Shown here piece by piece: positions 1 to 57,580 of a stretch of 57,580 nucleotides of DNA. The stretch is taken from NCBI GenBank assembly GCA_028282685.1, contig JANQHK010000082.1, positions 1 through 57,580 on the forward strand, written 5' to 3'. The DNA comes from Phycisphaeraceae bacterium. GTDB lineage: Bacteria > Planctomycetota > Phycisphaerae > Phycisphaerales > Zrk34. The notes under the pieces are model-generated. The model searched no databases, was not told the origin of the DNA, and saw only the letters and a list, made by a program, of their open reading frames with translations. The number at the start of each line of letters is the position of its first letter. The stretch's first letter is position 1. The translations under genes were made by a program, and so were the position numbers.

Positions 1-2
1 AT

Positions 3-917
3 GTGCAGGTGATTCTGCTGGCCGACGTGGCTTGGACGTATGTCCGGATTCGCACATTGCAGCAACGGCTCGCCCACGCCGCGGACAACATTCGCCGCCA
101 ACGGGCAACGCTCCAACTCACCCAAGACCGCTTCAAGACGAAGCTGTCACCCGAGCTGGATGTCGAACAGGCCCGGGCCAACCTCGCGCAAACCGAGGCG
201 CGGGTTCCCGAGCTGGGCGCGCAATTGGCCGGGGCGATCAACCGGCTGGCCACGCTGCTGGGCGAATACCCCAGTCGCTTGCGGGGTGAACTGGCTGAGC
301 GCGGATCGATTCCCGCAACACCGGATGCCGTGGCGGTGGGGATCCCGGCCAATGTGATCCGCCAGCGCCCGGACATTCGCCGCGTCGAACGGCAACTGGC
401 CGCCCAGACGGCGCGGATCGGCGTGGCGACCGGCGACTTGTTCCCCCGTCTTTCGCTCACCGGCTCGTTCGCCCTGGAAGCGACGGAATTCAATCAGCAA
501 TTCAACGCCGGGGCCAGTACCTACGGCTTCGGCCCGGCGCTGCGATGGAACCTCTTCGATGGCGGGCGCATCCGCAGCAATATCCGGATCCAGGAACAGC
601 GCACACAACAACTGCTGCTGGCCTACGAGCAGGCGGTCTTGCTTGCGGTGGAGGAGGTGGAGACGGCGATGGTCGGTTACGCCCGGGAGCAGGACCGCCG
701 AGCCGCGCTGCAGCGCGCCGTCACCGCCACCGAGAAAGCCGTGACACTGGTCCGGCAGCGCTATGTCAACGGCCTGACGGATTTTCAGAACGTGCTCGAT
801 TCCGAACGCGCGCTGGCCGAACTTCAGGATCGGTTGGCGTTGAGCCAGGGCAATGTGGTGATCAACCTGATCGGTGTCTATCGCGCCCTGGGCGGGGGGT
901 GGCGGGAATCGCCGTGA
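3..917 (+). CDS. RND efflux system outer-membrane factor (NodT/OprM family), 5'-truncated
   Basis: This is the C-terminal 304 residues of an outer-membrane efflux channel of the TolC/OprM/NodT type. It would form the exit duct of a tripartite RND or MFS drug-efflux pump in the outer membrane and periplasm. Visible signs are the long amphipathic helices with heptad-like Leu/Ala patterning, the repeat-2 segment with IRQRPDIRRVERQLAAQTARIG, and GDLFPRLSLTGSFALEA followed by the WNLFDGGRIR motif that marks the second beta-hairpin of the family. Full-length members are about 450-490 residues, so roughly 150-180 residues lie upstream of the window and the signal peptide or lipobox cannot be seen. 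The family is secure; the substrate is unknown. The inner-membrane pump and adaptor would be expected upstream. Confidence 0.9.
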   Translation: MQVILLADVAWTYVRIRTLQQRLAHAADNIRRQRATLQLTQDRFKTKLSPELDVEQARANLAQTEARVPELGAQLAGAINRLATLLGEYPSRLRGELAERGSIPATPDAVAVGIPANVIRQRPDIRRVERQLAAQTARIGVATGDLFPRLSLTGSFALEATEFNQQFNAGASTYGFGPALRWNLFDGGRIRSNIRIQEQRTQQLLLAYEQAVLLAVEEVETAMVGYAREQDRRAALQRAVTATEKAVTLVRQRYVNGLTDFQNVLDSERALAELQDRLALSQGNVVINLIGVYRALGGGWRESP

Positions 918-970
918 TGCGGGGGCGCCATCAATCCGCCCCTTGCGCTACGGGGTCTTGCCCTCCAATG

Positions 971-1003
971 AAAAACCCGGCCCTTGCATGGACAAGAGCC
1001 GGG
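971..1003 (-). terminator. Intrinsic terminator of the PEP-CTERM gene
   Basis: On the minus strand an 11-bp GC-rich stem (CCCGGCTCTTG pairing with CAAGGGCCGGG, one G-U type mismatch) is followed directly by TTTTT. It lies 28 bp after the stop of the PEP-CTERM gene and 53 bp beyond the end of the convergent efflux gene, so it ends leftward transcription. Confidence 0.85.
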
Positions 1004-1031
1004 ATGATGATTTTGTCGCGGGGATATTGGT

Positions 1032-1640
1032 TTAAGCCCGACGCCGCTTCCGCAACGCGATCAGACCGCCCATCCCCAGCAGGACCAACGTGGCCGGTTC
1101 GGGCACGATTTCGATGTTGTAGCTCGTTCCGGAAGTCACGTTCACGATACCGCCTAGCGGATCAACGAATGCCGTATCGAAAGACCCGGCCACGTTTGAG
1201 AGAATCAGATCGAAGTCATCGCCGGGCGTCAAAGCCGAGGTGTCGAGCGTCACGAATGCCACGATGCCTGACGCAGCAACGGAAGACGTGACATCGACGG
1301 TGCTTTGTCTGGCCAGGGGGAAGGTCACCGGATCGGCCTGGGTGGGGCTGTTCGGAGCGAAGATCGTTCCGGTGTCCAGGACGATGCCCGTGATGGTGGG
1401 ATTGGTATCTGTGCCTCCCAAGTCCGACCCGCCATCGCCGATCTGGATGTTGAACTCCATGCCATCGACGAGGGTGCCGCCGGTGACGCTGAAAATCAAC
1501 TGCTCGGAGGCGCTGGAATTCAACGTGGTGGTGTTAACCGAAAGGCCCAAGGCGTAGGTTGTCTGGGCAGTCGAAAGAACCAATCCGGCCGCCACCAATC
1601 CAACCCAAACCAGACAACGCGCTTTTTCACTGACTTTCAT
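1032..1640 (-). CDS. PEP-CTERM sorting-domain protein with cohesin-like body
   Basis: A 202-residue secreted protein. The N-terminus (MKVSEKARCLVWVGLVAAGL) is a signal peptide, followed by a beta-rich Gly/Thr/Asp body of about 140 residues. The C-terminus is a typical PEP-CTERM signal: VPEPATLVLLGMGGLIALRKR, that is, a PEP motif, a hydrophobic helix and a basic tail. PEP-CTERM signals are recognised by exosortases, which remove the anchor during export. The spacing of the body (GMEFNIQI, ITGIVLDTGTIF, GIVAFVTLDTSALTPGDDF) resembles cohesin-type domains, but this is by eye only. An upstream in-frame ATG would add 28 residues before the signal peptide, so the ATG at 1640 was chosen. It is downstream of, and codirectional with, a dockerin-like GH97 protein. 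No exosortase gene is in the window. Confidence 0.85.
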   Translation of the reverse strand: MKVSEKARCLVWVGLVAAGLVLSTAQTTYALGLSVNTTTLNSSASEQLIFSVTGGTLVDGMEFNIQIGDGGSDLGGTDTNPTITGIVLDTGTIFAPNSPTQADPVTFPLARQSTVDVTSSVAASGIVAFVTLDTSALTPGDDFDLILSNVAGSFDTAFVDPLGGIVNVTSGTSYNIEIVPEPATLVLLGMGGLIALRKRRRA

Positions 1641-1659
1641 CTTTTTGTTCCCAAAGTAT

Positions 1660-1744
1660 GTAGTGGACCGGGATTTTGCATAGTGGACGAGAATGCCCAA
1701 AACGGACATCCTGTCCATATACACGATCCATCTTGCATAGTGGA
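1660..1744. promoter_or_regulatory. Repeated TAGTGGA motifs upstream of the PEP-CTERM gene
   Basis: The 245-bp space before the PEP-CTERM gene holds an identical 12-mer, TTGCATAGTGGA, at 1676-1687 and 1733-1744, plus a third partial copy (GTAGTGGA) at 1660-1667. Between them lies the small inverted repeat GGACATCCTGTCC (1704-1716). The repeats sit where the promoter should be, so a regulator-binding function is plausible but unproven. No convincing -35/-10 pair was assigned. Confidence 0.4.
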
Positions 1745-1885
1745 TATTGTTTCACGCACCCTCTTCCTTTATTCACAGCGATATCAGTACCACACGATCG
1801 ACGCAGAGTCAAGAAAATTCCGGGCGTTCCGGTGCTTCCGCGTCGAAAATTTGAGTCATTTTGCGGAAATTCGCAATGCCCTCAA

Positions 1886-4800
1886 CTACAGGGTCAACAG
1901 GTCGACCATAAGCAAATCGCTCGGCTCGTCCGCGCTGTCGTCATCGGCTGTATCGAACAAGCCGGGACGCGTGGTATGGGTAAGCCCCGCCGTCCAAATG
2001 GCGGGCCCGGAGGCCGGCTCCACCGATTGCACCGGCGCCAACGGCGCCGAGCTGCTCAAATCGATCAGGTTCAGCGGCGTGAAGCCCGACAGATGGTTGC
2101 GACAGCGAATCACGTCCCACAGATTCACCAGGCCATCGCGGTTGTTGTCATACACGTTATCGATATCGGCGCTGCCGAAGCCCGTCTGGTTGTTGCGTGT
2201 CCGGATCACATCCGCCAGGTTCACCAGCGCATCCGAAGCCGAGTTGCCCGATTCAGCGATTGCATTGCCGAAGTAGAACACCTCATCGGTCGCCAGACCC
2301 AGGCCGCCGCCGTTAGCATCCGACAACACCGTCACTTCCAGCCAGGTTTTGGTGATCTGGCCGTCGGGGAAGATCAGCGTGACGCGATCGGTTCCATCGA
2401 CGCCCGCACCTGCACGCACACTCACCTGCACGCCACCGGTGTAGTCGGTCCAACTCGACGGATCGTCGGTGTTGCCGGTCTTGAAGGCGAAGTCCGCAGC
2501 GGTCGGCGTTCCGGACAATCCGGCGATATCGAGCATGATGCCGTTGATGCCCTTGTCGTAACTGGTGTAATTGGCGAAAGTCGCCGTACCGCCCGGCAGC
2601 AGGGCCGATTTATCCGGGGCGATGGCGCTGTCGTCGTCGGCATTGGCCGCGGGGTCGTTGTCATCGAACTTGCTGTTGTTGTAGAAGACGTGGCGACCAA
2701 CCACAGCGGTGGACCCTTCGGACAGCACCGTGATCGTCACCGTATCGGTATCGGTGACGCCCAGGTCGTCGGTGACGGTCAGCGTGAGGATATGGACCCC
2801 CTCATCGAGGGACAGCTGCGGGCTGACGCCGGTGGCGATCTCTTCGCCGTTTTCGGTCCAGACGTAGCTGACGATGGCGCCGTCCGGATCGAAAGAGCCC
2901 GAACCATCCAGCGAAATCAAGCCATTGGCGGCCGTATCGGTAAACGCCACCTCAGCAAAGCCGACGCGGCCATTGTCGCCGTAGTTGCTATTGATATCGA
3001 ATGCGATGTAGCGTGCGCCGGCAGCGCCCGACACATCAAACACCGCACCCGAATCGCCGTTGCCGGTTCCCTGGGGCAGCACGAAGGAATCGAGGAAAGT
3101 CCAACTGGTGGGATTGGCGTTGAAGTCGTAGGCCGTCTGCGTGTTGCTGTCGGTGGCGGGCACCGCCGGATTCAGACTGCTCATGCCCACGTCCGTGGCG
3201 GCGAAGTAGACATCAAAGTTCTGCATGCCGCGGTCGGTCTGCCCACCTTCCTGCACGTTCCACAGGTACATCGATTTCAGCTCCGCACGGGGGCTGCCGA
3301 GATCGATCACCACCCAGGTCGTTTGGGTGGCGTCCGGGGTATCCTGGCCCTGCCAATCGTTTTGCCAGGCGGTGGAGTTGATCGTCCAGGTGGACGGATC
3401 GTTCGCATCGGGTTGGCTCATGCCCGAGCCGTCGATGGCCTTCAAAATCGAACCGCTGCCCGTAAGGTTATCGCCTTGATGGAAGGCCTCGATCGCACTG
3501 ACGGAAAGCAGCGTCGGGTTGGTGTTGGAGGCGGTGACCACCTGGTCCGGCCCGGCATCCGCCACCGGCGCATCGGTCTGGAAGACAGTGATCTCGACCA
3601 CATCCGTATCCGTTTTGCCTTCGTCGTCGGTCACTTCCAGAACGATCGTATGGTCGCCCACCGCCAGGTCGATGGTGGGATTGGCGCGCGTGGCAATCTC
3701 AACGCCGCCTTCGGTCCAGATGTAGCTGACGATCGGACTGTCCGGATCGCTGGAGCCCGTGCCGTCGAGCGTGACCGGTTCGGCGCCGCTGTTGTCCGCA
3801 TCGTGTACCGACCGGTTCGGTCCGGCGTCGGCCTGGGGCGGATCGTTGAAATCGGGATCGACGAAGCGGCCGAGGAATCCGCCGCCGCCCTTCATCTGAA
3901 TCGTGAGTTGATCGCTCTGCTGCGCCGTGCCGCCGTTTTCGACCGTGAACTGGTACGTCGTGCTCATGTTGTCGCGAACCAGCGTGGAATCGTAGGTGAT
4001 ATTGTCGCCAAGGAACGACAAATCCACGGTGATCTCTTTCTGCAGATCTTTGTTACCGTTGATCACGCCCAGATACCAATTCGCCCCGCTGCGTTTGGCC
4101 ATAACGACCAACTCGCCGATGTCGCTTTGCGGCAGCACGATCGTTTCGTCCCAGATGAACGGCATGTTCTTGACCAGGTCCACCGCGGAACTGTTCAGAT
4201 ACTGGTCGGGGTGGTCGGCCCAGACCAGCAACGGCGAGTCGTACAACATCGCCGAGGACAATTGCAGCGCATGCGTGGTGCCTCTACGCCAACGGTTGTC
4301 TCCCTTGAACGTCGTGGGCGTGAAATCACCGTGTCCGGCCAGGTAGCGCGTAAAAGGCAGGGCGGCGTAATGATCGACTTGCACACCGCCAAACTTGTTG
4401 TGCTCGAGCCCCCGGATCCCCTCGCGCGTCATTTCATGAGGCCAGAAGCGTGCTTCCCCGGCCGGCTTGTTCGAGCCGTGCCAGTTGAGCATGATCTGGT
4501 GTTGCGCCGCAGCCAGAGCATTCGCTTCATAGAACTCGAGCATCTGCTGACTTTCCGAGTTCATATGATCGATCTTCACGCCCTTGACGCCGGCGGCCTG
4601 GATGTGGCCGTAGAACTCCGTCCGCTTTTCGGGGGTATCAAGGAAATCCCAGTCGCGCCAGACCCAGATTCCGACGTTCTGTGCCTCGGCGTATGCGGTC
4701 AATTCAGCCAGTTTCGCCCACGGATCGCCGTTCTCATCCATCCAGCCCCAGACGGGATCTTCCCAGCCGGCGTCGACCAGGTAGTACTGGAAATTCAGTT

Positions 4801-5941
4801 CCGCAGCGTCATCGACAAAACCTTTCTGCAAACTCCATTCCGCACCCCCTCTTCCCAAATCCCACCACGTCCACAGCGTGCGGCCGGGTTCGATCCAGTC
4901 GGTATCGAAACCGTCAGGGAACAGCGTCGGATCGGGCGGCGGAGCGACGTTGTGAACGATATCGCTGTTGACCAGAGTATTCAGGTCCCCGGTCATGGTG
5001 ATGCGCCAGGCCGAACTGATTTCACCGGTCATGTCCCAACCCCCGGCATTGTCGGCGAAAACACCTTGCAACTGGCGGTTGCCGCTGCTGGTCAACGACA
5101 TTCCGCTGTAACCGAGCAGGTCGCTTTCCATGATGGCCGCGTAGGCGCCACCCGCCAACTCGATCGTCACGGGCATGCCGATCTCCGGCTCGTTCAACGC
5201 CGTGATCGCGCTTTGCTGATAATGACCTTCGTAAGCTTGGATATCCGTCTGGTACCAGACGTCGCTGCCGTCGGGAATCACCCATGCGGTGGCCTCGCCG
5301 TTGACCCGGCGCGTACCCGTGCCCGGAACGACATAACGAAAAGCAAAACCATCGTCGTACGCACGGGTTTCCAGAGTCCACGTCGTACCCGAGGCGGCGT
5401 GGGTGATCGAAATCAGCGTGACGGTGGCGTGGTTGACCGCCACACTCTTCTGCCCGCGCCACGGGTAAGTCTCGTTGATCGTACTGGTTTGCGTGGCACC
5501 CACCGTGACGCCCTGGCCCAGGTCGGCGCCGTCCACGCTAATGCCCAGGGGCGACGGTTCGAGGACGCTCGTACTGCCGTTGGCCAAGGTGTAAACCAGG
5601 CGGCCGGTCTCGTCGACGTACACGTTCGCTTCGACCTGGCCGTTGGGACTTAGAATCACCACCGGGTCCGCCGCCGTCGCATTGATCGCCGGGCTGTGGG
5701 ACGCCAGGACGGACGATTCGATGACCGTCAACACAATGCCGTCGGTATTCACCTCATCCAATGCCGCACCTTCCACCGTTCCGCTCAACAAGACGCGCGG
5801 CTCAAGTGACTCCAGTGCCTGCCAGGGTTTTTCCGGGTGATCACAGACGTCTGGGCGGCCTGCTCCATCGGTTTGTCTGATCTGACGCAGTGGCTGATTC
5901 GGAATCCGAGCCCGTCCACGCAGCAGTGCTCTAAACGACAT
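1886..5941 (-). CDS. LEPR-XLL surface protein: GH97 glycosidase with PKD, discoidin-like and dockerin-like domains
   Basis: A 1351-residue multidomain secreted glycosidase. The N-terminal 55 residues end in SLEPRVLLSG, the LEPR-XLL motif known from large planctomycete surface proteins. GH97 follows: a beta-sandwich domain (about 90-340), a catalytic barrel (about 357-520, with LWTWWDLGRGG, YYLVDAGW and GVKIDHMNSE) and a C-terminal GH97 domain (to about 695). Then come a PKD domain (about 700-785, DGTGSSDPDSPIVSYIW), a discoidin/F5-8C-like region (about 800-1000), a second PKD (about 1005-1075), an unassigned beta domain, and a dockerin-like pair of helices (about 1237-1290; one intact Ca loop DNNRDGLVNLWD, the first loop shortened). 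GH97 members cleave alpha-glucosides or alpha-galactosides; the specificity here is not decided. The start is supported by AAGGAG 8 bp upstream. No classical Sec signal is visible, which is usual for LEPR-XLL proteins. Confidence 0.88.
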   Translation of the reverse strand: MSFRALLRGRARIPNQPLRQIRQTDGAGRPDVCDHPEKPWQALESLEPRVLLSGTVEGAALDEVNTDGIVLTVIESSVLASHSPAINATAADPVVILSPNGQVEANVYVDETGRLVYTLANGSTSVLEPSPLGISVDGADLGQGVTVGATQTSTINETYPWRGQKSVAVNHATVTLISITHAASGTTWTLETRAYDDGFAFRYVVPGTGTRRVNGEATAWVIPDGSDVWYQTDIQAYEGHYQQSAITALNEPEIGMPVTIELAGGAYAAIMESDLLGYSGMSLTSSGNRQLQGVFADNAGGWDMTGEISSAWRITMTGDLNTLVNSDIVHNVAPPPDPTLFPDGFDTDWIEPGRTLWTWWDLGRGGAEWSLQKGFVDDAAELNFQYYLVDAGWEDPVWGWMDENGDPWAKLAELTAYAEAQNVGIWVWRDWDFLDTPEKRTEFYGHIQAAGVKGVKIDHMNSESQQMLEFYEANALAAAQHQIMLNWHGSNKPAGEARFWPHEMTREGIRGLEHNKFGGVQVDHYAALPFTRYLAGHGDFTPTTFKGDNRWRRGTTHALQLSSAMLYDSPLLVWADHPDQYLNSSAVDLVKNMPFIWDETIVLPQSDIGELVVMAKRSGANWYLGVINGNKDLQKEITVDLSFLGDNITYDSTLVRDNMSTTYQFTVENGGTAQQSDQLTIQMKGGGGFLGRFVDPDFNDPPQADAGPNRSVHDADNSGAEPVTLDGTGSSDPDSPIVSYIWTEGGVEIATRANPTIDLAVGDHTIVLEVTDDEGKTDTDVVEITVFQTDAPVADAGPDQVVTASNTNPTLLSVSAIEAFHQGDNLTGSGSILKAIDGSGMSQPDANDPSTWTINSTAWQNDWQGQDTPDATQTTWVVIDLGSPRAELKSMYLWNVQEGGQTDRGMQNFDVYFAATDVGMSSLNPAVPATDSNTQTAYDFNANPTSWTFLDSFVLPQGTGNGDSGAVFDVSGAAGARYIAFDINSNYGDNGRVGFAEVAFTDTAANGLISLDGSGSFDPDGAIVSYVWTENGEEIATGVSPQLSLDEGVHILTLTVTDDLGVTDTDTVTITVLSEGSTAVVGRHVFYNNSKFDDNDPAANADDDSAIAPDKSALLPGGTATFANYTSYDKGINGIMLDIAGLSGTPTAADFAFKTGNTDDPSSWTDYTGGVQVSVRAGAGVDGTDRVTLIFPDGQITKTWLEVTVLSDANGGGLGLATDEVFYFGNAIAESGNSASDALVNLADVIRTRNNQTGFGSADIDNVYDNNRDGLVNLWDVIRCRNHLSGFTPLNLIDLSSSAPLAPVQSVEPASGPAIWTAGLTHTTRPGLFDTADDDSADEPSDLLMVDLLTL

Positions 5942-6225
5942 CTCAACTCCTTCAAACTATATCAATGGGAGAACAAGGGGTGAGGAACTACGACGCCGAC
6001 TGTACCCATCCATACCGGTCTGCATCGAAGCAAACCATTGCAGCAAACAAAAAACAATCCGCTTCGATAACATCTCAGGCCGATCCCGAACAACTTTTCC
6101 CCTGCTGTCAGTCATGTTATCCGGATTCAGTGACCGATGGAAGAAAATAATGTATTACGCGCAAAAAAATGGCGCACGGGGCAAGAACTTACCCCAAATC
6201 AATCCGCGGTTTTCCGAATGGAACG
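5942..6225. other. Leader/promoter space of the GH97 gene
   Basis: About 280 bp, relatively AT-rich, between the GH97 start and the tRNA-Glu terminator. It contains the Shine-Dalgarno sequence of the GH97 gene and presumably its promoter. No further gene, repeat or clear promoter hexamer pair was recognised. Confidence 0.4.
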
Positions 6226-6251
6226 CAAAAAACCCGCCGTTTTCTGGCGGG
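6226..6251 (-). terminator. Intrinsic terminator of tRNA-Glu
   Basis: Immediately after the tRNA 3' end on the minus strand, a CCCGCC/GGCGGG stem with an AGAAAAC loop is followed by TTTTTT. Confidence 0.85.
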
Positions 6252-6254
6252 CAA

Positions 6255-6327
6255 TACCCCCTAGGGGAGTCGAACCCCTGTTCCCGGACTGAGAACCCGG
6301 TGTCCTGGGCCACTAGACGAAGGGGGC
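6255..6327 (-). tRNA. tRNA-Glu (anticodon CUC)
   Basis: A complete 73-nt cloverleaf can be folded on the minus strand. Acceptor GCCCCCT pairs with AGGGGGT (G-U at the first pair) and the discriminator is A. The D-arm is CGTCTAGTGGCCCAGGACA, a tRNA-Glu signature. The anticodon stem is CCGGG/TCCGG with loop TTCTCAG, giving CUC. The T-arm is AGGGG-TTCGACT-CCCCT. CCA is not encoded. Confidence 0.95.
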
Positions 6328-6408
6328 GTATGCGGGGAATTATTGTATCGGCACGCGGTAGACGGTCAACATGAAACGGCAAGCGGTCACGGACAGGTCC
6401 GCCCGGGA

Positions 6409-7092
6409 TCAGGGTTGAAAGCGCAGTGCGGTTTCGGTGCGCAGCGTCTGGCCGTGCAGCAGGTCTTTCAATTCGATACTGACACTCAGCGTGGTGACAT
6501 CGACGGGGACCTCGCCGGTGATGAGAATCTGCAACGTGTAATGCGTACCCGCCAGACCGGATCGGTACGCGGCGTCGAGTTGTGCGGCGTCAACGGTCTG
6601 CGTGGCGACGGTGACGGCATCGCTGCCGGGTGGTAGCGCCGCGGCGGTGATGCTGACGCGCCCGATCACCTGAATGAATCGCTCTTGTTGATCGCGTGTA
6701 CGGAGGTAGAGGCGCAGCGCATCATCGTGGCCGTCGCCATCGGTGTCGATCCCGCCGGAGATGGAACCGATTTCCAGGCGCGCCGGGACGGGACGCTGCA
6801 CGCCATCGGGCGGCGGGGGCAGACCTTCTTTTCGGGCCAGTTGTTTTTGCTGCGCAGCGATCACCCGGTTCTGCGATGCGACCCGCTGTTCGAGTTGCAC
6901 CGCTTTTTCGTTGAGGGCGAGATTTTCGCGGCGGAGACGATCGTTCTCATTGAGATAATTACGCGGCCCGGAGTGGCAGGCGGAGAGCATCGCGAGGATG
7001 AACATCGTCAATACGACATACCCACGCGCTGCCCTGCGGGTCGCGGCTAAACCATTTGTGCGTGGCTGGGTTGTGTTCGATGTTGACGGCAT
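6409..7092 (-). CDS. Putative lipoprotein with coiled coil
   Basis: A 227-residue protein of unknown function. Residues about 24-39 form a hydrophobic segment ending in a lipobox (AMLSAC, Cys39), which predicts lipidation after signal peptidase II cleavage. A coiled coil of about 45 residues follows (NENDRLRRENLALNEKAVQLE). A Pro-rich linker leads to a globular beta-rich domain that includes a Ca-binding-like IDTDGDGHDDALRLYL stretch. The 20 residues before the hydrophobic segment are longer than a normal lipoprotein n-region, so the true start may be further in. It reads in the same direction as clpP, 45 bp after its stop, and a perfect palindrome sits just before the start. Envelope location is inferred. 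Confidence 0.7.
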   Translation of the reverse strand: MPSTSNTTQPRTNGLAATRRAARGYVVLTMFILAMLSACHSGPRNYLNENDRLRRENLALNEKAVQLEQRVASQNRVIAAQQKQLARKEGLPPPPDGVQRPVPARLEIGSISGGIDTDGDGHDDALRLYLRTRDQQERFIQVIGRVSITAAALPPGSDAVTVATQTVDAAQLDAAYRSGLAGTHYTLQILITGEVPVDVTTLSVSIELKDLLHGQTLRTETALRFQP

Positions 7093-7098
7093 ACCCTC

Positions 7099-7139
7099 GC
7101 GCTCCGCGGAGCGCCCCTTCGGGGCGGCCGCTAAACGTT
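7099..7139. repeat. REP-like palindrome, copy 1 (at clpP stop)
   Basis: A perfect 16-bp palindrome, GCGCTCCGCGGAGCGC (7099-7114), overlaps the unit GCGCCCCTTCGGGGC followed by GGCCGCTAAACG. The latter is 26/27 identical to the unit at 7782-7808. Its end overlaps the stop codon of the downstream clpP gene, so in clpP orientation it reads CGTTTAGCGGC then the hairpin. Confidence 0.75.
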
Positions 7140-7764
7140 ATTCATCGTCGCTTTGATGTTTGCGGGCCATGTCATCGGGAATGGTTTTCAGCACGTGATC
7201 GACGATGCCGTATTCCACCGCTTCCTGGGCGTCGAGCCACTTGTCGCGATCGCAGTCTTTTTCGATGCGATCGAGCGGCTGGCCGGTGTGCTCTTTCATG
7301 ATGTCGTACATGCGCTTGCGGATGTTGATCATTTCCCGGGCCTGGATGCCGAGGTCGGTGGCGGTGCCTTCCATGCCGCCGATCAGCGGCTGGTGCAGCA
7401 GGACGCGGCTGTTGGGCAGGGAGTGGCGTTTGCCGGCGGCGCCGGCGGCGAGCAGCCAGGCGCCCATCGACGCAGCGGTGCCCACGCAATACGTCGCCAC
7501 GTCGGGGCGGATGAACTGCATCGTATCGTAGATGGCCAGGCCGGAGCCGATCGAGCCGCCGGGCGAGTTGATGTAGAAGTGGATATCGCTCTTGGTGTCC
7601 TCGTTGGACAGGAAGAGCAACTGCGCGATGATCAGGTTGGCCGAGTCGTCGTTGACCGGCCCGCCGAGAAAGATCACGCGATCCTTGAGCAGGCGGGAGT
7701 AGATGTCGTAGGCGCGTTCGCCTCGGCCGGACTTTTCAATCACCATCGGGATCAGGTTGGACAT
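7138..7764 (-). CDS. clpP: ATP-dependent Clp protease proteolytic subunit (second paralogue)
   Basis: A 208-residue ClpP-family serine peptidase that would form a tetradecameric chamber fed by ClpX or ClpA in the cytoplasm. The catalytic triad is intact: Ser in [14 protein letters not shown], His in SRVLLHQP, and Asp in the [20 protein letters not shown] block. Hallmarks [20 protein letters not shown] and [19 protein letters not shown] are present. It begins with ATG preceded by AAGGAA. It lies 59 bp after a second clpP on the same strand, likely cotranscribed; a REP-like hairpin separates them and another lies over its stop codon. No clpX is adjacent. Two diverged paralogues could form hetero-oligomers as in other bacteria with ClpP1/ClpP2 (inference). 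Confidence 0.95.
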
Positions 7765-7781
7765 ATTCGTATTCCTTGAAC

Positions 7782-7808
7782 GCGCCCCTTCGGGGCAGCC
7801 GCTAAACG
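7782..7808. repeat. REP-like palindrome, copy 2 (between the clpP genes)
   Basis: GCGCCCCTTCGGGGC followed by AGCCGCTAAACG, one mismatch from copy 1 over 27 bases. It forms a GCCCC/GGGGC hairpin with a TTC loop. It lies 15 bp past the stop of the first clpP gene, in the same orientation relative to that gene as copy 1 has to the second clpP. Confidence 0.75.
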
Positions 7809-7823
7809 AAACGTTGTGTTGGA

Positions 7824-8462
7824 TCAGTTTTTCTTATCTCGCTCCGGCGATTCTTCGAGCACCTCGTCGACGATGCCGTACTCCTTGGCGTCGGCGGCGT
7901 TGAAGTACTTGTCGCGCTCGGCGTCTTCGCTGATGCGGTCGATGGACTGGCCGGTCAACTCGGCCATCAGATCGTTGAGCAGCTTCTTGGTTCGCAGGAT
8001 TTCCTCGGCCTGGATCTGGACATCGGAAGTTTGGCCGTAGAGCCCGCCGTAGGGCTGGTGGATCATGACCTTGGCGTGGGGCAGGATGTGGCGTTTGCCC
8101 TTGGTGCCGGCCGCGAGGACCAGCGCCCCGCCGCTCATCGCCTGCCCGATGCAGAACGTGGCCACATCGCAGGGCAGGTAGCGGATGGTGTCGTAGATGG
8201 CCAGGGTGTCGTCGACCGACCCGCCGGGCGAGTTGATGTAGAGATTGATGTCCTGGTCTTTCTTCTGGTTGGCCAGGTAGAGCAGGCGCATGATGATGCC
8301 GGTCGCCGAGGCGTAATTGATGGCCCCGACGAGGAAGATGATCCGATTCTCGAGCAGCAGCTCGTCGATGGTCATCTCGCGGTAGCGCTGGAGGCCGCCG
8401 CCCTGCATGGGGGGCATGTTCCTGATCGGGGTGTTCAGCAGTGGATCAAACGGTGCATTCAT
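7824..8462 (-). CDS. clpP: ATP-dependent Clp protease proteolytic subunit (first paralogue)
   Basis: A 212-residue ClpP-family protease subunit with an intact triad: Ser in [14 protein letters not shown], His in [11 protein letters not shown], and Asp within [23 protein letters not shown]. The N-terminus (about residues 1-30) is Pro/Met/Gly-rich with [19 protein letters not shown], possibly a propeptide. Oligomer contacts [20 protein letters not shown] and [21 protein letters not shown] are conserved. It is the promoter-proximal gene of the clpP pair and is transcribed divergently from asnS with 164 bp between them. It differs clearly from its neighbour (for example AMSGGA instead of AASMGA), so the pair is an old duplication, not a recent one. 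Confidence 0.95.
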
Positions 8463-8626
8463 GTTCGGTTATCCGCATCGTGGGATGAAAACAGCGTGGC
8501 AGAGCGTCATCATAAGCAGCCGGCGCGGCGATGCCAACCGAGCGGAGACCGCTTGCCCGATACCGCCCATCCAAGCATAATCGACCGGCATTGAACTTCC
8601 CCTTTAACCTTCCGCAGACACCGATC

Positions 8627-10042
8627 ATGAACGACCAACCCCTGATCAAAGACCTTCTGAACGATCGCTGCCGTGCCGATTCGCCGGTGACCTTGCGCGG
8701 CTGGGTGCGGACCCGCCGCGATTCCAAGGCCGGGCTCTCCTTCATCCACCTGCACGATGGGTCGTGTTTCGATCCGATCCAGGTGGTGGCCCCGAACGAT
8801 CTGCCGAATTACGAATCGCAGATCCTGCACATCACCACGGGCTGCTCGCTGGTGGTCCAGGGCAAGCTGGTGGCATCGCAGGGCCAGGGCCAGAAGTACG
8901 AGGTGCAGGCCGAGTCGATCGAGGTGGTGGGCAAGGTGGACGATCCGGACAGCTATCCCGTCGCGGCCAAGCGTCACAGCTTCGAGTATCTGCGCGAGGT
9001 GGCGCACCTGCGACCGCGGACCAACACCTTCGGAGCGATGGCGCGGGTGCGACACACGCTCAGCCAGGCGATCCACCGGTTTTTCCATGAGAACGGATTT
9101 CTCTGGGTGCACACGCCGATCATCACCGCCAGCGACTGCGAGGGGGCGGGCGAGATGTTCCGCGTCTCCACGCTCGATGCGCTGAACCCGGCACGCAACG
9201 AAGAAGGCGGGGTCGACTGGAACCAGGACTTTTTCGGCAAGGAGGCCCGGCTGACCGTCTCGGGGCAGTTGGCGGTGGAGTCGTACTGCTGCGCGCTGAG
9301 CCGGGTGTACACGTTCGGCCCGACGTTCCGCGCGGAAAACTCGAACACCAGCCGGCACCTCTCGGAGTTCTGGATGATCGAGCCGGAGATCGCCTTCGCC
9401 GACCTGAGCGACGATGCCGACCTGGCCGAGGCGATGCTGAAATATATTTTCCGTGCGTTACTCCAAGAGCGGCCGGACGACATGGCATTCTTCCAGCAGC
9501 GCATCGACGAAACCTGCATCCAGCGACTGGAAGATTTCGTCAACGCCGAATTCGAGCGGATGGATTACACCGAAGCAATCAACATCCTCAAAAACTCCAA
9601 GCCCAACAAGAAGGGCAAGTTCGAGTTTCCCGTCGAATGGGGCATCGACCTGCAATCCGAGCACGAGCGGTACCTGACGGAGAAGCACGTGGGCCGACCG
9701 GTCGTCGTGATGAACTACCCCAAGGAGATCAAGGCGTTCTACATGCGGATGAACGACGATGGAAAGACCGTCGCGGCGATGGACGTGCTGGCGCCGGGCA
9801 TCGGGGAGATCATCGGCGGCGCGCAGCGCGAAGAGCGACTCGACGTGCTCGACCAACGCCTCGACGCCATGGGCCTGGTCAAAGACGATTACTGGTGGTA
9901 CCGCGATCTGCGCAAGTACGGCTCGGCGCCGCATGCGGGCTTCGGGCTGGGGTTCGAACGGACGCTGATCTACGCCACCGGCATGGCCAACGTGCGGGAT
10001 GTGATTCCGTTTCCCAGGACGCCGGGCAATGCGGAGTTTTAA
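8627..10042 (+). CDS. asnS: Asparaginyl-tRNA synthetase
   Basis: A 471-residue class IIb aminoacyl-tRNA synthetase that charges tRNA-Asn with asparagine. The N-terminal OB-fold anticodon-binding domain covers about 1-110 ([25 protein letters not shown]). The catalytic core shows motif 2 ([22 protein letters not shown]) and motif 3 ([21 protein letters not shown]), with the AsnRS-type C-terminus [11 protein letters not shown]. The length matches the family (about 465). An in-frame open stretch continues 96 bp upstream, but the ATG at 8627 starts exactly at the family N-terminus. Its presence suggests direct Asn-tRNA formation instead of sole dependence on GatCAB transamidation. Confidence 0.97.
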
Positions 10043-10045
10043 TTC

Positions 10046-10096
10046 TGGTTGACTGGTTAACTGGGAACTGTCAACTGGCAACCGGTAACTGGAATG
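10046..10096. repeat. TGGNAAC heptamer array over the SLC13 stop codon
   Basis: Seven tandem units read TGGTTGAC, TGGTTAAC, TGGGAAC, TGTCAAC, TGGCAAC, CGGTAAC and TGGAATG. The array fills the 28 bp between asnS and the convergent transporter and continues into the last nine codons of the transporter, encoding its C-terminal FQLPVAS. Related arrays lie at murC (21365-21393) and at the DUF971 gene (54621-54644). Confidence 0.7.
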
Positions 10097-11891
10097 CCCA
10101 GATCATCGGCACCAGCCAGACGGTCAGGACCAGCAGCAGGATGCTCAGGGGGATCCCGATTTTCAGATAATCGGTGAAGCGGTAGCCGCCGGGGCCGTAG
10201 ACCATCAGGTTGGTCTGGAAGCCGATGGGCGTGGCGAAGGTATAGACCGCGCCGAGCAGCGTGGCGATCACGTACGGCATGGCGCTGACGTTCAAATCGG
10301 CCGCGGCGGCGACGGCCACGGGAAACATCAGTACGGCGGCGGCCTTGGCGTTGGAAATGTTGGCGAAGAACATCGTCAGCGCGCACAGCACCACCAGCAC
10401 GCCGTAACGACTGGCCCCGACCGTCCCGAGCAGAAACTGGGACATGTGATGCGCCAGACCGCTGGTATCCATGGCTTTGCCGATGCCGATGGCCGCGGCG
10501 ATGACCAGCAACACCTGCCAATCGATGCTGCGGCGCGCCGCCGAAGCCGAGCAGCAGCGCGTCAGGATCATCAGTCCCGCGCAGATCAGCGCCGCGTTGA
10601 GCATGCTCAGCCAACCCCCCGCCACCACCGCCACCAGCGCCGCCAGCAGCACCACCGCGATCCCCGCCTTGTCGTGGCGCGGCGGCGTGGAATCGGCGAT
10701 CTGACTGACGAGGTAGAAATCGCGACTGTCGCGCATGCTGACGGCGAAGTCCCGGGTGGTTTCCAACAGCAGCGTATCCCCCGAGCGCAATACGATATCA
10801 CCGATCTTCTTGTGAATGCGCTGCCCCGAACGCGCCACGGCAATCACCACCGCGTTGTAGCGCGTGCGAAACTGGCCCTCCCGTATGGATCGACCCACCA
10901 GCGGGCACGTATCGCTGACCACCGCCTCCACCAAGCACCGCTGCGAGCGCGGCGATTCCAGTTTGAACACCTGGTCCGTCGCCGGCAGAAGTCCGCGAAT
11001 CTTCTGCAAATCCACCACCGATTCGACGACTCCGGCAAACACCAGGCGGTCCGAGGACTGGAGTCTTTCGGTCGGTCCGGCGGCGGGGATGATCGTGTTG
11101 CCCCGATCGATTTCCATGAGGAACAACCCCGGCAACTGGCGCAGGCCGGCCTGTTCGATCGTCTGGCCGACCAGGGGGCCGTCCGGATCGACCAGCATTT
11201 CCACGGTGTAGCGGCGCGGATCGTCCTGGAGGGTGATGGCGGGCTTGCGATCGGGCAGCAGACGACGCCCGCAGACCAGAATGAAACCCATTCCCGCCAC
11301 CGCGCACGGCAAACCGATCACCGCAATGGTGAACATGCCCAACCCCTCGGCAGGCAGCGTGGAAGCCACGGCGGCATCGGCGCGTTCGGTTTCCTGAATA
11401 ATCAATCCGTTGTAGACCAGCGTGGTGCTGGTGCCGATCAGCGTGCACGCCCCGCCGAGGATCGAAGCGAAACTGAGCGGAATCATCAGGCGGGAGTTGG
11501 CAAAGCCCAGCCGGCGGGCCCAGTCGTTGATGACCGGCATCATCATCGCGACCAGCGGCGTATTGTTCATGAAAGCGCTCAACCCGGCAACGGGCAGCAT
11601 GATGCGGCCCTGCGCCAACGTTTCGGAGCGCGGCCGCCCGAGAATCCGCCCGGCCAGCCAGCCGATCCCGCCGGTCTGTTTCAAACCCTCGGCCACAACG
11701 AAGAGCACGCCCACCGTCACCACGCCGGGGTTGGCGATACCGGACAGCATCTCGTGGCCGTCGATCACGCCGAGGGTCAACAGCAGTGTCAACCCGCCCA
11801 GCATGATGACCTCGGGCCCGTAGCGCGTGGCAACCAGCAGGCCCATGACCAGCGCCACCACGCCCAACGTGATCCATGCATCGGGTCCCAT
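10071..11891 (-). CDS. SLC13/DASS-type anion permease with two RCK-C (TrkA-C) domains
   Basis: A 606-residue inner-membrane transporter of the divalent anion:Na+ symporter group. About 12 membrane helices are split by a central cytosolic region (about 200-370) containing two TrkA-C/RCK-C-like domains (YTVEMLVDPDGPLVGQTIEQAG and CLVEAVVSDTCPLVGRSIRE). Family signatures are FMNNTPLVAMMMPVI and GACTLIGTSTTLVYNGLI in the first half, with the matching ISNAKAAAVLMFPVAV in the second. Such proteins move sulfate, dicarboxylates or related anions; the substrate here is not determined. A TTG two codons upstream is possible but the ATG at 11891 is preferred. The start lies 6 bp after the hepT stop, so it may be cotranscribed with the toxin-antitoxin pair. 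The last codons are made of heptamer repeats. Confidence 0.9.
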   Translation of the reverse strand: MGPDAWITLGVVALVMGLLVATRYGPEVIMLGGLTLLLTLGVIDGHEMLSGIANPGVVTVGVLFVVAEGLKQTGGIGWLAGRILGRPRSETLAQGRIMLPVAGLSAFMNNTPLVAMMMPVINDWARRLGFANSRLMIPLSFASILGGACTLIGTSTTLVYNGLIIQETERADAAVASTLPAEGLGMFTIAVIGLPCAVAGMGFILVCGRRLLPDRKPAITLQDDPRRYTVEMLVDPDGPLVGQTIEQAGLRQLPGLFLMEIDRGNTIIPAAGPTERLQSSDRLVFAGVVESVVDLQKIRGLLPATDQVFKLESPRSQRCLVEAVVSDTCPLVGRSIREGQFRTRYNAVVIAVARSGQRIHKKIGDIVLRSGDTLLLETTRDFAVSMRDSRDFYLVSQIADSTPPRHDKAGIAVVLLAALVAVVAGGWLSMLNAALICAGLMILTRCCSASAARRSIDWQVLLVIAAAIGIGKAMDTSGLAHHMSQFLLGTVGASRYGVLVVLCALTMFFANISNAKAAAVLMFPVAVAAAADLNVSAMPYVIATLLGAVYTFATPIGFQTNLMVYGPGGYRFTDYLKIGIPLSILLLVLTVWLVPMIWAFQLPVAS

Positions 11892-11897
11892 AGGCAA

Positions 11898-12236
11898 TCA
11901 ATCACTCAATTTCCGCTTCACTTCCCTAAGAAGTGACTCCAGTTTGTCTTCGACGATCGACCAGACGATGGTGTGATCGATGATATCGTAGCCATGAATC
12001 AGCAAGTTTCGAAAAGCAATGATTTGCTCAAAGTCGGTGATTCGATCAAGACTTCCCGAATCGGTCTTGGACAAACGGTTCAGCGCCTCCCCAACGATCT
12101 CAAACGGCCGTTCAACGGCCGATCGCAGCAGAGCGTCCTTCTGGTAATCCTCAAACGATTTTCCGCTGGTGAATTGAATGATTTTTTCAGCGGCCAACCG
12201 TACATCTTCAAGGAACTTGCGGGAATCATGCCGCAT
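11898..12236 (-). CDS. hepT: HEPN-domain toxin of a MntA/HepT toxin-antitoxin system
   Basis: A 112-residue all-helical HepT (DUF86) protein. The HEPN RNase signature RX4HXY is visible as RNLLIHGYD near residues 79-87. HepT toxins cleave RNA or tRNA, and in the characterised Shewanella system the cognate MntA inactivates the toxin by adding AMP units to the Tyr of this motif, which is present here. The ATG at 12236 was chosen because GGAGG precedes it by 7 bp and because the longer open frame begins inside the antitoxin gene. It overlaps mntA by 11 bp, indicating translational coupling. It is followed after 6 bp by the SLC13 gene, which is an unusual passenger for a toxin-antitoxin operon. 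Confidence 0.9.
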   Translation of the reverse strand: MRHDSRKFLEDVRLAAEKIIQFTSGKSFEDYQKDALLRSAVERPFEIVGEALNRLSKTDSGSLDRITDFEQIIAFRNLLIHGYDIIDHTIVWSIVEDKLESLLREVKRKLSD

Positions 12237-12534
12237 AAAGTTGCCTCCGACTTTGGTTAACCGATTCAATGAAATATCGATTCTCCAAAGCACCGACCAT
12301 AACCAAGTCCACCGGCCGCCCCAGCAACTGCTCCAAGTCACTTTTCATGGTGAAATAACGATCCGCCGCATTCATATCCGGCGCCGGGTGAAAATCCACC
12401 AGCAGATCGATATCACTCGCGGCGGCGTCAAACGAATCATTGCTCGCTGAACCAAAGACCTCCAGAGTCCGAACACGATACTGCCTGCACAGACGAACGA
12501 TATCGTCATGATGTTGTTCGAGGATGCGATTCAT
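12226..12534 (-). CDS. mntA: Nucleotidyltransferase antitoxin (MntA)
   Basis: A 102-residue minimal nucleotidyltransferase of the pol-beta superfamily, the antitoxin partner of HepT. The active-site pattern FGSASNDSFDAAASDIDLLVDF is visible. GS and DxD are both present, but 11 residues separate GS from the first Asp, against the usual 10. A third acidic position probably lies in RPVDLVMV. In known pairs MntA AMPylates HepT and neutralises its RNase activity. It is the first gene of the mntA-hepT-SLC13 string on the minus strand and its 3' end overlaps hepT. The final residues NQSRRQLYAA are encoded by the DNA that also supplies the hepT ribosome-binding site. Confidence 0.9.
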   Translation of the reverse strand: MNRILEQHHDDIVRLCRQYRVRTLEVFGSASNDSFDAAASDIDLLVDFHPAPDMNAADRYFTMKSDLEQLLGRPVDLVMVGALENRYFIESVNQSRRQLYAA

Positions 12535-12670
12535 ACCGTTATTGTATCGGCGTTAAAGCAGGCCGAAAACCATTTATCCCTCCCACGTGTTGGCAGGACG
12601 GTTGGTAGGCAATCCGCCCGCTGCTAGAATCCGGATGTACCATGCCGAATCGCATCGCGGAGAATGTGCC

Positions 12671-14710
12671 ATGCACCATCGCTTCCAGCGTCCACCGCTC
12701 ATGATCCTGTGTTCCGTGGCCCTGGCCTGCCTGGCTGCGACCGAAGCACGGGCGGAGAAGAAGGTCCACCTGTTCATTCTGTCGGGCCAGTCGAACATGA
12801 GGAACCTGGACCCGAGCGCGTCGTTCACGCCGACCGTCACCGAAGCGTTGGCCCCGGGCGAGGTGATCGTGGTCAAGGACGCCCACGGCGGGCAGCCAAT
12901 CCACCGGTGGTACAAACAGTGGAAACTTCCCGCGGGCAGCGAGTCGCCCAAAAACAAGTACGGCGATCTGTACGACAAGCTGATGAGGAAGGTCCGGCGG
13001 GCGATTGAGGGTAAGAAACCGGACACCATCACTTTCATCTGGATGCAGGGCGAGAGCGACGCCGCCGAACTGTTCGGCGAAATCTACGCTGAATCGATGA
13101 GCGGGCTCATCGAACAACTGCGCAACGATCTGAAACGGCGCGACATCAACGTCGTCATCGGGCGGATTAGCGATGCCGGCAACGGCAACACCCGGTTCAA
13201 GCATTGGGACCAGGTGCGCGCGGCGCAGGTGAAGGTAGCCGAGTCCGATCCGCGCACGGTGTGGATCGACACCGACGACCTGAACGGAAAGAAAAACGGC
13301 GTGCATTACAACAAGCCCGGTTACGTGGAACTGGGCAAACGCTTTGCCGAAGCGGCGCTGAAATTACTGAATCACAAGTTGCCGGCCAAAACGCCCGATC
13401 CCCGAACCGCGCAAAGAACGGCGAAGGACATCCACCTGTTCATCCTGTCGGGCCAGTCGAACATGGCGGGAATGAATCCGGACCTGTCCTTCACGCCCAC
13501 GGTCGCCGAGGCGCTGGGGCCGGACGAGGTGATCGTAGTCAAGGACGCCCAGGGCGGCCAGCCGATCCGCCGGTGGTACAAGCAGTGGAAACCGCCCGCA
13601 GGGCTGGAAGCGCCCAAAGGACCCAACGGCGATCTGTACGATCGACTGATGAAAAAGGTCCGCCCCGCCATCAAAGGCAAGAAACTTCAGACCATCACGT
13701 TCCTTTGGATGCAGGGCGAGCGCGACGCCAGAGAGCGATACGGCCAGGTGTACGCCGCCTCGATGAGCGGACTCATCGAGCAACTGCGCACCGACCTGAA
13801 GCGGCCCGACATGAACGTCGTCATCGGACGACTGAGCGATTTCAGCAACGGCAACACCCGGTACGAACATTGGGACCAGGTGCGCGCGGCGCAGATGAAG
13901 GCGGCCGAGGCCGACCCGCGAGCGACGTGGATCGACACCGACGATCTGAACGGTGAGAAAAACGACCTGCACTACGACAACCCCGGCTACGTGGAACTGG
14001 GCAAACGCTTTGCCGAAGCGGCGCTGGAATTGTTGAAGGGCAAGTCGCCGGCCCTCACCCCCGAGCCCCAGACCGCGCGCTGGGCGCAGCGGTGGTGGAT
14101 GCCGCGCCACAAGCAGAAACTCGACCAGATCAACAAGGCCGAGCGGATCGACCTGGTTTTCATCGGCGACTCGATCACGCATGGCTGGGAAAAATCAGGC
14201 GGCAAGCCGACTTGGGACCAATACTATGCCAAGCGTCACGCGTTGAACCTCGGCTACGGCGGCGACCGCACCGAGCAGGTGATCTGGCGTATGCAAAACG
14301 GCGAGGCGGACGGGTACAAGGCCAAATTGGCGGTCATCATGATCGGCACCAACAACGCCGGGCATCGTCAGGACCCTCCCGCAGCCGTCGCGGAGGGCAT
14401 CCGGGCCATTCTCGATGAATGGCAGATTCGCCAGCCGCAATCGAAGGTGCTGTTGCTGGGCATCTTTCCCCGCGGCGCAAAGCCCGATGATGATTTGCGG
14501 AAGATCAACGAGAAGGTCAACAAGTTGATCAGCCAATTCGACGACGGCGAAAGGGTGTTCTACCTCGACATCGGCGCCAGGTTCCTCTCCGACGACGGCG
14601 CCCTGCCGCAGGAAATCATGCGCGATCGACTCCATCCCGACGCAAAGGGCTACCGCATCTGGGCCGAGGCGATCGAACCGACGGTGAGGAAACTGCTGGG
14701 CGAGGACTGA
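12671..14710 (+). CDS. Secreted triple-domain SGNH/GDSL esterase (duplicated SASA-type domains plus PAF-AH-like domain)
   Basis: A 679-residue exported esterase with signal peptide PLMILCSVALACLAATEARA. Two near-identical carbohydrate-esterase domains of the sialate O-acetylesterase/SASA type follow, at about 31-236 and 252-458. Each opens with LFILSGQSNM and contains VIVVKDA-GGQPI-RWYKQWK and IWMQGE or LWMQGER. A third, different SGNH domain covers about 473-679 with GDSITHGW, GYGGDRTEQ, MIGTNNAG and DRLHPDAKGY, as in PAF acetylhydrolase-like esterases. Likely role: removing acetyl or acyl groups from polysaccharides outside the cytoplasm. The block-V Asp of D-x-x-H is replaced in domain 1 (KKNGVHYN) and shifted in domain 2 (EKNDLHYD), so domain 1 may be impaired. 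The ATG at 12671 begins the signal peptide; further upstream codons do not. Confidence 0.88.
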   Translation: MHHRFQRPPLMILCSVALACLAATEARAEKKVHLFILSGQSNMRNLDPSASFTPTVTEALAPGEVIVVKDAHGGQPIHRWYKQWKLPAGSESPKNKYGDLYDKLMRKVRRAIEGKKPDTITFIWMQGESDAAELFGEIYAESMSGLIEQLRNDLKRRDINVVIGRISDAGNGNTRFKHWDQVRAAQVKVAESDPRTVWIDTDDLNGKKNGVHYNKPGYVELGKRFAEAALKLLNHKLPAKTPDPRTAQRTAKDIHLFILSGQSNMAGMNPDLSFTPTVAEALGPDEVIVVKDAQGGQPIRRWYKQWKPPAGLEAPKGPNGDLYDRLMKKVRPAIKGKKLQTITFLWMQGERDARERYGQVYAASMSGLIEQLRTDLKRPDMNVVIGRLSDFSNGNTRYEHWDQVRAAQMKAAEADPRATWIDTDDLNGEKNDLHYDNPGYVELGKRFAEAALELLKGKSPALTPEPQTARWAQRWWMPRHKQKLDQINKAERIDLVFIGDSITHGWEKSGGKPTWDQYYAKRHALNLGYGGDRTEQVIWRMQNGEADGYKAKLAVIMIGTNNAGHRQDPPAAVAEGIRAILDEWQIRQPQSKVLLLGIFPRGAKPDDDLRKINEKVNKLISQFDDGERVFYLDIGARFLSDDGALPQEIMRDRLHPDAKGYRIWAEAIEPTVRKLLGED

Positions 14711-14728
14711 TCGCCACCGCGGCCGGGC

Positions 14729-15718
14729 TCAATCGAGAACCAGGTTATCCTTGTACCAGTCGACGGTCTGCGCCAGGCCCTGCTCGAAACTGACCAGTGG
14801 CTCGTAACCGAGGATTTCCCTGCATTTGGAGATGTCAGCCAGGGAATGGCGCACATCGCCGGCGCGCGGCGGATCGTACTGCGGTTGCACGTCGCCCATG
14901 CCGTATTGCTCGGCCATCGACTTGAACAGCGTGTTCACCGAGACGCGATCACCGCAGGCGACATTGAATACTTCGCCGCCGAGTTTTTCCCGGCAACGCG
15001 CGGCCAGCAGGTTGGCGTGCACGGCGTTGTGCACGAAGGTGAAGTCGCGGCTCTGCTCGCCGTCACCGAAAATCAGCGGCGCCTGTCCGCCCATCATCGC
15101 CTTGGCGAAGGCGGCGATCACCGCCGCGTAAGCGCTGTTGGCGTTCTGACGCGGGCCGAAAATATTGAAGTAACGCGTGATCGCCGTATCCAGACCGTAG
15201 CAATGGCTCCAGGCGCGCATGTCGTATTCGCCGGCCAGCTTGGTCACCGCGTAGGGACTGAGCGGGCGCGCGATCATCGTTTCCACCTTGGGACCGTCCA
15301 CCGGCGGGTCGCCGTAGGCGCTGGACGAGCCGGCATACACCACCCGTTCGACGCCGGCGGCGCGCGCCGCTTCGAGCACGTTCACCGTGCCCATCACGTT
15401 CACCCGGTGATAGAGCACCGGTTCCTTGACGCTGCGCGGCACCGAGCCCAGCGCCGCCTGGTGGAAGACGAACCGCCGACCCGCCGTCGCCGTCGCCAGC
15501 GCATCGGTGTTGAGAATCGAATCGGTCACCTGCTCGACACCGTCGCCGAAGCCGTCGAGATTGGCCCAGTCGCCGCCGGACAGGTCGTCGATGGCGGTCA
15601 CCTCGGCGCCCAGTTGCACCAGGGCTTCGACGATATGCGAACCGATGAATCCCGCTCCGCCGGTCACCAGGCATGGCGCGCCCTTGAAAAAATCACCGTG
15701 ATGAGTGGTCCAGTCCAT
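14729..15718 (-). CDS. NAD-dependent nucleotide-sugar epimerase/dehydratase (UDP-glucose/UDP-GlcNAc 4-epimerase-like)
   Basis: A 329-residue extended short-chain dehydrogenase acting on nucleotide sugars in the cytoplasm. The Rossmann motif is VTGGAGFIGSHIVEALV, the catalytic Ser/Thr region GSSSAYGDPP and the YxxxK motif SPYAVTKLAGEY. C-terminal substrate-binding elements are RYFNIFGPRQ and FGDGEQSRDFTFVHNAV. This set matches WbpP/GalE-like 4-epimerases more than dehydratases, but the substrate cannot be read from sequence. GGAGGT lies 3 bp before the chosen ATG; an open frame 72 bp longer lacks a site. It converges on the esterase gene (18 bp apart) and follows another epimerase on the same strand, 114 bp away. 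Confidence 0.9.
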   Translation of the reverse strand: MDWTTHHGDFFKGAPCLVTGGAGFIGSHIVEALVQLGAEVTAIDDLSGGDWANLDGFGDGVEQVTDSILNTDALATATAGRRFVFHQAALGSVPRSVKEPVLYHRVNVMGTVNVLEAARAAGVERVVYAGSSSAYGDPPVDGPKVETMIARPLSPYAVTKLAGEYDMRAWSHCYGLDTAITRYFNIFGPRQNANSAYAAVIAAFAKAMMGGQAPLIFGDGEQSRDFTFVHNAVHANLLAARCREKLGGEVFNVACGDRVSVNTLFKSMAEQYGMGDVQPQYDPPRAGDVRHSLADISKCREILGYEPLVSFEQGLAQTVDWYKDNLVLD

Positions 15719-15832
15719 GTGTACCTCCGTTGAGTACGATATCGGTCGCCGGGCGGTGCACATTAAACCGCAAGTGCCCTCGTGTGACAAAGTCCCGGGC
15801 CGCCGATGGCGGGGCTTGTGCCGCAGACCCGG

Positions 15833-16870
15833 TCACGTCTCGATATCGAGAATCCCGCCATACATTTCGATTTCACGGATGACCCGATGCCAACGATCCA
15901 GGTCCCGATACCAGCGGAGCGTGTGGCTTCGGGGAGAACCGTCGATTTTGCCGGCCTCGCAGAGTTTCCATAACTCGGTCACGCCATCGGCAATGCTGCG
16001 CTGCGCCCGCCAGCCGAGTTGTTCGATCCGGTCGCAGTTGATGTGATAGGAACGGTTGTCGGGATCGCCGATCCATTCCAGTTCGACCCGGCGCGGGAGC
16101 AGTTCCACCAGATGCTCCGCCAGCCCCAATGCGGAGTAGTTCAGGTGATTGGCGCCGACGTTGTAGATGCGGCCGTTGATGGCGGAGCGGTCGGCCTGCT
16201 CCAGCATGAACAACTGCGCCGCCACCGCATCGTCCATGTGAATGAACGGACGCCATTGCGAGCCGTCGCGCACGACGGGCAGTTTGCCGGTGTGATGGGC
16301 GCGGTGCACCATGAAGTTGATCGCCAGGTCCAGCCGCAGACGCGGCGACGGGCCGAACACCGTCGCCTGGCGCAACACCACCACGGAAAAACGTTCGTCG
16401 GCCAGGGCGAGCGTTTGTTCCTCGGCATCGCGGGTGGCCTTGGCATATTCGGTCTGCGGATTGATGGCGCTTTGCTCGGTGCAGATGGTATCGCGGTCCT
16501 GCTCACCGTACACGCTGCATGTGCTGGGCAGAATGTACAACGCTGCCCCGGCCGCTTTGGCCAGCCCGGCGGTGCGAATACGCGAATCGCAATTGATCTG
16601 GCGCGTGGCCTGCACGAACTGCTGACCGCTGGTTTCGTTGGAAATGGCCACCAGGTCGATCACCGCATCCACCGATTCAAAATGCGCCGCATCCAAACGG
16701 CGGGTGTCCTCGCGAATCGTCCGGAGATGTTCATGCGCCTCCAGCACATCCGCTCCGAAAAAGAAGCGATCGACCGCACGCACATGCCAGCCCCGCTCCA
16801 GAAGCGCCGGCACCAGGCGACTGCCGATGTAGCCGCCCGCTCCAGTCACCAGTACGCATCGTTGGCTCAT
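15833..16870 (-). CDS. NAD-dependent epimerase/dehydratase with atypical YxxxK motif
   Basis: A 345-residue extended SDR of the WcaG type. The Rossmann motif VTGAGGYIGSRLVPALLERG is clear, and the STCSVYGEQ segment holds the Ser of the active site. The usual Tyr-x-x-x-Lys appears as EYAKATRDAEE: Tyr is present but the Lys position is Thr (a Lys occurs at +2). Substrate-side elements VLRQATVFGPSPRLRLDLAI and RPFIHMDDAVAAQLFM are normal. It probably modifies a nucleotide sugar with the neighbouring genes; if the Lys is truly missing it may be slow, use another residue or serve a non-catalytic role. It follows the nucleotidyltransferase-kinase gene after a 146-bp space filled by a palindromic element. 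Confidence 0.82.
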   Translation of the reverse strand: MSQRCVLVTGAGGYIGSRLVPALLERGWHVRAVDRFFFGADVLEAHEHLRTIREDTRRLDAAHFESVDAVIDLVAISNETSGQQFVQATRQINCDSRIRTAGLAKAAGAALYILPSTCSVYGEQDRDTICTEQSAINPQTEYAKATRDAEEQTLALADERFSVVVLRQATVFGPSPRLRLDLAINFMVHRAHHTGKLPVVRDGSQWRPFIHMDDAVAAQLFMLEQADRSAINGRIYNVGANHLNYSALGLAEHLVELLPRRVELEWIGDPDNRSYHINCDRIEQLGWRAQRSIADGVTELWKLCEAGKIDGSPRSHTLRWYRDLDRWHRVIREIEMYGGILDIET

Positions 16871-16917
16871 GATGAAACTCTAAGGCGAAACGGAATGGGT
16901 CGGAATGTTCATGAACG

Positions 16918-17005
16918 GGGTGCCACGGTTTGGGGCTTCAGCCCAAACCGTGTCTGCCCGATACACTGTTTGCCGCCGCTCCACGTCGGTCAAACAGTGG
17001 CGCCC
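16918..17005. repeat. 88-bp palindromic element with predicted three-way junction
   Basis: Terminal arms GGGTGC (16918-16923) and GCGCCC (17000-17005) pair. Inside are two hairpins: CACGGTTTGGG pairing with CCCAAACCGTG (16924-16952) and CACTGTTTG pairing with CAAACAGTG (16964-16999). The linker TCTGCCCGATA separates them. The ends extend to GGGTGCCAC/GTGGCGCCC as terminal inverted repeats. It fills the space between two codirectional genes and begins 11 bp after the stop of the kinase-fusion gene. It looks like a non-autonomous REP or MITE-type insertion. No second copy was seen in the window. Confidence 0.75.
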
Positions 17006-17016
17006 ATCACTGGTTA

Positions 17017-18207
17017 TCAATCCGGCGGCATCGGTTCGTTCAGTCGCCGTCGCACCTTCACGCGGAACCCGCCGGGGATATCCTTCTCCGTCGCCATGAC
17101 AATGTACCCTCCGCCGCAGCCGCTGGTCACCCGGCCGAAGCATTCGTACTCGGCCATGCGCGACTCGATTTCGTCGTTGGTGGTCAACGGCAGAATTTCA
17201 GCCCAGGCGTTGTGTGTGCCGGTCAACCCTTCGCCGAACTTTTTGATGTCTTTGTTGACGATTCCCTGCCAGCAGGTCTCGGCGGCAGCGGCGAGCATCT
17301 TCACCCCGTCCACCGTGATGTTCTGTTGAGTCAGCGGGTTGTAACCGTCCGGCCGCTCGAACAACTCCACCATCACGATCGACTGCTCCAGCCAGTCGCA
17401 GGTATCGTCATCGAGAATCGAATCGATTTTGCCGGGCCAGTACGCGCCTTTGTCGTAGTAAAGGCAATTGGCGCCGGGCAGCGTCAGGCCCAGGTGATCC
17501 TGCGAACCGGAAACGTACTTCGAGCCGGGCGGATTCTCGTAGCCGAACAGCAGCTTGGCCAGTTCGACCGGATCGTCGGCGAACAGACCGGACGGAGCGA
17601 CTTTTTTCCAGCATTCGCGCGTGCTGGTGGCCATGCCCGAGCGGAAGCTGAACTGCCGCGTGGGATGGATGTTCACCGTGACGACCGGACCCGGACAATA
17701 CTCGGAGACAAACGGCTGATCCAGCCAGCCCCCGGCCAAACAGATGCGATACGGCAGCGTGGTTTCCAGATCGTCGGTCACGGTTTGCTCCTTTCCGGAT
17801 TTCAGTGCCGTGGAGGAGCGGGCCGGAAGGCCCTCGGCGGGGGTGCGCGGCAGGACCTTCAGTTCCACGCCATATTTTTCGCACAGCGCTTTCTTTCCGT
17901 CGGTCACGCCGTCTTCATTGACGACGAAGTAATCGGGCTTGAGCTCGGCCATGTCCGGCTCGAAATCGAGCATGCCGGTTCCGGAACTGATGCGGGCATG
18001 GTGGACGTAGCGGATCGACTGCACGATGAACAGTCGCTCTTTCTCGTTGAACATGGTCCGGTGGTGCTTGAGGGCCTGGATGTTGGCATCGGACCCGACG
18101 CAGACGTGGAGGTCGCCGAACCGGGCGGCGGTGCGAAAAAACTCCACGTGCCCGCCATGCAGCAGGTCATAACAGCCGCTGACAAGCACCTTTTTCCCGT
18201 TACGCAT
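17017..18207 (-). CDS. Fused cytidylyltransferase-like and GHMP-type sugar kinase protein
   Basis: A 396-residue protein with two enzyme modules. Residues about 1-140 form an HIGH-type nucleotidylyltransferase (VSGCYDLLHGGHVEFFRTA, the HxGH box as HGGH). Residues about 150-396 look like a GHMP kinase of the heptose-7-phosphate kinase/L-fucokinase kind: PYRICLAGGWLDQP (N-terminal motif), FRSGMATSTRE in the phosphate-loop position, SGSQDHLGL, and the C-terminal glycine motif TSGCGGGYIVMATEKD. The natural reading is that one chain phosphorylates a sugar at C1 and then couples the phosphate to a nucleotide. The ATG at 18207 has AGGAG 9 bp upstream; earlier codons lack similarity. It is transcribed divergently from the GDP-mannose 3,5-epimerase gene. 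The order is nucleotidyltransferase then kinase, opposite to the kinase-first order of HldE. The substrate is unknown. Confidence 0.75.
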   Translation of the reverse strand: MRNGKKVLVSGCYDLLHGGHVEFFRTAARFGDLHVCVGSDANIQALKHHRTMFNEKERLFIVQSIRYVHHARISSGTGMLDFEPDMAELKPDYFVVNEDGVTDGKKALCEKYGVELKVLPRTPAEGLPARSSTALKSGKEQTVTDDLETTLPYRICLAGGWLDQPFVSEYCPGPVVTVNIHPTRQFSFRSGMATSTRECWKKVAPSGLFADDPVELAKLLFGYENPPGSKYVSGSQDHLGLTLPGANCLYYDKGAYWPGKIDSILDDDTCDWLEQSIVMVELFERPDGYNPLTQQNITVDGVKMLAAAAETCWQGIVNKDIKKFGEGLTGTHNAWAEILPLTTNDEIESRMAEYECFGRVTSGCGGGYIVMATEKDIPGGFRVKVRRRLNEPMPPD

Positions 18208-18461
18208 GGCAAGCCGCTCCTGCGGGATCGAACGAGGGATTCCAACGCCGTTAGGGAAACGAAAGAGTATGCCAAGGCCCCCGCCGACGCAAGACATCAC
18301 GGACCAACTTTTAACGCAATACGGGTGGAGAAAATCGGAATTTCAGCTTCCGTAGGCGTGACATATCTTCGCGTTGACGCTATGGTATTTCGGTTTCACG
18401 GCAGCCGAACCGATCGCCACGCCCGCCGTAAAGCCAAGACACACCGAAAGGAAGACCTCCG

Positions 18462-19475
18462 ATGAAGAAGGACGATCTGATTGTCATCACCGGCGCCGGT
18501 GGATTCATCGCCGGATCCCTGGTGCGTTACTTCACCGACAAGGGTTTCACCAACATCCGCGCCGTCGACATCAAGCCGATCGACCGGTGGTATCAGACCA
18601 CCGAAGGCGTGGAGAACGTGGCCGACTGCGATCTGGACCTCCGCGAAAACTGCTACCGGGTCGCCGAAGGCGCCAGGGAAATTTACAACCTCGCGGCCAA
18701 CATGGGCGGCATGGGTTTCATCGAGAACAACAAGGCCGAGTGCATGATCACCGTTCTGATCAACACGCACATGCTCATGGCCGCACGCGACACCGCGCCC
18801 GATCTCGAGCGCTTCTTCTACTCCTCCTCCGCCTGCGCCTACAACCTGAAGATGCAGGAGCAATCGGACGTCACCGCCCTGAAGGAATCCGACGCCTACC
18901 CCGCCTACGCCGAGGACGGCTACGGCTGGGAAAAATTGTTCAGCGAACGCATGTGCCGCCACTTCATGGAAGACTACGGCATCCAGACGCGCGTCGCACG
19001 ATTCCATAACGTCTACGGTCCGTACGGCACGTGGGACGGCGGCCGGGAAAAAGCTCCCGCCGCCATCTGCCGCAAGGTCATCGACGCCATCGAAACCGGC
19101 TCCGGTGAAATCGAAATCTGGGGCGACGGAGAACAGACCCGTTCGTTCATGTACATCGACGATTGCGTCAAGGGGATCGACATGATCACCCACAGCGACA
19201 ACATCCTCGAACCGATCAACCTCGGCTCCAGCGAATTGATCTCCATCAACAAGCTGACCAAACTGGCCGAGGGCTACGGCGGCGTCACGCTGAAACGCAA
19301 CTACAAGCTCGATGCCCCCCAGGGCGTGAAGGGCCGAAACTCCGACAACACACTCATCAAGCAGAAGCTCAACTGGGAACCCGATACCCCGTTCGCCGAA
19401 GGCCTGGAAAAAACCTACCACTGGATCAGAGAACAGTACCTGGCCCGAAAGGCCGGTCAGGTCGTCGTCGAATAA
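18462..19475 (+). CDS. GDP-D-mannose 3',5'-epimerase-like protein
   Basis: A 337-residue extended SDR. The Rossmann motif is ITGAGGFIAGSLVRYF; the diagnostic NLAANMGGMGFIENNKAE matches the hallmark of GDP-mannose 3',5'-epimerases of plants and bacteria. The active site shows YSSSACAYNLKMQ and the YxxxK as DGYGWEKLFSERM. RFHNVYGPYGTWDGGREKAPAA and IWGDGEQTRSFMYIDDC are also typical. The enzyme would convert GDP-mannose to GDP-L-galactose or GDP-L-gulose for polysaccharide synthesis. A GAAGGAAGACCTCCG stretch precedes the ATG, giving a good ribosome-binding site. It sits beside a nucleotidyltransferase-kinase fusion and two further epimerases. A strong terminator lies 103 bp downstream. Confidence 0.9.
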   Translation: MKKDDLIVITGAGGFIAGSLVRYFTDKGFTNIRAVDIKPIDRWYQTTEGVENVADCDLDLRENCYRVAEGAREIYNLAANMGGMGFIENNKAECMITVLINTHMLMAARDTAPDLERFFYSSSACAYNLKMQEQSDVTALKESDAYPAYAEDGYGWEKLFSERMCRHFMEDYGIQTRVARFHNVYGPYGTWDGGREKAPAAICRKVIDAIETGSGEIEIWGDGEQTRSFMYIDDCVKGIDMITHSDNILEPINLGSSELISINKLTKLAEGYGGVTLKRNYKLDAPQGVKGRNSDNTLIKQKLNWEPDTPFAEGLEKTYHWIREQYLARKAGQVVVE

Positions 19476-19487
19476 TCACCCATATAG

Positions 19488-19506
19488 CCGGTTTAGAATA
19501 AACCGG
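19488..19506. repeat. Perfect hairpin after the GDP-mannose epimerase gene
   Basis: CCGGTTTA-GAA-TAAACCGG forms an 8-bp stem with a 3-base loop, 13 bp after the stop. A degenerate second version (GCGGTTTAGCGATAGCCGG) follows at 19542-19560. There is no T-run, so it is not itself a terminator. Confidence 0.5.
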
Positions 19507-19577
19507 AGTGAATGGCGGTCTTGAATCAACCCGAGTGCACAGCGGTTTAGCGATAGCCGGATCACATTGAATCCAAG

Positions 19578-19602
19578 CCCCCGCCTTCAGGCGGGGGTTT
19601 TT
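19578..19602 (+). terminator. Intrinsic terminator, REP-like in sequence
   Basis: CCCCCGCC-TTCA-GGCGGGGG followed by TTTTT: a strong rho-independent terminator for the epimerase gene. The flank and core (CCAAGCCCC, then a stem with loop TTCA, then GGGG and TT) strongly resemble the right-hand REP of the RAYT element at 55913-55941. Confidence 0.88.
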
Positions 19603-19627
19603 CTCGCGCCGATGTTAAAATGCCCGC

Positions 19628-20293
19628 ATGCCGAATCCCACCCAACCGCTGGATTTCGTTGAACTGTCACCCGATCGGATGATCGAAACATCGCGCGCGT
19701 TTTACCAGACGATGAAACGTCGGCGGACCGTGCGCGATTTCGACAGCCGCCCCGTCCCCGCCGAGGTGATCGAAAACGCCATCCGTGCCGCCGGCACCGC
19801 ACCCAACGGAGCGAACATTCAGCCGTGGCATTTCGTGGTTGTCACCGATACGCAAACGAAACGGCGCATTCGCACCGCCGCGGAGCAGATCGAGAAAGCG
19901 TTCTACGAAAAGCGCGCATCCGAGGAATGGCTCAACGATCTCGAACCGCTGGGAACCGATCACCGCAAGCCCTTTCTCGAAACGGCCCCCTGCCTGATCG
20001 CCGTGTTCGCCCAAAAATACACCGTCGACGAACGGGGAGAGAAACACAACACCTACTTTCCGATTGAATCGACGGGACTTGCCACGGGCGTCCTCATCAC
20101 CGCCCTGCACACCGCCGGGCTGGCCACACTGACCTACACGCCCAGTCCGATGAAATTCCTCGGCGAACTGCTCGACCGCCCCGCCGAGGATCGGCCGTAC
20201 ATGTTGATCGTCACGGGGTACCCTGCGCCCGATGCGACCGTTCCGGTGATCGAGAAGAAGCCGCTTGACCGGATCGCCACGTTCATCGATTGA
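19628..20293 (+). CDS. Nitroreductase-family flavoprotein, iodotyrosine deiodinase-like
   Basis: A 221-residue FMN-dependent oxidoreductase of the nitroreductase superfamily. FMN contacts are visible as RRTVRDFDSRPVP (RRSxRxF type) near residues 31-43 and APNGANIQPWHFVVV. The internal lid region EKAFYEKRASEEWLNDLEPL followed by GTDHRKPFLETAPCLI closely matches the iodotyrosine deiodinase subgroup, which also has bacterial members. The C-terminal half has ESTGLATGVLITALHTAGL and GYP. Deiodinase or dehalogenase activity is inferred from subgroup resemblance only; reduction of other halogenated or nitro aromatics is equally possible. It starts 26 bp after a terminator and stands alone, 92 bp before the deacetylase gene. 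Confidence 0.87.
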   Translation: MPNPTQPLDFVELSPDRMIETSRAFYQTMKRRRTVRDFDSRPVPAEVIENAIRAAGTAPNGANIQPWHFVVVTDTQTKRRIRTAAEQIEKAFYEKRASEEWLNDLEPLGTDHRKPFLETAPCLIAVFAQKYTVDERGEKHNTYFPIESTGLATGVLITALHTAGLATLTYTPSPMKFLGELLDRPAEDRPYMLIVTGYPAPDATVPVIEKKPLDRIATFID

Positions 20294-20385
20294 AAATGCA
20301 GGACCGCGTCAGGTCGCAGGTTCTCGGACGCTGAGCCATCCGTTCAATGCGGCAGCGGCAATTTGGTCGAAGATCATGACGTGCC

Positions 20386-21330
20386 ATGACTGCCATTTCC
20401 ACGCCCATTCCGGATACCGTCGCCGAGCCCGACACCGCGACCGAGGTCGACGCCGCCGCTCTCGCCCAGCCGCCCTGCCTGGTCAGTTTCGATGTCGAGA
20501 CCTACTTCCAGGTTGAAAACGCCAACGGGATCGTCGACAAAGCGCAGTGGGATCGGATGGATCCGCGCCTCGACGCCGTGACCGATCGCCTGCTGGCACT
20601 GCTCGATGAACATCGGTCGTCGGCGACGTTTTTCACGCTCGGCTGGGTGGCGCGGAAGCTGCCGCAGATCGTCCGACGCATCCACGCCGCCGGCCATGAA
20701 ATCGCCTGCCACGGCGATATGCACGATCGCCTGCACCGACTCGGCCCGGACGGTTTCCGCAAAGACCTGGCCAACGCGAAGAAAACACTGGAAGACCTGG
20801 TCGGCTCGCCGGTGCGCGGCTACCGCGCGCCGGTCTTCAGTATCGACCGCACAACGAGCTGGGCCATCGACATCCTTGCCGAGGCCGGCTTCTCGTACGA
20901 CTCATCGATCCAGCCGATCCGTCGCAGAGCATACGGCGTACCCGATGCGCCCGACACGCCCTTCCGCATCGTCGGCCCCGGCGGCAGCCAACTCATCGAA
21001 CTGCCCCTGCTCACGTGGAACGTGCTGGGCTATCGGATGCCCGTGGCCGGGGGAGGGTACTTTCGGTTGCTCCCCCTGCGTTTGATGCTCAACGGCATCG
21101 CGCAGATGAACCGCCGCGGCCTGCCGGCTGCGACCTACTTCCATCCCTGGGAGTTTGATCCGGATCAGCCCCGCCTGCCGATCAACGGCGTCAAACGTTT
21201 TCGTCATTACGTGGGTTTGAAAAAGACAACCCCCCGCCTGGCCGCACTGCTCGACCGCCACCGCTCCACCGCCTTCGCCGCCTGGCTGCAAACCCAGAAG
21301 ACGCAAACCTGGCCGGCGTTTGCGTTGTGA
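20386..21330 (+). CDS. Polysaccharide deacetylase of the exosortase-A (XrtA)-associated type
   Basis: A 314-residue NodB-fold (CE4) deacetylase. The metal and catalytic signatures are SFDVETYFQVEN (motif 1, DxE variant with Asp), HEIACHGDMHDRL (motif 2, HxxxH) and GYRAPVFSID (motif 3). The C-terminal extension with ATYFHPWEFDPDQPR is typical of the PEP-CTERM/XrtA-associated family with a DUF3473-like tail. It would N-deacetylate an exopolysaccharide or peptidoglycan-like substrate. The first 30 residues are low-complexity (Thr/Pro/Ala/Asp) with no clear signal peptide, so it may act in the cytoplasm as its family is usually drawn. The PEP-CTERM substrates in this window fit this context, but no exosortase is here. 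Confidence 0.9.
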   Translation: MTAISTPIPDTVAEPDTATEVDAAALAQPPCLVSFDVETYFQVENANGIVDKAQWDRMDPRLDAVTDRLLALLDEHRSSATFFTLGWVARKLPQIVRRIHAAGHEIACHGDMHDRLHRLGPDGFRKDLANAKKTLEDLVGSPVRGYRAPVFSIDRTTSWAIDILAEAGFSYDSSIQPIRRRAYGVPDAPDTPFRIVGPGGSQLIELPLLTWNVLGYRMPVAGGGYFRLLPLRLMLNGIAQMNRRGLPAATYFHPWEFDPDQPRLPINGVKRFRHYVGLKKTTPRLAALLDRHRSTAFAAWLQTQKTQTWPAFAL

Positions 21331-21364
21331 AAACGCGATCAGTCGCATCGCTAAATAACTCAAC

Positions 21365-21393
21365 TGTGAACTGGCAACGGGCAACGGGTTAAC
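21365..21393. repeat. TGGNAAC heptamer array over the murC stop codon
   Basis: Four tandem units read TGTGAAC, TGGCAAC, GGGCAAC and GGGTTAAC. The last unit contains the murC stop codon (TAA on the minus strand). Same family as the arrays at 10046-10096 and 54621-54644. Confidence 0.65.
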
Positions 21394-22798
21394 TTGTCTT
21401 CGCGAACCGATGCGCCACCTGCCAGACCGGCCCCGCGCCCATGACCACAAGCAAGTCGCCGGGCTGCGCGATCGTGCGCAGGTGTTCAACGATATCGTCG
21501 AAATCGTCGATGTGCTCGGCTTCGACATCGCGCGCCCGCAACCGGGCCACCAGGTCGGCGGCATTCACCGCCCGGCAGTCCTCTTCGCTGTCGCGCACGA
21601 AATAAATGTGCGGCACGATCACGCGGTCGGCCTCGGTGAAACTGGCGGCAAACTGATCCAATAAAAAACGCGTGCGCGAATGCTGGTGCGGTTGAAACAC
21701 ACAGATCAACCGGCCGGCTTTGCCTTCGTGCAGGTAATGCCGACGCAAGGCGCGCAGGGTGGTGTGGATTTCGGTGGGGTGGTGGCCGTAGTCGTCGATC
21801 ACCTCCACGCCGCGGACGTTGCCCAGCCGTTGCATGCGCCGGTCGAGCCCCCGGAAGGTTTGTAACGCATCACCAACGGCGTCCCATGCCGCGCCGAGCC
21901 GATGGGCGGTGACCGCAGCGACGGCGGTGTTGTACGCCATGTGCTCGCCCGGCATCGGAGAAGCGAATCGGCACACCGTTTCGCCGGCGCGCGAGATGGT
22001 AATCACATCCGCTTCACCGGGTTGACGCTCGGCATCCAGCGACCAGTCCGCATCCGGCGCATAGCCGATCGTTTGGACTTCGCACGCCACTCCCGCGGCC
22101 ACGGCGGTGCGATGCGTCGAATCGTGTCCGACCAGCAACGAACCGCCCGGCGCGGTCAACTGCGCAAAACGATTGAAGGCCTCGACCACCGCGTCGAGCG
22201 AGCCGTAGATATCCAGATGGTCGGCCTCGAGGTTGAGCACGACCGCATGCGTGGGATGGAAGTTGTGAAAGGAGCGGTCGTACTCGCAGGCCTCAGCGAT
22301 GAGCAGGTCATCGCGGCCGACCCGGCTGCCCCCGCCGATCTGCTCGCAGGTCGCCCCAACGATGAACGAAGGATCGAGCCCGGCTTGAATCAGCACGTGT
22401 GCGAGCATGGCGGTGGTGGTGGACTTGCCGTGGGTGCCGGCGATGGCCACGCCGGTCCGCCCCAGCATGAGCCGGCCGATCATGGCGGCGTACTTGACGG
22501 TCTCGATCCCCCGCCGCCGGGCTTCGGCCAGTTCCGGATGGTCGCCCTTCACGGCCGCGGAGTAGACCAACAGATCGCAGGGATCGGGCACGGTGTCGGC
22601 GGCCTGATGCAGCACGACGGGAATGCCATCGGCAATGAGCGCATCGGTAACGGGCGAAGCGGTCATATCCGAGCCGGTGCATTGCGCGCCGCGCGCACCG
22701 ACGATGCGCGCCAGCCCGCTCATCCCGCAGCCGCCGATACCGACAAAGTGCACGCGTTTGTTGATCGGATCGATTGGTGAAGATGCATGTTCTGTCAT
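21389..22798 (-). CDS. murC: UDP-N-acetylmuramate--L-alanine ligase
   Basis: A 469-residue Mur ligase that adds L-Ala to UDP-MurNAc with ATP in the cytoplasm, the first step of the peptidoglycan stem peptide. The N-terminal Rossmann-like domain has HFVGIGGCGMSGLARIV; the ATP-binding P-loop is GVAIAGTHGKSTTTAML; the central domain has AEACEYDRSFHNFHPTHAVVLNLEADHLD; the C-terminal domain has DDYGHHPTEIHTTLRAL and FQPHQHSRTRFLLDQF. All are typical MurC residues. The ATG at 22798 begins directly before the family N-terminus. It stands apart from any dcw cluster in this window, flanked by a deacetylase and a thioredoxin-like gene. Its presence argues that the organism makes peptidoglycan. Confidence 0.97.
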   Translation of the reverse strand: MTEHASSPIDPINKRVHFVGIGGCGMSGLARIVGARGAQCTGSDMTASPVTDALIADGIPVVLHQAADTVPDPCDLLVYSAAVKGDHPELAEARRRGIETVKYAAMIGRLMLGRTGVAIAGTHGKSTTTAMLAHVLIQAGLDPSFIVGATCEQIGGGSRVGRDDLLIAEACEYDRSFHNFHPTHAVVLNLEADHLDIYGSLDAVVEAFNRFAQLTAPGGSLLVGHDSTHRTAVAAGVACEVQTIGYAPDADWSLDAERQPGEADVITISRAGETVCRFASPMPGEHMAYNTAVAAVTAHRLGAAWDAVGDALQTFRGLDRRMQRLGNVRGVEVIDDYGHHPTEIHTTLRALRRHYLHEGKAGRLICVFQPHQHSRTRFLLDQFAASFTEADRVIVPHIYFVRDSEEDCRAVNAADLVARLRARDVEAEHIDDFDDIVEHLRTIAQPGDLLVVMGAGPVWQVAHRFAKTS

Positions 22799-22865
22799 AC
22801 CCGGCCTATCGGCGAAGTGGATGGCGGGGTACCAGTTTAACGCATGACGCCGGGGCCGGCTGGCT

Positions 22866-23201
22866 TCATTGGCCGTTATTCCACGCCTCGGCCATGGCAT
22901 CGGCGGTGATGTCGAAATGGCTGGCGTGCCAGAGGACCCGGCCGTCGCGCACCAGCATCAACTGCGGGCTCTGGTGGGTGATTTGGGTCCGCTCGGCGAC
23001 GTGGTTGGAGACCGGTCGGTGGGTCTGCACGACCACCATGGCCGCCGGTTGATCGGGGTGTTGTTCGAGATGATCCCGTACCTGATCCAAGGCCTGCGCG
23101 GAAACCGGGCAGGTGGCCGAATGCTTGAAAACCCACGCCGGCATGCCGCCGCTGAGCAGGGCGTCGGCTTCGGTACAATCTTCCAGGGCTTGCATGGGCA
23201 T
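22866..23201 (-). CDS. YtxJ-like monothiol bacilliredoxin
   Basis: A 111-residue thioredoxin-fold protein of the YtxJ/DUF2847 family. The segments VFKHSATCPVSAQALDQV (redox Cys in a monothiol CPVS context), VQTHRPVSNHVAERTQITHQ and SPQLMLVRDGRVLWHASH match the family closely. In Bacillus the homologue takes part in bacillithiol-dependent redox control (BrxC). Homologues occur in phyla that use bacillithiol or a related thiol, so a low-molecular-weight thiol pathway is implied but not shown. The ATG at 23201 is used; a TTG two codons earlier is possible. It lies 67 bp upstream of murC on the same strand. Confidence 0.88.
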   Translation of the reverse strand: MPMQALEDCTEADALLSGGMPAWVFKHSATCPVSAQALDQVRDHLEQHPDQPAAMVVVQTHRPVSNHVAERTQITHQSPQLMLVRDGRVLWHASHFDITADAMAEAWNNGQ

Positions 23202-23364
23202 GAGCAAAGTGTAGGCGGGCAGTGCATGCAGGTCGAACGCAAACCGTTGTATCGCCCTGAAAGATTGACCGTTATGTCCGAAATGGTCGTGTGGAAATGT
23301 TTCATCCTTGGCCTATACTAACCGACCTTGCCACCCTTAACGGATTCATAGAAAGGCCATCGAC

Positions 23365-24531
23365 ATGCACGAGCTGATCGCCCCGCACGGCGGAAAATTG
23401 ATTGACCGTTTCACCAAGCAGCCCGATGCACTGCGCCAGAAGGCCGCGGCGCTGCCGAAGATTACCCTCTCGGCGAAGCAGGCCTGCGACCTGGAGATGA
23501 TCGCCATCGGCGCGTTCAGCCCGCTGACCGGTTTTGTCAACCGGGCCGACTTTGAATCGATCTGCAAAACGATGCACCTGGCCGACGGCGCGGTCTGGCC
23601 GATCCCGATCACCCTGGCGGTCGACGAGGAGACGAAATCGCAATTGTCCGAAGGCGGACAGGCCGCGTTGCACCACACCGACGGAACCCTGCTGGCCGTG
23701 ATTCAGATCGAGCAGATCTATCCGCACGATAAGAAACTGGAGATTCCAAACGTCTTCGGCACCGAGGATCCGGAGCACCCGGGAGTCAAGGCGGTGCTGG
23801 AGGAAGGCGACTGGTGCGTCGGCGGGCCGATCGAGGTCATCACCGTCACTCCGGGCAAAGAACCGGGCGAGCAGTTCACCGAATATCGGCTCACCCCGGC
23901 GCAGACGCGCGCCGCTTTCCAGGAAAAGGGCTGGAAAACCGTCAGCGCGTTCCAGACGCGTAACCCGATCCACCGGGCTCACGAATACCTGTGCAAATGC
24001 GCCCAGGAGATTACGGACGGCCTGCTGATTCACCCGTTGGTCGGCGAGACCAAACCGGGCGACATCCCCGCCGAGGTGCGGATGGAATGCTACCGGACAA
24101 TCATCGAACATTACTTCCACCCGGATCATACGCTGCTGACGGTGATGCCGGCGGCGATGCGTTACGCCGGACCGCGCGAAGCGATCCAGCACGCCCTGAC
24201 GCGTCAGAACTACGGCATCAGCCACTTCATCGTGGGCCGGGATCACGCCGGGGTCGGCGATTACTACGGCACTTACGATGCCCAGAACATCTTCGATGAA
24301 TTCGACGACGGAGAAATCCAGGTCGAAATTCTCAAGTTCGAGCACGCCGCGTGGAGCCACCGGGCCCAGGGCATGGTCTCGGGCAAGACGTTCCCGAAGA
24401 TCAAGGGCGATCAGGTGTTCCTCTCGGGCACGAAGGTGCGCGAGTTGCTCAGTCAGGGCAAGCGTCCGCCGGCGGAGTTCAGTCGCCCCGAGGTGGCCGA
24501 CGTGTTGATCCAGTGGGCGCAGAGCGCCTGA
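23365..24531 (+). CDS. sat: Sulfate adenylyltransferase (ATP sulfurylase)
   Basis: A 388-residue single-chain ATP sulfurylase that makes APS from sulfate and ATP in the cytoplasm for assimilation or, in reverse, dissimilatory sulfur metabolism. Family motifs: LSAKQACDLEMIAIGAFSPL near the N-terminus, FQTRNPIHRAHEYLCK (the QxRNP-HxxH nucleotide-binding motif), MRYAGPREAIQHALTRQNYG and FIVGRDHAGVGDYYG (GRDHAG). The length fits the prokaryotic Sat form without an APS-kinase domain. AAAGG precedes the ATG. No APS reductase, APS kinase or CysDN is adjacent, so its pathway partner must lie elsewhere. A bidirectional terminator follows. Confidence 0.96.
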   Translation: MHELIAPHGGKLIDRFTKQPDALRQKAAALPKITLSAKQACDLEMIAIGAFSPLTGFVNRADFESICKTMHLADGAVWPIPITLAVDEETKSQLSEGGQAALHHTDGTLLAVIQIEQIYPHDKKLEIPNVFGTEDPEHPGVKAVLEEGDWCVGGPIEVITVTPGKEPGEQFTEYRLTPAQTRAAFQEKGWKTVSAFQTRNPIHRAHEYLCKCAQEITDGLLIHPLVGETKPGDIPAEVRMECYRTIIEHYFHPDHTLLTVMPAAMRYAGPREAIQHALTRQNYGISHFIVGRDHAGVGDYYGTYDAQNIFDEFDDGEIQVEILKFEHAAWSHRAQGMVSGKTFPKIKGDQVFLSGTKVRELLSQGKRPPAEFSRPEVADVLIQWAQSA

Positions 24532-24559
24532 GTCCCTTCAGCCATTTCATGAAAAACCA

Positions 24560-24591
24560 CAAGGCCCGCCGCGAAGCGCCGGGCCTTGTTT
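24560..24591 (+). terminator. Bidirectional intrinsic terminator between sat and pseudopilin genes
   Basis: The stem CAAGGCCCG/CGGGCCTTG (24560-24568 with 24580-24588) is followed by TTT on the plus strand and by GTGGTTTTT on the minus strand. It can serve both convergent genes. Confidence 0.8.
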
Positions 24592-24618
24592 GATGCATTG
24601 GGATCGTGGCGTCAGGGC

Positions 24619-25575
24619 TCAGGTGCCGCCCTTATAGGTAACGTCATCGAATTCAACCAGATCTGCATGGGAAGGGATTGTCGTCGAATCGGTGCGGTTT
24701 TGGGCTTTATGGAAGTAAATCCCGTCATTTCCCGGATGGATGAACAAGTAGCCGGCGCCAACGATGTTATCGACATGGTTGGGGGTGCTCGGATTCTCGC
24801 TGAGCTTGTGATTGATGGCGATCGTGGCCAAGTTGTGCAAGACATTGGCCGTCCCGCTCGCAGCGGTGATTGATAAGAGCGAGTTCCTTCGCTGGTCGTA
24901 GAGTTGGCCTTTTGAGGAGACTAAATCCAACGAAAAAACATACATGTTGTGCATACGGCGCAGGAAGACGGGATTCTCGCCGGCCCCACTTCCCACGGGC
25001 AAAGTTCCCCCCCTGCGGGCGCGGTAATAGAGCAACGGAACGCCGGTGGAGCGATCGAGTAACTCAGGAATCTTGTTGTCGCCGCTAAACGATCCACTGT
25101 CGATCGAGAGGAGCTCGCCTTCCTGCGGCGAATAGAACGGAGCATACAACTTACCCGATTCGCTCAAGGGGCCGGCGCCCACCCGTTCCGGCTCAACGTA
25201 TTTGTTGGGATCGCCTGATTTCCACTTCGGCAACTGAACCGAACCACTGCCCACCTGTCCCATCAGGCTCAAAACCAGGTTTTCATTGCCGCTGAGCCTT
25301 TTCTCGTTGGCGGACGACTCCCACACCCCATCCGCAAGGTAGCCCGGGTAAGCCGACATCTGTGAGTGATATGCCTCGCAGGCACTGGACAGATTATTGA
25401 GTTGGGTCTTAGCCGCCACCCTCTTGGCCTCATTGCGGGCTGCGATCGCGGCGGGGAACAGGACGCTCAACAGAATGACCAGAATACCGATGACGACCAG
25501 CAACTCCACGAGCGTGAAACCGCCCGGTCTCCGATGAGAAAGCAACCCGCCGCGCTGTGTGGTTTTTGTGTTCAC
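24619..25575 (-). CDS. Type II secretion/type IV pilin-like prepilin protein
   Basis: A 318-residue protein with a prepilin N-terminus: a short basic leader, then the cleavage and methylation motif GGFTLVELLVVIGILVILLS (Gly before Phe, Glu at +5) and a hydrophobic helix. The rest is a globular domain with Gly/Ser-rich loops that resembles planctomycete DUF1559-like or GspG/H-type pseudopilins in size but is not assignable. It would be processed by prepilin peptidase and assembled at the inner membrane. The GTG start at 25575 overlaps the upstream gene's stop (GTGA), showing translational coupling; an upstream open stretch lies inside that gene. Role inferred: pseudopilus or secreted surface component. 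Confidence 0.82.
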   Translation of the reverse strand: MNTKTTQRGGLLSHRRPGGFTLVELLVVIGILVILLSVLFPAAIAARNEAKRVAAKTQLNNLSSACEAYHSQMSAYPGYLADGVWESSANEKRLSGNENLVLSLMGQVGSGSVQLPKWKSGDPNKYVEPERVGAGPLSESGKLYAPFYSPQEGELLSIDSGSFSGDNKIPELLDRSTGVPLLYYRARRGGTLPVGSGAGENPVFLRRMHNMYVFSLDLVSSKGQLYDQRRNSLLSITAASGTANVLHNLATIAINHKLSENPSTPNHVDNIVGAGYLFIHPGNDGIYFHKAQNRTDSTTIPSHADLVEFDDVTYKGGT

Positions 25576-26408
25576 GGTGACGACTCCACGACTTTTCCGT
25601 TGTAGCGGTTGAAAATCAACACCGCACCGTTCTCCATGATCCACTCCGACGCGGCATCGTTGACCTGGGACCATCCGCTTTTTGTAGCGTGCTGCAAATC
25701 GTGCCCCGCTTCGCGCAGGGCCATGTTGTCGAAAACCACCACACCGATCACCGTCTCGTAAACGGCAAAGTCCATCACGTACTTGCCGTTGACCTGAGCC
25801 ACCTGGTTCGTGGCGGTTTCCGGATCCCAGTTGTCGGGATTGTAACTGCCCGGTCGGACCGGGCCGGTGGGGTAAGTTTCATTCAGGGCGTAATCGTAAT
25901 AAATCAGGCGACGGAGTTTGGAACTGCTGGCGGCTGAAAAGAGCACACCGTACTTATTGAAGCGCACCCCGAACGGCGCTCCCAGCAACTTCAATCCCTT
26001 GCTGCCCCGTGCGATTCCCACGGCTCGAATCCCGGAGGGCAATTGCAGGGAGCTGGAGTTGGGATAGTCCTCGTAGTACGCGCGCGACTTGCCGGACGAG
26101 TGACCGCCTGTTTCAAACAGGGCACTGGGCGCTTTGGGAGCGTAGACGATGCGGATTTCGCCGGAGGGTGTGAACAGCGCGGCGGCGCCGTGGTAATCGT
26201 TGCGCGGATAGCTGTGGGGCTGGGTGGCGACGGCGCGTGCGGCCACCACCGCCGAAGCCGCCGTGTCGACACCCGTACGGAAGCGCGCCTGGCTGGTAAT
26301 GGCGCCCACCGAAGGAATCATCGCCGCCATAAGCAGAATGATGATGCCCATGACCGCCAACAATTCCACAAGCGTTAAACCGCATGAGCGTTTTTCAGGG
26401 GGACGCAT
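25572..26408 (-). CDS. Prepilin-type N-terminal methylation protein
   Basis: A 278-residue prepilin-like protein. The leader MRPPEKRSCG is followed by LTLVELLAVMGIIILLMAAM, a prepilin cleavage/methylation motif (Gly at -1, Leu instead of Phe at +1, Glu at +5) and membrane helix. The C-terminal part is rich in Tyr/Ser/Gly with no recognised domain. The ATG at 26408 is preferred because GGAG lies 10 bp upstream and because it gives a normal 10-residue leader; an ATG 12 codons upstream is also possible. It is the first gene of a two-gene operon, with a 4-bp overlap to the next pseudopilin. The two proteins share architecture only at the N-terminus, so they are likely distinct components. Confidence 0.8.
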   Translation of the reverse strand: MRPPEKRSCGLTLVELLAVMGIIILLMAAMIPSVGAITSQARFRTGVDTAASAVVAARAVATQPHSYPRNDYHGAAALFTPSGEIRIVYAPKAPSALFETGGHSSGKSRAYYEDYPNSSSLQLPSGIRAVGIARGSKGLKLLGAPFGVRFNKYGVLFSAASSSKLRRLIYYDYALNETYPTGPVRPGSYNPDNWDPETATNQVAQVNGKYVMDFAVYETVIGVVVFDNMALREAGHDLQHATKSGWSQVNDAASEWIMENGAVLIFNRYNGKVVESSP

Positions 26409-26597
26409 GGCGTACAACTCCGGGAGGGTTTCTGGCACATTCATTATATCGTGTCAATGGCGCGTGGGGCAAATAAAAAATCACAGGATAACCCCGGCGG
26501 AACGATTGATCCGTGCGAATTCACGCACCCGAACTCCATTGCGGCTTTTTGACGCTTATTTGAGCAGTTGTATAATCCCTAGGTCTGGAGCCGACGC

Positions 26598-27194
26598 ATG
26601 AGCCAGTTAAACGAACCGAATTGCTTCACCCCAGAAGAGCTGACGCGCCTGGGATTCGCCGAGATCGGGCGGGACGTTCAGATCGATCGGACCTGCCGCT
26701 TTTTCGGCAACGAGCGCATTCGTATCGGCTCCAACGTGCGCATCGATTCGTTCTGTACGTTCAGCGCCGGGGCGGGGGGAATCCGCATCGGAAATCACGT
26801 GCACCTGTCCACGGCGGTGGGACTGGCCGGAGCCGCCGAGATCGTCATCGACGATTTCTGCGGTTTGTCCAGCCGGGTCGCCGTCTTCTCCACGAACGAG
26901 GATTACGCCGGCGGTACGCTGACCAATCCCACCGTTCCCGACACGTGGCGAAACAATATCAGCAAGCCGGTACACTTGAAAAAGCATGTGCTGATCGGCA
27001 GCGGAAGCGTCATCCTGCCGGGTGTGACGGTGGGTATCGCCGCCTCGGTGGGAGCGCTGAGTCTGGTCAATAAATCCATACCCGATTTCGTCGTTGCCGG
27101 CGGCAATCCCATGCGCAAGGTCGGCATGAGAAATCGGAACATTCTCCAGCAGGAAGCCGCCTTCCTCGCCCGACCCGAACACCCCACGGAATAG
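26598..27194 (+). CDS. Left-handed beta-helix (hexapeptide) acyltransferase
   Basis: A 198-residue acyltransferase with repeated hexapeptide units (for example RIRIGSNVRIDSFCTFSAG, IRIGNHVHLSTAVGLAG, HVLIGSGSVILPGVTVGIAA), forming a trimeric left-handed beta helix like galactoside or maltose O-acetyltransferases. These enzymes transfer acetyl or larger acyl groups from CoA, or in some families from ACP, to sugar hydroxyls or amines. It is the first of four closely packed plus-strand genes. An acyl carrier protein gene starts 5 bp after its stop, which makes an ACP-linked donor worth considering (inference). GGAG precedes the ATG by 8 bp. Confidence 0.85.
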   Translation: MSQLNEPNCFTPEELTRLGFAEIGRDVQIDRTCRFFGNERIRIGSNVRIDSFCTFSAGAGGIRIGNHVHLSTAVGLAGAAEIVIDDFCGLSSRVAVFSTNEDYAGGTLTNPTVPDTWRNNISKPVHLKKHVLIGSGSVILPGVTVGIAASVGALSLVNKSIPDFVVAGGNPMRKVGMRNRNILQQEAAFLARPEHPTE

Positions 27195-27199
27195 ACTGC

Positions 27200-27463
27200 A
27201 TGAAACAAGCCGACGCCATCAAAACCTATTTGGCCCAACAGATCGAAGAGATCAAACTGGGCGCGGTCACGGCCGGACAGGTTTCCGGCGACCAGCGATT
27301 GATCCAGGACCTGGGTCTGGACTCGCTGGATTACGCGACCTGCCTGCTGGGTTGCGAGAAGTGGCTGGGAATCAAGGTGCGCGAAGAAGGGGTGGACTGG
27401 AGCCAGATACAAACCGTCGATCAACTCGCCCAATTCCTCGAAGCGCAACAACCCGACGCCTGA
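27200..27463 (+). CDS. Acyl carrier protein
   Basis: An 87-residue acyl carrier protein. The phosphopantetheine attachment site is DLGLDSLDYATCLLGCEKW, with Ser42 as the modified residue. The rest has the expected four-helix pattern, except that the region after helix II (REEGVDWSQIQTVDQLAQFLEA) is somewhat Trp/Gln-rich. It is dedicated and separate from fatty-acid synthase genes: its neighbours are an acyltransferase (5 bp upstream) and an AMP-forming ligase whose start codon overlaps its stop (TGATG). It would need a phosphopantetheinyl transferase, which is not in this window. Confidence 0.92.
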   Translation: MKQADAIKTYLAQQIEEIKLGAVTAGQVSGDQRLIQDLGLDSLDYATCLLGCEKWLGIKVREEGVDWSQIQTVDQLAQFLEAQQPDA

Positions 27464-28587
27464 TGATCCTGCTCGACGATCATCAACCGATTCCCGATGC
27501 CTATACGCCCGGCGGGATGTACCGCGTTCGCGTCGGTACGGATGAGCGACTGGTCGACCAGGCCCGCACTCTGTGGGGCTTCGCCCGTCGCGCCCTGCGC
27601 GATCCGCTGGAGCTGGCTCTCGACCCCCTGGCCGAGCCGGACATACCGCCGCTGGCCGATCTCGAATCGACCCGCCCGGCCCAAACCGGCTGCACGCGCA
27701 GCACACTGACGCTATTCAGCTCCGGCACCACGGGCACACCCAAGCCCCTGCAACATGACCTGGCATCGGTGATGCAGCGCAAGCGCGCCGGCGAGACCGG
27801 TGCCCGTTGGCTGTTGACCTATGCGCCCTGGCGCTGGGCGGGGTTGTCGGTCATGCTGCACGTGTTGAAATCGCAGGCAATACTGATTGTGCCCGACGGA
27901 CTCGGTCCGGAAACGCTGGTCCGCGCCGCCGAGCAGGCCGGGGCAACGCACGTTTCCCTCACGCCCAGCTTCCTGCGGCGGATGGAATTGACCTGCGGAG
28001 AGCAGGCCCTGCGCACGCTACCCCTGCAACAGGTGACGTTCGGGGGCGAGGCGGCAACACAACCGGTGCTCGACACCGCCGGTCGGCTCTGGCCGACCGC
28101 GCGCATCAGCCACGTTTACGCCAGCACCGAAGCCGGGGATGTCTGCGCCGTCTCCGATGGGAAGGCCGGGATCCCCCAATCCAAATTGACCGGCGAGCGG
28201 TTCGGCTTCACCGAGGATGGCGAGCTGACCATCGACGGCCGGGCCACCGGCGACCTGTGGGAACTGAGGGACGGACGCTACCTGTTCCTTGGCCGACGGC
28301 AGGAAATGATCAACGTCGGCGGAGCAAAGGTTTCACCTTACGAGGTGGAGTCGGCGGCGCTGGCGATTGCCGGTATCATCGAGTGCCGGGCCTACGCCGT
28401 ACCCAGCCCGCTGCTGGGGCAAGTCGTGGCTCTGGATTATCGCGGCGAGGCGGATGAAAAAACAGCGCTGCGCACGCTGCGGGAAAAATTACCGAAGATC
28501 GCCTGGCCGGCCCAGATCAATCGGGTTGACACCATCGCCATGACCGACGCCGGCAAGACCCAACGCATCGAAAGGCAAAACCCATGA
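27463..28587 (+). CDS. AMP-dependent acyl/aryl ligase (ANL superfamily), short form
   Basis: A 374-residue adenylate-forming ligase that probably activates a carboxylic acid and loads it on the adjacent ACP. ANL core motifs: LTLFSSGTTGTPKPLQHDL (A3), ISHVYASTEAGDVCAV (A5, Y-x-STE), GDLWELRDGRYLFLGRRQEM (A7-A8 with hinge), INVGGAKVSPYEVESA, and the C-terminal catalytic Lys in MTDAGKTQRIER (A10). It is shorter than typical acyl-CoA ligases (about 500) because the N-terminal region is reduced. Its start overlaps the ACP stop (TGATG) and its stop overlaps the next start (ATGA), so translation is coupled. Substrate (fatty, aryl or hydroxy acid) unknown. Confidence 0.88.
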   Translation: MILLDDHQPIPDAYTPGGMYRVRVGTDERLVDQARTLWGFARRALRDPLELALDPLAEPDIPPLADLESTRPAQTGCTRSTLTLFSSGTTGTPKPLQHDLASVMQRKRAGETGARWLLTYAPWRWAGLSVMLHVLKSQAILIVPDGLGPETLVRAAEQAGATHVSLTPSFLRRMELTCGEQALRTLPLQQVTFGGEAATQPVLDTAGRLWPTARISHVYASTEAGDVCAVSDGKAGIPQSKLTGERFGFTEDGELTIDGRATGDLWELRDGRYLFLGRRQEMINVGGAKVSPYEVESAALAIAGIIECRAYAVPSPLLGQVVALDYRGEADEKTALRTLREKLPKIAWPAQINRVDTIAMTDAGKTQRIERQNP

Positions 28588-29303
28588 CCGAAGAGCGTTC
28601 GACCGTCCTGGTCACCGGCGCCAGTCGCGGACTGGGTCTGGCAATCGCGCGCGATTTCGCCGCCGACCATCGGGTGATCGGCGTCGCTCGCGGTGAACTG
28701 GAGAATCCCGAGAACGATCCCGCCCTCACCGCCATCGATCATCGCAGCGGCATCGACCTGGGCCGGGAACAGGACATCGATCAGCTCGCCCGTGACCTGG
28801 CCCGATGCGATAAGCTGGTGAACAACGTCGGCATGGCTCACGATGGCATCCTCGCCACGCAAAGCCCGGAAAACATCCAGCAGATGCTCCAGGTTAATCT
28901 TTACTCCGTGCTCTACCTGACCAAGCTGTACCTGCGCGAAAGATTGGCCCAGCGCAAAGCCGGGGCGGTGGTGACCATCGGCTCGATCGTCTCGCAGCGC
29001 GGATACCGCGGCCTGGCCGTCTACAGCGCCACCAAATCCGCCCTGAACGGCATGACGCGCTCGCTGGCGCGCGAGATGGGCGCCAAGGGCTTCCGCTTCA
29101 ACTGCGTGCTGCCCGGCTTCATCCAGACCGACATGTCCGATGCGCTGGAAGACGAACAGCGCCAGCAGATCATCCGACGCACTGCGCTGGGGCGACTGGG
29201 CAGGGTGGAAGACGTGGCGCCGGTCGTCCGTTTTCTGCTGGGCGACGAATCCCGGTTCATCACCGGGCAGGAGTTCATCGTGGACGGCGGACTGACCGCG
29301 TGA
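28584..29303 (+). CDS. FabG-like short-chain dehydrogenase/reductase
   Basis: A 239-residue classical SDR. The cofactor motif is VTGASRGLGLAIARDF, the NNVG stretch is KLVNNVGMAHDGI, the active site is GSIVSQRGYRGLAVYSATK (Ser, Tyr, Lys), and the C-terminus FITGQEFIVDGGLTA is FabG-like. FabG enzymes reduce 3-oxoacyl-ACP with NADPH, so it could reduce an acyl-ACP intermediate made by the cassette. The ATG overlaps the ligase stop by 4 bp. It is the last plus-strand gene and converges with the acetyltransferase gene 12 bp away, with no obvious terminator between them. Confidence 0.9.
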   Translation: MTEERSTVLVTGASRGLGLAIARDFAADHRVIGVARGELENPENDPALTAIDHRSGIDLGREQDIDQLARDLARCDKLVNNVGMAHDGILATQSPENIQQMLQVNLYSVLYLTKLYLRERLAQRKAGAVVTIGSIVSQRGYRGLAVYSATKSALNGMTRSLAREMGAKGFRFNCVLPGFIQTDMSDALEDEQRQQIIRRTALGRLGRVEDVAPVVRFLLGDESRFITGQEFIVDGGLTA

Positions 29304-29315
29304 TCGTTCAGGCGT

Positions 29316-29954
29316 TTATTTCTTGACGATACGTGCGGGAACCCCCACCGCCGTCACGCCATCGGGCAAATCGTCAATCACCACCGCCCCGGCCCCGATG
29401 ACCGCGCCCGAGCCGATCGTGGTGTTCTGAATCACCGACGAGCCGGTCCCCACGTGGCCGGCCGGCCCGATGCGCACCGTGCCGCTGAGCGTGGCGCCCG
29501 GAGCGATGTGGCAATGGGAGCCGATGCGGCAATCGTGATCGACCGAAGCCCGTGTATTGATCAGCACGTTGTCCTCGATCACCGCATCGGGCTGAATCAC
29601 CGCCCCGGCCATCACCTGCACGCCCTCTCCCAACCGGGCGGATTCGGCAATCACGGCCGAGGGGTGAATCAACGTTTCAAAACGATATCCGCGCTCGGTG
29701 AAACGCGTGAACAGCTTTCTTCGGCAGTCCGCCCTGGCAACCGAGCCCACGCCGTTGATCAATCGGACCTGCGAAGGGTCTTCCTGCAACACCAGGTCGT
29801 CCCCGCCGCGTATGGTCACGCCGTAATAGACTTCCTCATGCCTGGCCGGATCATTGTCCACGGCAAACGCAACCTTTCGGCCGTGCAGGCGCAGGATGTC
29901 GAGCAGCATCTTGGCATGCGTTCCGGCGCCAACGAGGATGAAAGACTGGACCAT
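29316..29954 (-). CDS. NeuD/PglD-family sugar O/N-acetyltransferase
   Basis: A 212-residue acetyltransferase with an N-terminal PglD substrate-binding subdomain (FILVGAGTHAKMLLDILRLHG) and a C-terminal left-handed beta helix of hexapeptide repeats (VIQPDAVIEDNVLINTRASVDHD, HIAPGATLSGTVRIG). The catalytic His of the family lies in ASVDHDCRIGSHCHIAPG. PglD acetylates UDP-4-amino-sugars and NeuD acts in sialic-acid pathways, both in cytosolic nucleotide-sugar synthesis. It follows the aminotransferase gene by 22 bp on the same strand, as in PglE/PglD pairs, which supports acetylation of an amino sugar produced next door. No 4,6-dehydratase (PglF-like) was found nearby. Confidence 0.9.
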   Translation of the reverse strand: MVQSFILVGAGTHAKMLLDILRLHGRKVAFAVDNDPARHEEVYYGVTIRGGDDLVLQEDPSQVRLINGVGSVARADCRRKLFTRFTERGYRFETLIHPSAVIAESARLGEGVQVMAGAVIQPDAVIEDNVLINTRASVDHDCRIGSHCHIAPGATLSGTVRIGPAGHVGTGSSVIQNTTIGSGAVIGAGAVVIDDLPDGVTAVGVPARIVKK

Positions 29955-29976
29955 CGTACGTTACAGTATACACCGA

Positions 29977-31170
29977 TCAGAGCAGATGCGGGCTGCTGGG
30001 CAAATTGATGATCCGCTGCGCCAGCGATTCGGTGATCGGCAGTTCCATGCGCGGGCAATCGGCATGCATCGGCAGCGTGTGCATCGGATTCCAGACCGGC
30101 CGAACCAGCAGCTTGGCCTCGTTCATCGCGTTGATCAGATCGTCGCGGCGGCCGGCATGCTCGGGATCGAGCATCAGGATGTTCAGCCAATAGTTGCTGC
30201 GGGCGAAGGGCTGCTCCCGGTAGATCGTCACCCCTTCGATGTCGGCAAAGGCCTGGATGTAACGCTCGGCAATGGCGCGCTTGGCCTGGATGACTTGATC
30301 CAGCCGCTCCATCTCAGCGCAGCCCAGCGCGGCGTTGAGATTCGGCAGACGATGATTGTACGCGGTCACATCGTGGTAATACTCCCACGCCGCCTTGCCG
30401 CACTTGGCGGTGGTGGTCACGTGCTTTGCGGTTTGAGCCAGGTCGGGATCGGCGGTGAGGATCGCCCCCCCGCCGCCGCAGGTGATCGTCTTGTTGCCGT
30501 TGAAACTGAGGATGCCCAGCTTGCCGAAGGTTCCGGTGTGTTGCTTTTTGTAGAACGTGCCGAGTGATTCCGCCGCATCTTCCACCATCGTCAGTCTAAA
30601 CCGTTCACACACCACCGCCAGCGCCTCCATATCGCAGGGTTGGCCGAACGTGTGCATCGGCACCAGCGCCGCAAGGCGCCGACCGGTTTGGCGATTGACT
30701 GGTCCGTCCCCGCTCTGTTCGGCGATTTGCTTGAGGTAATCGCCGAGCCGTTCGGCATCCACACCCAGCGTGCGTTCATCAATGTCCACGAAGTGGGGAA
30801 TCGCCCGGCAGTAACGGGCCGCGTTGGCCGTGGCCACGAAGGTCAGCGCGGGCATGAGCACTTCGTCGCCGTCGCGCACGCCCGCCAGTTCCAGCGCCAC
30901 GTGCAAGGCCGCGGTGCCGTTGACCACCGCCACCGCATGCGGCGAGCCGGTGTACTCGGCCAGCATCTGCTCGAACCGATCGACGAACGCCCCGGCGCTG
31001 GAGACCCACCCGGTATCGATGCATTGCTTGACGTACGACCAGGCGGCGGGATTGGCCGAATAATCCGGGGTATGTAAAGGCACGACGCCGGTGTATCCCG
31101 GCAGGGACGCACGCGTCGTTTCGATGACGGTTTCGATACCGAACGGGCGGGTTCCGCTGTGTTCGCTCAT
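29977..31170 (-). CDS. DegT/DnrJ/EryC1 sugar aminotransferase (LegC-like)
   Basis: A 397-residue PLP-dependent aminotransferase that would convert a keto nucleotide sugar to an amino sugar. Features are VPLHTPDYSANPAAWSYVKQ with WVSSAG near the N-terminus, VVNGTAALHVAL, the PLP-phosphate/Asp region TMVEDAAESLGTFYK, and the Schiff-base Lys in SFNGNKTITCGGGGAI (about residue 227). The C-terminal half has RPVWNPMHTLPMHADCPRM. The overall pattern resembles the LegC subgroup used in legionaminic-acid-like pathways. The ATG at 31170 is preferred over the first Met seven codons upstream, which is also possible. It is divergent from the sugar transferase gene and cotranscribed with the PglD-like gene. 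Confidence 0.9.
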   Translation of the reverse strand: MSEHSGTRPFGIETVIETTRASLPGYTGVVPLHTPDYSANPAAWSYVKQCIDTGWVSSAGAFVDRFEQMLAEYTGSPHAVAVVNGTAALHVALELAGVRDGDEVLMPALTFVATANAARYCRAIPHFVDIDERTLGVDAERLGDYLKQIAEQSGDGPVNRQTGRRLAALVPMHTFGQPCDMEALAVVCERFRLTMVEDAAESLGTFYKKQHTGTFGKLGILSFNGNKTITCGGGGAILTADPDLAQTAKHVTTTAKCGKAAWEYYHDVTAYNHRLPNLNAALGCAEMERLDQVIQAKRAIAERYIQAFADIEGVTIYREQPFARSNYWLNILMLDPEHAGRRDDLINAMNEAKLLVRPVWNPMHTLPMHADCPRMELPITESLAQRIINLPSSPHLL

Positions 31171-31393
31171 GGCCGCTCCTGACAGTGGCAAAGAAAGTTC
31201 TAGCGTAATCCTGAGTTATCGGTCCGGCAAGTAAGCATCCGGCCTGCTCACGAACATCCCATACGCCATGCACCGTTCCCTCATTTGGATTCCCGTGGCA
31301 AGTTGCTACGATATCGACCCGATACAAGAATCGATTCGAGTCCGATTCACGCTTCCACGCGCCGTTGCCGCGTTAGCCAGCGATCGGTTGAAC

Positions 31394-32107
31394 ATGAAAC
31401 GATTGATGGACATCGTGCTCGCGTTGATCGCCCTGGCCTTCCTGGCGGTCCCTTTCCTGATCGTCATGCTGGTGCTGCGTTGCACGGGCGAGGGGAACGT
31501 GTGGTACCGGCAGGATCGGATCGGCTACCGGGGCAAAACCTTTCAGGTATTCAAGTTCGTCACGATGCGCGTGGGCAGCGAGTTCAAGGGGTCTAAGGAC
31601 ATCACCGTCCGCAACGATCCCCGCGTCCTGCCGGTCGGCCGATTCCTCCGAAAAACCAAACTCAACGAATTGCCCCAGATCATCAATGTCCTGCTGGGCG
31701 ATATGAGCGTGGTCGGGTGGCGTCCGCTGGTGCCGCGTGGTTTTTACGATTACCCCGAACACATTCAGGAGAACATCGTCAAGGCCCGGCCCGGCTTGAC
31801 CGGCATCGGCTCGGTCGTCTTTCGCGATGAAGAAGCCATCGTCACCGAAGGCGCCAAACGGGGCAAGGAACTGCTGCAGTGCTACAAGGAAGACATCCTT
31901 CCTTACAAGGGTGCGCTGGAATTGTGGTATGCAGAACATCAGAGTTTTCTGCTGGACAGCAAGCTGATTTTCGCGACCGTGTGGGCGATTCTTTCACCCG
32001 GCGGCGATTTCTACTACAAGTGGTTCAAGGGCCTGCCGAAACCCGAATCCGAACTGGTGCGATTGCACATCGGTCACGAATCCGACACGTCGGTCGGCGC
32101 CACCTGA
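31394..32107 (+). CDS. Monotopic undecaprenyl-phosphate sugar phosphotransferase (PglC/WcaJ-C-like)
   Basis: A 237-residue phosphoglycosyl transferase that begins polysaccharide assembly by moving a sugar-1-phosphate from a nucleotide sugar to undecaprenyl phosphate. The N-terminal helix (MKRLMDIVLALIALAFLAVP) is the re-entrant membrane anchor. The catalytic region contains VWYRQDRIGYRGKTFQVFKF, RKTKLNELPQIINVLLGDMS, VVGWRPLVP and ARPGLTGIGS, all hallmarks of the small monotopic family. The ATG at 31394 is chosen because it starts the signature membrane helix; upstream in-frame Met codons add unconserved sequence. It starts the plus-strand run that continues with a sugar dehydrogenase and epimerase. 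Confidence 0.93.
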   Translation: MKRLMDIVLALIALAFLAVPFLIVMLVLRCTGEGNVWYRQDRIGYRGKTFQVFKFVTMRVGSEFKGSKDITVRNDPRVLPVGRFLRKTKLNELPQIINVLLGDMSVVGWRPLVPRGFYDYPEHIQENIVKARPGLTGIGSVVFRDEEAIVTEGAKRGKELLQCYKEDILPYKGALELWYAEHQSFLLDSKLIFATVWAILSPGGDFYYKWFKGLPKPESELVRLHIGHESDTSVGAT

Positions 32108-32203
32108 AACCGATTGGGTGGGCTTGTGGGATGTGGTATAGTAATCGCCCCATCGGGGGTGGTGTTGGCGAAAGACCACTACTAAGCAGGTATTCCGCAA
32201 GTC

Positions 32204-33667
32204 ATGTCAAAAACTGCACCGTTCACGCAATACACCGATCTACTCCAAGCCCCGGGACGCGACGCGGTGAACGTGCCTCAGCGCCCGGTCGTCTGCGTGC
32301 AGGGCCTGGGACACGTGGGTTCGGCGATGGCCGCGGCCGTGGCTTCGGCGACCGATCCCGACGGCGAGCCCTGGTACAACGTGATCGGCATCGAACTGGA
32401 CAACGCCCCCGGTCAAGCCAAGATCGATGCGATCAACCGCGGTGAGTTGCCGGTCAAGTGCACCGATGAGAAGTTCGCCGCCGCGCTGAAGCAGTGCCAC
32501 GATCGCGGCAATTTGCTGGCCACCAGCGACCCGCAGGCCTACGCCCTGGCCGAGGTCATCGTGGTCGACGTGCCGTTCGACGTGGCCGACATCTACGGCG
32601 AACCGCATCTGCCGTGGGACGGTTTCCGCGCCGCCATCCGGACCATCGGCCAACACGCCCGGCCCGGCGCGCTGGTGCTGGTGGAAACCACCGTACCGCC
32701 CGGCACCTGTCAACACATGGTCGCCGCAGAACTGGCCGACTGCATGACCGAGCGCGGCTTGCCCGCCGACGGGCTGCTGTTGGCCCATTCCTACGAGCGC
32801 GTCATGCCCGGCCCGGACTATTTTGAATCGATTACCCGTTTCTGGCGCGTTTTCGCCGGACACACCGCCGAAGCCGGCGACACGGCGGAGAAGTTCCTCG
32901 AGCGCGTCATCGATACCGAGAACTACCCCATGACGCGCCTGGCCAGCACCACCGCTTCGGAGACGGCCAAAGTCCTGGAAAACAGTTACCGCGCCGTCAC
33001 CATCGCCTTCGCCGAGGAATGGGGCCGATTCGCCGAGTCGGTCGGCATCGACTTGTTTGAAATCATCAATGCCATCCGCGTCCGCCCCACGCATTCCAAC
33101 ATCCGCCAGCCGGGCTTCGGCGTGGGCGGTTACTGCCTGACCAAAGACCCGCTCATGGCCAAACTGGCCTCCAAAGACCTGTTCAAACTCGAGGGACTGG
33201 ATTTCCCGTTCTGCACACAAGCGGTGCATTACAACCACATCATGCCCCTGGTCACGCTCGACAAGCTCGACACGGCCCTGGGCGGCATGAGCGGAAAAAA
33301 AGTGCTGCTGCTCGGCGTCAGCTACCGATCCGACGTCGGCGACACGCGTTACAGCCCTTCCGAAGTTTTTCTCCGTGAGGCCGAGCAGCGCGGCGCGACG
33401 GTGGATTGCCATGATCCGCTGGTCAGCCACTGGATGGAAATGCAGCGCGATCTGCCCGAAACGATTCCCGGCCCCGCGGGCTACGACGCGGTCGTCTTCG
33501 CCGTGGGCCATAAAGAATACACCACACTGGACCTGGCCGACTGGCTCAACGGCGCGGCGCCGATCGTCTTCGACGCCAACGCCGTCCTCACACCGCCGCA
33601 GCGCCAAGCAGCGCGCGATGCGGGGTGCCAGGTCCTTTCCATCGGACGCGGAGCGGATTGCCCATGA
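32204..33667 (+). CDS. UDP-glucose/GDP-mannose dehydrogenase family protein (first)
   Basis: A 487-residue nucleotide-sugar 6-dehydrogenase that would oxidise a UDP- or GDP-hexose to the uronic acid with two NAD. The N-terminal Rossmann motif is VVCVQGLGHVGSAMAAAVAS; the central domain shows ETAKVLENSYRAVTIAFAEE; the catalytic Cys lies in PGFGVGGYCLTKDPLMAKLA; the C-terminal domain has KKVLLLGVSYRSDVGDTRYSPS. The N-terminus carries about 28 extra residues. It differs strongly from the second dehydrogenase at 34724-36046, so the two probably act on different sugars. A TATAGT-like -10 lies about 70 bp upstream. Its stop overlaps the epimerase start (ATGA). Confidence 0.9.
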   Translation: MSKTAPFTQYTDLLQAPGRDAVNVPQRPVVCVQGLGHVGSAMAAAVASATDPDGEPWYNVIGIELDNAPGQAKIDAINRGELPVKCTDEKFAAALKQCHDRGNLLATSDPQAYALAEVIVVDVPFDVADIYGEPHLPWDGFRAAIRTIGQHARPGALVLVETTVPPGTCQHMVAAELADCMTERGLPADGLLLAHSYERVMPGPDYFESITRFWRVFAGHTAEAGDTAEKFLERVIDTENYPMTRLASTTASETAKVLENSYRAVTIAFAEEWGRFAESVGIDLFEIINAIRVRPTHSNIRQPGFGVGGYCLTKDPLMAKLASKDLFKLEGLDFPFCTQAVHYNHIMPLVTLDKLDTALGGMSGKKVLLLGVSYRSDVGDTRYSPSEVFLREAEQRGATVDCHDPLVSHWMEMQRDLPETIPGPAGYDAVVFAVGHKEYTTLDLADWLNGAAPIVFDANAVLTPPQRQAARDAGCQVLSIGRGADCP

Positions 33668-34656
33668 AAGTGCTGATCACCGGCGGAGCAGGATTCATCG
33701 GCGGACATTTGGCCAAGCGGCTGCTCCAGGAAGCCGACACCCAAGTCGATCTGCTCGACAATTACATGCGCGGCGTGGCCGACGACTTCCTCAAGGAACT
33801 GACGGATCGGCCCAACGTAGCGATCATCGAGTGCGACATGCTCGCCCACGGCGCCCTGGATGCCCTCGGCGACGATTACGATTACATCGTGCATCTGGCC
33901 GCGATCATCGGCGTCAAACACGTGCTCGAACGGCCCTTCGACGTGCTGCGCAGCAACGAAATCATGATGCTCGCCGCGATGGACCTGGCCAGGCGACAGA
34001 AAGACCTCAAACGTTTTGTCTTCGCTTCCACCAGCGAAATCGTCGCCGGCACGCTCAAGCAGTACGGCCTGGACATCCCCACGCCCGAAACCACGCCCAT
34101 CTGCATGCCCGACCCTTCCGACCGACGCCATACCTACCTGCTGTCCAAGTTGTACGGTGAAGCGCTGTGCCATCATTGCGGCATGCCGTTTACCACCTTC
34201 CGCCCGCACAACTTCTACGGCCCGCGCATGGGGCTGGTCCACGTGGTGCCGGAACTGGCCAAAAAAATCAACGCCCTGCCCGAAAGCGGCGAACTGGAAG
34301 TCTTCAGTTGCGAGCACCAGCGCACCTTCTGTTACATCGAAGACGCGGTGGAGATGGTCGCGCGGCTGATGCTGCGCCAAAGCGGCGCCAACGGCGTGTT
34401 CAACATCGGCGTCGAAAAACCCGAGGTGACCATCCGGCAGGTGGCCGAGGCCGTCATCCAGGCCATGGGCAAACCGATCGTCATCAAGGAAGGCCCAACC
34501 ACCGAAGGGTCTCCGGCGCGACGCTGCCCCGATATGAGCAAGACCATCGCCGCAACCGAATACGAACCGCAGGTCTCACTGGAACAGGGTGTCCAACACA
34601 CCCTCGACTGGTACCGCAAAAACGTCTTCGAATCCGGCGGCGTGTCCGCTGTCTGA
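33664..34656 (+). CDS. NAD-dependent nucleotide-sugar epimerase
   Basis: A 330-residue extended SDR. The Rossmann motif is LITGGAGFIGGHLAKRLLQE, the active-site segment FASTSEIVAGTLKQYG, and YxxxK appears as TYLLSKLYGEALCHH. Substrate-side motifs are FRPHNFYGPRMGLVHVV and CEHQRTFCYIEDAVEMV. Preceded by a 4-bp overlap with the UDP-sugar dehydrogenase, it most likely works on the resulting uronic acid (for example 4-epimerisation), by analogy with such pairs. The ATG at 33664 was chosen because it starts at the Rossmann strand. It ends 18 bp before a strong bidirectional terminator. Confidence 0.9.
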   Translation: MKVLITGGAGFIGGHLAKRLLQEADTQVDLLDNYMRGVADDFLKELTDRPNVAIIECDMLAHGALDALGDDYDYIVHLAAIIGVKHVLERPFDVLRSNEIMMLAAMDLARRQKDLKRFVFASTSEIVAGTLKQYGLDIPTPETTPICMPDPSDRRHTYLLSKLYGEALCHHCGMPFTTFRPHNFYGPRMGLVHVVPELAKKINALPESGELEVFSCEHQRTFCYIEDAVEMVARLMLRQSGANGVFNIGVEKPEVTIRQVAEAVIQAMGKPIVIKEGPTTEGSPARRCPDMSKTIAATEYEPQVSLEQGVQHTLDWYRKNVFESGGVSAV

Positions 34657-34674
34657 ACGCCCGCTTCGACCATT

Positions 34675-34703
34675 AAAAAAACCGGCCGACCGGCCGGTTT
34701 TTT
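34675..34703. terminator. Symmetric bidirectional terminator
   Basis: AAAAAAACCGGCCG, AC, CGGCCGGTTTTTT form a near-perfect palindrome between two convergent genes. Poly-A/poly-T runs on both sides give a T-run in both directions. Confidence 0.92.
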
Positions 34704-34723
34704 ATTGTCATCCTGCCGGCCGC

Positions 34724-36046
34724 TTACGCCGGGACGATTTTCTCGTCGCAACCGGTGATGTGCTTCTTGACGCCCCGGCTGTCGATCAGCAATTGGGCCT
34801 GCTCAGCGATCTCCTGCCAGTCGTACGCCGCATGATGCGTCGAGACGACCACGGCGTCGTACTCGCCGATGCGATCCAGGGGAACGCTCTGCATCGCCAG
34901 ATCGCCGTAGTGGCGCATGTCGTGTGTTTTGGGCACGTGCGGATCGTTGTAGTCGACCTTGGCGCCCAGTTCTGCGAAGCGCGTGATCAACTCGAAACTC
35001 GGGCTTTCGCGCACGTCGTCCACGTCCGGCTTGTACGCCAGACCCAGCACCAGCACCTTGGCGTCTTTGATGGCCTTGCCGCGCTGGCCCAGGGCCCAGA
35101 CGGTCCGGCCGACCACAAAATCGGGCATGGCGTGATTCACTTCGCCGGCCAGTTCGATGAACCGCGTGGGCAGGCCCACCTCGCGCGCCTTCCACGTCAG
35201 GTAGAACGGATCGATGGGGATGCAGTGCCCGCCCAGTCCCGGGCCGGGGTAGAACGCTTGGAAACCGAACGGTTTGGTCGCCGCCGCCTCGATCACCTCC
35301 CACACGTCGATGTCCATCTTCGTCAGCAACACCTTCATCTCGTTGACCATGGCGATGTTGACCGCGCGGTAGATGTTCTCCAGCAGCTTGGCCGACTCCG
35401 CCACCTCCGCCGTGCTGACCGAGACCACCTCGGCGATGGCGTGGCGATAGAGCGCGGTGGCCAGTTCGCCGGAGATCGGATCGATCCCGCCGACCAGCTT
35501 GGGAATGGATTGGGTGTTGTGGCTTTTGCGTCCGGGGTCTTCCCGTTCGGGGCTGTAGGCCAGAAAGAAATCTTCGCCGCACTTCAGGCCCCCCGCCTCC
35601 AGGCGGCCGAGCATGATGTCGCGCGTGGTGCCGGGGTAGGTGGTCGATTCCAGCGTGACCAGTTGTCCCGGGCGCAGCGTCTTGGCCATCGCATCGGTCG
35701 TGATCTCCACATAGCTGAGGTCCGGCTCCATGTGCTTGCCCAGCGGCGTGGGTACGCAGGCCAGCAGGGCGTCGGCTTCGCCCAGGCGATCGAAATCGCT
35801 GGTGGCGGTAAACAGGTCCGAGTCGGCCATGGCCCGGACGAAATCGTCGCCCAGGTGCTTCAGGTAATTCTCGCCGCGGTCCAGCGCTTCGATCTTGGCC
35901 GGGTCCACATCGAACCCAAGCACGGGCAGGCCGGCCTGGAAGAAAGCCCGCGCCAGCGGCAGGCCCACGTAACCCAGGCCGAGAATACCGACCACGGCGG
36001 TGCGGTTTTCGATCTTTTTCGCCAGTTGCTGTTGATGCATCGTCAT
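34724..36046 (-). CDS. UDP-N-acetyl-D-glucosamine/UDP-glucose 6-dehydrogenase (WbpA/TviB-like)
   Basis: A 440-residue nucleotide-sugar dehydrogenase. The N-terminal Rossmann motif is VVGILGLGYVGLPLARAFF; the middle domain has STTYPGTTRDIMLGRLEAGG, YSPEREDPGRKSHNTQSIPK and AKLLENIYRAVNIAMVNEMK; the catalytic Cys lies in PGPGLGGHCIPIDPFYLTWK; and DAKVLVLGLAYKPDVDDVRESP is in the C-terminal domain. It resembles the UDP-GlcNAc and UDP-GalNAc dehydrogenases of capsule loci. The ATG at 36046 is favoured since GGAG is placed 6 bp before it; two further ATGs lie at 36049 and 36058. It is divergent from the Wzx gene and opposite to the sugar dehydrogenase at 32204. Confidence 0.93.
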   Translation of the reverse strand: MTMHQQQLAKKIENRTAVVGILGLGYVGLPLARAFFQAGLPVLGFDVDPAKIEALDRGENYLKHLGDDFVRAMADSDLFTATSDFDRLGEADALLACVPTPLGKHMEPDLSYVEITTDAMAKTLRPGQLVTLESTTYPGTTRDIMLGRLEAGGLKCGEDFFLAYSPEREDPGRKSHNTQSIPKLVGGIDPISGELATALYRHAIAEVVSVSTAEVAESAKLLENIYRAVNIAMVNEMKVLLTKMDIDVWEVIEAAATKPFGFQAFYPGPGLGGHCIPIDPFYLTWKAREVGLPTRFIELAGEVNHAMPDFVVGRTVWALGQRGKAIKDAKVLVLGLAYKPDVDDVRESPSFELITRFAELGAKVDYNDPHVPKTHDMRHYGDLAMQSVPLDRIGEYDAVVVSTHHAAYDWQEIAEQAQLLIDSRGVKKHITGCDEKIVPA

Positions 36047-36260
36047 CATAAACTCCATGCAGGAACGTCACCGTCGATAGACGTTTCAACCCGGATTCGC
36101 CCCGGCATGTTATCGGTTAAGCGGAACACACGCTCCAATCGACACGTATTAATACTGGAAGGACGACGAATTTTCCAATCGTCGTAAGTTAAGCAGTCCG
36201 CCTTCCTCCACGGATCGATTTGGCTCAATTCACCGCTCCGATGCGTACCAGGATCGTCAT

Positions 36261-37769
36261 ATGAGCCAAAAGCGATTGATAATCCGTAACATCTTCTCCA
36301 ACTACTTGGCGCAAGGTGTCGAGATTGCGGTTCGCTTTGTGCTTTTGGGGCTGTTCACCCTTGCTCTCAACGAAGACGACTTGGGCCTGCTGATCCTGTT
36401 CCTAGCCATCCCGAACATTGCCCAGATTACCGGCTACAGCTTATCTAAAAGCACCGTGCGATACGTAACGGTTGCGCTGACGCGTGAAGACGTGCCGATG
36501 CAGCGTACCTACGCCAGCGCATCGTTCTATGGCTACCTGGCTTTGGCGCTGGCCAGTGGGATTCTCATTTTGAGCTGCTTGCCTTTCTTGCAGTCACTGA
36601 TGAAAATTCCCAATGAACTGCTCGGCGAAGCGCGGATCGCCTTGATCGTTGTGGCGTTGGGTGTGGCCTGTACGTTTCCATTCAACGGCTTGCAGGGTGC
36701 CTGCCAGGCGGCTCAGCGGTTTGACATGATTGCCATGGCGCGCGCACTGGTCCTTTTCGGGCAATTGATCGTCCTGGGTACGTTGCATTATTTAAGCGGC
36801 TTAACAGTCTCAACCATCCTGATTGTTATCTTCATATCCCGGATGATAGAACGGCTGGCATGGTGGAGAGTGGCGCATCGGGAAGTGCCGGGCTTGTCTT
36901 TTTCATGGCGCAACGTAACACGTCAGGCAATCCGCAGCATCCTGGCTTTTTCCGCCATTACGGTCATCATTGATGTATCCAACATCGTCGCCTACGAGGG
37001 ATACAAATTTTTGCTGAATGCCTACCTGAACCTCAAATTGGTTGCGGCATACGGCATCTTTGCCATGATCGCCGGACCCATTGCGAATATGGCCTTCATC
37101 GCCAGTAGCGTGCTCATGCCGGTCGCCGGAAAAAGCAGGGAATTGAATCAGCCGAAACAACTGGACCTGCTGTTGTATTTCGGAACCAAGCTGACCATGG
37201 TCATTGGTGCGGGCTTAACGGGGGTACTCGTTACAGTACTCCCGTGGATTCTCGAATTATGGACAACCTCTGAGATTGCGTCACGCTGGGCAATCTGCGC
37301 TGTATTACTTGCCAGCCAAATCGGACGTTTCGCCGCCATCACGGGAGTACAGATGCTCGGAGGGGTTGGCAAACTCAAGGGAACTGCCATCGTTAACGTG
37401 AGTTGGGTTACCCTGAGCACTGCGGGCAGCCTGATCTATCTGATGGCGGTGGGGCAGGATTTGATGGGGCCAATTGTAATTATGTGCGGGTGCCGACTTA
37501 TGGGCAATCTCATCATTGGATACCTGAGCACGCGTGAATTTCTACAACGTCCAGCCAGTCAATACTGGTACGATGCGATATGTAAACCGGTCGTGGCCGT
37601 GGCGCTGGCTGCCGGACTTGGCTTCGGGATGAAGCAACTGTTTATGTTGAACTGGTTTGTAAACATAGCGAATCCTGTTGTTGCCGCTCTTACCTCGCTT
37701 TGCTATATTGCCCTGCTGTGGCTTTGGGTCATTCCATCCCATGAAAGAGCGTTACTGCTGAAACGCTGA
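36261..37769 (+). CDS. Wzx-type polysaccharide flippase (MOP superfamily)
   Basis: A 502-residue membrane protein with about 12-14 hydrophobic helices, the arrangement of MOP/MVF flippases that move undecaprenyl-linked repeat units across the inner membrane. It begins with SQKRLIIRNIFSNYLAQGVEIAVRFVLLGLF, an N-terminal helix typical of RfbX/Wzx proteins, and has the charged residues in helices usual for the family. No detailed subgroup can be named. It opens the less GC-rich block of the locus and is divergent from the UDP-sugar dehydrogenase gene (215 bp). The next gene starts 19 bp after its stop. Confidence 0.88.
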   Translation: MSQKRLIIRNIFSNYLAQGVEIAVRFVLLGLFTLALNEDDLGLLILFLAIPNIAQITGYSLSKSTVRYVTVALTREDVPMQRTYASASFYGYLALALASGILILSCLPFLQSLMKIPNELLGEARIALIVVALGVACTFPFNGLQGACQAAQRFDMIAMARALVLFGQLIVLGTLHYLSGLTVSTILIVIFISRMIERLAWWRVAHREVPGLSFSWRNVTRQAIRSILAFSAITVIIDVSNIVAYEGYKFLLNAYLNLKLVAAYGIFAMIAGPIANMAFIASSVLMPVAGKSRELNQPKQLDLLLYFGTKLTMVIGAGLTGVLVTVLPWILELWTTSEIASRWAICAVLLASQIGRFAAITGVQMLGGVGKLKGTAIVNVSWVTLSTAGSLIYLMAVGQDLMGPIVIMCGCRLMGNLIIGYLSTREFLQRPASQYWYDAICKPVVAVALAAGLGFGMKQLFMLNWFVNIANPVVAALTSLCYIALLWLWVIPSHERALLLKR

Positions 37770-37788
37770 ACACCGACCGGAGGTGAAC

Positions 37789-38835
37789 TTGACGAGACCC
37801 AAAATCGCAATCTGCCCCAGAAACACCAGTTTCACGGACCGATGGATTCCTTACTGCCAATCGGTGGATATCCCCTGCAAAATAGTCGATTGCGATGACA
37901 ACGATATCATCGCCCAGATGGAAGATTGCGATGGTCTGATGTGGCACTGGTCACATACCGATCCTCGGGCTCTGCAATATGCACGCCAACTCACCTATTC
38001 TCTGGAAGCCGCTGGCAAACGCGTCTTTCCCGACAGTAAAACCTGTTGGCATTTCGACGACAAGGTCGGACAGAAATACTTGCTGGAAGCAATCGAAGCG
38101 CCGCTGGTTCCCAGTTATGTCTTCTATGACGCAACCAAAGCTTTGGAATGGGCCCAAGACACCTCGTACCCGAAAGTGTTCAAGTTGCGCAACGGGGCCG
38201 GGTCAAGTAACGTTCGCCTGGTTCGTTCGTTCGGCCAAGCCCGGATGCTGATCAAGCGGGCATTTGGTCGTGGTTTCTCACCGATCGGTCGAACCTCGGT
38301 GTTCATGGATAAATGGCGCAATTTCAAGTCCTCTCCATCCCAGACCGGCCTGATAAACCTGGGTAAATCGGCAGTACGTCTATTGGTACGCAGCTACACC
38401 GAACGCGTGCTGCAGCGCCAAATCGGTTACGCCTATTTTCAGGACTACGTCCCCGATTCCACATTCGACATTCGTGTGATTGTGATCGGAGACATGGCAT
38501 TCGCACTCAAACGGTTGATTCGCCCCGATGATTTCCGCGCCTCCGGGAGCGGACGCATCGTATATACCGCCGAGGAAATACCTCGGGAATGCTTACAGAT
38601 CAGTTACGAGCTCACCCGCATACTCGGCGCGCAGATCGTCTGTTACGATTATGTACAGACGCCACAGGGGCAATGGGTCATTCTGGAAATCAGCTATGGA
38701 TTCGTAAAGGAAGTATACGATGCCTGCGAAGGATATTGGACGAAGGATTTAGTCCACCATCCGGGAACCATCCATCCCCAACAAGCCATGGTGGATCAGT
38801 TCTACGCCAGTTTAAACACCGATCGCAATGAGTAA
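37789..38835 (+). CDS. ATP-grasp-fold protein of a polysaccharide locus
   Basis: A 348-residue protein with an ATP-grasp-like C-terminal half: a Lys-containing segment YPKVFKLRNGAGSSNVRLV, FQDYVPDSTFDIRVIVIGDMA, IRPDDFRASGSGRIVY and QWVILEISYGFVKEVYDA supply the likely ATP- and Mg-binding positions, RimK-like in order. The N-terminal part (about 1-100) resembles the pre-ATP-grasp domain. Such ligases join amino acids or other amines to carboxylates, so a role in amidating a uronic acid on the polysaccharide is a reasonable guess. Start: a GTG lies inside the sequence GGAGGTG, which is the likely ribosome-binding site, so the in-frame TTG at 37789 is preferred (confidence in the start is moderate). 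Confidence 0.72.
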   Translation: MTRPKIAICPRNTSFTDRWIPYCQSVDIPCKIVDCDDNDIIAQMEDCDGLMWHWSHTDPRALQYARQLTYSLEAAGKRVFPDSKTCWHFDDKVGQKYLLEAIEAPLVPSYVFYDATKALEWAQDTSYPKVFKLRNGAGSSNVRLVRSFGQARMLIKRAFGRGFSPIGRTSVFMDKWRNFKSSPSQTGLINLGKSAVRLLVRSYTERVLQRQIGYAYFQDYVPDSTFDIRVIVIGDMAFALKRLIRPDDFRASGSGRIVYTAEEIPRECLQISYELTRILGAQIVCYDYVQTPQGQWVILEISYGFVKEVYDACEGYWTKDLVHHPGTIHPQQAMVDQFYASLNTDRNE

Positions 38836-38936
38836 CAATCCCACGGGATACCCCGGACTGAACGGACGCTTCGGAATCCGCGGGGCGGAAACCGGTGGAA
38901 TACCAGTCATCAACGCCACGAGGATAAACGCCCCGC

Positions 38937-40088
38937 ATGGAGCACGATCTCGAACAATCCAGACAAGGCGCACGGACTGATCGCTGGTGTTTTCTGGTTA
39001 CTTCGTTGGGAATCGGCGGACTCGAAACCTTCCTGCTGCGATTTATTCAATTCGTTCGCCAAGATCGAGACAGCCCCATCGATGTGATATGTAAATCCGG
39101 CAACGCCGGGGCACTGGCTGAGGACTACCGCCAGGAAGGCGCGCAGGTCATCGCGCAGTCGCTGGGATATTTGAACCTACTGAAAATCCACCGCCTCTCG
39201 AGGCAACTGCAAGCGAGCCAATACAGCGCCATTTGTGATTTTACAGGCGACTTCGCCGGTATCCCCCTGTATCTGGCGCGTCGGGTGCAAATCCCCCGTC
39301 GATTGGTTTTTTACCGCGGTTCCACCCACCACTTCAATACCGATCGCCTGCGCCTGTTGTATTGGCGTTGGGTGCACGGGCTAACGGTACGAAACGCCAC
39401 GCATCTACTCAGTAATTCCCGCGCCGCTTTGGACTTTTTCAATCCAGGCTGGCAGGACGACTGGGCCGAGCGCGCTGCGGTGATCCCCAACGGCATTCCT
39501 ACCAAACCTTTTGACGAATCATTCGACTGCGTTGCACTACGACGCGAGCTGGGCCTGCCGGAAAACCACCTGGTCGTTGGGCATGTTGGCCGATTTAATG
39601 AAGCAAAAAATCACGAAACCATCCTGGCCGCAGCAGAACGGATCTGTCGAAAACGCGACGATGTGATCTTTATGCTATGCGGCCGAGACGTTCCTGAGAA
39701 TCTGAAGGATGAGGTCGCAACACGAGGACTCACCAAGCGGATTCGGATGCCGGGCAATCGCAGTGACATCCCTCGACTGCTTCGACTCATGGACGCGTTT
39801 TACTTTCCTTCCCGCCATGAGGGTCAGCCCAACGCATTGCTTGAAGCGTTGGTCGCCGGCGTCCCCGCCGTAGCCAGCCGGATCGATCCGATACTTAGCA
39901 GTCTGCCGCCATGGGCTCATGATCGCTTGGTCGAAACACACGATGCCGAGGCCGCTGCCAATCTTCTACTGGATATGCTCGCAACGCCACAGCGCTACGC
40001 GGATACGACAGAAAAACTTCAGGCTTGGGCGCGTCAACAATATGATCCACGGCGGTGCTTCGGACAGTTTTTACAACTTCTCACATGA
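38937..40088 (+). CDS. Glycosyltransferase family 4-like
   Basis: A 383-residue GT-B retaining glycosyltransferase. The N-terminal segment FLVTSLGIGGLETFLLRFIQF fits the acceptor-binding GT4 domain, and the C-terminal domain has VVGHVGRFNEAKNHETILAA, FMLCGRDVPENLKDEVATRG, DAFYFPSRHEGQPNALLEAL (the E-x7-E motif) and AGVPAVASRIDPI. It would add a sugar to the lipid-linked repeat unit at the cytosolic membrane face. It lies 101 bp after the ATP-grasp gene. Its donor and acceptor are not predictable from sequence. Confidence 0.9.
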   Translation: MEHDLEQSRQGARTDRWCFLVTSLGIGGLETFLLRFIQFVRQDRDSPIDVICKSGNAGALAEDYRQEGAQVIAQSLGYLNLLKIHRLSRQLQASQYSAICDFTGDFAGIPLYLARRVQIPRRLVFYRGSTHHFNTDRLRLLYWRWVHGLTVRNATHLLSNSRAALDFFNPGWQDDWAERAAVIPNGIPTKPFDESFDCVALRRELGLPENHLVVGHVGRFNEAKNHETILAAAERICRKRDDVIFMLCGRDVPENLKDEVATRGLTKRIRMPGNRSDIPRLLRLMDAFYFPSRHEGQPNALLEALVAGVPAVASRIDPILSSLPPWAHDRLVETHDAEAAANLLLDMLATPQRYADTTEKLQAWARQQYDPRRCFGQFLQLLT

Positions 40089-40227
40089 AACCTCGCCGTC
40101 TATTCTACCTACAGCACCATGACACATGGCGTGACCGTCACACATGACTGGTGAACATGCGACAATCGGACCGGCCGCGATATGCTGAGGAGACATTCGG
40201 TTTTTCTCGATATGTCCGGTAAATTAC

Positions 40228-42696
40228 ATGGGGCCACGCGGCAAGAAACCGCAGAGGCCATTTCTAATGTGCAATACAGACCTGCTTGACCACGTGAGAG
40301 TTTCTGACAATGTTCACAAGCAAGCGAACAGAAATACGACGTGGCGTGCTGTGTTGAATCGCCCGGGCCAATTCAGTTTTCTGATGATGCTCGTCCTGAC
40401 CTTCGCGTGCATGGGGTGGATGAGCCGCATCGATTACAGCGCCTGGACCGTGTTGTGTCTGCTGGCGATCAGTCTGTTCAATGTCCAGTTGCTGCGAGCG
40501 ATTGCACGAGGGCGATTCACCTATTGCCCTAATTGGTTCGATGGAACGATCTGGCTGGTCTTGGCCTGGTGCGTCGTTCAGCTTCTTGGGGAATGGCAGA
40601 AATCAAATGAACCTTCAGCGATGTTGGGCTGGAGCCACGGCGCGCTGATGCAGCAGTGGATGATCCTTTGGCTTATGTGGACGGCTTTCCGTTTACATCG
40701 ACCACTCAGTCCGAAGACATGGAGACAGTTGGGCACCGTAGGACTGCCTACGGCGCTGATTATCTGTGTCGCCGTGGCCACATGGTTTGGCGAACCGATG
40801 ACACAGCACCGTCTTGCAGGAGTATTGATTGTTCTGGCGCTGCTCCAGTCGGCTATACCCTGGCGGCAACGCTCCGGCCCAAAAACCGCGAGTGCCATCA
40901 GCAAGCTGTCATGCGCAGGGCCGATTCTCGCCATGGTCATTGCCCTGCTGTGGCAGATGCCGTTGGAAAACTGGCGAGCGATCGCCGTAATGGTGCCGGC
41001 AGCAATCGCTCTGATGTACATCCGTTCCGCATCGCAGTGGGTGATCTGGGGCGTCAGCATCGCAACGGCAATCGCGTATGCTGGGATTTGGACGTTCTGG
41101 TTGGCACCGCCCACCGGCCCGATGCCATGGCTCGGCCTGAACGGGGCCGCCATGACACACACTCCCCCAGGCGCTGCAGGTTGGTTGGCACTGCTCAACC
41201 ATCTGGGCTTGCCCCTCACGACGATCCTGCTCGTTTTGCTGTTACGCTGCGCCGCAGCAATGCTGCGACACAAGGATGTTACTGGCAGACCGAGCTCCAT
41301 CGGATCGGCCTTGTTGGCCACAGCCATGATGACCTCGGTAGGGCTGGTGTTGGGTCCAGGCGGCCTGTTCCAGGCATCGGCCTGGCTGACGCTGGCTCTG
41401 ACGTGGTCACTGGCCGGGCGGTGGAATACAAGCACCGCACAGCAGCGCAGTGGATGGTGGTTCCTGGCGCCATTCGGCGTCATGCTGTGGATCATGGCGC
41501 TGCTGCCCTCGGGATTTCTTCGAACAACGAACGGGCAATATGGCTTAGATGACAAACACTCGCATGCCATCATCGGGTATCTGATAGTCGGTGTGTTGAG
41601 TTGGTGGCTCGGCTTAAGGTGGTGGGCCATTGCACTGGCGTTGGTTGCTGCCGCTACGATGGGGCTGATTGGAGAATGGTTGCAACCTCAGCTCTCGCTA
41701 CGCAGTTTTGAAACCGCCGACTTGGTGCATCACTTCATCGGCAATGCGCTGGGGGCATTGCCAATCGTTGTCATCAGCATCTCTCGCTGGCTGCGAAGCC
41801 GCAATCAATCTCACCGTTGGGAAGTGCAATATGGACCGGCGCGTTCGAGGGGCCTTGCCCTATACCGCGGGTCAGCAGTGGTGTTGATCGTATTGACTAC
41901 GTTGGTGATCATTACAAATATGGTGTGGGCGATCCGTCCCGCACCGCCGCCCTGGATCGCAGTCAGCGACGCGGTCATACCATCGCAGTCAACGAAAACG
42001 TTCACCGCCACGACCGGATATTGTTCAATGGCCAACCGTTCGCCGTGGTTGCTGAATTATTATTTCTGGTACGATCCGGATCGAACCACCACCGTATATA
42101 GAACATGGCAGACCTCCACCGCCTCGGGCTACCGCCACTGGATACGCCCCTGCGTCCCTACGCCCAAACCCGGCGAAACCCGGCGTATCCGGGTGGTCGG
42201 CCGACCTCGCGGGCCCCTGGCGCTGGCTCAGGACACCGGGCGCTGCTTCGGCTTAGGGCCCAATCAGCCGATCCTGTGCCTGGATGCATCGTGGTGGGTG
42301 AAATTGAACAGCCAACAGCAGCAGGAACTGAGGCACGTACTCAAGCTCAGCTCGCCTCCATGGCAGGCAATTTGCATATATCACGACGAAATAGGATGTT
42401 ACAAGGACATCCGAGAGGAGACCCGCGACGTTTTTCCGAACGCTGCCGTGTTCATGACTTGGCATGAACCTTACCGCGAAACTTGCCGCGAGCTACTGCA
42501 TCAATGTGAATTTCACACAAACCCAAGAAAACTGGTGGTACTGGCGGCCACACCCGATCAGGCCGATTACTGGAATAATATTCTCCGGCCATCCCAAGTG
42601 ATACCGACTTGGGACGATGAGGTGGTCTCGCCCAGTGGATCACAACCCCAAGCACCCGGCTGGATCGACCAATTGCGACGCTGCCTGACCGAATGA
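40228..42696 (+). CDS. Large polytopic membrane protein with VanZ-like domain and soluble C-terminal domain
   Basis: An 822-residue protein. Residues about 50-460 hold many hydrophobic helices without a recognised signature (possibly O-antigen ligase-like topology). A VanZ-type segment follows: DDKHSHAIIGYLIVGVLSWW, then IGEWLQPQLSLRSFETADLV and HHFIGNALGALP, with Asp-Lys-His near the start and a Gln in the usual R/D region. One more helix leads to a C-terminal soluble domain of about 220 residues with no family I can name. It sits between a GT4 and a Wzy-like gene, so a role in polymerisation, export or ligation of the polysaccharide is likely. The start at 40228 is uncertain; an ATG 13 codons later would also serve. 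Confidence 0.6.
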   Translation: MGPRGKKPQRPFLMCNTDLLDHVRVSDNVHKQANRNTTWRAVLNRPGQFSFLMMLVLTFACMGWMSRIDYSAWTVLCLLAISLFNVQLLRAIARGRFTYCPNWFDGTIWLVLAWCVVQLLGEWQKSNEPSAMLGWSHGALMQQWMILWLMWTAFRLHRPLSPKTWRQLGTVGLPTALIICVAVATWFGEPMTQHRLAGVLIVLALLQSAIPWRQRSGPKTASAISKLSCAGPILAMVIALLWQMPLENWRAIAVMVPAAIALMYIRSASQWVIWGVSIATAIAYAGIWTFWLAPPTGPMPWLGLNGAAMTHTPPGAAGWLALLNHLGLPLTTILLVLLLRCAAAMLRHKDVTGRPSSIGSALLATAMMTSVGLVLGPGGLFQASAWLTLALTWSLAGRWNTSTAQQRSGWWFLAPFGVMLWIMALLPSGFLRTTNGQYGLDDKHSHAIIGYLIVGVLSWWLGLRWWAIALALVAAATMGLIGEWLQPQLSLRSFETADLVHHFIGNALGALPIVVISISRWLRSRNQSHRWEVQYGPARSRGLALYRGSAVVLIVLTTLVIITNMVWAIRPAPPPWIAVSDAVIPSQSTKTFTATTGYCSMANRSPWLLNYYFWYDPDRTTTVYRTWQTSTASGYRHWIRPCVPTPKPGETRRIRVVGRPRGPLALAQDTGRCFGLGPNQPILCLDASWWVKLNSQQQQELRHVLKLSSPPWQAICIYHDEIGCYKDIREETRDVFPNAAVFMTWHEPYRETCRELLHQCEFHTNPRKLVVLAATPDQADYWNNILRPSQVIPTWDDEVVSPSGSQPQAPGWIDQLRRCLTE

Positions 42697-42780
42697 AGCC
42701 CAACTGTGTAGTACACGCCAGATTTCGGTCGATAGAAATGAGAATGGCGACCCAGAACCACAGGCGCCTCGGAGCAGTCC

Positions 42781-44136
42781 ATGTTTTATTTGGTTAATCT
42801 CGTTGATGTCATTCTGGTGGTTTTCACGACCGCCATGCTGGTGCGTCGCATTCGTTTTTCCATGCGAACGCGATACATTTTTGCCGCCGATCTGGTGTAT
42901 GGCATACTCTATATAGCTCATATCGTCCCCATGGCGCTATCCCGTATTGTCACGGATTGGGAATATAGCTGGATATGCAACCCCATGCTGATTCGCCTGG
43001 CCCGCACGCCACAGGAATTGTTGATCCATCGCACCATTCTGGGCTTAACTTTTCTCATGTTGCTGGTGTTCGGACGTAGTCGAAAAATTCAACAACACGC
43101 CCTGGCCAGCAATGCCAATATGTTCACTCGCTCAACCCAATTGCTTAAGTTGCAGCCGAGTGCCTCCGTAGAATCAATCCAAGGCCTATGCTGGTTACTT
43201 CTGCTGATTCCCTTTGCGGCTGTCCTATTCAGCCCGGAGCCGCTTCGATATCTATCGAAATGGGCTACGCCTGCAGCCCGTGGCTTCAGCTTTGAAAGCA
43301 TTCAATACTATACAATGGTCACATCCACACTTTGCTCGCTGGCCTTGTTAGCCTATGCAATCATCATATGGATTGAACTGAAAAAGCATCGAACCGTGAT
43401 GTATTACTCCATCATGCTCAGTACATTCATCGCCATTGCGGTGTCATATGTGCAGGGCAAGCGCAGTATGCTGCTGTTTGTCTTGATTGTCTTCTCGTTG
43501 TATAGCTTTAAGGAAAGCCGAATTCGAATGCAATATCTTGCATACCTCTGGATTGTGTTCATTTTGTTCATGCTGGCATACTTGACATTCGGCAAAGCGC
43601 AAGCAGGAGCCGATTTGACGACCCGGCGTGCAGTCAGTGAATTTTTCAGGGATTACACCATGCGACCCGCCCTGGTCGGGGCTTCATGGACTCAGCACAG
43701 CGCGATGCCACGCGGCAGCGGTCTGATTTTCCAAAGCGCCTTTTTCGTACCCCGCCGAATCTGGGCTGGAAAGCCATGGCCCACACCCGTCTACATGACG
43801 TCTTGGATTATGGGCGCAAGGGACAGGTTCGGGTGGGGCTTTGGCATGGGATTCATGGAAGATGGTCTTGCGAATTTCGGCTACTTAGGTTGGTTCCTAT
43901 ACACCACCGTCGTCCTTGGGATATGTCGCTTCATCGACCGAATGGTCTATAGAAAAGAAACCATATACCTCTTGCTGGGCTTGTTCATCGTTTACGCGTC
44001 TGCATTTGCTTTCTCCGTACTGATCAAGCTGGCGGTTTTCACTTTCATTCCTTTGTTGATACTGGGCCCGCTCGTGGCCAATCCGCGCAACTGGCTTGCG
44101 CCCTATCGCCCTTTACCACGATCAACGCCAACATAG
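42781..44136 (+). CDS. Wzy-like oligosaccharide repeat-unit polymerase
   Basis: A 451-residue protein with about 10-12 predicted membrane helices and a long extracytoplasmic loop near residues 270-370 (DLTTRRAVSEFFRDYTMRPA, then LIFQSAFFVPRRIWAGKPWP). The C-terminal segment FGWGFGMGFMEDGLANFGYL GWF-type (Gly-rich, Glu, Asn-Phe-Gly) matches the common pattern of Wzy/oligosaccharide-repeat-unit polymerases, which join undecaprenyl-linked units on the periplasmic face. Sequence conservation in this family is low, so assignment rests on topology, this motif and position among Wzx and glycosyltransferases. GGAG lies 8 bp before the ATG. Confidence 0.75.
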   Translation: MFYLVNLVDVILVVFTTAMLVRRIRFSMRTRYIFAADLVYGILYIAHIVPMALSRIVTDWEYSWICNPMLIRLARTPQELLIHRTILGLTFLMLLVFGRSRKIQQHALASNANMFTRSTQLLKLQPSASVESIQGLCWLLLLIPFAAVLFSPEPLRYLSKWATPAARGFSFESIQYYTMVTSTLCSLALLAYAIIIWIELKKHRTVMYYSIMLSTFIAIAVSYVQGKRSMLLFVLIVFSLYSFKESRIRMQYLAYLWIVFILFMLAYLTFGKAQAGADLTTRRAVSEFFRDYTMRPALVGASWTQHSAMPRGSGLIFQSAFFVPRRIWAGKPWPTPVYMTSWIMGARDRFGWGFGMGFMEDGLANFGYLGWFLYTTVVLGICRFIDRMVYRKETIYLLLGLFIVYASAFAFSVLIKLAVFTFIPLLILGPLVANPRNWLAPYRPLPRSTPT

Positions 44137-44269
44137 TCGAACGGACGTGCGTATCCGATCCGTCTGAAAAACCACACTGTGCACCGTGCTCATCGATCCG
44201 TAACGGGGAGGTAACGTCGCAGGATGAATGTGGCGTGCCGATCGGATATAAATCCCCTTGGAGTTCCCT

Positions 44270-45448
44270 ATGAAACTGGCCGTGATCATGGATTCGCGTT
44301 TCTACCGGACCCCGGATGGATATGTCACATTTTCCAATGTCCGCGGGCCGTATTGGAAAGAATTCGCCAACCACTGGGACAAAATATACCTCTTCGTTCG
44401 CAGCTGGCCGATCGGGGATCAGCAATATGATCAGAGCGATGTCATTAATGACTCCAAAATTGAAGTGGTTGAACTGCCAGCCTATGCGGGCTTATGGGGT
44501 TTCCTGAAAAATCGCAGGAAGATTCGAAATACGATCTCGGCTCATATCGATCGCGTTGATGTGATCAATTCAAGAGGACCGGGTCAATTGTCAGGCCTCG
44601 CCGTTCGCTATTTTGCTTCCCAACGCCCGACGATGGTAACGATTCTGGGAGATATCGAGGGCATGTTTCTATCCGAACGCTCTTCGTATCGATACTTTCC
44701 GTTTCTCTGGCCTTTAAGAAAGTGGGTAGCGCGAGGAATCGCCTACCGCTATCGTCGATTGCTGCGTTCGGCCGCCTGCATCATCGGAGTATCCACATAT
44801 TTGATGCACAAATATCGTTCTTCGCAAAATCAACTGGCCGGGCAGATAGCGGACACCAAGCTGAGGCCAAAAGACTTCATTCCGCCGCGACCCCGTCAGG
44901 GGCCTCTGAAGGGAATCACCGCCGGGAGAATCTGGGAGTTGAAAAACTACCAGACCATCATTCGCGGTATCGCCCGGGCACGCGAGAAAGGACATGATTG
45001 TTATTTCAGATTTTGTGGCGATGGATACTACCGTGAAACCCTGGAAACCTTGACCCAAAAATTGGGTGTCGAAGACTTGATTGATTTTTTCGGGCGCACC
45101 GAATCGCAGGATGAGCTGTGGCGGCTTTATGGAGAGGCGGATTATTCCTGCCTGGTCAGCCATACCGAAGGCCTTCCCCTGGCTGCGATCGAAGCCATGG
45201 CAACGGGATTGCCCGTCATCATTGCCGACCTGCCTTATGCCGATGATTTGATTCAGGACGCCGAGCAAGGCTACCGTATCGGTCTCAATGATGCAGACGC
45301 ACTTGCCGATCACCTGGTGAAGTTTGCATCCGACGAATCACTACGTTACACCATGGCCCGGAAGGCATTCGACAAAGCTCAGAAACTGACGATTGCGGAG
45401 CAAGCACGGAATTTCGCCGAATTGGCCAAGCAAGCCGCTGCACAATAA
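44270..45448 (+). CDS. Glycosyltransferase family 4-like
   Basis: A 392-residue GT-B glycosyltransferase. The C-terminal half is clear: GITAGRIWELKNYQTIIRGI, FRFCGDGYYRETLETL, DFFGRTESQDELWRLYGEAD, SCLVSHTEGLPLAAIEAMAT (E-x7-E motif), GLPVIIADLPYADDLI. The N-terminal half is weakly conserved, as usual for the acceptor domain. The ATG at 44270 is used because TTGGAG sits 6 bp upstream; the longer frame starts at a TTG inside that site. It is preceded by a 133-bp space and followed after 17 bp by an acetyltransferase gene, probably in one transcript. Confidence 0.9.
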   Translation: MKLAVIMDSRFYRTPDGYVTFSNVRGPYWKEFANHWDKIYLFVRSWPIGDQQYDQSDVINDSKIEVVELPAYAGLWGFLKNRRKIRNTISAHIDRVDVINSRGPGQLSGLAVRYFASQRPTMVTILGDIEGMFLSERSSYRYFPFLWPLRKWVARGIAYRYRRLLRSAACIIGVSTYLMHKYRSSQNQLAGQIADTKLRPKDFIPPRPRQGPLKGITAGRIWELKNYQTIIRGIARAREKGHDCYFRFCGDGYYRETLETLTQKLGVEDLIDFFGRTESQDELWRLYGEADYSCLVSHTEGLPLAAIEAMATGLPVIIADLPYADDLIQDAEQGYRIGLNDADALADHLVKFASDESLRYTMARKAFDKAQKLTIAEQARNFAELAKQAAAQ

Positions 45449-45465
45449 AAATAACAACTCAACAC

Positions 45466-46077
45466 ATGAGCAATAAAACGACATCCAAAACTCGATTGGT
45501 TCGTATATTGTTACGATTCCAGAAGCAATCCGTGCGGTTTTGGAGCTGTACGCCCAAGGGATTTTCCAGACTCTGCCTGCGCTTGTTCAGAAATGGAGAA
45601 AGCCCGTTCGCATACATTTTCCGTTACCTGTGTGTTCACCGGTTAGCCAAATCCTGCGGTGACAAAGTGGTCATATTTCCGGGCGTTTGGTTTTATCACC
45701 TGGATAAGCTCATCATCGGAACCAACGTGACGATGCATCAGAATTGTTATTTCGATGCCTATGGTGGAATCACGATCGGAAGCAATGTCGCCATTGCCCA
45801 CGGCTGTTCCTTCCTGAGCAGCGATCATGAAATAGACGATATCGATTGTCCCATGAAGGATGCCGATGCCGTTTCCGCGCCGGTCACCATCGGTGATGAC
45901 GTATGGGTCGGTTGCGGAGTTCGCGTGCTGAAGGGAGCGACACTGGGCGACGGTTGTGTCGTTGGGGCAGGAGCCGTGGTCACACGCCCCATTCCGTCAC
46001 TCGCCATTGCCGGAGGTATACCCGCCAAAATTATTCGTTATCGCAAAACAGCTGACACACAAGAGCAAGCCGAATAA
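45466..46077 (+). CDS. Hexapeptide-repeat O-acetyltransferase
   Basis: A 203-residue acyltransferase of the left-handed beta-helix class (maltose/galactoside acetyltransferase type). Repeats: LIIGTNVTMHQNCYFDAYGG, ITIGSNVAIAHGCSFLSSDH, VTIGDDVWVGCGVRVLKGAT, GCVVGAGAVVTRPIPSLAIA, then GGIPAKIIRY. The probable catalytic His lies in AIAHGCSFLSSDHEIDD, the usual position before the loop. It would O-acetylate a sugar of the repeat unit using acetyl-CoA. The first 60 residues are basic and rich in Arg/Lys/Phe and may form an extra amphipathic region. It is the last plus-strand gene of the polysaccharide block, converging on a GT4 gene 64 bp away. Confidence 0.9.
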   Translation: MSNKTTSKTRLVRILLRFQKQSVRFWSCTPKGFSRLCLRLFRNGESPFAYIFRYLCVHRLAKSCGDKVVIFPGVWFYHLDKLIIGTNVTMHQNCYFDAYGGITIGSNVAIAHGCSFLSSDHEIDDIDCPMKDADAVSAPVTIGDDVWVGCGVRVLKGATLGDGCVVGAGAVVTRPIPSLAIAGGIPAKIIRYRKTADTQEQAE

Positions 46078-46141
46078 ATCCAGAAAACGGGAATCCACCT
46101 GAAACGCTGCCGCCAATTATCGAACCCAGATGACCCGGGGA

Positions 46142-47299
46142 TCATTGACCAAGCATGTCTTTGTATAAATCCAGTAAAGCCCGGTGAATGGAATCCGGAT
46201 GAAAGCGCCGGAGCACCCGCTCACGACCGGCTCGGCCCATGCGGCGGCGCAAGGCCTCGTCGCCCATCAAGTCCGCCATGGCTTGCCGGAGCGGTTCGTG
46301 TCGGCCCCAGGGAACGATCCGTCCGGTCCGCTCATTCTCCACGCTATCGATGGCGCCCACGGCATCGGTGGTGATCACGGGCCGCTCCATGGCCGCCGCT
46401 TCCAGAGGCACGTTGGGAAATCCTTCCCGCCACGTCGGCAACACCACCAGTTCGGATGCCGCGTACACAACACGAGGGTCCGCCAGGTAGTCCATGGTCA
46501 GGATCTGAGGATGGGTTTGCAGCGCCCGGGTCACTTCCTCCTCCAGCGCGCCCACCGTTTCCCGCATGCCAAGGACAAGCAGCCGCCAGCCGGGGTGGCG
46601 ATCCGCAAGAGGGGTGAAGGCGCGCACCAGTTCGTTGATGCCCTTGTCCTGCCGCACCCGACCGACGAACAAGACGATCTTTTCCGCTTCGCCCAATCCG
46701 AGCGAGCCGCGGAAGCGCGTGACCGCCTCGGAGTCGATTTGCACGGGATCAAATTGCTCCGGATTCACTCCCTTGCTTCCGCCTTGCCCGAACACCACCA
46801 GCCGGCCCGAGCTACCAATACGATCGTTCAACATCGCCTGGCGCAAGCTCGGCGAGACGCAGATCACCCGACTCGCCAACGCGCAGGTTAATCGGTCCAG
46901 CCAGACAAAGGCGCGGCGTTTGAGACCTGACGTGTTTTCGTAGGCCCGGCCGCGAACCGTAATCACGCGGCGGCGATGGCCGCTCAGAAAACCGGCCAGC
47001 GTTCCCAACAGCATGGCCTTGGGCGTTGAGCAATGAACGATATCAAACCGATTGCGTATAAAAAACCACCAAAGCAGGCATAAACAGACTAAATCTTTCA
47101 GCGGATGTGGCTGGCGCACCAACCATGCATTGGTGCGCACGGTGAAGCCGGCGTTCTGTATCGCTTCAATCGATGCTTGCGGCTGTGTCCCGGACAACCC
47201 GATCGGCTCGTACCCTTCGCGGCGCAACATGTGAAAAATATCGAGGTTGAATTTTTCCAGAGACAGCGGATAGGTTGTCATCACGCAAATGCGCTTCAT
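46142..47299 (-). CDS. Glycosyltransferase family 4 (PglA/WbaZ-like)
   Basis: A 385-residue GT-B glycosyltransferase starting MKRICVMTTYPLSLEKFNLD. Acceptor-domain features are FDIVHCSTPKAMLLGTLAGF and VITVRGRAYENTSGLKRRAF; donor-domain features are KIVLFVGRVRQDKGINELVR, VLPTWREGFPNVPLEAAAME (E-x7-E motif) and PVITTDAVGAIDSV. This resembles PglA-type alpha-1,3-GalNAc transferases that add the second sugar in N-glycan and O-antigen assembly, and fits with the PglC-, PglD- and PglE-like genes of the locus. The ATG at 47299 was chosen at the family N-terminus; the frame upstream is open but unconserved. Confidence 0.9.
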   Translation of the reverse strand: MKRICVMTTYPLSLEKFNLDIFHMLRREGYEPIGLSGTQPQASIEAIQNAGFTVRTNAWLVRQPHPLKDLVCLCLLWWFFIRNRFDIVHCSTPKAMLLGTLAGFLSGHRRRVITVRGRAYENTSGLKRRAFVWLDRLTCALASRVICVSPSLRQAMLNDRIGSSGRLVVFGQGGSKGVNPEQFDPVQIDSEAVTRFRGSLGLGEAEKIVLFVGRVRQDKGINELVRAFTPLADRHPGWRLLVLGMRETVGALEEEVTRALQTHPQILTMDYLADPRVVYAASELVVLPTWREGFPNVPLEAAAMERPVITTDAVGAIDSVENERTGRIVPWGRHEPLRQAMADLMGDEALRRRMGRAGRERVLRRFHPDSIHRALLDLYKDMLGQ

Positions 47300-47638
47300 T
47301 CCGGAATTCTCACAGAAGGGCCAGACGAAAATCGCGGAATTTTTCCTGAGGCGGGGAGGCATCGCCTGTAAGATAAGGCGGAAAAGCAGATATCGCTGAA
47401 ACACCCGCTTGCGATCTTGCCCGGTACACTGCTGGAACCGGGGCGGCATTGTACTGGAACCGCGTCCGGTAAACAATATAAACTGCACCGGTTCAAACCG
47501 ACGGCGTGAACCCCACGCCGGCCTACGTATCGAAAATGGTGCATCCACCGCATTGCCACAGTCCGATGGTAACCGATAGCATCACCCGGCGGGTCACCGA
47601 CGACTCCCTCCGGACAGCTGCACTTTGATTGGTGAAAA
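47300..47638. other. 339-bp divergent intergenic region
   Basis: Space between a leftward glycosyltransferase and a rightward secreted lyase gene, so it must hold both promoters. It shows a short direct repeat, TACTGGAACCGCG-like with an imperfect copy (CTGCTGGAACCGGGGCGG), near 47430-47470. No gene, terminator or convincing -35/-10 pair was found. Confidence 0.35.
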
Positions 47639-50032
47639 ATGAACCGGAATCGGACATCCGTCATCCTCCTGATCCTGCCGTTCCTGTGTGTCGGGTGGGC
47701 GCAGGGCGATGTGCCCGGTCATCTGCGCATGATCCTGCCTTTCGAGGACGGCGTGCATGCGTGCGAGGGGGCGGCCCAACCTTTCGTCGCAGCGGGCAAC
47801 GTGCAATTGATTCCGGCGGAAGACAGGCGCGGCAACGTACTGCGCTTCAGGGCGCTCGAGCCCGACAAGCCGTCTGCTTTGGTCATTGCGGGAGTCAATC
47901 TGCCGCACGAGAAGGGAACCGTCGGGGCCTGGTTTCGTCTGCAAAACGACACGGAAAACGACGCCCGGCGCAACGTCTGGCTGCTCAGTCTCATTCCCCG
48001 CGTGGGCGAACCTTTCCGTGTGCTACCGGGTTCCAAGGGCACCGGACTCGCGGTCGTGCAGGAAAAGAACGGCACGATGGCGCTGTACGTCTATCAACTG
48101 GGCCAAAGCAACCAGGACATGTTTTTCGGAGCGGGCATCGATCTGGCCGAGCCGGATACGGTGGCGATACGCATCCCATTACCAACCGAAGGCCGGAATG
48201 CGTGGCATCATGTCCGCCTGGGATGGAACCGGACCGATCGCACGGTATGGCTGGCCGTGGATGATGTGCAACGGCAAGCGCGTGTCGACTTTCGTCCCGC
48301 GGTCTCGCACTGCCTCCTGGTCGGCAGCCCTCCGCTGCTGCACGCTCGCAACGGCGTCGGGTTGCTCGGTGACATCGACGATTTGGTCATCGACGCGCGG
48401 GATCCGGCATCCGCGCCTGGCGCGGGCCGGGACAAACCCCAGACCTTGCCGAAGATGGCCGCGCGCCGCCCCATGCGGGAGTCGGCGCAATCCCTGACCG
48501 ATAGTCCGCTCGGCGAGCCCCTGGAGACCATGGTGCGCACCCATCTGCGTATGGTGATGGACAGTCAAACGCACGGGGGATGGGCCTACACAAGGACGTG
48601 GCCCAGCGGTATGAATTTTCTGTCGACGGGCGTGGTGGTCCCTTACAGCCAACGTTATTTCTGCAACTCCAAAGATCAGACCAGCGCCTATGCCGCGATC
48701 CTGCTTGCGACGGCATACGACGTGCTGGCGGATCACCGATATCTTGCCGCAGCTAAAAAAACGGCCGACGCCTACCTTCAGTTTCAAGCGCCCCGGGGAT
48801 GGTGGCCATACAGTGCCGTGCACCACCCCGAACAACGCCGCCTGGCGCCTCTGGGACATCCGCGGCAAGCCCCCCTGGAAGATCACGTGCAAGCGTATCC
48901 GATTGTGCTGATGCAAATCATGCACCGGCTGACCGGCGACGCCAAGTATTGGCAGGCGGCGGAAAAAGGCGTCGAGCTTATCCTCCATACGCAAAACCCC
49001 AACGGGTCCTGGCCCCATCGATACGATCTGGCACTGGACCGCGGACTGGGGGCGCGTTCCAAATATCATCAAGGCGGCTGCATCAATGACAACGCCACCA
49101 GCGACCAAATGCGGGTCATGCTGCTGGCGTACCGGCAAACCGGCGAACCGAAATACCTCGCCAGTGTCTTGAAGGCGGCGGATTGGCTGGTTGAGGCCTT
49201 CATCGACAAACGGGTGAAAGGATGGGCGCCGCAATACGACCGGAACAACGTGCCGGTGGAAGGTCGGCACTTTGAGCCGGCGGCGGTGTCGCTGTCCGAG
49301 GGAATGAAATCGCCTGTGTCATGTCTTGTCCTGGCGTGGCGCCTGACCGGCGACGACCGGTACCTGGCGCCGGTGCGCAAGTGGATCGCCTGGATGTGGC
49401 AACATCGCGTGTTCCTCAATGAAGAAAAAACACAATGGGGCTGGTTCACCCATTACGACATCAAGACGGGCAAGCCCATCCGAATGTGGCAACGTGAAAT
49501 CCATTTCCTGACCGACCCCGCGGAAGCCAAAGACCGAGGCTACACCGATTTTCTCAAGCAAACCGTCGTCGCGATGAAGAGTCGCACGATCGACCGCGCC
49601 GAGCGGTTGAAGGCGAGAAAAGAAAAGTTGGAGCGGATCAGCCAGTGGGAGAATCGCGCGTTGAAGGGAGCCGAGCCCGATCGTTTTCCGATCATGCGAT
49701 CGTTTGACTGGACGATGGGAAGTTGGCCAACCTGGGGGGATGCCGATCCCGTCGGCCGCGCCATGGCGCCCCAGCATCCCCGACTGGCCCTGGCGCTGGA
49801 CGATCTGTATACCATGCTGCTGTTAAAAGAGCCGGCCGACACAGACCGCCGTTTCGCAACGTTTCGCCCGGCCGATTGGACCGACGTCTTCAACCTGGTC
49901 ATGTCCCCCGAAGCCCAGGCCCAGCCCCTGACCGACGAAGAACGCAAAGCCGCCGAACGGCGCAGGAACAAACCGTCATCCCGGGCCCGCGCCGCTTCCG
50001 CATCACCAACGCCGCGGGCGGCATTGCACTGA
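47639..50032 (+). CDS. Secreted protein with LamG-like and (alpha/alpha)-barrel polysaccharide-lyase-like domains
   Basis: A 797-residue exported protein with signal peptide MNRNRTSVILLILPFLCVGW and AQG cleavage. Residues about 30-260 form a LamG/concanavalin-like carbohydrate-binding sandwich (GTVGAWFRLQNDTENDARRN, DGAGNAWHHVRLGW-type pattern, GLLGDIDDLVIDA). Residues about 300-740 form helical hairpins resembling a PL10 pectate-lyase or related (alpha/alpha) toroid: QTSAYAAILLATAYDVLADH, WPYSAVHHPEQRRLAPLG, NGSWPHRYDLALD, GGCINDNATSDQMRVMLLAY. The C-terminus is basic and Ser/Ala/Pro-rich. Likely degrades a polyuronate outside the cell; the subfamily assignment is tentative. The start is the ATG at 47639 with a weak GGTGAAAA site. 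Confidence 0.65.
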   Translation: MNRNRTSVILLILPFLCVGWAQGDVPGHLRMILPFEDGVHACEGAAQPFVAAGNVQLIPAEDRRGNVLRFRALEPDKPSALVIAGVNLPHEKGTVGAWFRLQNDTENDARRNVWLLSLIPRVGEPFRVLPGSKGTGLAVVQEKNGTMALYVYQLGQSNQDMFFGAGIDLAEPDTVAIRIPLPTEGRNAWHHVRLGWNRTDRTVWLAVDDVQRQARVDFRPAVSHCLLVGSPPLLHARNGVGLLGDIDDLVIDARDPASAPGAGRDKPQTLPKMAARRPMRESAQSLTDSPLGEPLETMVRTHLRMVMDSQTHGGWAYTRTWPSGMNFLSTGVVVPYSQRYFCNSKDQTSAYAAILLATAYDVLADHRYLAAAKKTADAYLQFQAPRGWWPYSAVHHPEQRRLAPLGHPRQAPLEDHVQAYPIVLMQIMHRLTGDAKYWQAAEKGVELILHTQNPNGSWPHRYDLALDRGLGARSKYHQGGCINDNATSDQMRVMLLAYRQTGEPKYLASVLKAADWLVEAFIDKRVKGWAPQYDRNNVPVEGRHFEPAAVSLSEGMKSPVSCLVLAWRLTGDDRYLAPVRKWIAWMWQHRVFLNEEKTQWGWFTHYDIKTGKPIRMWQREIHFLTDPAEAKDRGYTDFLKQTVVAMKSRTIDRAERLKARKEKLERISQWENRALKGAEPDRFPIMRSFDWTMGSWPTWGDADPVGRAMAPQHPRLALALDDLYTMLLLKEPADTDRRFATFRPADWTDVFNLVMSPEAQAQPLTDEERKAAERRRNKPSSRARAASASPTPRAALH

Positions 50033-50259
50033 AACCGCTTTCGGCGAACAACGCAAAAGTGACCACACGTAATAACGAGCGTTCGATGCCGTAGTCCGTT
50101 CATGTCCACATACAAAAGGGTTTCGACAAGGAGCAAGCGAAAGGTGGTGTCAACGATGAATCATCTCCCGCGCAGGCAGTCAAGTTATTTGCATCAGGAA
50201 TGATTTGGGGAACATTCAGATACAGAGACTGCCCCTCTTCTGTTTCTGAGAGGACACAA

Positions 50260-51066
50260 TCAACCGTTGCTAACCACCGTCAAAGGGCCCTTGTGATCCA
50301 TGGTGAACTGTGGATATGCCGCACGGATATCACGATGAACCGTGACGTTATCCTCAATGATATAAATGAACCGATCCGCCAGATGAGGGACCACACATTG
50401 CATGGTCGTCATGATACTCTCAACAGAATGGAACCCATCGTCAATACACACATCGATGCGATCGCCCTTTAGAATCGTTTCGAGATACTGCGTGTTATCT
50501 AGGAATTGATCGTATTCGTAGAGTTCGGGCTGGTTTTTCTCAAAAGCACCCAGTTGCTTCAGATTCGCCATGTTGCCGCGGATGTGCCCGAGATCGATAT
50601 CAAGTCCAAGCACACGACTTTGGGGAAACAGATCACACCAGATTGCCAAGCCCGTTCCCATGAGGATGCCGAATTCAGCCAACGTCACCGAACGCTCCTC
50701 GCGGACCAATGGCCGAAGGTATTGTGCATACTTGACTCCGTAATTGAGATACAGCATGCGATCACCGCCGGTCATTCCTCCCAGCGTCACTTGCGCATCG
50801 GTTCGAGGATCCATAGAACTAATCTTGTTTCGTGGCACGTGCATCACCATGCCGCCGTATTTGATTTCCGCTCCAATCAACCAATCGCGCTCGCCCGGCT
50901 GGGCATCGGAGAAACGACGCCGGATATGTTTCTGCCCGCTTCGCAAACGCCGCCTCCGCCAAACTGCCTGCGCTTTGTGGAACAACACCGCGAGCTTGGC
51001 GTTTATCCAGGATGCGGCTTGAAAAGCATGGGTGTGTCTGGATCGAAGCAACTCCACAGCGCTCAT
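50260..51066 (-). CDS. Class I SAM-dependent methyltransferase-like protein
   Basis: A 268-residue protein. A Rossmann-type methyltransferase fold is suggested by VTLAEFGILMGTGLAIWCDL and RVLGLDIDLGHIRGNM (motif I and acidic loop II) and by IDVCIDDGFHSVESIMTTMQ and YIIEDNVTVHRDIRAAYPQ, a layout of cephalosporin-hydroxylase or macrocin/sugar O-methyltransferase-like proteins. It would methylate a sugar or small molecule in the cytoplasm. The ATG at 51066 has AAGGAGG 7 bp upstream; a TTG two codons earlier is inside that site's spacer and is rejected. An AT-rich tract at 51190-51290 probably carries its promoter. It is 228 bp from the lyase gene, convergent. Confidence 0.72.
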   Translation of the reverse strand: MSAVELLRSRHTHAFQAASWINAKLAVLFHKAQAVWRRRRLRSGQKHIRRRFSDAQPGERDWLIGAEIKYGGMVMHVPRNKISSMDPRTDAQVTLGGMTGGDRMLYLNYGVKYAQYLRPLVREERSVTLAEFGILMGTGLAIWCDLFPQSRVLGLDIDLGHIRGNMANLKQLGAFEKNQPELYEYDQFLDNTQYLETILKGDRIDVCIDDGFHSVESIMTTMQCVVPHLADRFIYIIEDNVTVHRDIRAAYPQFTMDHKGPLTVVSNG

Positions 51067-51311
51067 TGCCAACCTCCTTTTCAGTCGGAGCAGATGACAT
51101 CCGGGCCCTACGGGTTAAATTGCTTACTCTTTTGTCGCCACCGAAATGCCCGCCTGTCCCTTATCGAATCCAGAGAAAATGAAGATAGAGCTATGATCGT
51201 ACAGCGGAGTGCGGTACACTAAAAGGAAAAAATAGAATAAACTGTAATATAGTAAATAAATATAACAATCAAACCGCTTTCCTTATTCAACGATACAGAT
51301 TTCTACTCCCC
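51067..51311. other. AT-rich intergenic segment, probable promoter region
   Basis: This segment precedes the methyltransferase gene. The stretch 51220-51290 is strikingly AT-rich compared with the rest of the window (poly-A/T words such as AATATAGTAAATAAATATAA), suited to promoter or nucleoid-binding activity. No gene or repeat was found. Confidence 0.4.
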
Positions 51312-51507
51312 CTATCCCATCAGGGATTTCCCGGCACAGAACGTCGATCCACCCGCATGCAATATGAGCACGCCAAGCCCTTCTTCATGTGACAGTGCGA
51401 ACTGAATTGGCCAAGTGTCACCCGGTGCCAAAAGAATCGGCTTTCGTGACAGAAGCCACTGCCACCGACAGAACGCATACCAGGCAACTTACTAGGTTGT
51501 GTTTCAC
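51312..51507 (-). pseudogene. Remnant of an exported PEP-CTERM-like gene
   Basis: On the minus strand a GTG at 51507, preceded by AAGGAG, starts a perfect signal peptide (VKHNLVSCLVCVLSVAVASV, TKADS) followed by FGTG and a stop at 51418. Shifting by one base at that stop continues GDTWPIQFALSHEEGLGVLI and ends at TAG (51312). The FGTG-type start after the cleavage site is common in planctomycete exported PEP-CTERM proteins. It lies 140 bp downstream of the intact PEP-CTERM gene on the same strand. A 29-residue real peptide is an alternative. No PEP-CTERM tail was found. Confidence 0.4.
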
Positions 51508-51646
51508 GATTCACGCTCCTTCGAGTAAGAGTAACCAGCGATCTTTGCGGATATCCTGTGCATGGCCACAGTGCCAATATTTTTCACGCTACTCGTACCC
51601 ACACCGCACAGAACTGACCCACCCAATCCTGAGAGACAGCCCTAAC

Positions 51647-52438
51647 TCATCGACGTCGCCTCAACGCGATCAGCCCGGTAAGACCAACCAAGGTCAGCAA
51701 AGTGGGTTCGGGGATGGCCTGCGAATCAAAGGAATACACCTTCATGTAGTTCTCGGTTCCTGGGAATCCGGCTGAACTGCCATCCACGTGGAAAAAACGC
51801 AGGTACCAGGATTCATTGGGATCCAGTGAGGCAGTGCCGTATACGGATCCGCTCAGATCCGCACCTTGATAGAGCGTGGCTGTGTCAGTGTCGCTGTCGA
51901 TCGCAATCGACCAATCGGCAGGACCGAAATCGGCTTGTGCTAGATTGTGAGGGCTTTGCAGGTAACTTGAGGCCATCGTCCAGTAAAGGCGTGTATTGGC
52001 CGCACTATCAGTCTGCCACATATCACCATGCCAATCGGAATAATCCGGAGTAGGGGCAGTACCGTCGGTAAAAGAGATCATGTAGCCGTTGATATGGTCT
52101 GCATTCACATCCGCTTCCCACCGGAAGTTGACGATATGGTCCATGTTGTCGTTGTAGTCGTAAGTCGTGCGAGCCCACACGAAAGCGCCATATGTGCCAC
52201 TTGTAGCTGGGCCATCAATCCGCAGCTCCAGATAGCCATCGGTATCCGTTACTTCCTGATGGCTGAATGAATAAAGGCCGCCGAATCCGATGTCATTCGA
52301 GCCGCCCACCTCCCATAGCGACGGATCAATACTCCCATCGTCGAAGTCATCGTCCCACGAACCCGCATGACTAGGCAGTTGAAAACCTAAGACCAAGGCA
52401 AGTATACAGGTCACCATCAGGACGGCTTGTAATTTCAT
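51647..52438 (-). CDS. PEP-CTERM sorting-domain protein, beta-sandwich type
   Basis: A 263-residue exported protein. The signal peptide MKLQAVLMVTCILALVLGFQ ends before AGSWDDDFDDG. The 200-residue body is Asp/Tyr/Trp/Ser-rich (GGLYSFSHQEVTDTDGYLEL, DWHGDMWQTDSAANTRLYWT) and reads like a concanavalin/jelly-roll domain. The C-terminus IPEPTLLTLVGLTGLIALRR is the exosortase sorting signal. It would be exported and released or anchored at the cell surface. AAAGGAG precedes the ATG by 7 bp. Its leader has a promoter-like pair at 52618-52646 and an early terminator-like hairpin. The body differs from the PEP-CTERM protein at 1032-1640. Confidence 0.88.
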   Translation of the reverse strand: MKLQAVLMVTCILALVLGFQLPSHAGSWDDDFDDGSIDPSLWEVGGSNDIGFGGLYSFSHQEVTDTDGYLELRIDGPATSGTYGAFVWARTTYDYNDNMDHIVNFRWEADVNADHINGYMISFTDGTAPTPDYSDWHGDMWQTDSAANTRLYWTMASSYLQSPHNLAQADFGPADWSIAIDSDTDTATLYQGADLSGSVYGTASLDPNESWYLRFFHVDGSSAGFPGTENYMKVYSFDSQAIPEPTLLTLVGLTGLIALRRRR

Positions 52439-52564
52439 GACTGTCTCCTTTCTGGGGTGTTGCGCGCACATACCATCACGCGGTTTGACCGCTTTATTCG
52501 CTCGATAGGATGTACTTAATTTGCCGTCACCCGGTGCAGAGATACGCACCACCTACCTGAACCC

Positions 52565-52592
52565 AAAAAGAGGAGCACTCGGCGCGCTCCTC
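52565..52592 (-). terminator. Terminator-like hairpin in the PEP-CTERM gene leader
   Basis: GAGGAGC and GCTCCTC (7-bp stem, 52570-52576 with 52586-52592) are followed on the minus strand by TTTTT. It lies between the promoter-like hexamers and the ATG of the PEP-CTERM gene, about 130 bp before the start codon, so it would attenuate that gene or end a short transcript. Confidence 0.6.
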
Positions 52593-52617
52593 CCAATCAC
52601 CTTTCTCAGTTTTCTCT

Positions 52618-52646
52618 TAATTACTTCTTAGGGAAGGCCATGTCAA
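52618..52646 (-). promoter_or_regulatory. Sigma-70-like promoter of the PEP-CTERM gene
   Basis: Minus-strand -35 TTGACA (52646-52641), 17-bp spacer, -10 TAATTA (52623-52618). It would start transcription near 52611, giving a leader of about 170 nt for the gene at 51647-52438. The -35 is a consensus match and the spacing is ideal; the -10 is imperfect. Confidence 0.55.
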
Positions 52647-52813
52647 GACAATTCTGCCTGATTAACTGATCCTGATCGATGTGGGCCAACCGCCTGATCA
52701 TATTGCCAGTGACCAGCCATACTGAAAGCGCCAGGCGTTCGTTACAGCCACGGTCACAGCCGCAGGTCATGTAAATGCTTTGAATGTGACGGAATAGGGA
52801 AATCCAAAATGCG

Positions 52814-52837
52814 AAAAACCGCCCAATTCGGACGGTT
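52814..52837 (-). terminator. Intrinsic terminator of tRNA-Phe
   Basis: Minus-strand stem AACCGTCC/GGGCGGTT with a GAATT loop, followed by TTTTT, 32 bp after the tRNA 3' end. Confidence 0.82.
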
Positions 52838-52869
52838 CAACGGCATTCCCGACAATTCCAGGGCAGCAA

Positions 52870-52942
52870 TGGTCAGGGGCGGACTTGAACCGCCGACACC
52901 CGCATTTTCAGTGCGGTGCTCTACCAACTGAGCTACCTGACC
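52870..52942 (-). tRNA. tRNA-Phe (anticodon GAA)
   Basis: A complete 73-nt cloverleaf on the minus strand. Acceptor GGTCAGG pairs with CCTGACC, discriminator A. The D-arm is GCTCAGTTGGTAGAGC; the anticodon stem CCGCA/TGCGG has loop CTGAAAA, giving GAA. The T-arm is GGCGG-TTCAAGT-CCGCC. CCA is not encoded. pyrF is on the same strand 168 bp upstream. Confidence 0.95.
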
Positions 52943-52991
52943 TCCAATCGAACCGCAAAGTATATCGGCTCGCGTTTTGGGTGACAATAGA

Positions 52992-53095
52992 ACCCCGGCG
53001 CTGTGCCGGGACGCCGGCGGAGCCCCCGGTGCAGCCGAGGCACAAGGAGATGCCGTGGTGATGCCACTTTGTTGGCGGCAAGCGGCGAAAGGGGC
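52992..53095. repeat. GC-rich dispersed-repeat-like segment between pyrF and tRNA-Phe
   Basis: It holds a CCCGGC/GCCGGG hairpin (52994-53010) and several imperfect inverted repeats, for example CGGC...GCCG pairs with GGAGCCCCCGGTGCAGCC. On the minus strand the text reads like a repeat family (GCATCTCCTTGTGCCTCGGC) that I recall from planctomycete intergenic DNA; a database search is needed. No second copy is in the window. Confidence 0.4.
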
Positions 53096-53110
53096 GTGAC
53101 CGAACCGACA

Positions 53111-53974
53111 TCAATCCAATATCGCACGGATCTGCTGCGCCATGTCCGCGGCGGCGGCGGCGATGGGCTCACGCCAATCCTCGGCGTCGGACTTGGCAAA
53201 GGCATACGTGATCGAACGACTGGCGGTAACCAACGCGCCCGTGCCATCGGGTTTGAAGCAGGCGCGCACGTCCTCGGCCGTCCCGCCTTGTGCGCCGAAA
53301 CCGGGCACGAGAAAAATCTGCTGCGGCATCATGTCACGCAGCCGCACCGCATCGGAGGGCTTGGTCGCTCCCACCACCGCACCGAGCAACGAGTAACCGC
53401 TTTGCCCGATGCAGTCGGTCGCAGCGCCCGACTCGGCGACGATCTGCGCCAGCGCTTCGCTGACGGTTCGGCCGTCCTGAAGGGTCAATCCCTGGAACGC
53501 ATCGGAAGAGGGATTCGACGCGCGCACCCAGGCGAACAGTCCCCGGCCCGCCTCGGCCGCGGCTTCGAGGAACGGGGCGATGCCATCGGCGCCGCACCAG
53601 GCATTGATGGTGGTCGCATCGGCCCGGGCGAGTGTGGCGGCGGCGTAGTGGGAGGCGCTGGAGCCGATGTCCCCCCGCTTGGCATCGAGGATCACCAGCA
53701 ATTCCAACTCGTGCGCCACGCGCATCAGATCGTCGAGCAACACGACGCCGGGCGCGTGGTAGCGCTCGAAACATGCCGACTGAAACTTCACGATCGGCGC
53801 GTGCTCGGCCACGGCCCGCATCACCTCTACACAAAACGCGCGGATCGATTCCAGCGGCGTATTCGTTTCCCGCAACTCCTCCGGCAGCTTCGAAAACACC
53901 GGGTCGATCCCCACGCAAATCGGCGCGCCCTTGCGCTCGATGGCGTCCAGTAAGCAATCAGCGAAATGATTCAT
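53111..53974 (-). CDS. pyrF: Orotidine 5'-phosphate decarboxylase
   Basis: A 287-residue enzyme of the longer type-2 OMP decarboxylase family. It catalyses OMP to UMP, the last step of de novo pyrimidine synthesis, in the cytoplasm. The catalytic DxKxxD is LDAKRGDIGSSASHYA; other family elements are CVGIDPVFSKLP near the N-terminus, VKFQSACFERY and IFLVPGFGAQGGTAEDVRAC near the phosphate-binding loop, with SRSITYAF. The ATG at 53974 was chosen because similarity starts there; a longer frame upstream runs through repeat DNA. Heptamer repeats (TCYTGAG) lie directly before the start codon and no good Shine-Dalgarno sequence is visible except AGGA within them. Confidence 0.96.
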   Translation of the reverse strand: MNHFADCLLDAIERKGAPICVGIDPVFSKLPEELRETNTPLESIRAFCVEVMRAVAEHAPIVKFQSACFERYHAPGVVLLDDLMRVAHELELLVILDAKRGDIGSSASHYAAATLARADATTINAWCGADGIAPFLEAAAEAGRGLFAWVRASNPSSDAFQGLTLQDGRTVSEALAQIVAESGAATDCIGQSGYSLLGAVVGATKPSDAVRLRDMMPQQIFLVPGFGAQGGTAEDVRACFKPDGTGALVTASRSITYAFAKSDAEDWREPIAAAAADMAQQIRAILD

Positions 53975-53981
53975 TGATGAG

Positions 53982-54002
53982 TCCTGAGTCTTGAGTTCTG
54001 AG
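53982..54002. repeat. TCYTGAG heptamer repeat at the pyrF start
   Basis: Three tandem heptamers, TCCTGAG, TCTTGAG and TTCTGAG, end 7 bp before the pyrF start codon (minus strand). They are unrelated in sequence to the TGGNAAC arrays but are of the same 7-base type. Confidence 0.6.
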
Positions 54003-54190
54003 AGTGTGTGTGGGAAGTGAAAAAACGAGCCGCGACGGTGAGGGAGCGGTCGTCGGGCCGTTGATCTGCGTTCGACTTTCCGCTCTTCCGCGGGCAAGTG
54101 ACCACACATGCCCCGTCGGGTTCGGGCGCCGTGCGGACCGCTTCCTCACGGGCACAGCTCGTACAAGAACTCTTCTCACACACTTTCTCA
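53999..54190. repeat. Imperfect 190-bp palindromic element (nested inverted repeats)
   Basis: Outer arms: 53999-54017 (TGAGAGTGTGTGTGGGAAG) and 54172-54190 (reverse complement, 16/19). Inner arms: 54025-54051 and 54136-54162, also inverted, about 22/27 in agreement (GACCGCTYCCTCAC...CGT-type sequence in opposite orientation). The inner unit resembles a GC-rich palindromic repeat that I recall as common in planctomycetes. It fills most of the 326-bp space between the divergent pyrF and DUF971 genes, and so must overlap their promoters. Confidence 0.65.
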
Positions 54191-54300
54191 GGTTGGGGAT
54201 GAGACATTCCATGTGTCAATTTAACATCACGGCGAGCAAGATTCATCCGGCCTGCAGTAGGGACTTGGCCCAGCGGCCAGCATTGTGCTTAAATATCCCC

Positions 54301-54627
54301 ATGAGCGCACCCAAGCCCAAACACCTGGACCTGAAAAAAGACGAGGGGTTAACGATCGAATGGGACGACGGCCGACGGTCGTTTTACCCGGTCGCGCACC
54401 TGCGCAAGCTCAGTCCCTCGGCCGACGAACGCGAGCGCCGCGCCGAGCAGGAAAGCAATCCGCTGCACGTCCTGCCGAGCCATTTCGCCGAGCAGGCCGG
54501 CCCGATCATCGCCTCCGAGGCGGAACTGATCGGCAACTACGCCATCCGCATCACCTTCTCCGACGGCCACAGCACGGGCATCTACTCGTGGGCCTATCTG
54601 CGCGAGATTGATCCGGAGAATGGTTAA
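54301..54627 (+). CDS. DUF971 (gamma-butyrobetaine hydroxylase-like N-terminal) family protein
   Basis: A 108-residue small protein matching the DUF971 fold: PKHLDLKKDEGLTIEWDDGR near the N-terminus, RSFYPVAHLRKLSP, GNYAIRITFSDGHSTGIYSW and AYLREIDPENG at the end. This domain occurs alone or fused to oxidoreductases and Fe-S proteins and is often linked to Mrp-like Fe-S cluster carriers. Its exact role is unknown. The ATG at 54301 starts the family; an open frame to the left crosses repeat DNA. It is divergent from pyrF and ends inside a TGGTTAAC array. Confidence 0.88.
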   Translation: MSAPKPKHLDLKKDEGLTIEWDDGRRSFYPVAHLRKLSPSADERERRAEQESNPLHVLPSHFAEQAGPIIASEAELIGNYAIRITFSDGHSTGIYSWAYLREIDPENG

Positions 54628-54681
54628 TTGGTTAACTGGGAAACGATCCGATTAACCGATGCACCGATTCACCAATTAACC
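54621..54681. repeat. TGGTTAAC octamer array and 11-bp inverted repeat at the DUF971 stop
   Basis: Units TGGTTAAT, TGGTTAAC and TGGGAAAC start on the stop codon (54625-54627 lies within the first). A perfect inverted repeat, GGTTAATTGGT (54622-54632) and ACCAATTAACC (54671-54681), encloses 38 bp. Same TGGNTAAC/TGGNAAC family as at asnS/SLC13 and murC. Confidence 0.7.
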
Positions 54682-54755
54682 CGTGAACCGAATTCCCGCG
54701 CTTGTCCGCTCATCCGGCTCTGTTAAGATGTCACCTTCCCGCATACGGAGGTTTT

Positions 54756-55841
54756 ATGGTGGGCCGCATTTACAACTTTTCCGCCGGGCCCTGCACGCTG
54801 CCGCTGGAAGCGCTGGAGCGGGCGCGGGACCAGTTCGTCGATTACCGGGGCACGGGGATGTCGCTGATCGAAATGAGCCACCGCTCGAAGATGGTGGACG
54901 GCGTCCACTGCCGGGCGATTGAGTTGGTGCGCGAGCTGTTGAGCGTGCCGGACGATTTTTCGGTGCTGTTTCTCGGCGGCGGCGCCACGATGCAATTTTC
55001 AATGATCCCGGCCAACCTGCTGCGCGACGGGGCGAGCGCCGATTACACCCACTCCGGCTCGTGGGCGAAGAAGGCCATCGCCGACGCCAAGCGGCTGGGC
55101 AAGGTGAACGTGATCTGGTCCGGCGAGGAGGCGAACTTCACCACGCTGCCCGAACCGTCGAGCGTGACGGCCGGCGACGGCGCGGCCTACCTGCACCTGA
55201 CCAGCAACGAAACGATCGGCGGCATCCAGTGGAAAGATTTCCCGAATGTGGACGTACCGCTGGTCAGCGATATGTCGTCGGACATTTTCAGTCGGCCCCT
55301 GCCGTTGGAGCGGTTCGGCATCGTTTACGCCGGGGCGCAGAAAAACATCGGCCCGGCGGGCGTGGGGCTGGTGCTGATTCGCAGGGATATGCTGGAGCGC
55401 TGCCCGGACGACATGCCGCTGTACCAGAATTACCGCAAACACGCCGATGCCAACTCGATGCTGAACACCCCGCCGGTCTTTCAGATCTGGATGATCTCGC
55501 TGGTGCTGGAATGGTTGCTGGGCCAAGGCGGTTTGAGTTGGGCGCAGCAGATGGCCGAGCAGCGTTCGGCGTTGCTGTACGCGATGATCGACAAGCACAG
55601 CGGATTCTACCGTTGCCCGGTGAATCGGAGCGTCGCGTCGGTGATGAACGTGGTCTGGCGCTGCCCCGGCGAAGAGCTGGAGGCGCAGTTCATCGCCGAG
55701 GCGGCGGAGCAGGGGATGAACGGCTTGAAGGGCCACCGCTCGGTGGGCGGCTGCCGGGCGTCGATCTACAACGCCATGCCGATCGAAGGCGCGCAGGCGC
55801 TGGCGCAGTTCATGGACGACTTCGCGCAGAAGCACGGGTGA
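54756..55841 (+). CDS. serC: Phosphoserine aminotransferase
   Basis: A 361-residue class V PLP aminotransferase that converts 3-phosphohydroxypyruvate and glutamate to phosphoserine (serine, and in some species pyridoxine, synthesis). The N-terminus IYNFSAGPCTLPLEALERAR with RGTGMSLIEMSHRSKM, the GGGATMQFSMIPANL cofactor region, VSDMSSDIFSRPL and the Schiff-base Lys in VYAGAQKNIGPAGVGLVLIR match SerC; the C-terminal LKGHRSVGGCRASIYNAMPI binds the phosphate group. GGAGGT lies 5 bp before the chosen ATG. It stands alone, 129 bp after the DUF971 gene and just upstream of the RAYT element. Confidence 0.96.
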   Translation: MVGRIYNFSAGPCTLPLEALERARDQFVDYRGTGMSLIEMSHRSKMVDGVHCRAIELVRELLSVPDDFSVLFLGGGATMQFSMIPANLLRDGASADYTHSGSWAKKAIADAKRLGKVNVIWSGEEANFTTLPEPSSVTAGDGAAYLHLTSNETIGGIQWKDFPNVDVPLVSDMSSDIFSRPLPLERFGIVYAGAQKNIGPAGVGLVLIRRDMLERCPDDMPLYQNYRKHADANSMLNTPPVFQIWMISLVLEWLLGQGGLSWAQQMAEQRSALLYAMIDKHSGFYRCPVNRSVASVMNVVWRCPGEELEAQFIAEAAEQGMNGLKGHRSVGGCRASIYNAMPIEGAQALAQFMDDFAQKHG

Positions 55842-55857
55842 TTGTCATCCTTTCCCG

Positions 55858-55941
55858 TAACCCGCCCCTGAAGGGGCGAGCTTGCAATGTATTGCAACAT
55901 AAACTCTCCCCCAAGCCCCACCCTTTCAGGGTGGGGTTATT
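55858..55941. repeat. Left BIME (paired REPs) of the RAYT element
   Basis: TAACCC plus hairpin GCCCCTGAAGGGGC, a linker (CTTGCAATGTATTGCAACAT, then AAACTCTCCCCCAAG), and a second hairpin CCCCACCCTTTCAGGGTGGGG plus TTATT. The second REP is the inverted version of the first, sharing the (AAT)AACCC foot and the TGAA loop. It sits 16 bp after serC and 26 bp before the transposase start. Confidence 0.88.
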
Positions 55942-55966
55942 CCGACACCCATGATATCATGCGACC

Positions 55967-56494
55967 ATGCCGAAACAGGGGATGGTATGGTGGCTGATCA
56001 CCATCAGCACACTCAACCACTGGTTGCCCGGTGACCCGCGCGGCTTCCGCAGCCCACATCATCGGATTCATAGTTCAGGCGATTATCGAAACCGTCCGCC
56101 CGAAAAAGAACACGCGGGTTTGCATGAACACGCCCAATCCATCAGCGGGCAACCCGTTGATTTGCCGCCTGAAGTCCGTCCCTTAATCGGCCAGACCTTC
56201 GTCTGCAAACTAAAAGAGTTGGGATACCGCGCGATCGCGATTTGTGTGGATCACTGGCACGTTCATTTTCTTGCGGAATTGCCGATCGATATCAAACAAG
56301 CCAAAACCATCGTGGGGCAATGTAAGGGACTGGCTTCACACAAAGTAAAAGACCGCTTGCCGGGCCGAATCTGGGCCGGGGGCGGTTCGTTTGAATTGAT
56401 CAAAACGCAAGCGCATCACAGACGCGCATTTGAATACATTGTCAGACATCGGGAACAGGGCGCGTGGGTCTGGACGTATCGCGATACGGAATAA
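55967..56494 (+). CDS. REP-associated tyrosine transposase (RAYT, Y1-Tnp family)
   Basis: A 175-residue Y1 transposase of the type that mobilises or maintains REP sequences. Signatures: WWLITISTLNHWLPGDPRGF (the LPGDPRG motif known from planctomycete RAYT-like proteins), the metal-binding HxH in AIAICVDHWHVHFLAELP, WAGGGSF, and a C-terminal Tyr in RRAFEYIVRHREQGAWVW, the probable nucleophile of the family. RAYTs cut single-stranded DNA at REP hairpins. The gene lies exactly between two near-identical BIMEs, and its stop codon is the first TAA of the right one. Coding sequence is intact, so it may be active. Confidence 0.88.
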   Translation: MPKQGMVWWLITISTLNHWLPGDPRGFRSPHHRIHSSGDYRNRPPEKEHAGLHEHAQSISGQPVDLPPEVRPLIGQTFVCKLKELGYRAIAICVDHWHVHFLAELPIDIKQAKTIVGQCKGLASHKVKDRLPGRIWAGGGSFELIKTQAHHRRAFEYIVRHREQGAWVWTYRDTE

Positions 56495-56604
56495 CCCGCC
56501 CCTGAAGGGGCGGGCTTGAAATGTATGGCAACATGAACTCTCCCCCAAGCCCCACTCTCCCAAGCCCTGCCCTCCCAAGCCCCGCCCTTCCAGGGTGGGG
56601 TTAT
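56492..56604. repeat. Right BIME (paired REPs) of the RAYT element
   Basis: The same layout as the left BIME (about 90% identical over the first 65 bp): TAACCCGCCCCTGAAGGGGC, the GAAATGTATGGCAACATGAA linker, then an expanded CCAAGCCC(C/T)GCCC tract (three near-copies of CTCTCCCAAGCCC), then the inverted hairpin CCCGCCCTTCCAGGGTGGGG and TTAT. It is 30 bp longer than the left copy owing to the tract. The stop codon of the RAYT gene overlaps its first bases. Confidence 0.88.
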
Positions 56605-56630
56605 GACTTCATTGGTTTATAATCCGACCC

Positions 56631-57056
56631 ATGGACATTCCCGTCAAGGCATTCCAGCTGCCGTTGACCGTCGCGGAAGAAGACATCGATGCGCAGGGGC
56701 ACGTCTCGAATGTGACGATCGTGAAGTGGATGAGCCGGGCGGCGTGGGAGCACTCCCGCTCGCTGGGTTTCGACCTTGAAAAATACAACGCACTGGGCGC
56801 GTGGTTCGTCGTCCGCCGTCACGAGATCGATTACCACGCCCCGGCGAACCTCGGCGACGCACTGGTGGTGCACACCTGGCCGACCGGCATGGGCAAGGCG
56901 ACGGCCGAGCGACGGCACGTGATCCTGCGCCCCGTCGATGGGGCGCTGATCGCGCGGGGTTTGAATATCTGGGCGTTCATCGATCAGCGGACCGGCCGAC
57001 CCCGCCGCATTCCCCAATCGGCGCGCGATACGTTCGATCCGAAGCGGTTCACCTGA
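56631..57056 (+). CDS. Hotdog-fold acyl-CoA thioesterase (YbgC/FadM-like)
   Basis: A 141-residue 4-hydroxybenzoyl-CoA thioesterase-family protein, cytoplasmic. The active-site region LTVAEEDIDAQGHVSNVTIV (Asp followed by GHV and Asn) fits the YbgC/FadM group, with WFVVRRHEIDYHAPANLGDA and TWPTGMGKATAERRHVIL in the beta-sheet core. It would hydrolyse a short or aryl acyl-CoA, or act on acyl-ACP. It lies 26 bp after the right BIME, so its promoter may fall in repeat DNA. It converges on pcm 19 bp away. Confidence 0.9.
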   Translation: MDIPVKAFQLPLTVAEEDIDAQGHVSNVTIVKWMSRAAWEHSRSLGFDLEKYNALGAWFVVRRHEIDYHAPANLGDALVVHTWPTGMGKATAERRHVILRPVDGALIARGLNIWAFIDQRTGRPRRIPQSARDTFDPKRFT

Positions 57057-57075
57057 GATCGGGAAGCATCCACGA

Positions 57076-57580
57076 TCACGATCGGGACCATCCCTGCGAA
57101 CCGATTAACGGCACGAAGCGCACGGCGATGCCCCGTCGCCGATCGTAATCGCGCCCGCTTGATTCGATGCAATACAGATGCTGGGTTTCGCGGTCGCCCA
57201 TGGGGAGTACCATCCGTCCGTCTTTTTCGAGCTGGTCAAGCAGTGCCGCGGGCGGTGCGGGGGCGGCGGCGGTGATGAGAATGCGATCGTACGCAGCGCC
57301 GGCCAGGTCACCCAGCGTGCCGTCGCCGAGGTGCAGAGTGACGTTGCCGATGGCGAAGCGCCCCAGCGTTTTTCGCGCCCGGTTCAGCAGATCGGCATCG
57401 GTTTCCATGCTGGTCACGTGCCGCGCCAGCCGCGCGAGGATCATCGTCTGGTATCCGCTGCCGGTGCCGATTTCGAGGACGCGGTGACCGGGCTGAACAT
57501 CGAGCATCTGTGTCATCAGAGCGACGATGTAGGGTTGGCTGATGGTCTGGTTGTGCAGCGTGGGCAGGGCGCAGTCTTCG
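57076..57580 (-). CDS. pcm: Protein-L-isoaspartate O-methyltransferase, 5'-truncated
   Basis: The C-terminal 167 residues of a SAM-dependent PCMT that methylates isoaspartyl residues in damaged proteins, cytoplasmic. The frame is open to the window end and reads EDCALPTLHNQTISQPYIVA at the edge, which is the family ISQPYIV motif preceding the SAM site HRVLEIGTGSGYQTMILARL. LGDGTLGDLAGAAYDRILIT and the VLPMGDRETQHLYCIESS tail are also typical. About 45-50 N-terminal residues lie outside. The convergent thioesterase is 19 bp away. Confidence 0.95.
   Translation of the reverse strand, partial: EDCALPTLHNQTISQPYIVALMTQMLDVQPGHRVLEIGTGSGYQTMILARLARHVTSMETDADLLNRARKTLGRFAIGNVTLHLGDGTLGDLAGAAYDRILITAAAPAPPAALLDQLEKDGRMVLPMGDRETQHLYCIESSGRDYDRRRGIAVRFVPLIGSQGWSRS

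Follow-up and report, generated by a model that had tools for sequence, protein, structure and literature searches.

Gene content of the locus

The window analyzed here, a 57,580-nucleotide stretch that is contig C8 of a 2.94-Mb Phycisphaeraceae genome, carries a polysaccharide locus with genes for a sugar-phosphate transferase, a nucleotide-sugar dehydrogenase, epimerases, glycosyltransferases and an XrtA polysaccharide deacetylase, together with a weak MatE match (flippase-like). Within this locus lie four plus-strand genes whose open reading frames are packed exactly as a preliminary description of the DNA had claimed, with 5 bp between the acyltransferase and the acyl carrier protein (ACP), a TGATG junction between the ACP and the ligase, and an ATGA junction between the ligase and the SDR reductase. 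The cassette and its closest neighbors comprise the following features:

26549–26576, plus strand: sigma-70-like promoter, TTGACG-16-TATAAT (consensus match only)
26598–27194, plus strand: hexapeptide acyltransferase (198 aa; open reading frame with Hexapep match)
27200–27463, plus strand: dedicated ACP (87 aa; Ser42 in a DSL motif; NCBIfam ACP models)
27463–28587, plus strand: short AMP-forming ligase (374 aa; AMP-binding and AMP-binding_C), presumed ACP loader
28584–29303, plus strand: MupS/TmlS-type SDR reductase (239 aa; adh_short_C2/FabG-like; typed by profile and tree)
29316–29954, minus strand: NeuD/PglD-type sugar acyltransferase, the second sugar acyltransferase (TIGR03570, 234.9 bits versus a cut-off of 160.8)
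29977–31191, minus strand: LegC-family sugar aminotransferase (TIGR04181, 502 bits versus a cut-off of 420)

The promoter-like sequence matches the consensus at 11 of 12 positions and ends 21 bp ahead of the first ATG. The NeuD-type and LegC genes are on the opposite strand, convergent with the cassette, and the LegC-family aminotransferase is the likely source of an amino-sugar acceptor. Two prepilin-like genes (24619–25674 and 25572–26444, minus strand) are divergent from the cassette; the first encodes an N-methylation motif, and there is a promoter-like site on the minus strand (26472–26443). The XrtA-type polysaccharide deacetylase (20386–21330) scored above its family cut-off, and an EpsH exosortase is encoded on another contig of the source genome (G000:C134:69522-70259).

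The carrier protein and reductase resemble mupirocin-type priming proteins

For mupirocin, MupQ, MupS and MacpD convert malonyl-CoA into a 3-hydroxypropionyl group carried by MacpD, whereas the thiomarinol starter unit is 4-hydroxybutanoyl (PMC10098928). Like MupQ/MupS/MacpD and TmlQ/TmlS/TacpD, the window encodes an AMP ligase, a MupS-type SDR and a dedicated ACP together, but it has a sugar N-acyltransferase where a polyketide synthase stands in those systems.

The ACP had no Pfam match at the cut-off and matched NCBIfam ACP models with E values of 1e-8 to 1e-3. When we searched solved proteins with an ACP profile built from glycan cassettes only, without any antibiotic-cluster member, MacpD ranked first (65.5 versus 39.4 bits). 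Ser42, to which the preliminary description had drawn attention, is present within the DSL motif, and on these sequence comparisons the protein is a MacpD-like carrier with Ser42 as its predicted phosphopantetheine serine. The antibiotic-cluster ACPs have a C-terminal extension, which the window ACP lacks.

The SDR gave a parallel result. Searching the PDB with a profile made solely from glycan-cassette SDRs placed MupS first, at 276.6 bits, with the next protein at 227.3. In a maximum-likelihood tree, all of the cassette SDRs and MupS/TmlS were set apart from FabG and other SDRs (support 96/93), and MupS/TmlS were nested in a 14-row set that included the window SDR (support 95/89). The MupS-type assignment rests on the profile and the tree because, by plain identity, the window SDR is at least as close to the FabG-type protein of its own genome (39%) as to TmlS (38%). 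Membership in the FabG family of fatty-acid 3-oxoacyl-ACP reductases was rejected, as the SDR scored 185.7 bits against a cut-off of 297.75 and fell outside the FabG rows of the tree. We also considered signature residues as a marker and set them aside, because only four alignment columns separated the groups and some of these were weak. The window SDR retains Asn105, Ser134, Tyr147 and Lys151. It is not simply FabG-like, as first described, but belongs by profile and tree to the MupS/TmlS clade of mupirocin and thiomarinol 'priming' reductases.

A short ligase outside the TmlQ clade

As noted previously, the ligase is short: relative to its homologs it is missing ~75 N-terminal residues and ~20 residues around motif A6, and several relatives are also short (~358–398 aa). 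Its ATP loop, YASTE, TGD and GRRxxxINVGG motifs and Lys365 are present. The ligase tree had three groups: clade A, with the window ligase and those of Azospirillum, Haematobacter, Qingshengfaniella, contig L033 and four genomes of the window's class; clade B, with TmlQ, polyketide synthase (PKS) ligases and the remaining glycan cassettes; and a third group of exosortase-type (TIGR03098-like) rows, none of which exceeded the TIGR03098 cut-off. The window ligase therefore differs from TmlQ in clade, and it also lacks the DHIGG stretch of TmlQ and the PKS ligases, so the acid that it activates may differ as well. The earlier comparison of this gene to exosortase-A-associated ligases did not hold, as the protein scored 62.7 bits against a TIGR03098 cut-off of 592 and fell in a separate tree group.

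The closest ligase outside the cassettes was a domain of an AMP-binding–KR–PP-binding–KS module (G486), which is a fused version of the cassette. A predicted structure of the window ligase had low confidence (pLDDT 58.8); its fold matched MenE-type and other ligases, which added little to the sequence evidence and gave nothing sure on the missing N terminus.

An AntD-type sugar N-acyltransferase

A phmmer search of the PDB with the cassette acyltransferase retrieved entries for AntD, the anthrose N-acyltransferase (PDB 3vbi–3vbp), at 129.7–131.9 bits, with the next solved family at 40. PDB titles describe AntD as an N-acyltransferase and name dTDP-4-amino-4,6-dideoxyglucose and 3-hydroxybutyryl-CoA as ligands in its structures. 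The two proteins are 38% identical over 182 aa, and in the alignment AntD Ser84 is kept (as Ser91), whereas AntD Asp94 is replaced by Glu101. By this wide margin, the cassette enzyme appears to be an AntD-type left-handed beta-helix sugar N-acyltransferase. A low-confidence predicted structure (pLDDT 57.8) also matched AntD first, with a Z score of 12.6 but an rmsd of 12, which added little to the sequence comparison.

Among other cassettes, L033 and L034 have AntD-like acyltransferases (46% and 36% identity), and for those of Haematobacter and Qingshengfaniella the likeness to AntD is not clear. Several cassettes lack an AntD-type enzyme, Azospirillum having a KASIII gene and others encoding GNAT or other hexapeptide enzymes, a point against the pathway proposed below.

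The cassette is a conserved module

Co-occurrence in other genomes had been set beforehand as the test that could refute the preliminary description. Our profile searches covered genomes of the class and phylum to which the window belongs, together with IMG/VR and plasmids; other phyla were sampled unevenly. The ACP, SDR and ligase genes were adjacent in all 16 other loci examined, which argues against chance. These loci comprised five from the first searches, six from further genomes of the class and five IMG/VR contigs, drawn from genomes of the window's class, Verrucomicrobia and IMG/VR, and they showed two orders, ACP–ligase–SDR or ACP–SDR–ligase. The trio was also adjacent in seven plasmid loci. 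A hexapeptide acyltransferase gene touched the trio in six loci (L009, L012, L027, L031, L033 and L034), and the window's exact order, acyltransferase–ACP–ligase–SDR, recurred in three: the alphaproteobacterial plasmids of Haematobacter massiliensis (pOT1-6) and Qingshengfaniella alkalisoli, and L033, a 334-kb T4-like phage contig. The four genes are thus a conserved module with relatives in several bacterial phyla, and on this test the preliminary description stands. In the Verrucomicrobia locus L009, an EpsI-like reading frame follows the cassette (judged by eye).

Within the class the cassette is rare, with profile matches in 10 of 397 genomes, the window's included. A ligase search of 101 related genomes identified four other genomes, all four with the trio, and a single-sequence scan of genome contigs returned one relative only. 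Two profile matches without separate trio genes both came from one genome, and the one examined was the fused AMP-binding–KR–PP-binding–KS module.

The surroundings of the cassettes fell into glycan and antibiotic contexts. Some have amino-sugar genes as neighbors: DegT-family genes in L032, L033, L034 and L037/Haematobacter, LegC in the window, and pseI in Azospirillum, where the trio and the KASIII gene sit between pseudaminic acid synthase and flagellin. On pTML1 (thiomarinol) and on Bradyrhizobium and Burkholderia plasmids, the order ligase–SDR–ACP precedes polyketide synthase genes; in L038 and L039 (the Burkholderia stagnalis and Bradyrhizobium plasmids), this thiomarinol-like arrangement immediately precedes genes for a very large polyketide synthase and an alpha/beta hydrolase. 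Separately, on a Rhizobium sp. T1470 plasmid (L040:7321-9362), a clade-B-type SDR and ligase have a CmlS-type halogenase and an alpha/beta hydrolase as neighbors, possibly an unstudied small natural-product cluster.

Two cassette-bearing IMG/VR contigs, L033 (G771, 334 kb) and L035 (G774, 180 kb), also have a gene for a T4-type Gp23 major capsid protein. The presence of this gene on two virus-classed contigs indicates that the cassette also travels with phages, and hydroxyacyl-glycan cassettes seem to occur in large T4-like phages. In L033 the cassette lies behind the DegT-family gene. Directly ahead of the acyltransferase, L033 (3443–4066) and L034 (2509–3096) each encode a ~200-aa protein whose match to the DegT family is confined to a short N-terminal stretch. 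A terminase search of the virus contigs found none, and the L033 ligase had no close relative in annotated phage records, all matches being partial and 22–27% identical.

A proposed pathway and its alternatives

Taking as directly observed the gene order, its conservation, the family assignments and the retained active-site residues, we propose that the ligase would adenylate a small carboxylic acid and load it onto the ACP phosphopantetheine; that the SDR, as its place in the MupS/TmlS clade suggests, would act on the loaded ACP and reduce its acyl group, giving a short hydroxyacyl-ACP; and that the AntD-type acyltransferase would use this hydroxyacyl group to acylate the amine of an amino-deoxy sugar linked to a nucleotide. 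The acceptor would be made by the adjacent LegC-type aminotransferase and enter a surface polysaccharide. The LegC, DegT-family and pseI genes beside cassettes fit transfer to a nucleotide amino sugar. The donor of AntD is a CoA thioester, and an ACP donor for the cassette acyltransferase is therefore our assumption. In its general form—acid on the ACP, reduction, and N-acylation of an amino sugar—we consider glycan decoration by the first three of these steps the probable function of the cassette. The core of the preliminary idea, an acid placed on a dedicated ACP, reduced and passed to a sugar, has gained from the co-occurrence of the genes, the MupS/MacpD-like SDR and ACP and the AntD-like acyltransferase; its further suggestion of a lipid carrier as recipient found no support.

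Mupirocin-type priming uses a bis-thioester mechanism, and 4-hydroxybutyryl is derived from succinyl-CoA. By analogy, we tentatively suggest that the product might be an omega-hydroxyacyl amide, either 3-hydroxypropionyl or 4-hydroxybutyryl, made from malonyl- or succinyl-CoA. A 4-hydroxybutanoyl group on Qui3N is known from the O-polysaccharide of Idiomarina abyssalis KMM 227 (cited in PMC9695755).

The position of the window ligase outside the TmlQ clade leaves room for a different acid; the serious rivals are acetoacetate, which would yield 3-hydroxybutyryl, and 2-keto acids, which would yield lactyl. If the acid were acetoacetate or another 3-keto acid, the SDR would have the ordinary role of a 3-ketoacyl-ACP reductase, and a 3-hydroxybutyramido sugar would result. 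Such sugars are common, the SDR shares 39% identity with the FabG-type protein of its own genome, and AntD, the nearest solved relative of the acyltransferase, was crystallized with 3-hydroxybutyryl-CoA; nonetheless, we regard this route as unlikely, given that the SDR groups with MupS/TmlS and not with FabG. The MupS-like character of the SDR weighs likewise against a 2-keto acid such as pyruvate, for which the ligase and SDR would work like the A–KR pair of depsipeptide synthetases to yield a lactyl-type 2-hydroxyacyl amide. We consider this quite improbable, even with the closest non-cassette ligase domain lying in an A–KR–ACP module and with N-lactyl pseudaminic acid and perosamine both occurring (PMC7281560). 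There is only a slight chance that the SDR acts on a sugar while the ligase, ACP and acyltransferase add an unreduced acid, the genes being merely part of a polysaccharide operon, since the SDR, although SDRs are common in sugar loci and NeuD and LegC genes adjoin this one, groups with MupS and stays with the ACP and ligase where sugar genes are absent (thiomarinol and other PKS plasmids).

Relation to known systems

Glycan clusters with comparable genes have been described. Group II polar-flagellin islands of Aeromonas contain orf1–orf3, encoding an ACP, a 3-oxoacyl-ACP reductase and an AMP synthetase, for which a liposugar role was suggested and no function shown (PMC7874193). These nonulosonic-acid glycan islands share three gene types with our cassette, but they also contain luxE/luxC, and the excerpted text mentions no AntD-type gene (PMC7874193). 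In the Vibrio cholerae O1 O-antigen cluster, RfbL, which groups with AasS, is described as activating a hydroxy acid with the carrier RfbK (PMC12208996). As described, that cluster resembles the cassette in pairing an AMP ligase with a carrier protein in a glycan setting. The RfbK/RfbL system uses other reductases than the cassette's.

Both the component proteins and the chemistry of priming are known already, and ACP/reductase/ligase trios had been reported without function in Aeromonas. The first proposal, a wholly unrecognized kind of route, is therefore not supported, given the characterized MupQ/MupS/MacpD priming cassette and the trios of the Aeromonas flagellin islands. Our text searches for glycan loci with the cassette returned the Aeromonas paper (PMC7874193) alone, and no paper in the literature searched linked a mupirocin-type cassette with glycan acylation.

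With some hesitation, we raise the possibility of a general mobile pathway of hydroxyacylation of surface amino sugars, present in Planctomycetota-like bacteria, Verrucomicrobia, Alphaproteobacteria and T4-like phages. In it, priming enzymes of the mupirocin type would supply AntD-type N-acyltransferases with hydroxyacyl-ACP, perhaps through a four-electron reduction of a dicarboxylyl thioester, and the antibiotic starter-unit reductases would descend from the glycan pool. The function proposed here for the cassette would connect antibiotic starter-unit priming with surface-sugar N-acylation, a link absent from the literature searched. It would also offer a concrete, testable role for the orphan ACP, ligase and 'FabG' genes found repeatedly in polysaccharide and flagellin-glycosylation islands and annotated as fatty-acid genes; where the contig has T4-type capsid genes, the cassette may decorate phage or host glycans.
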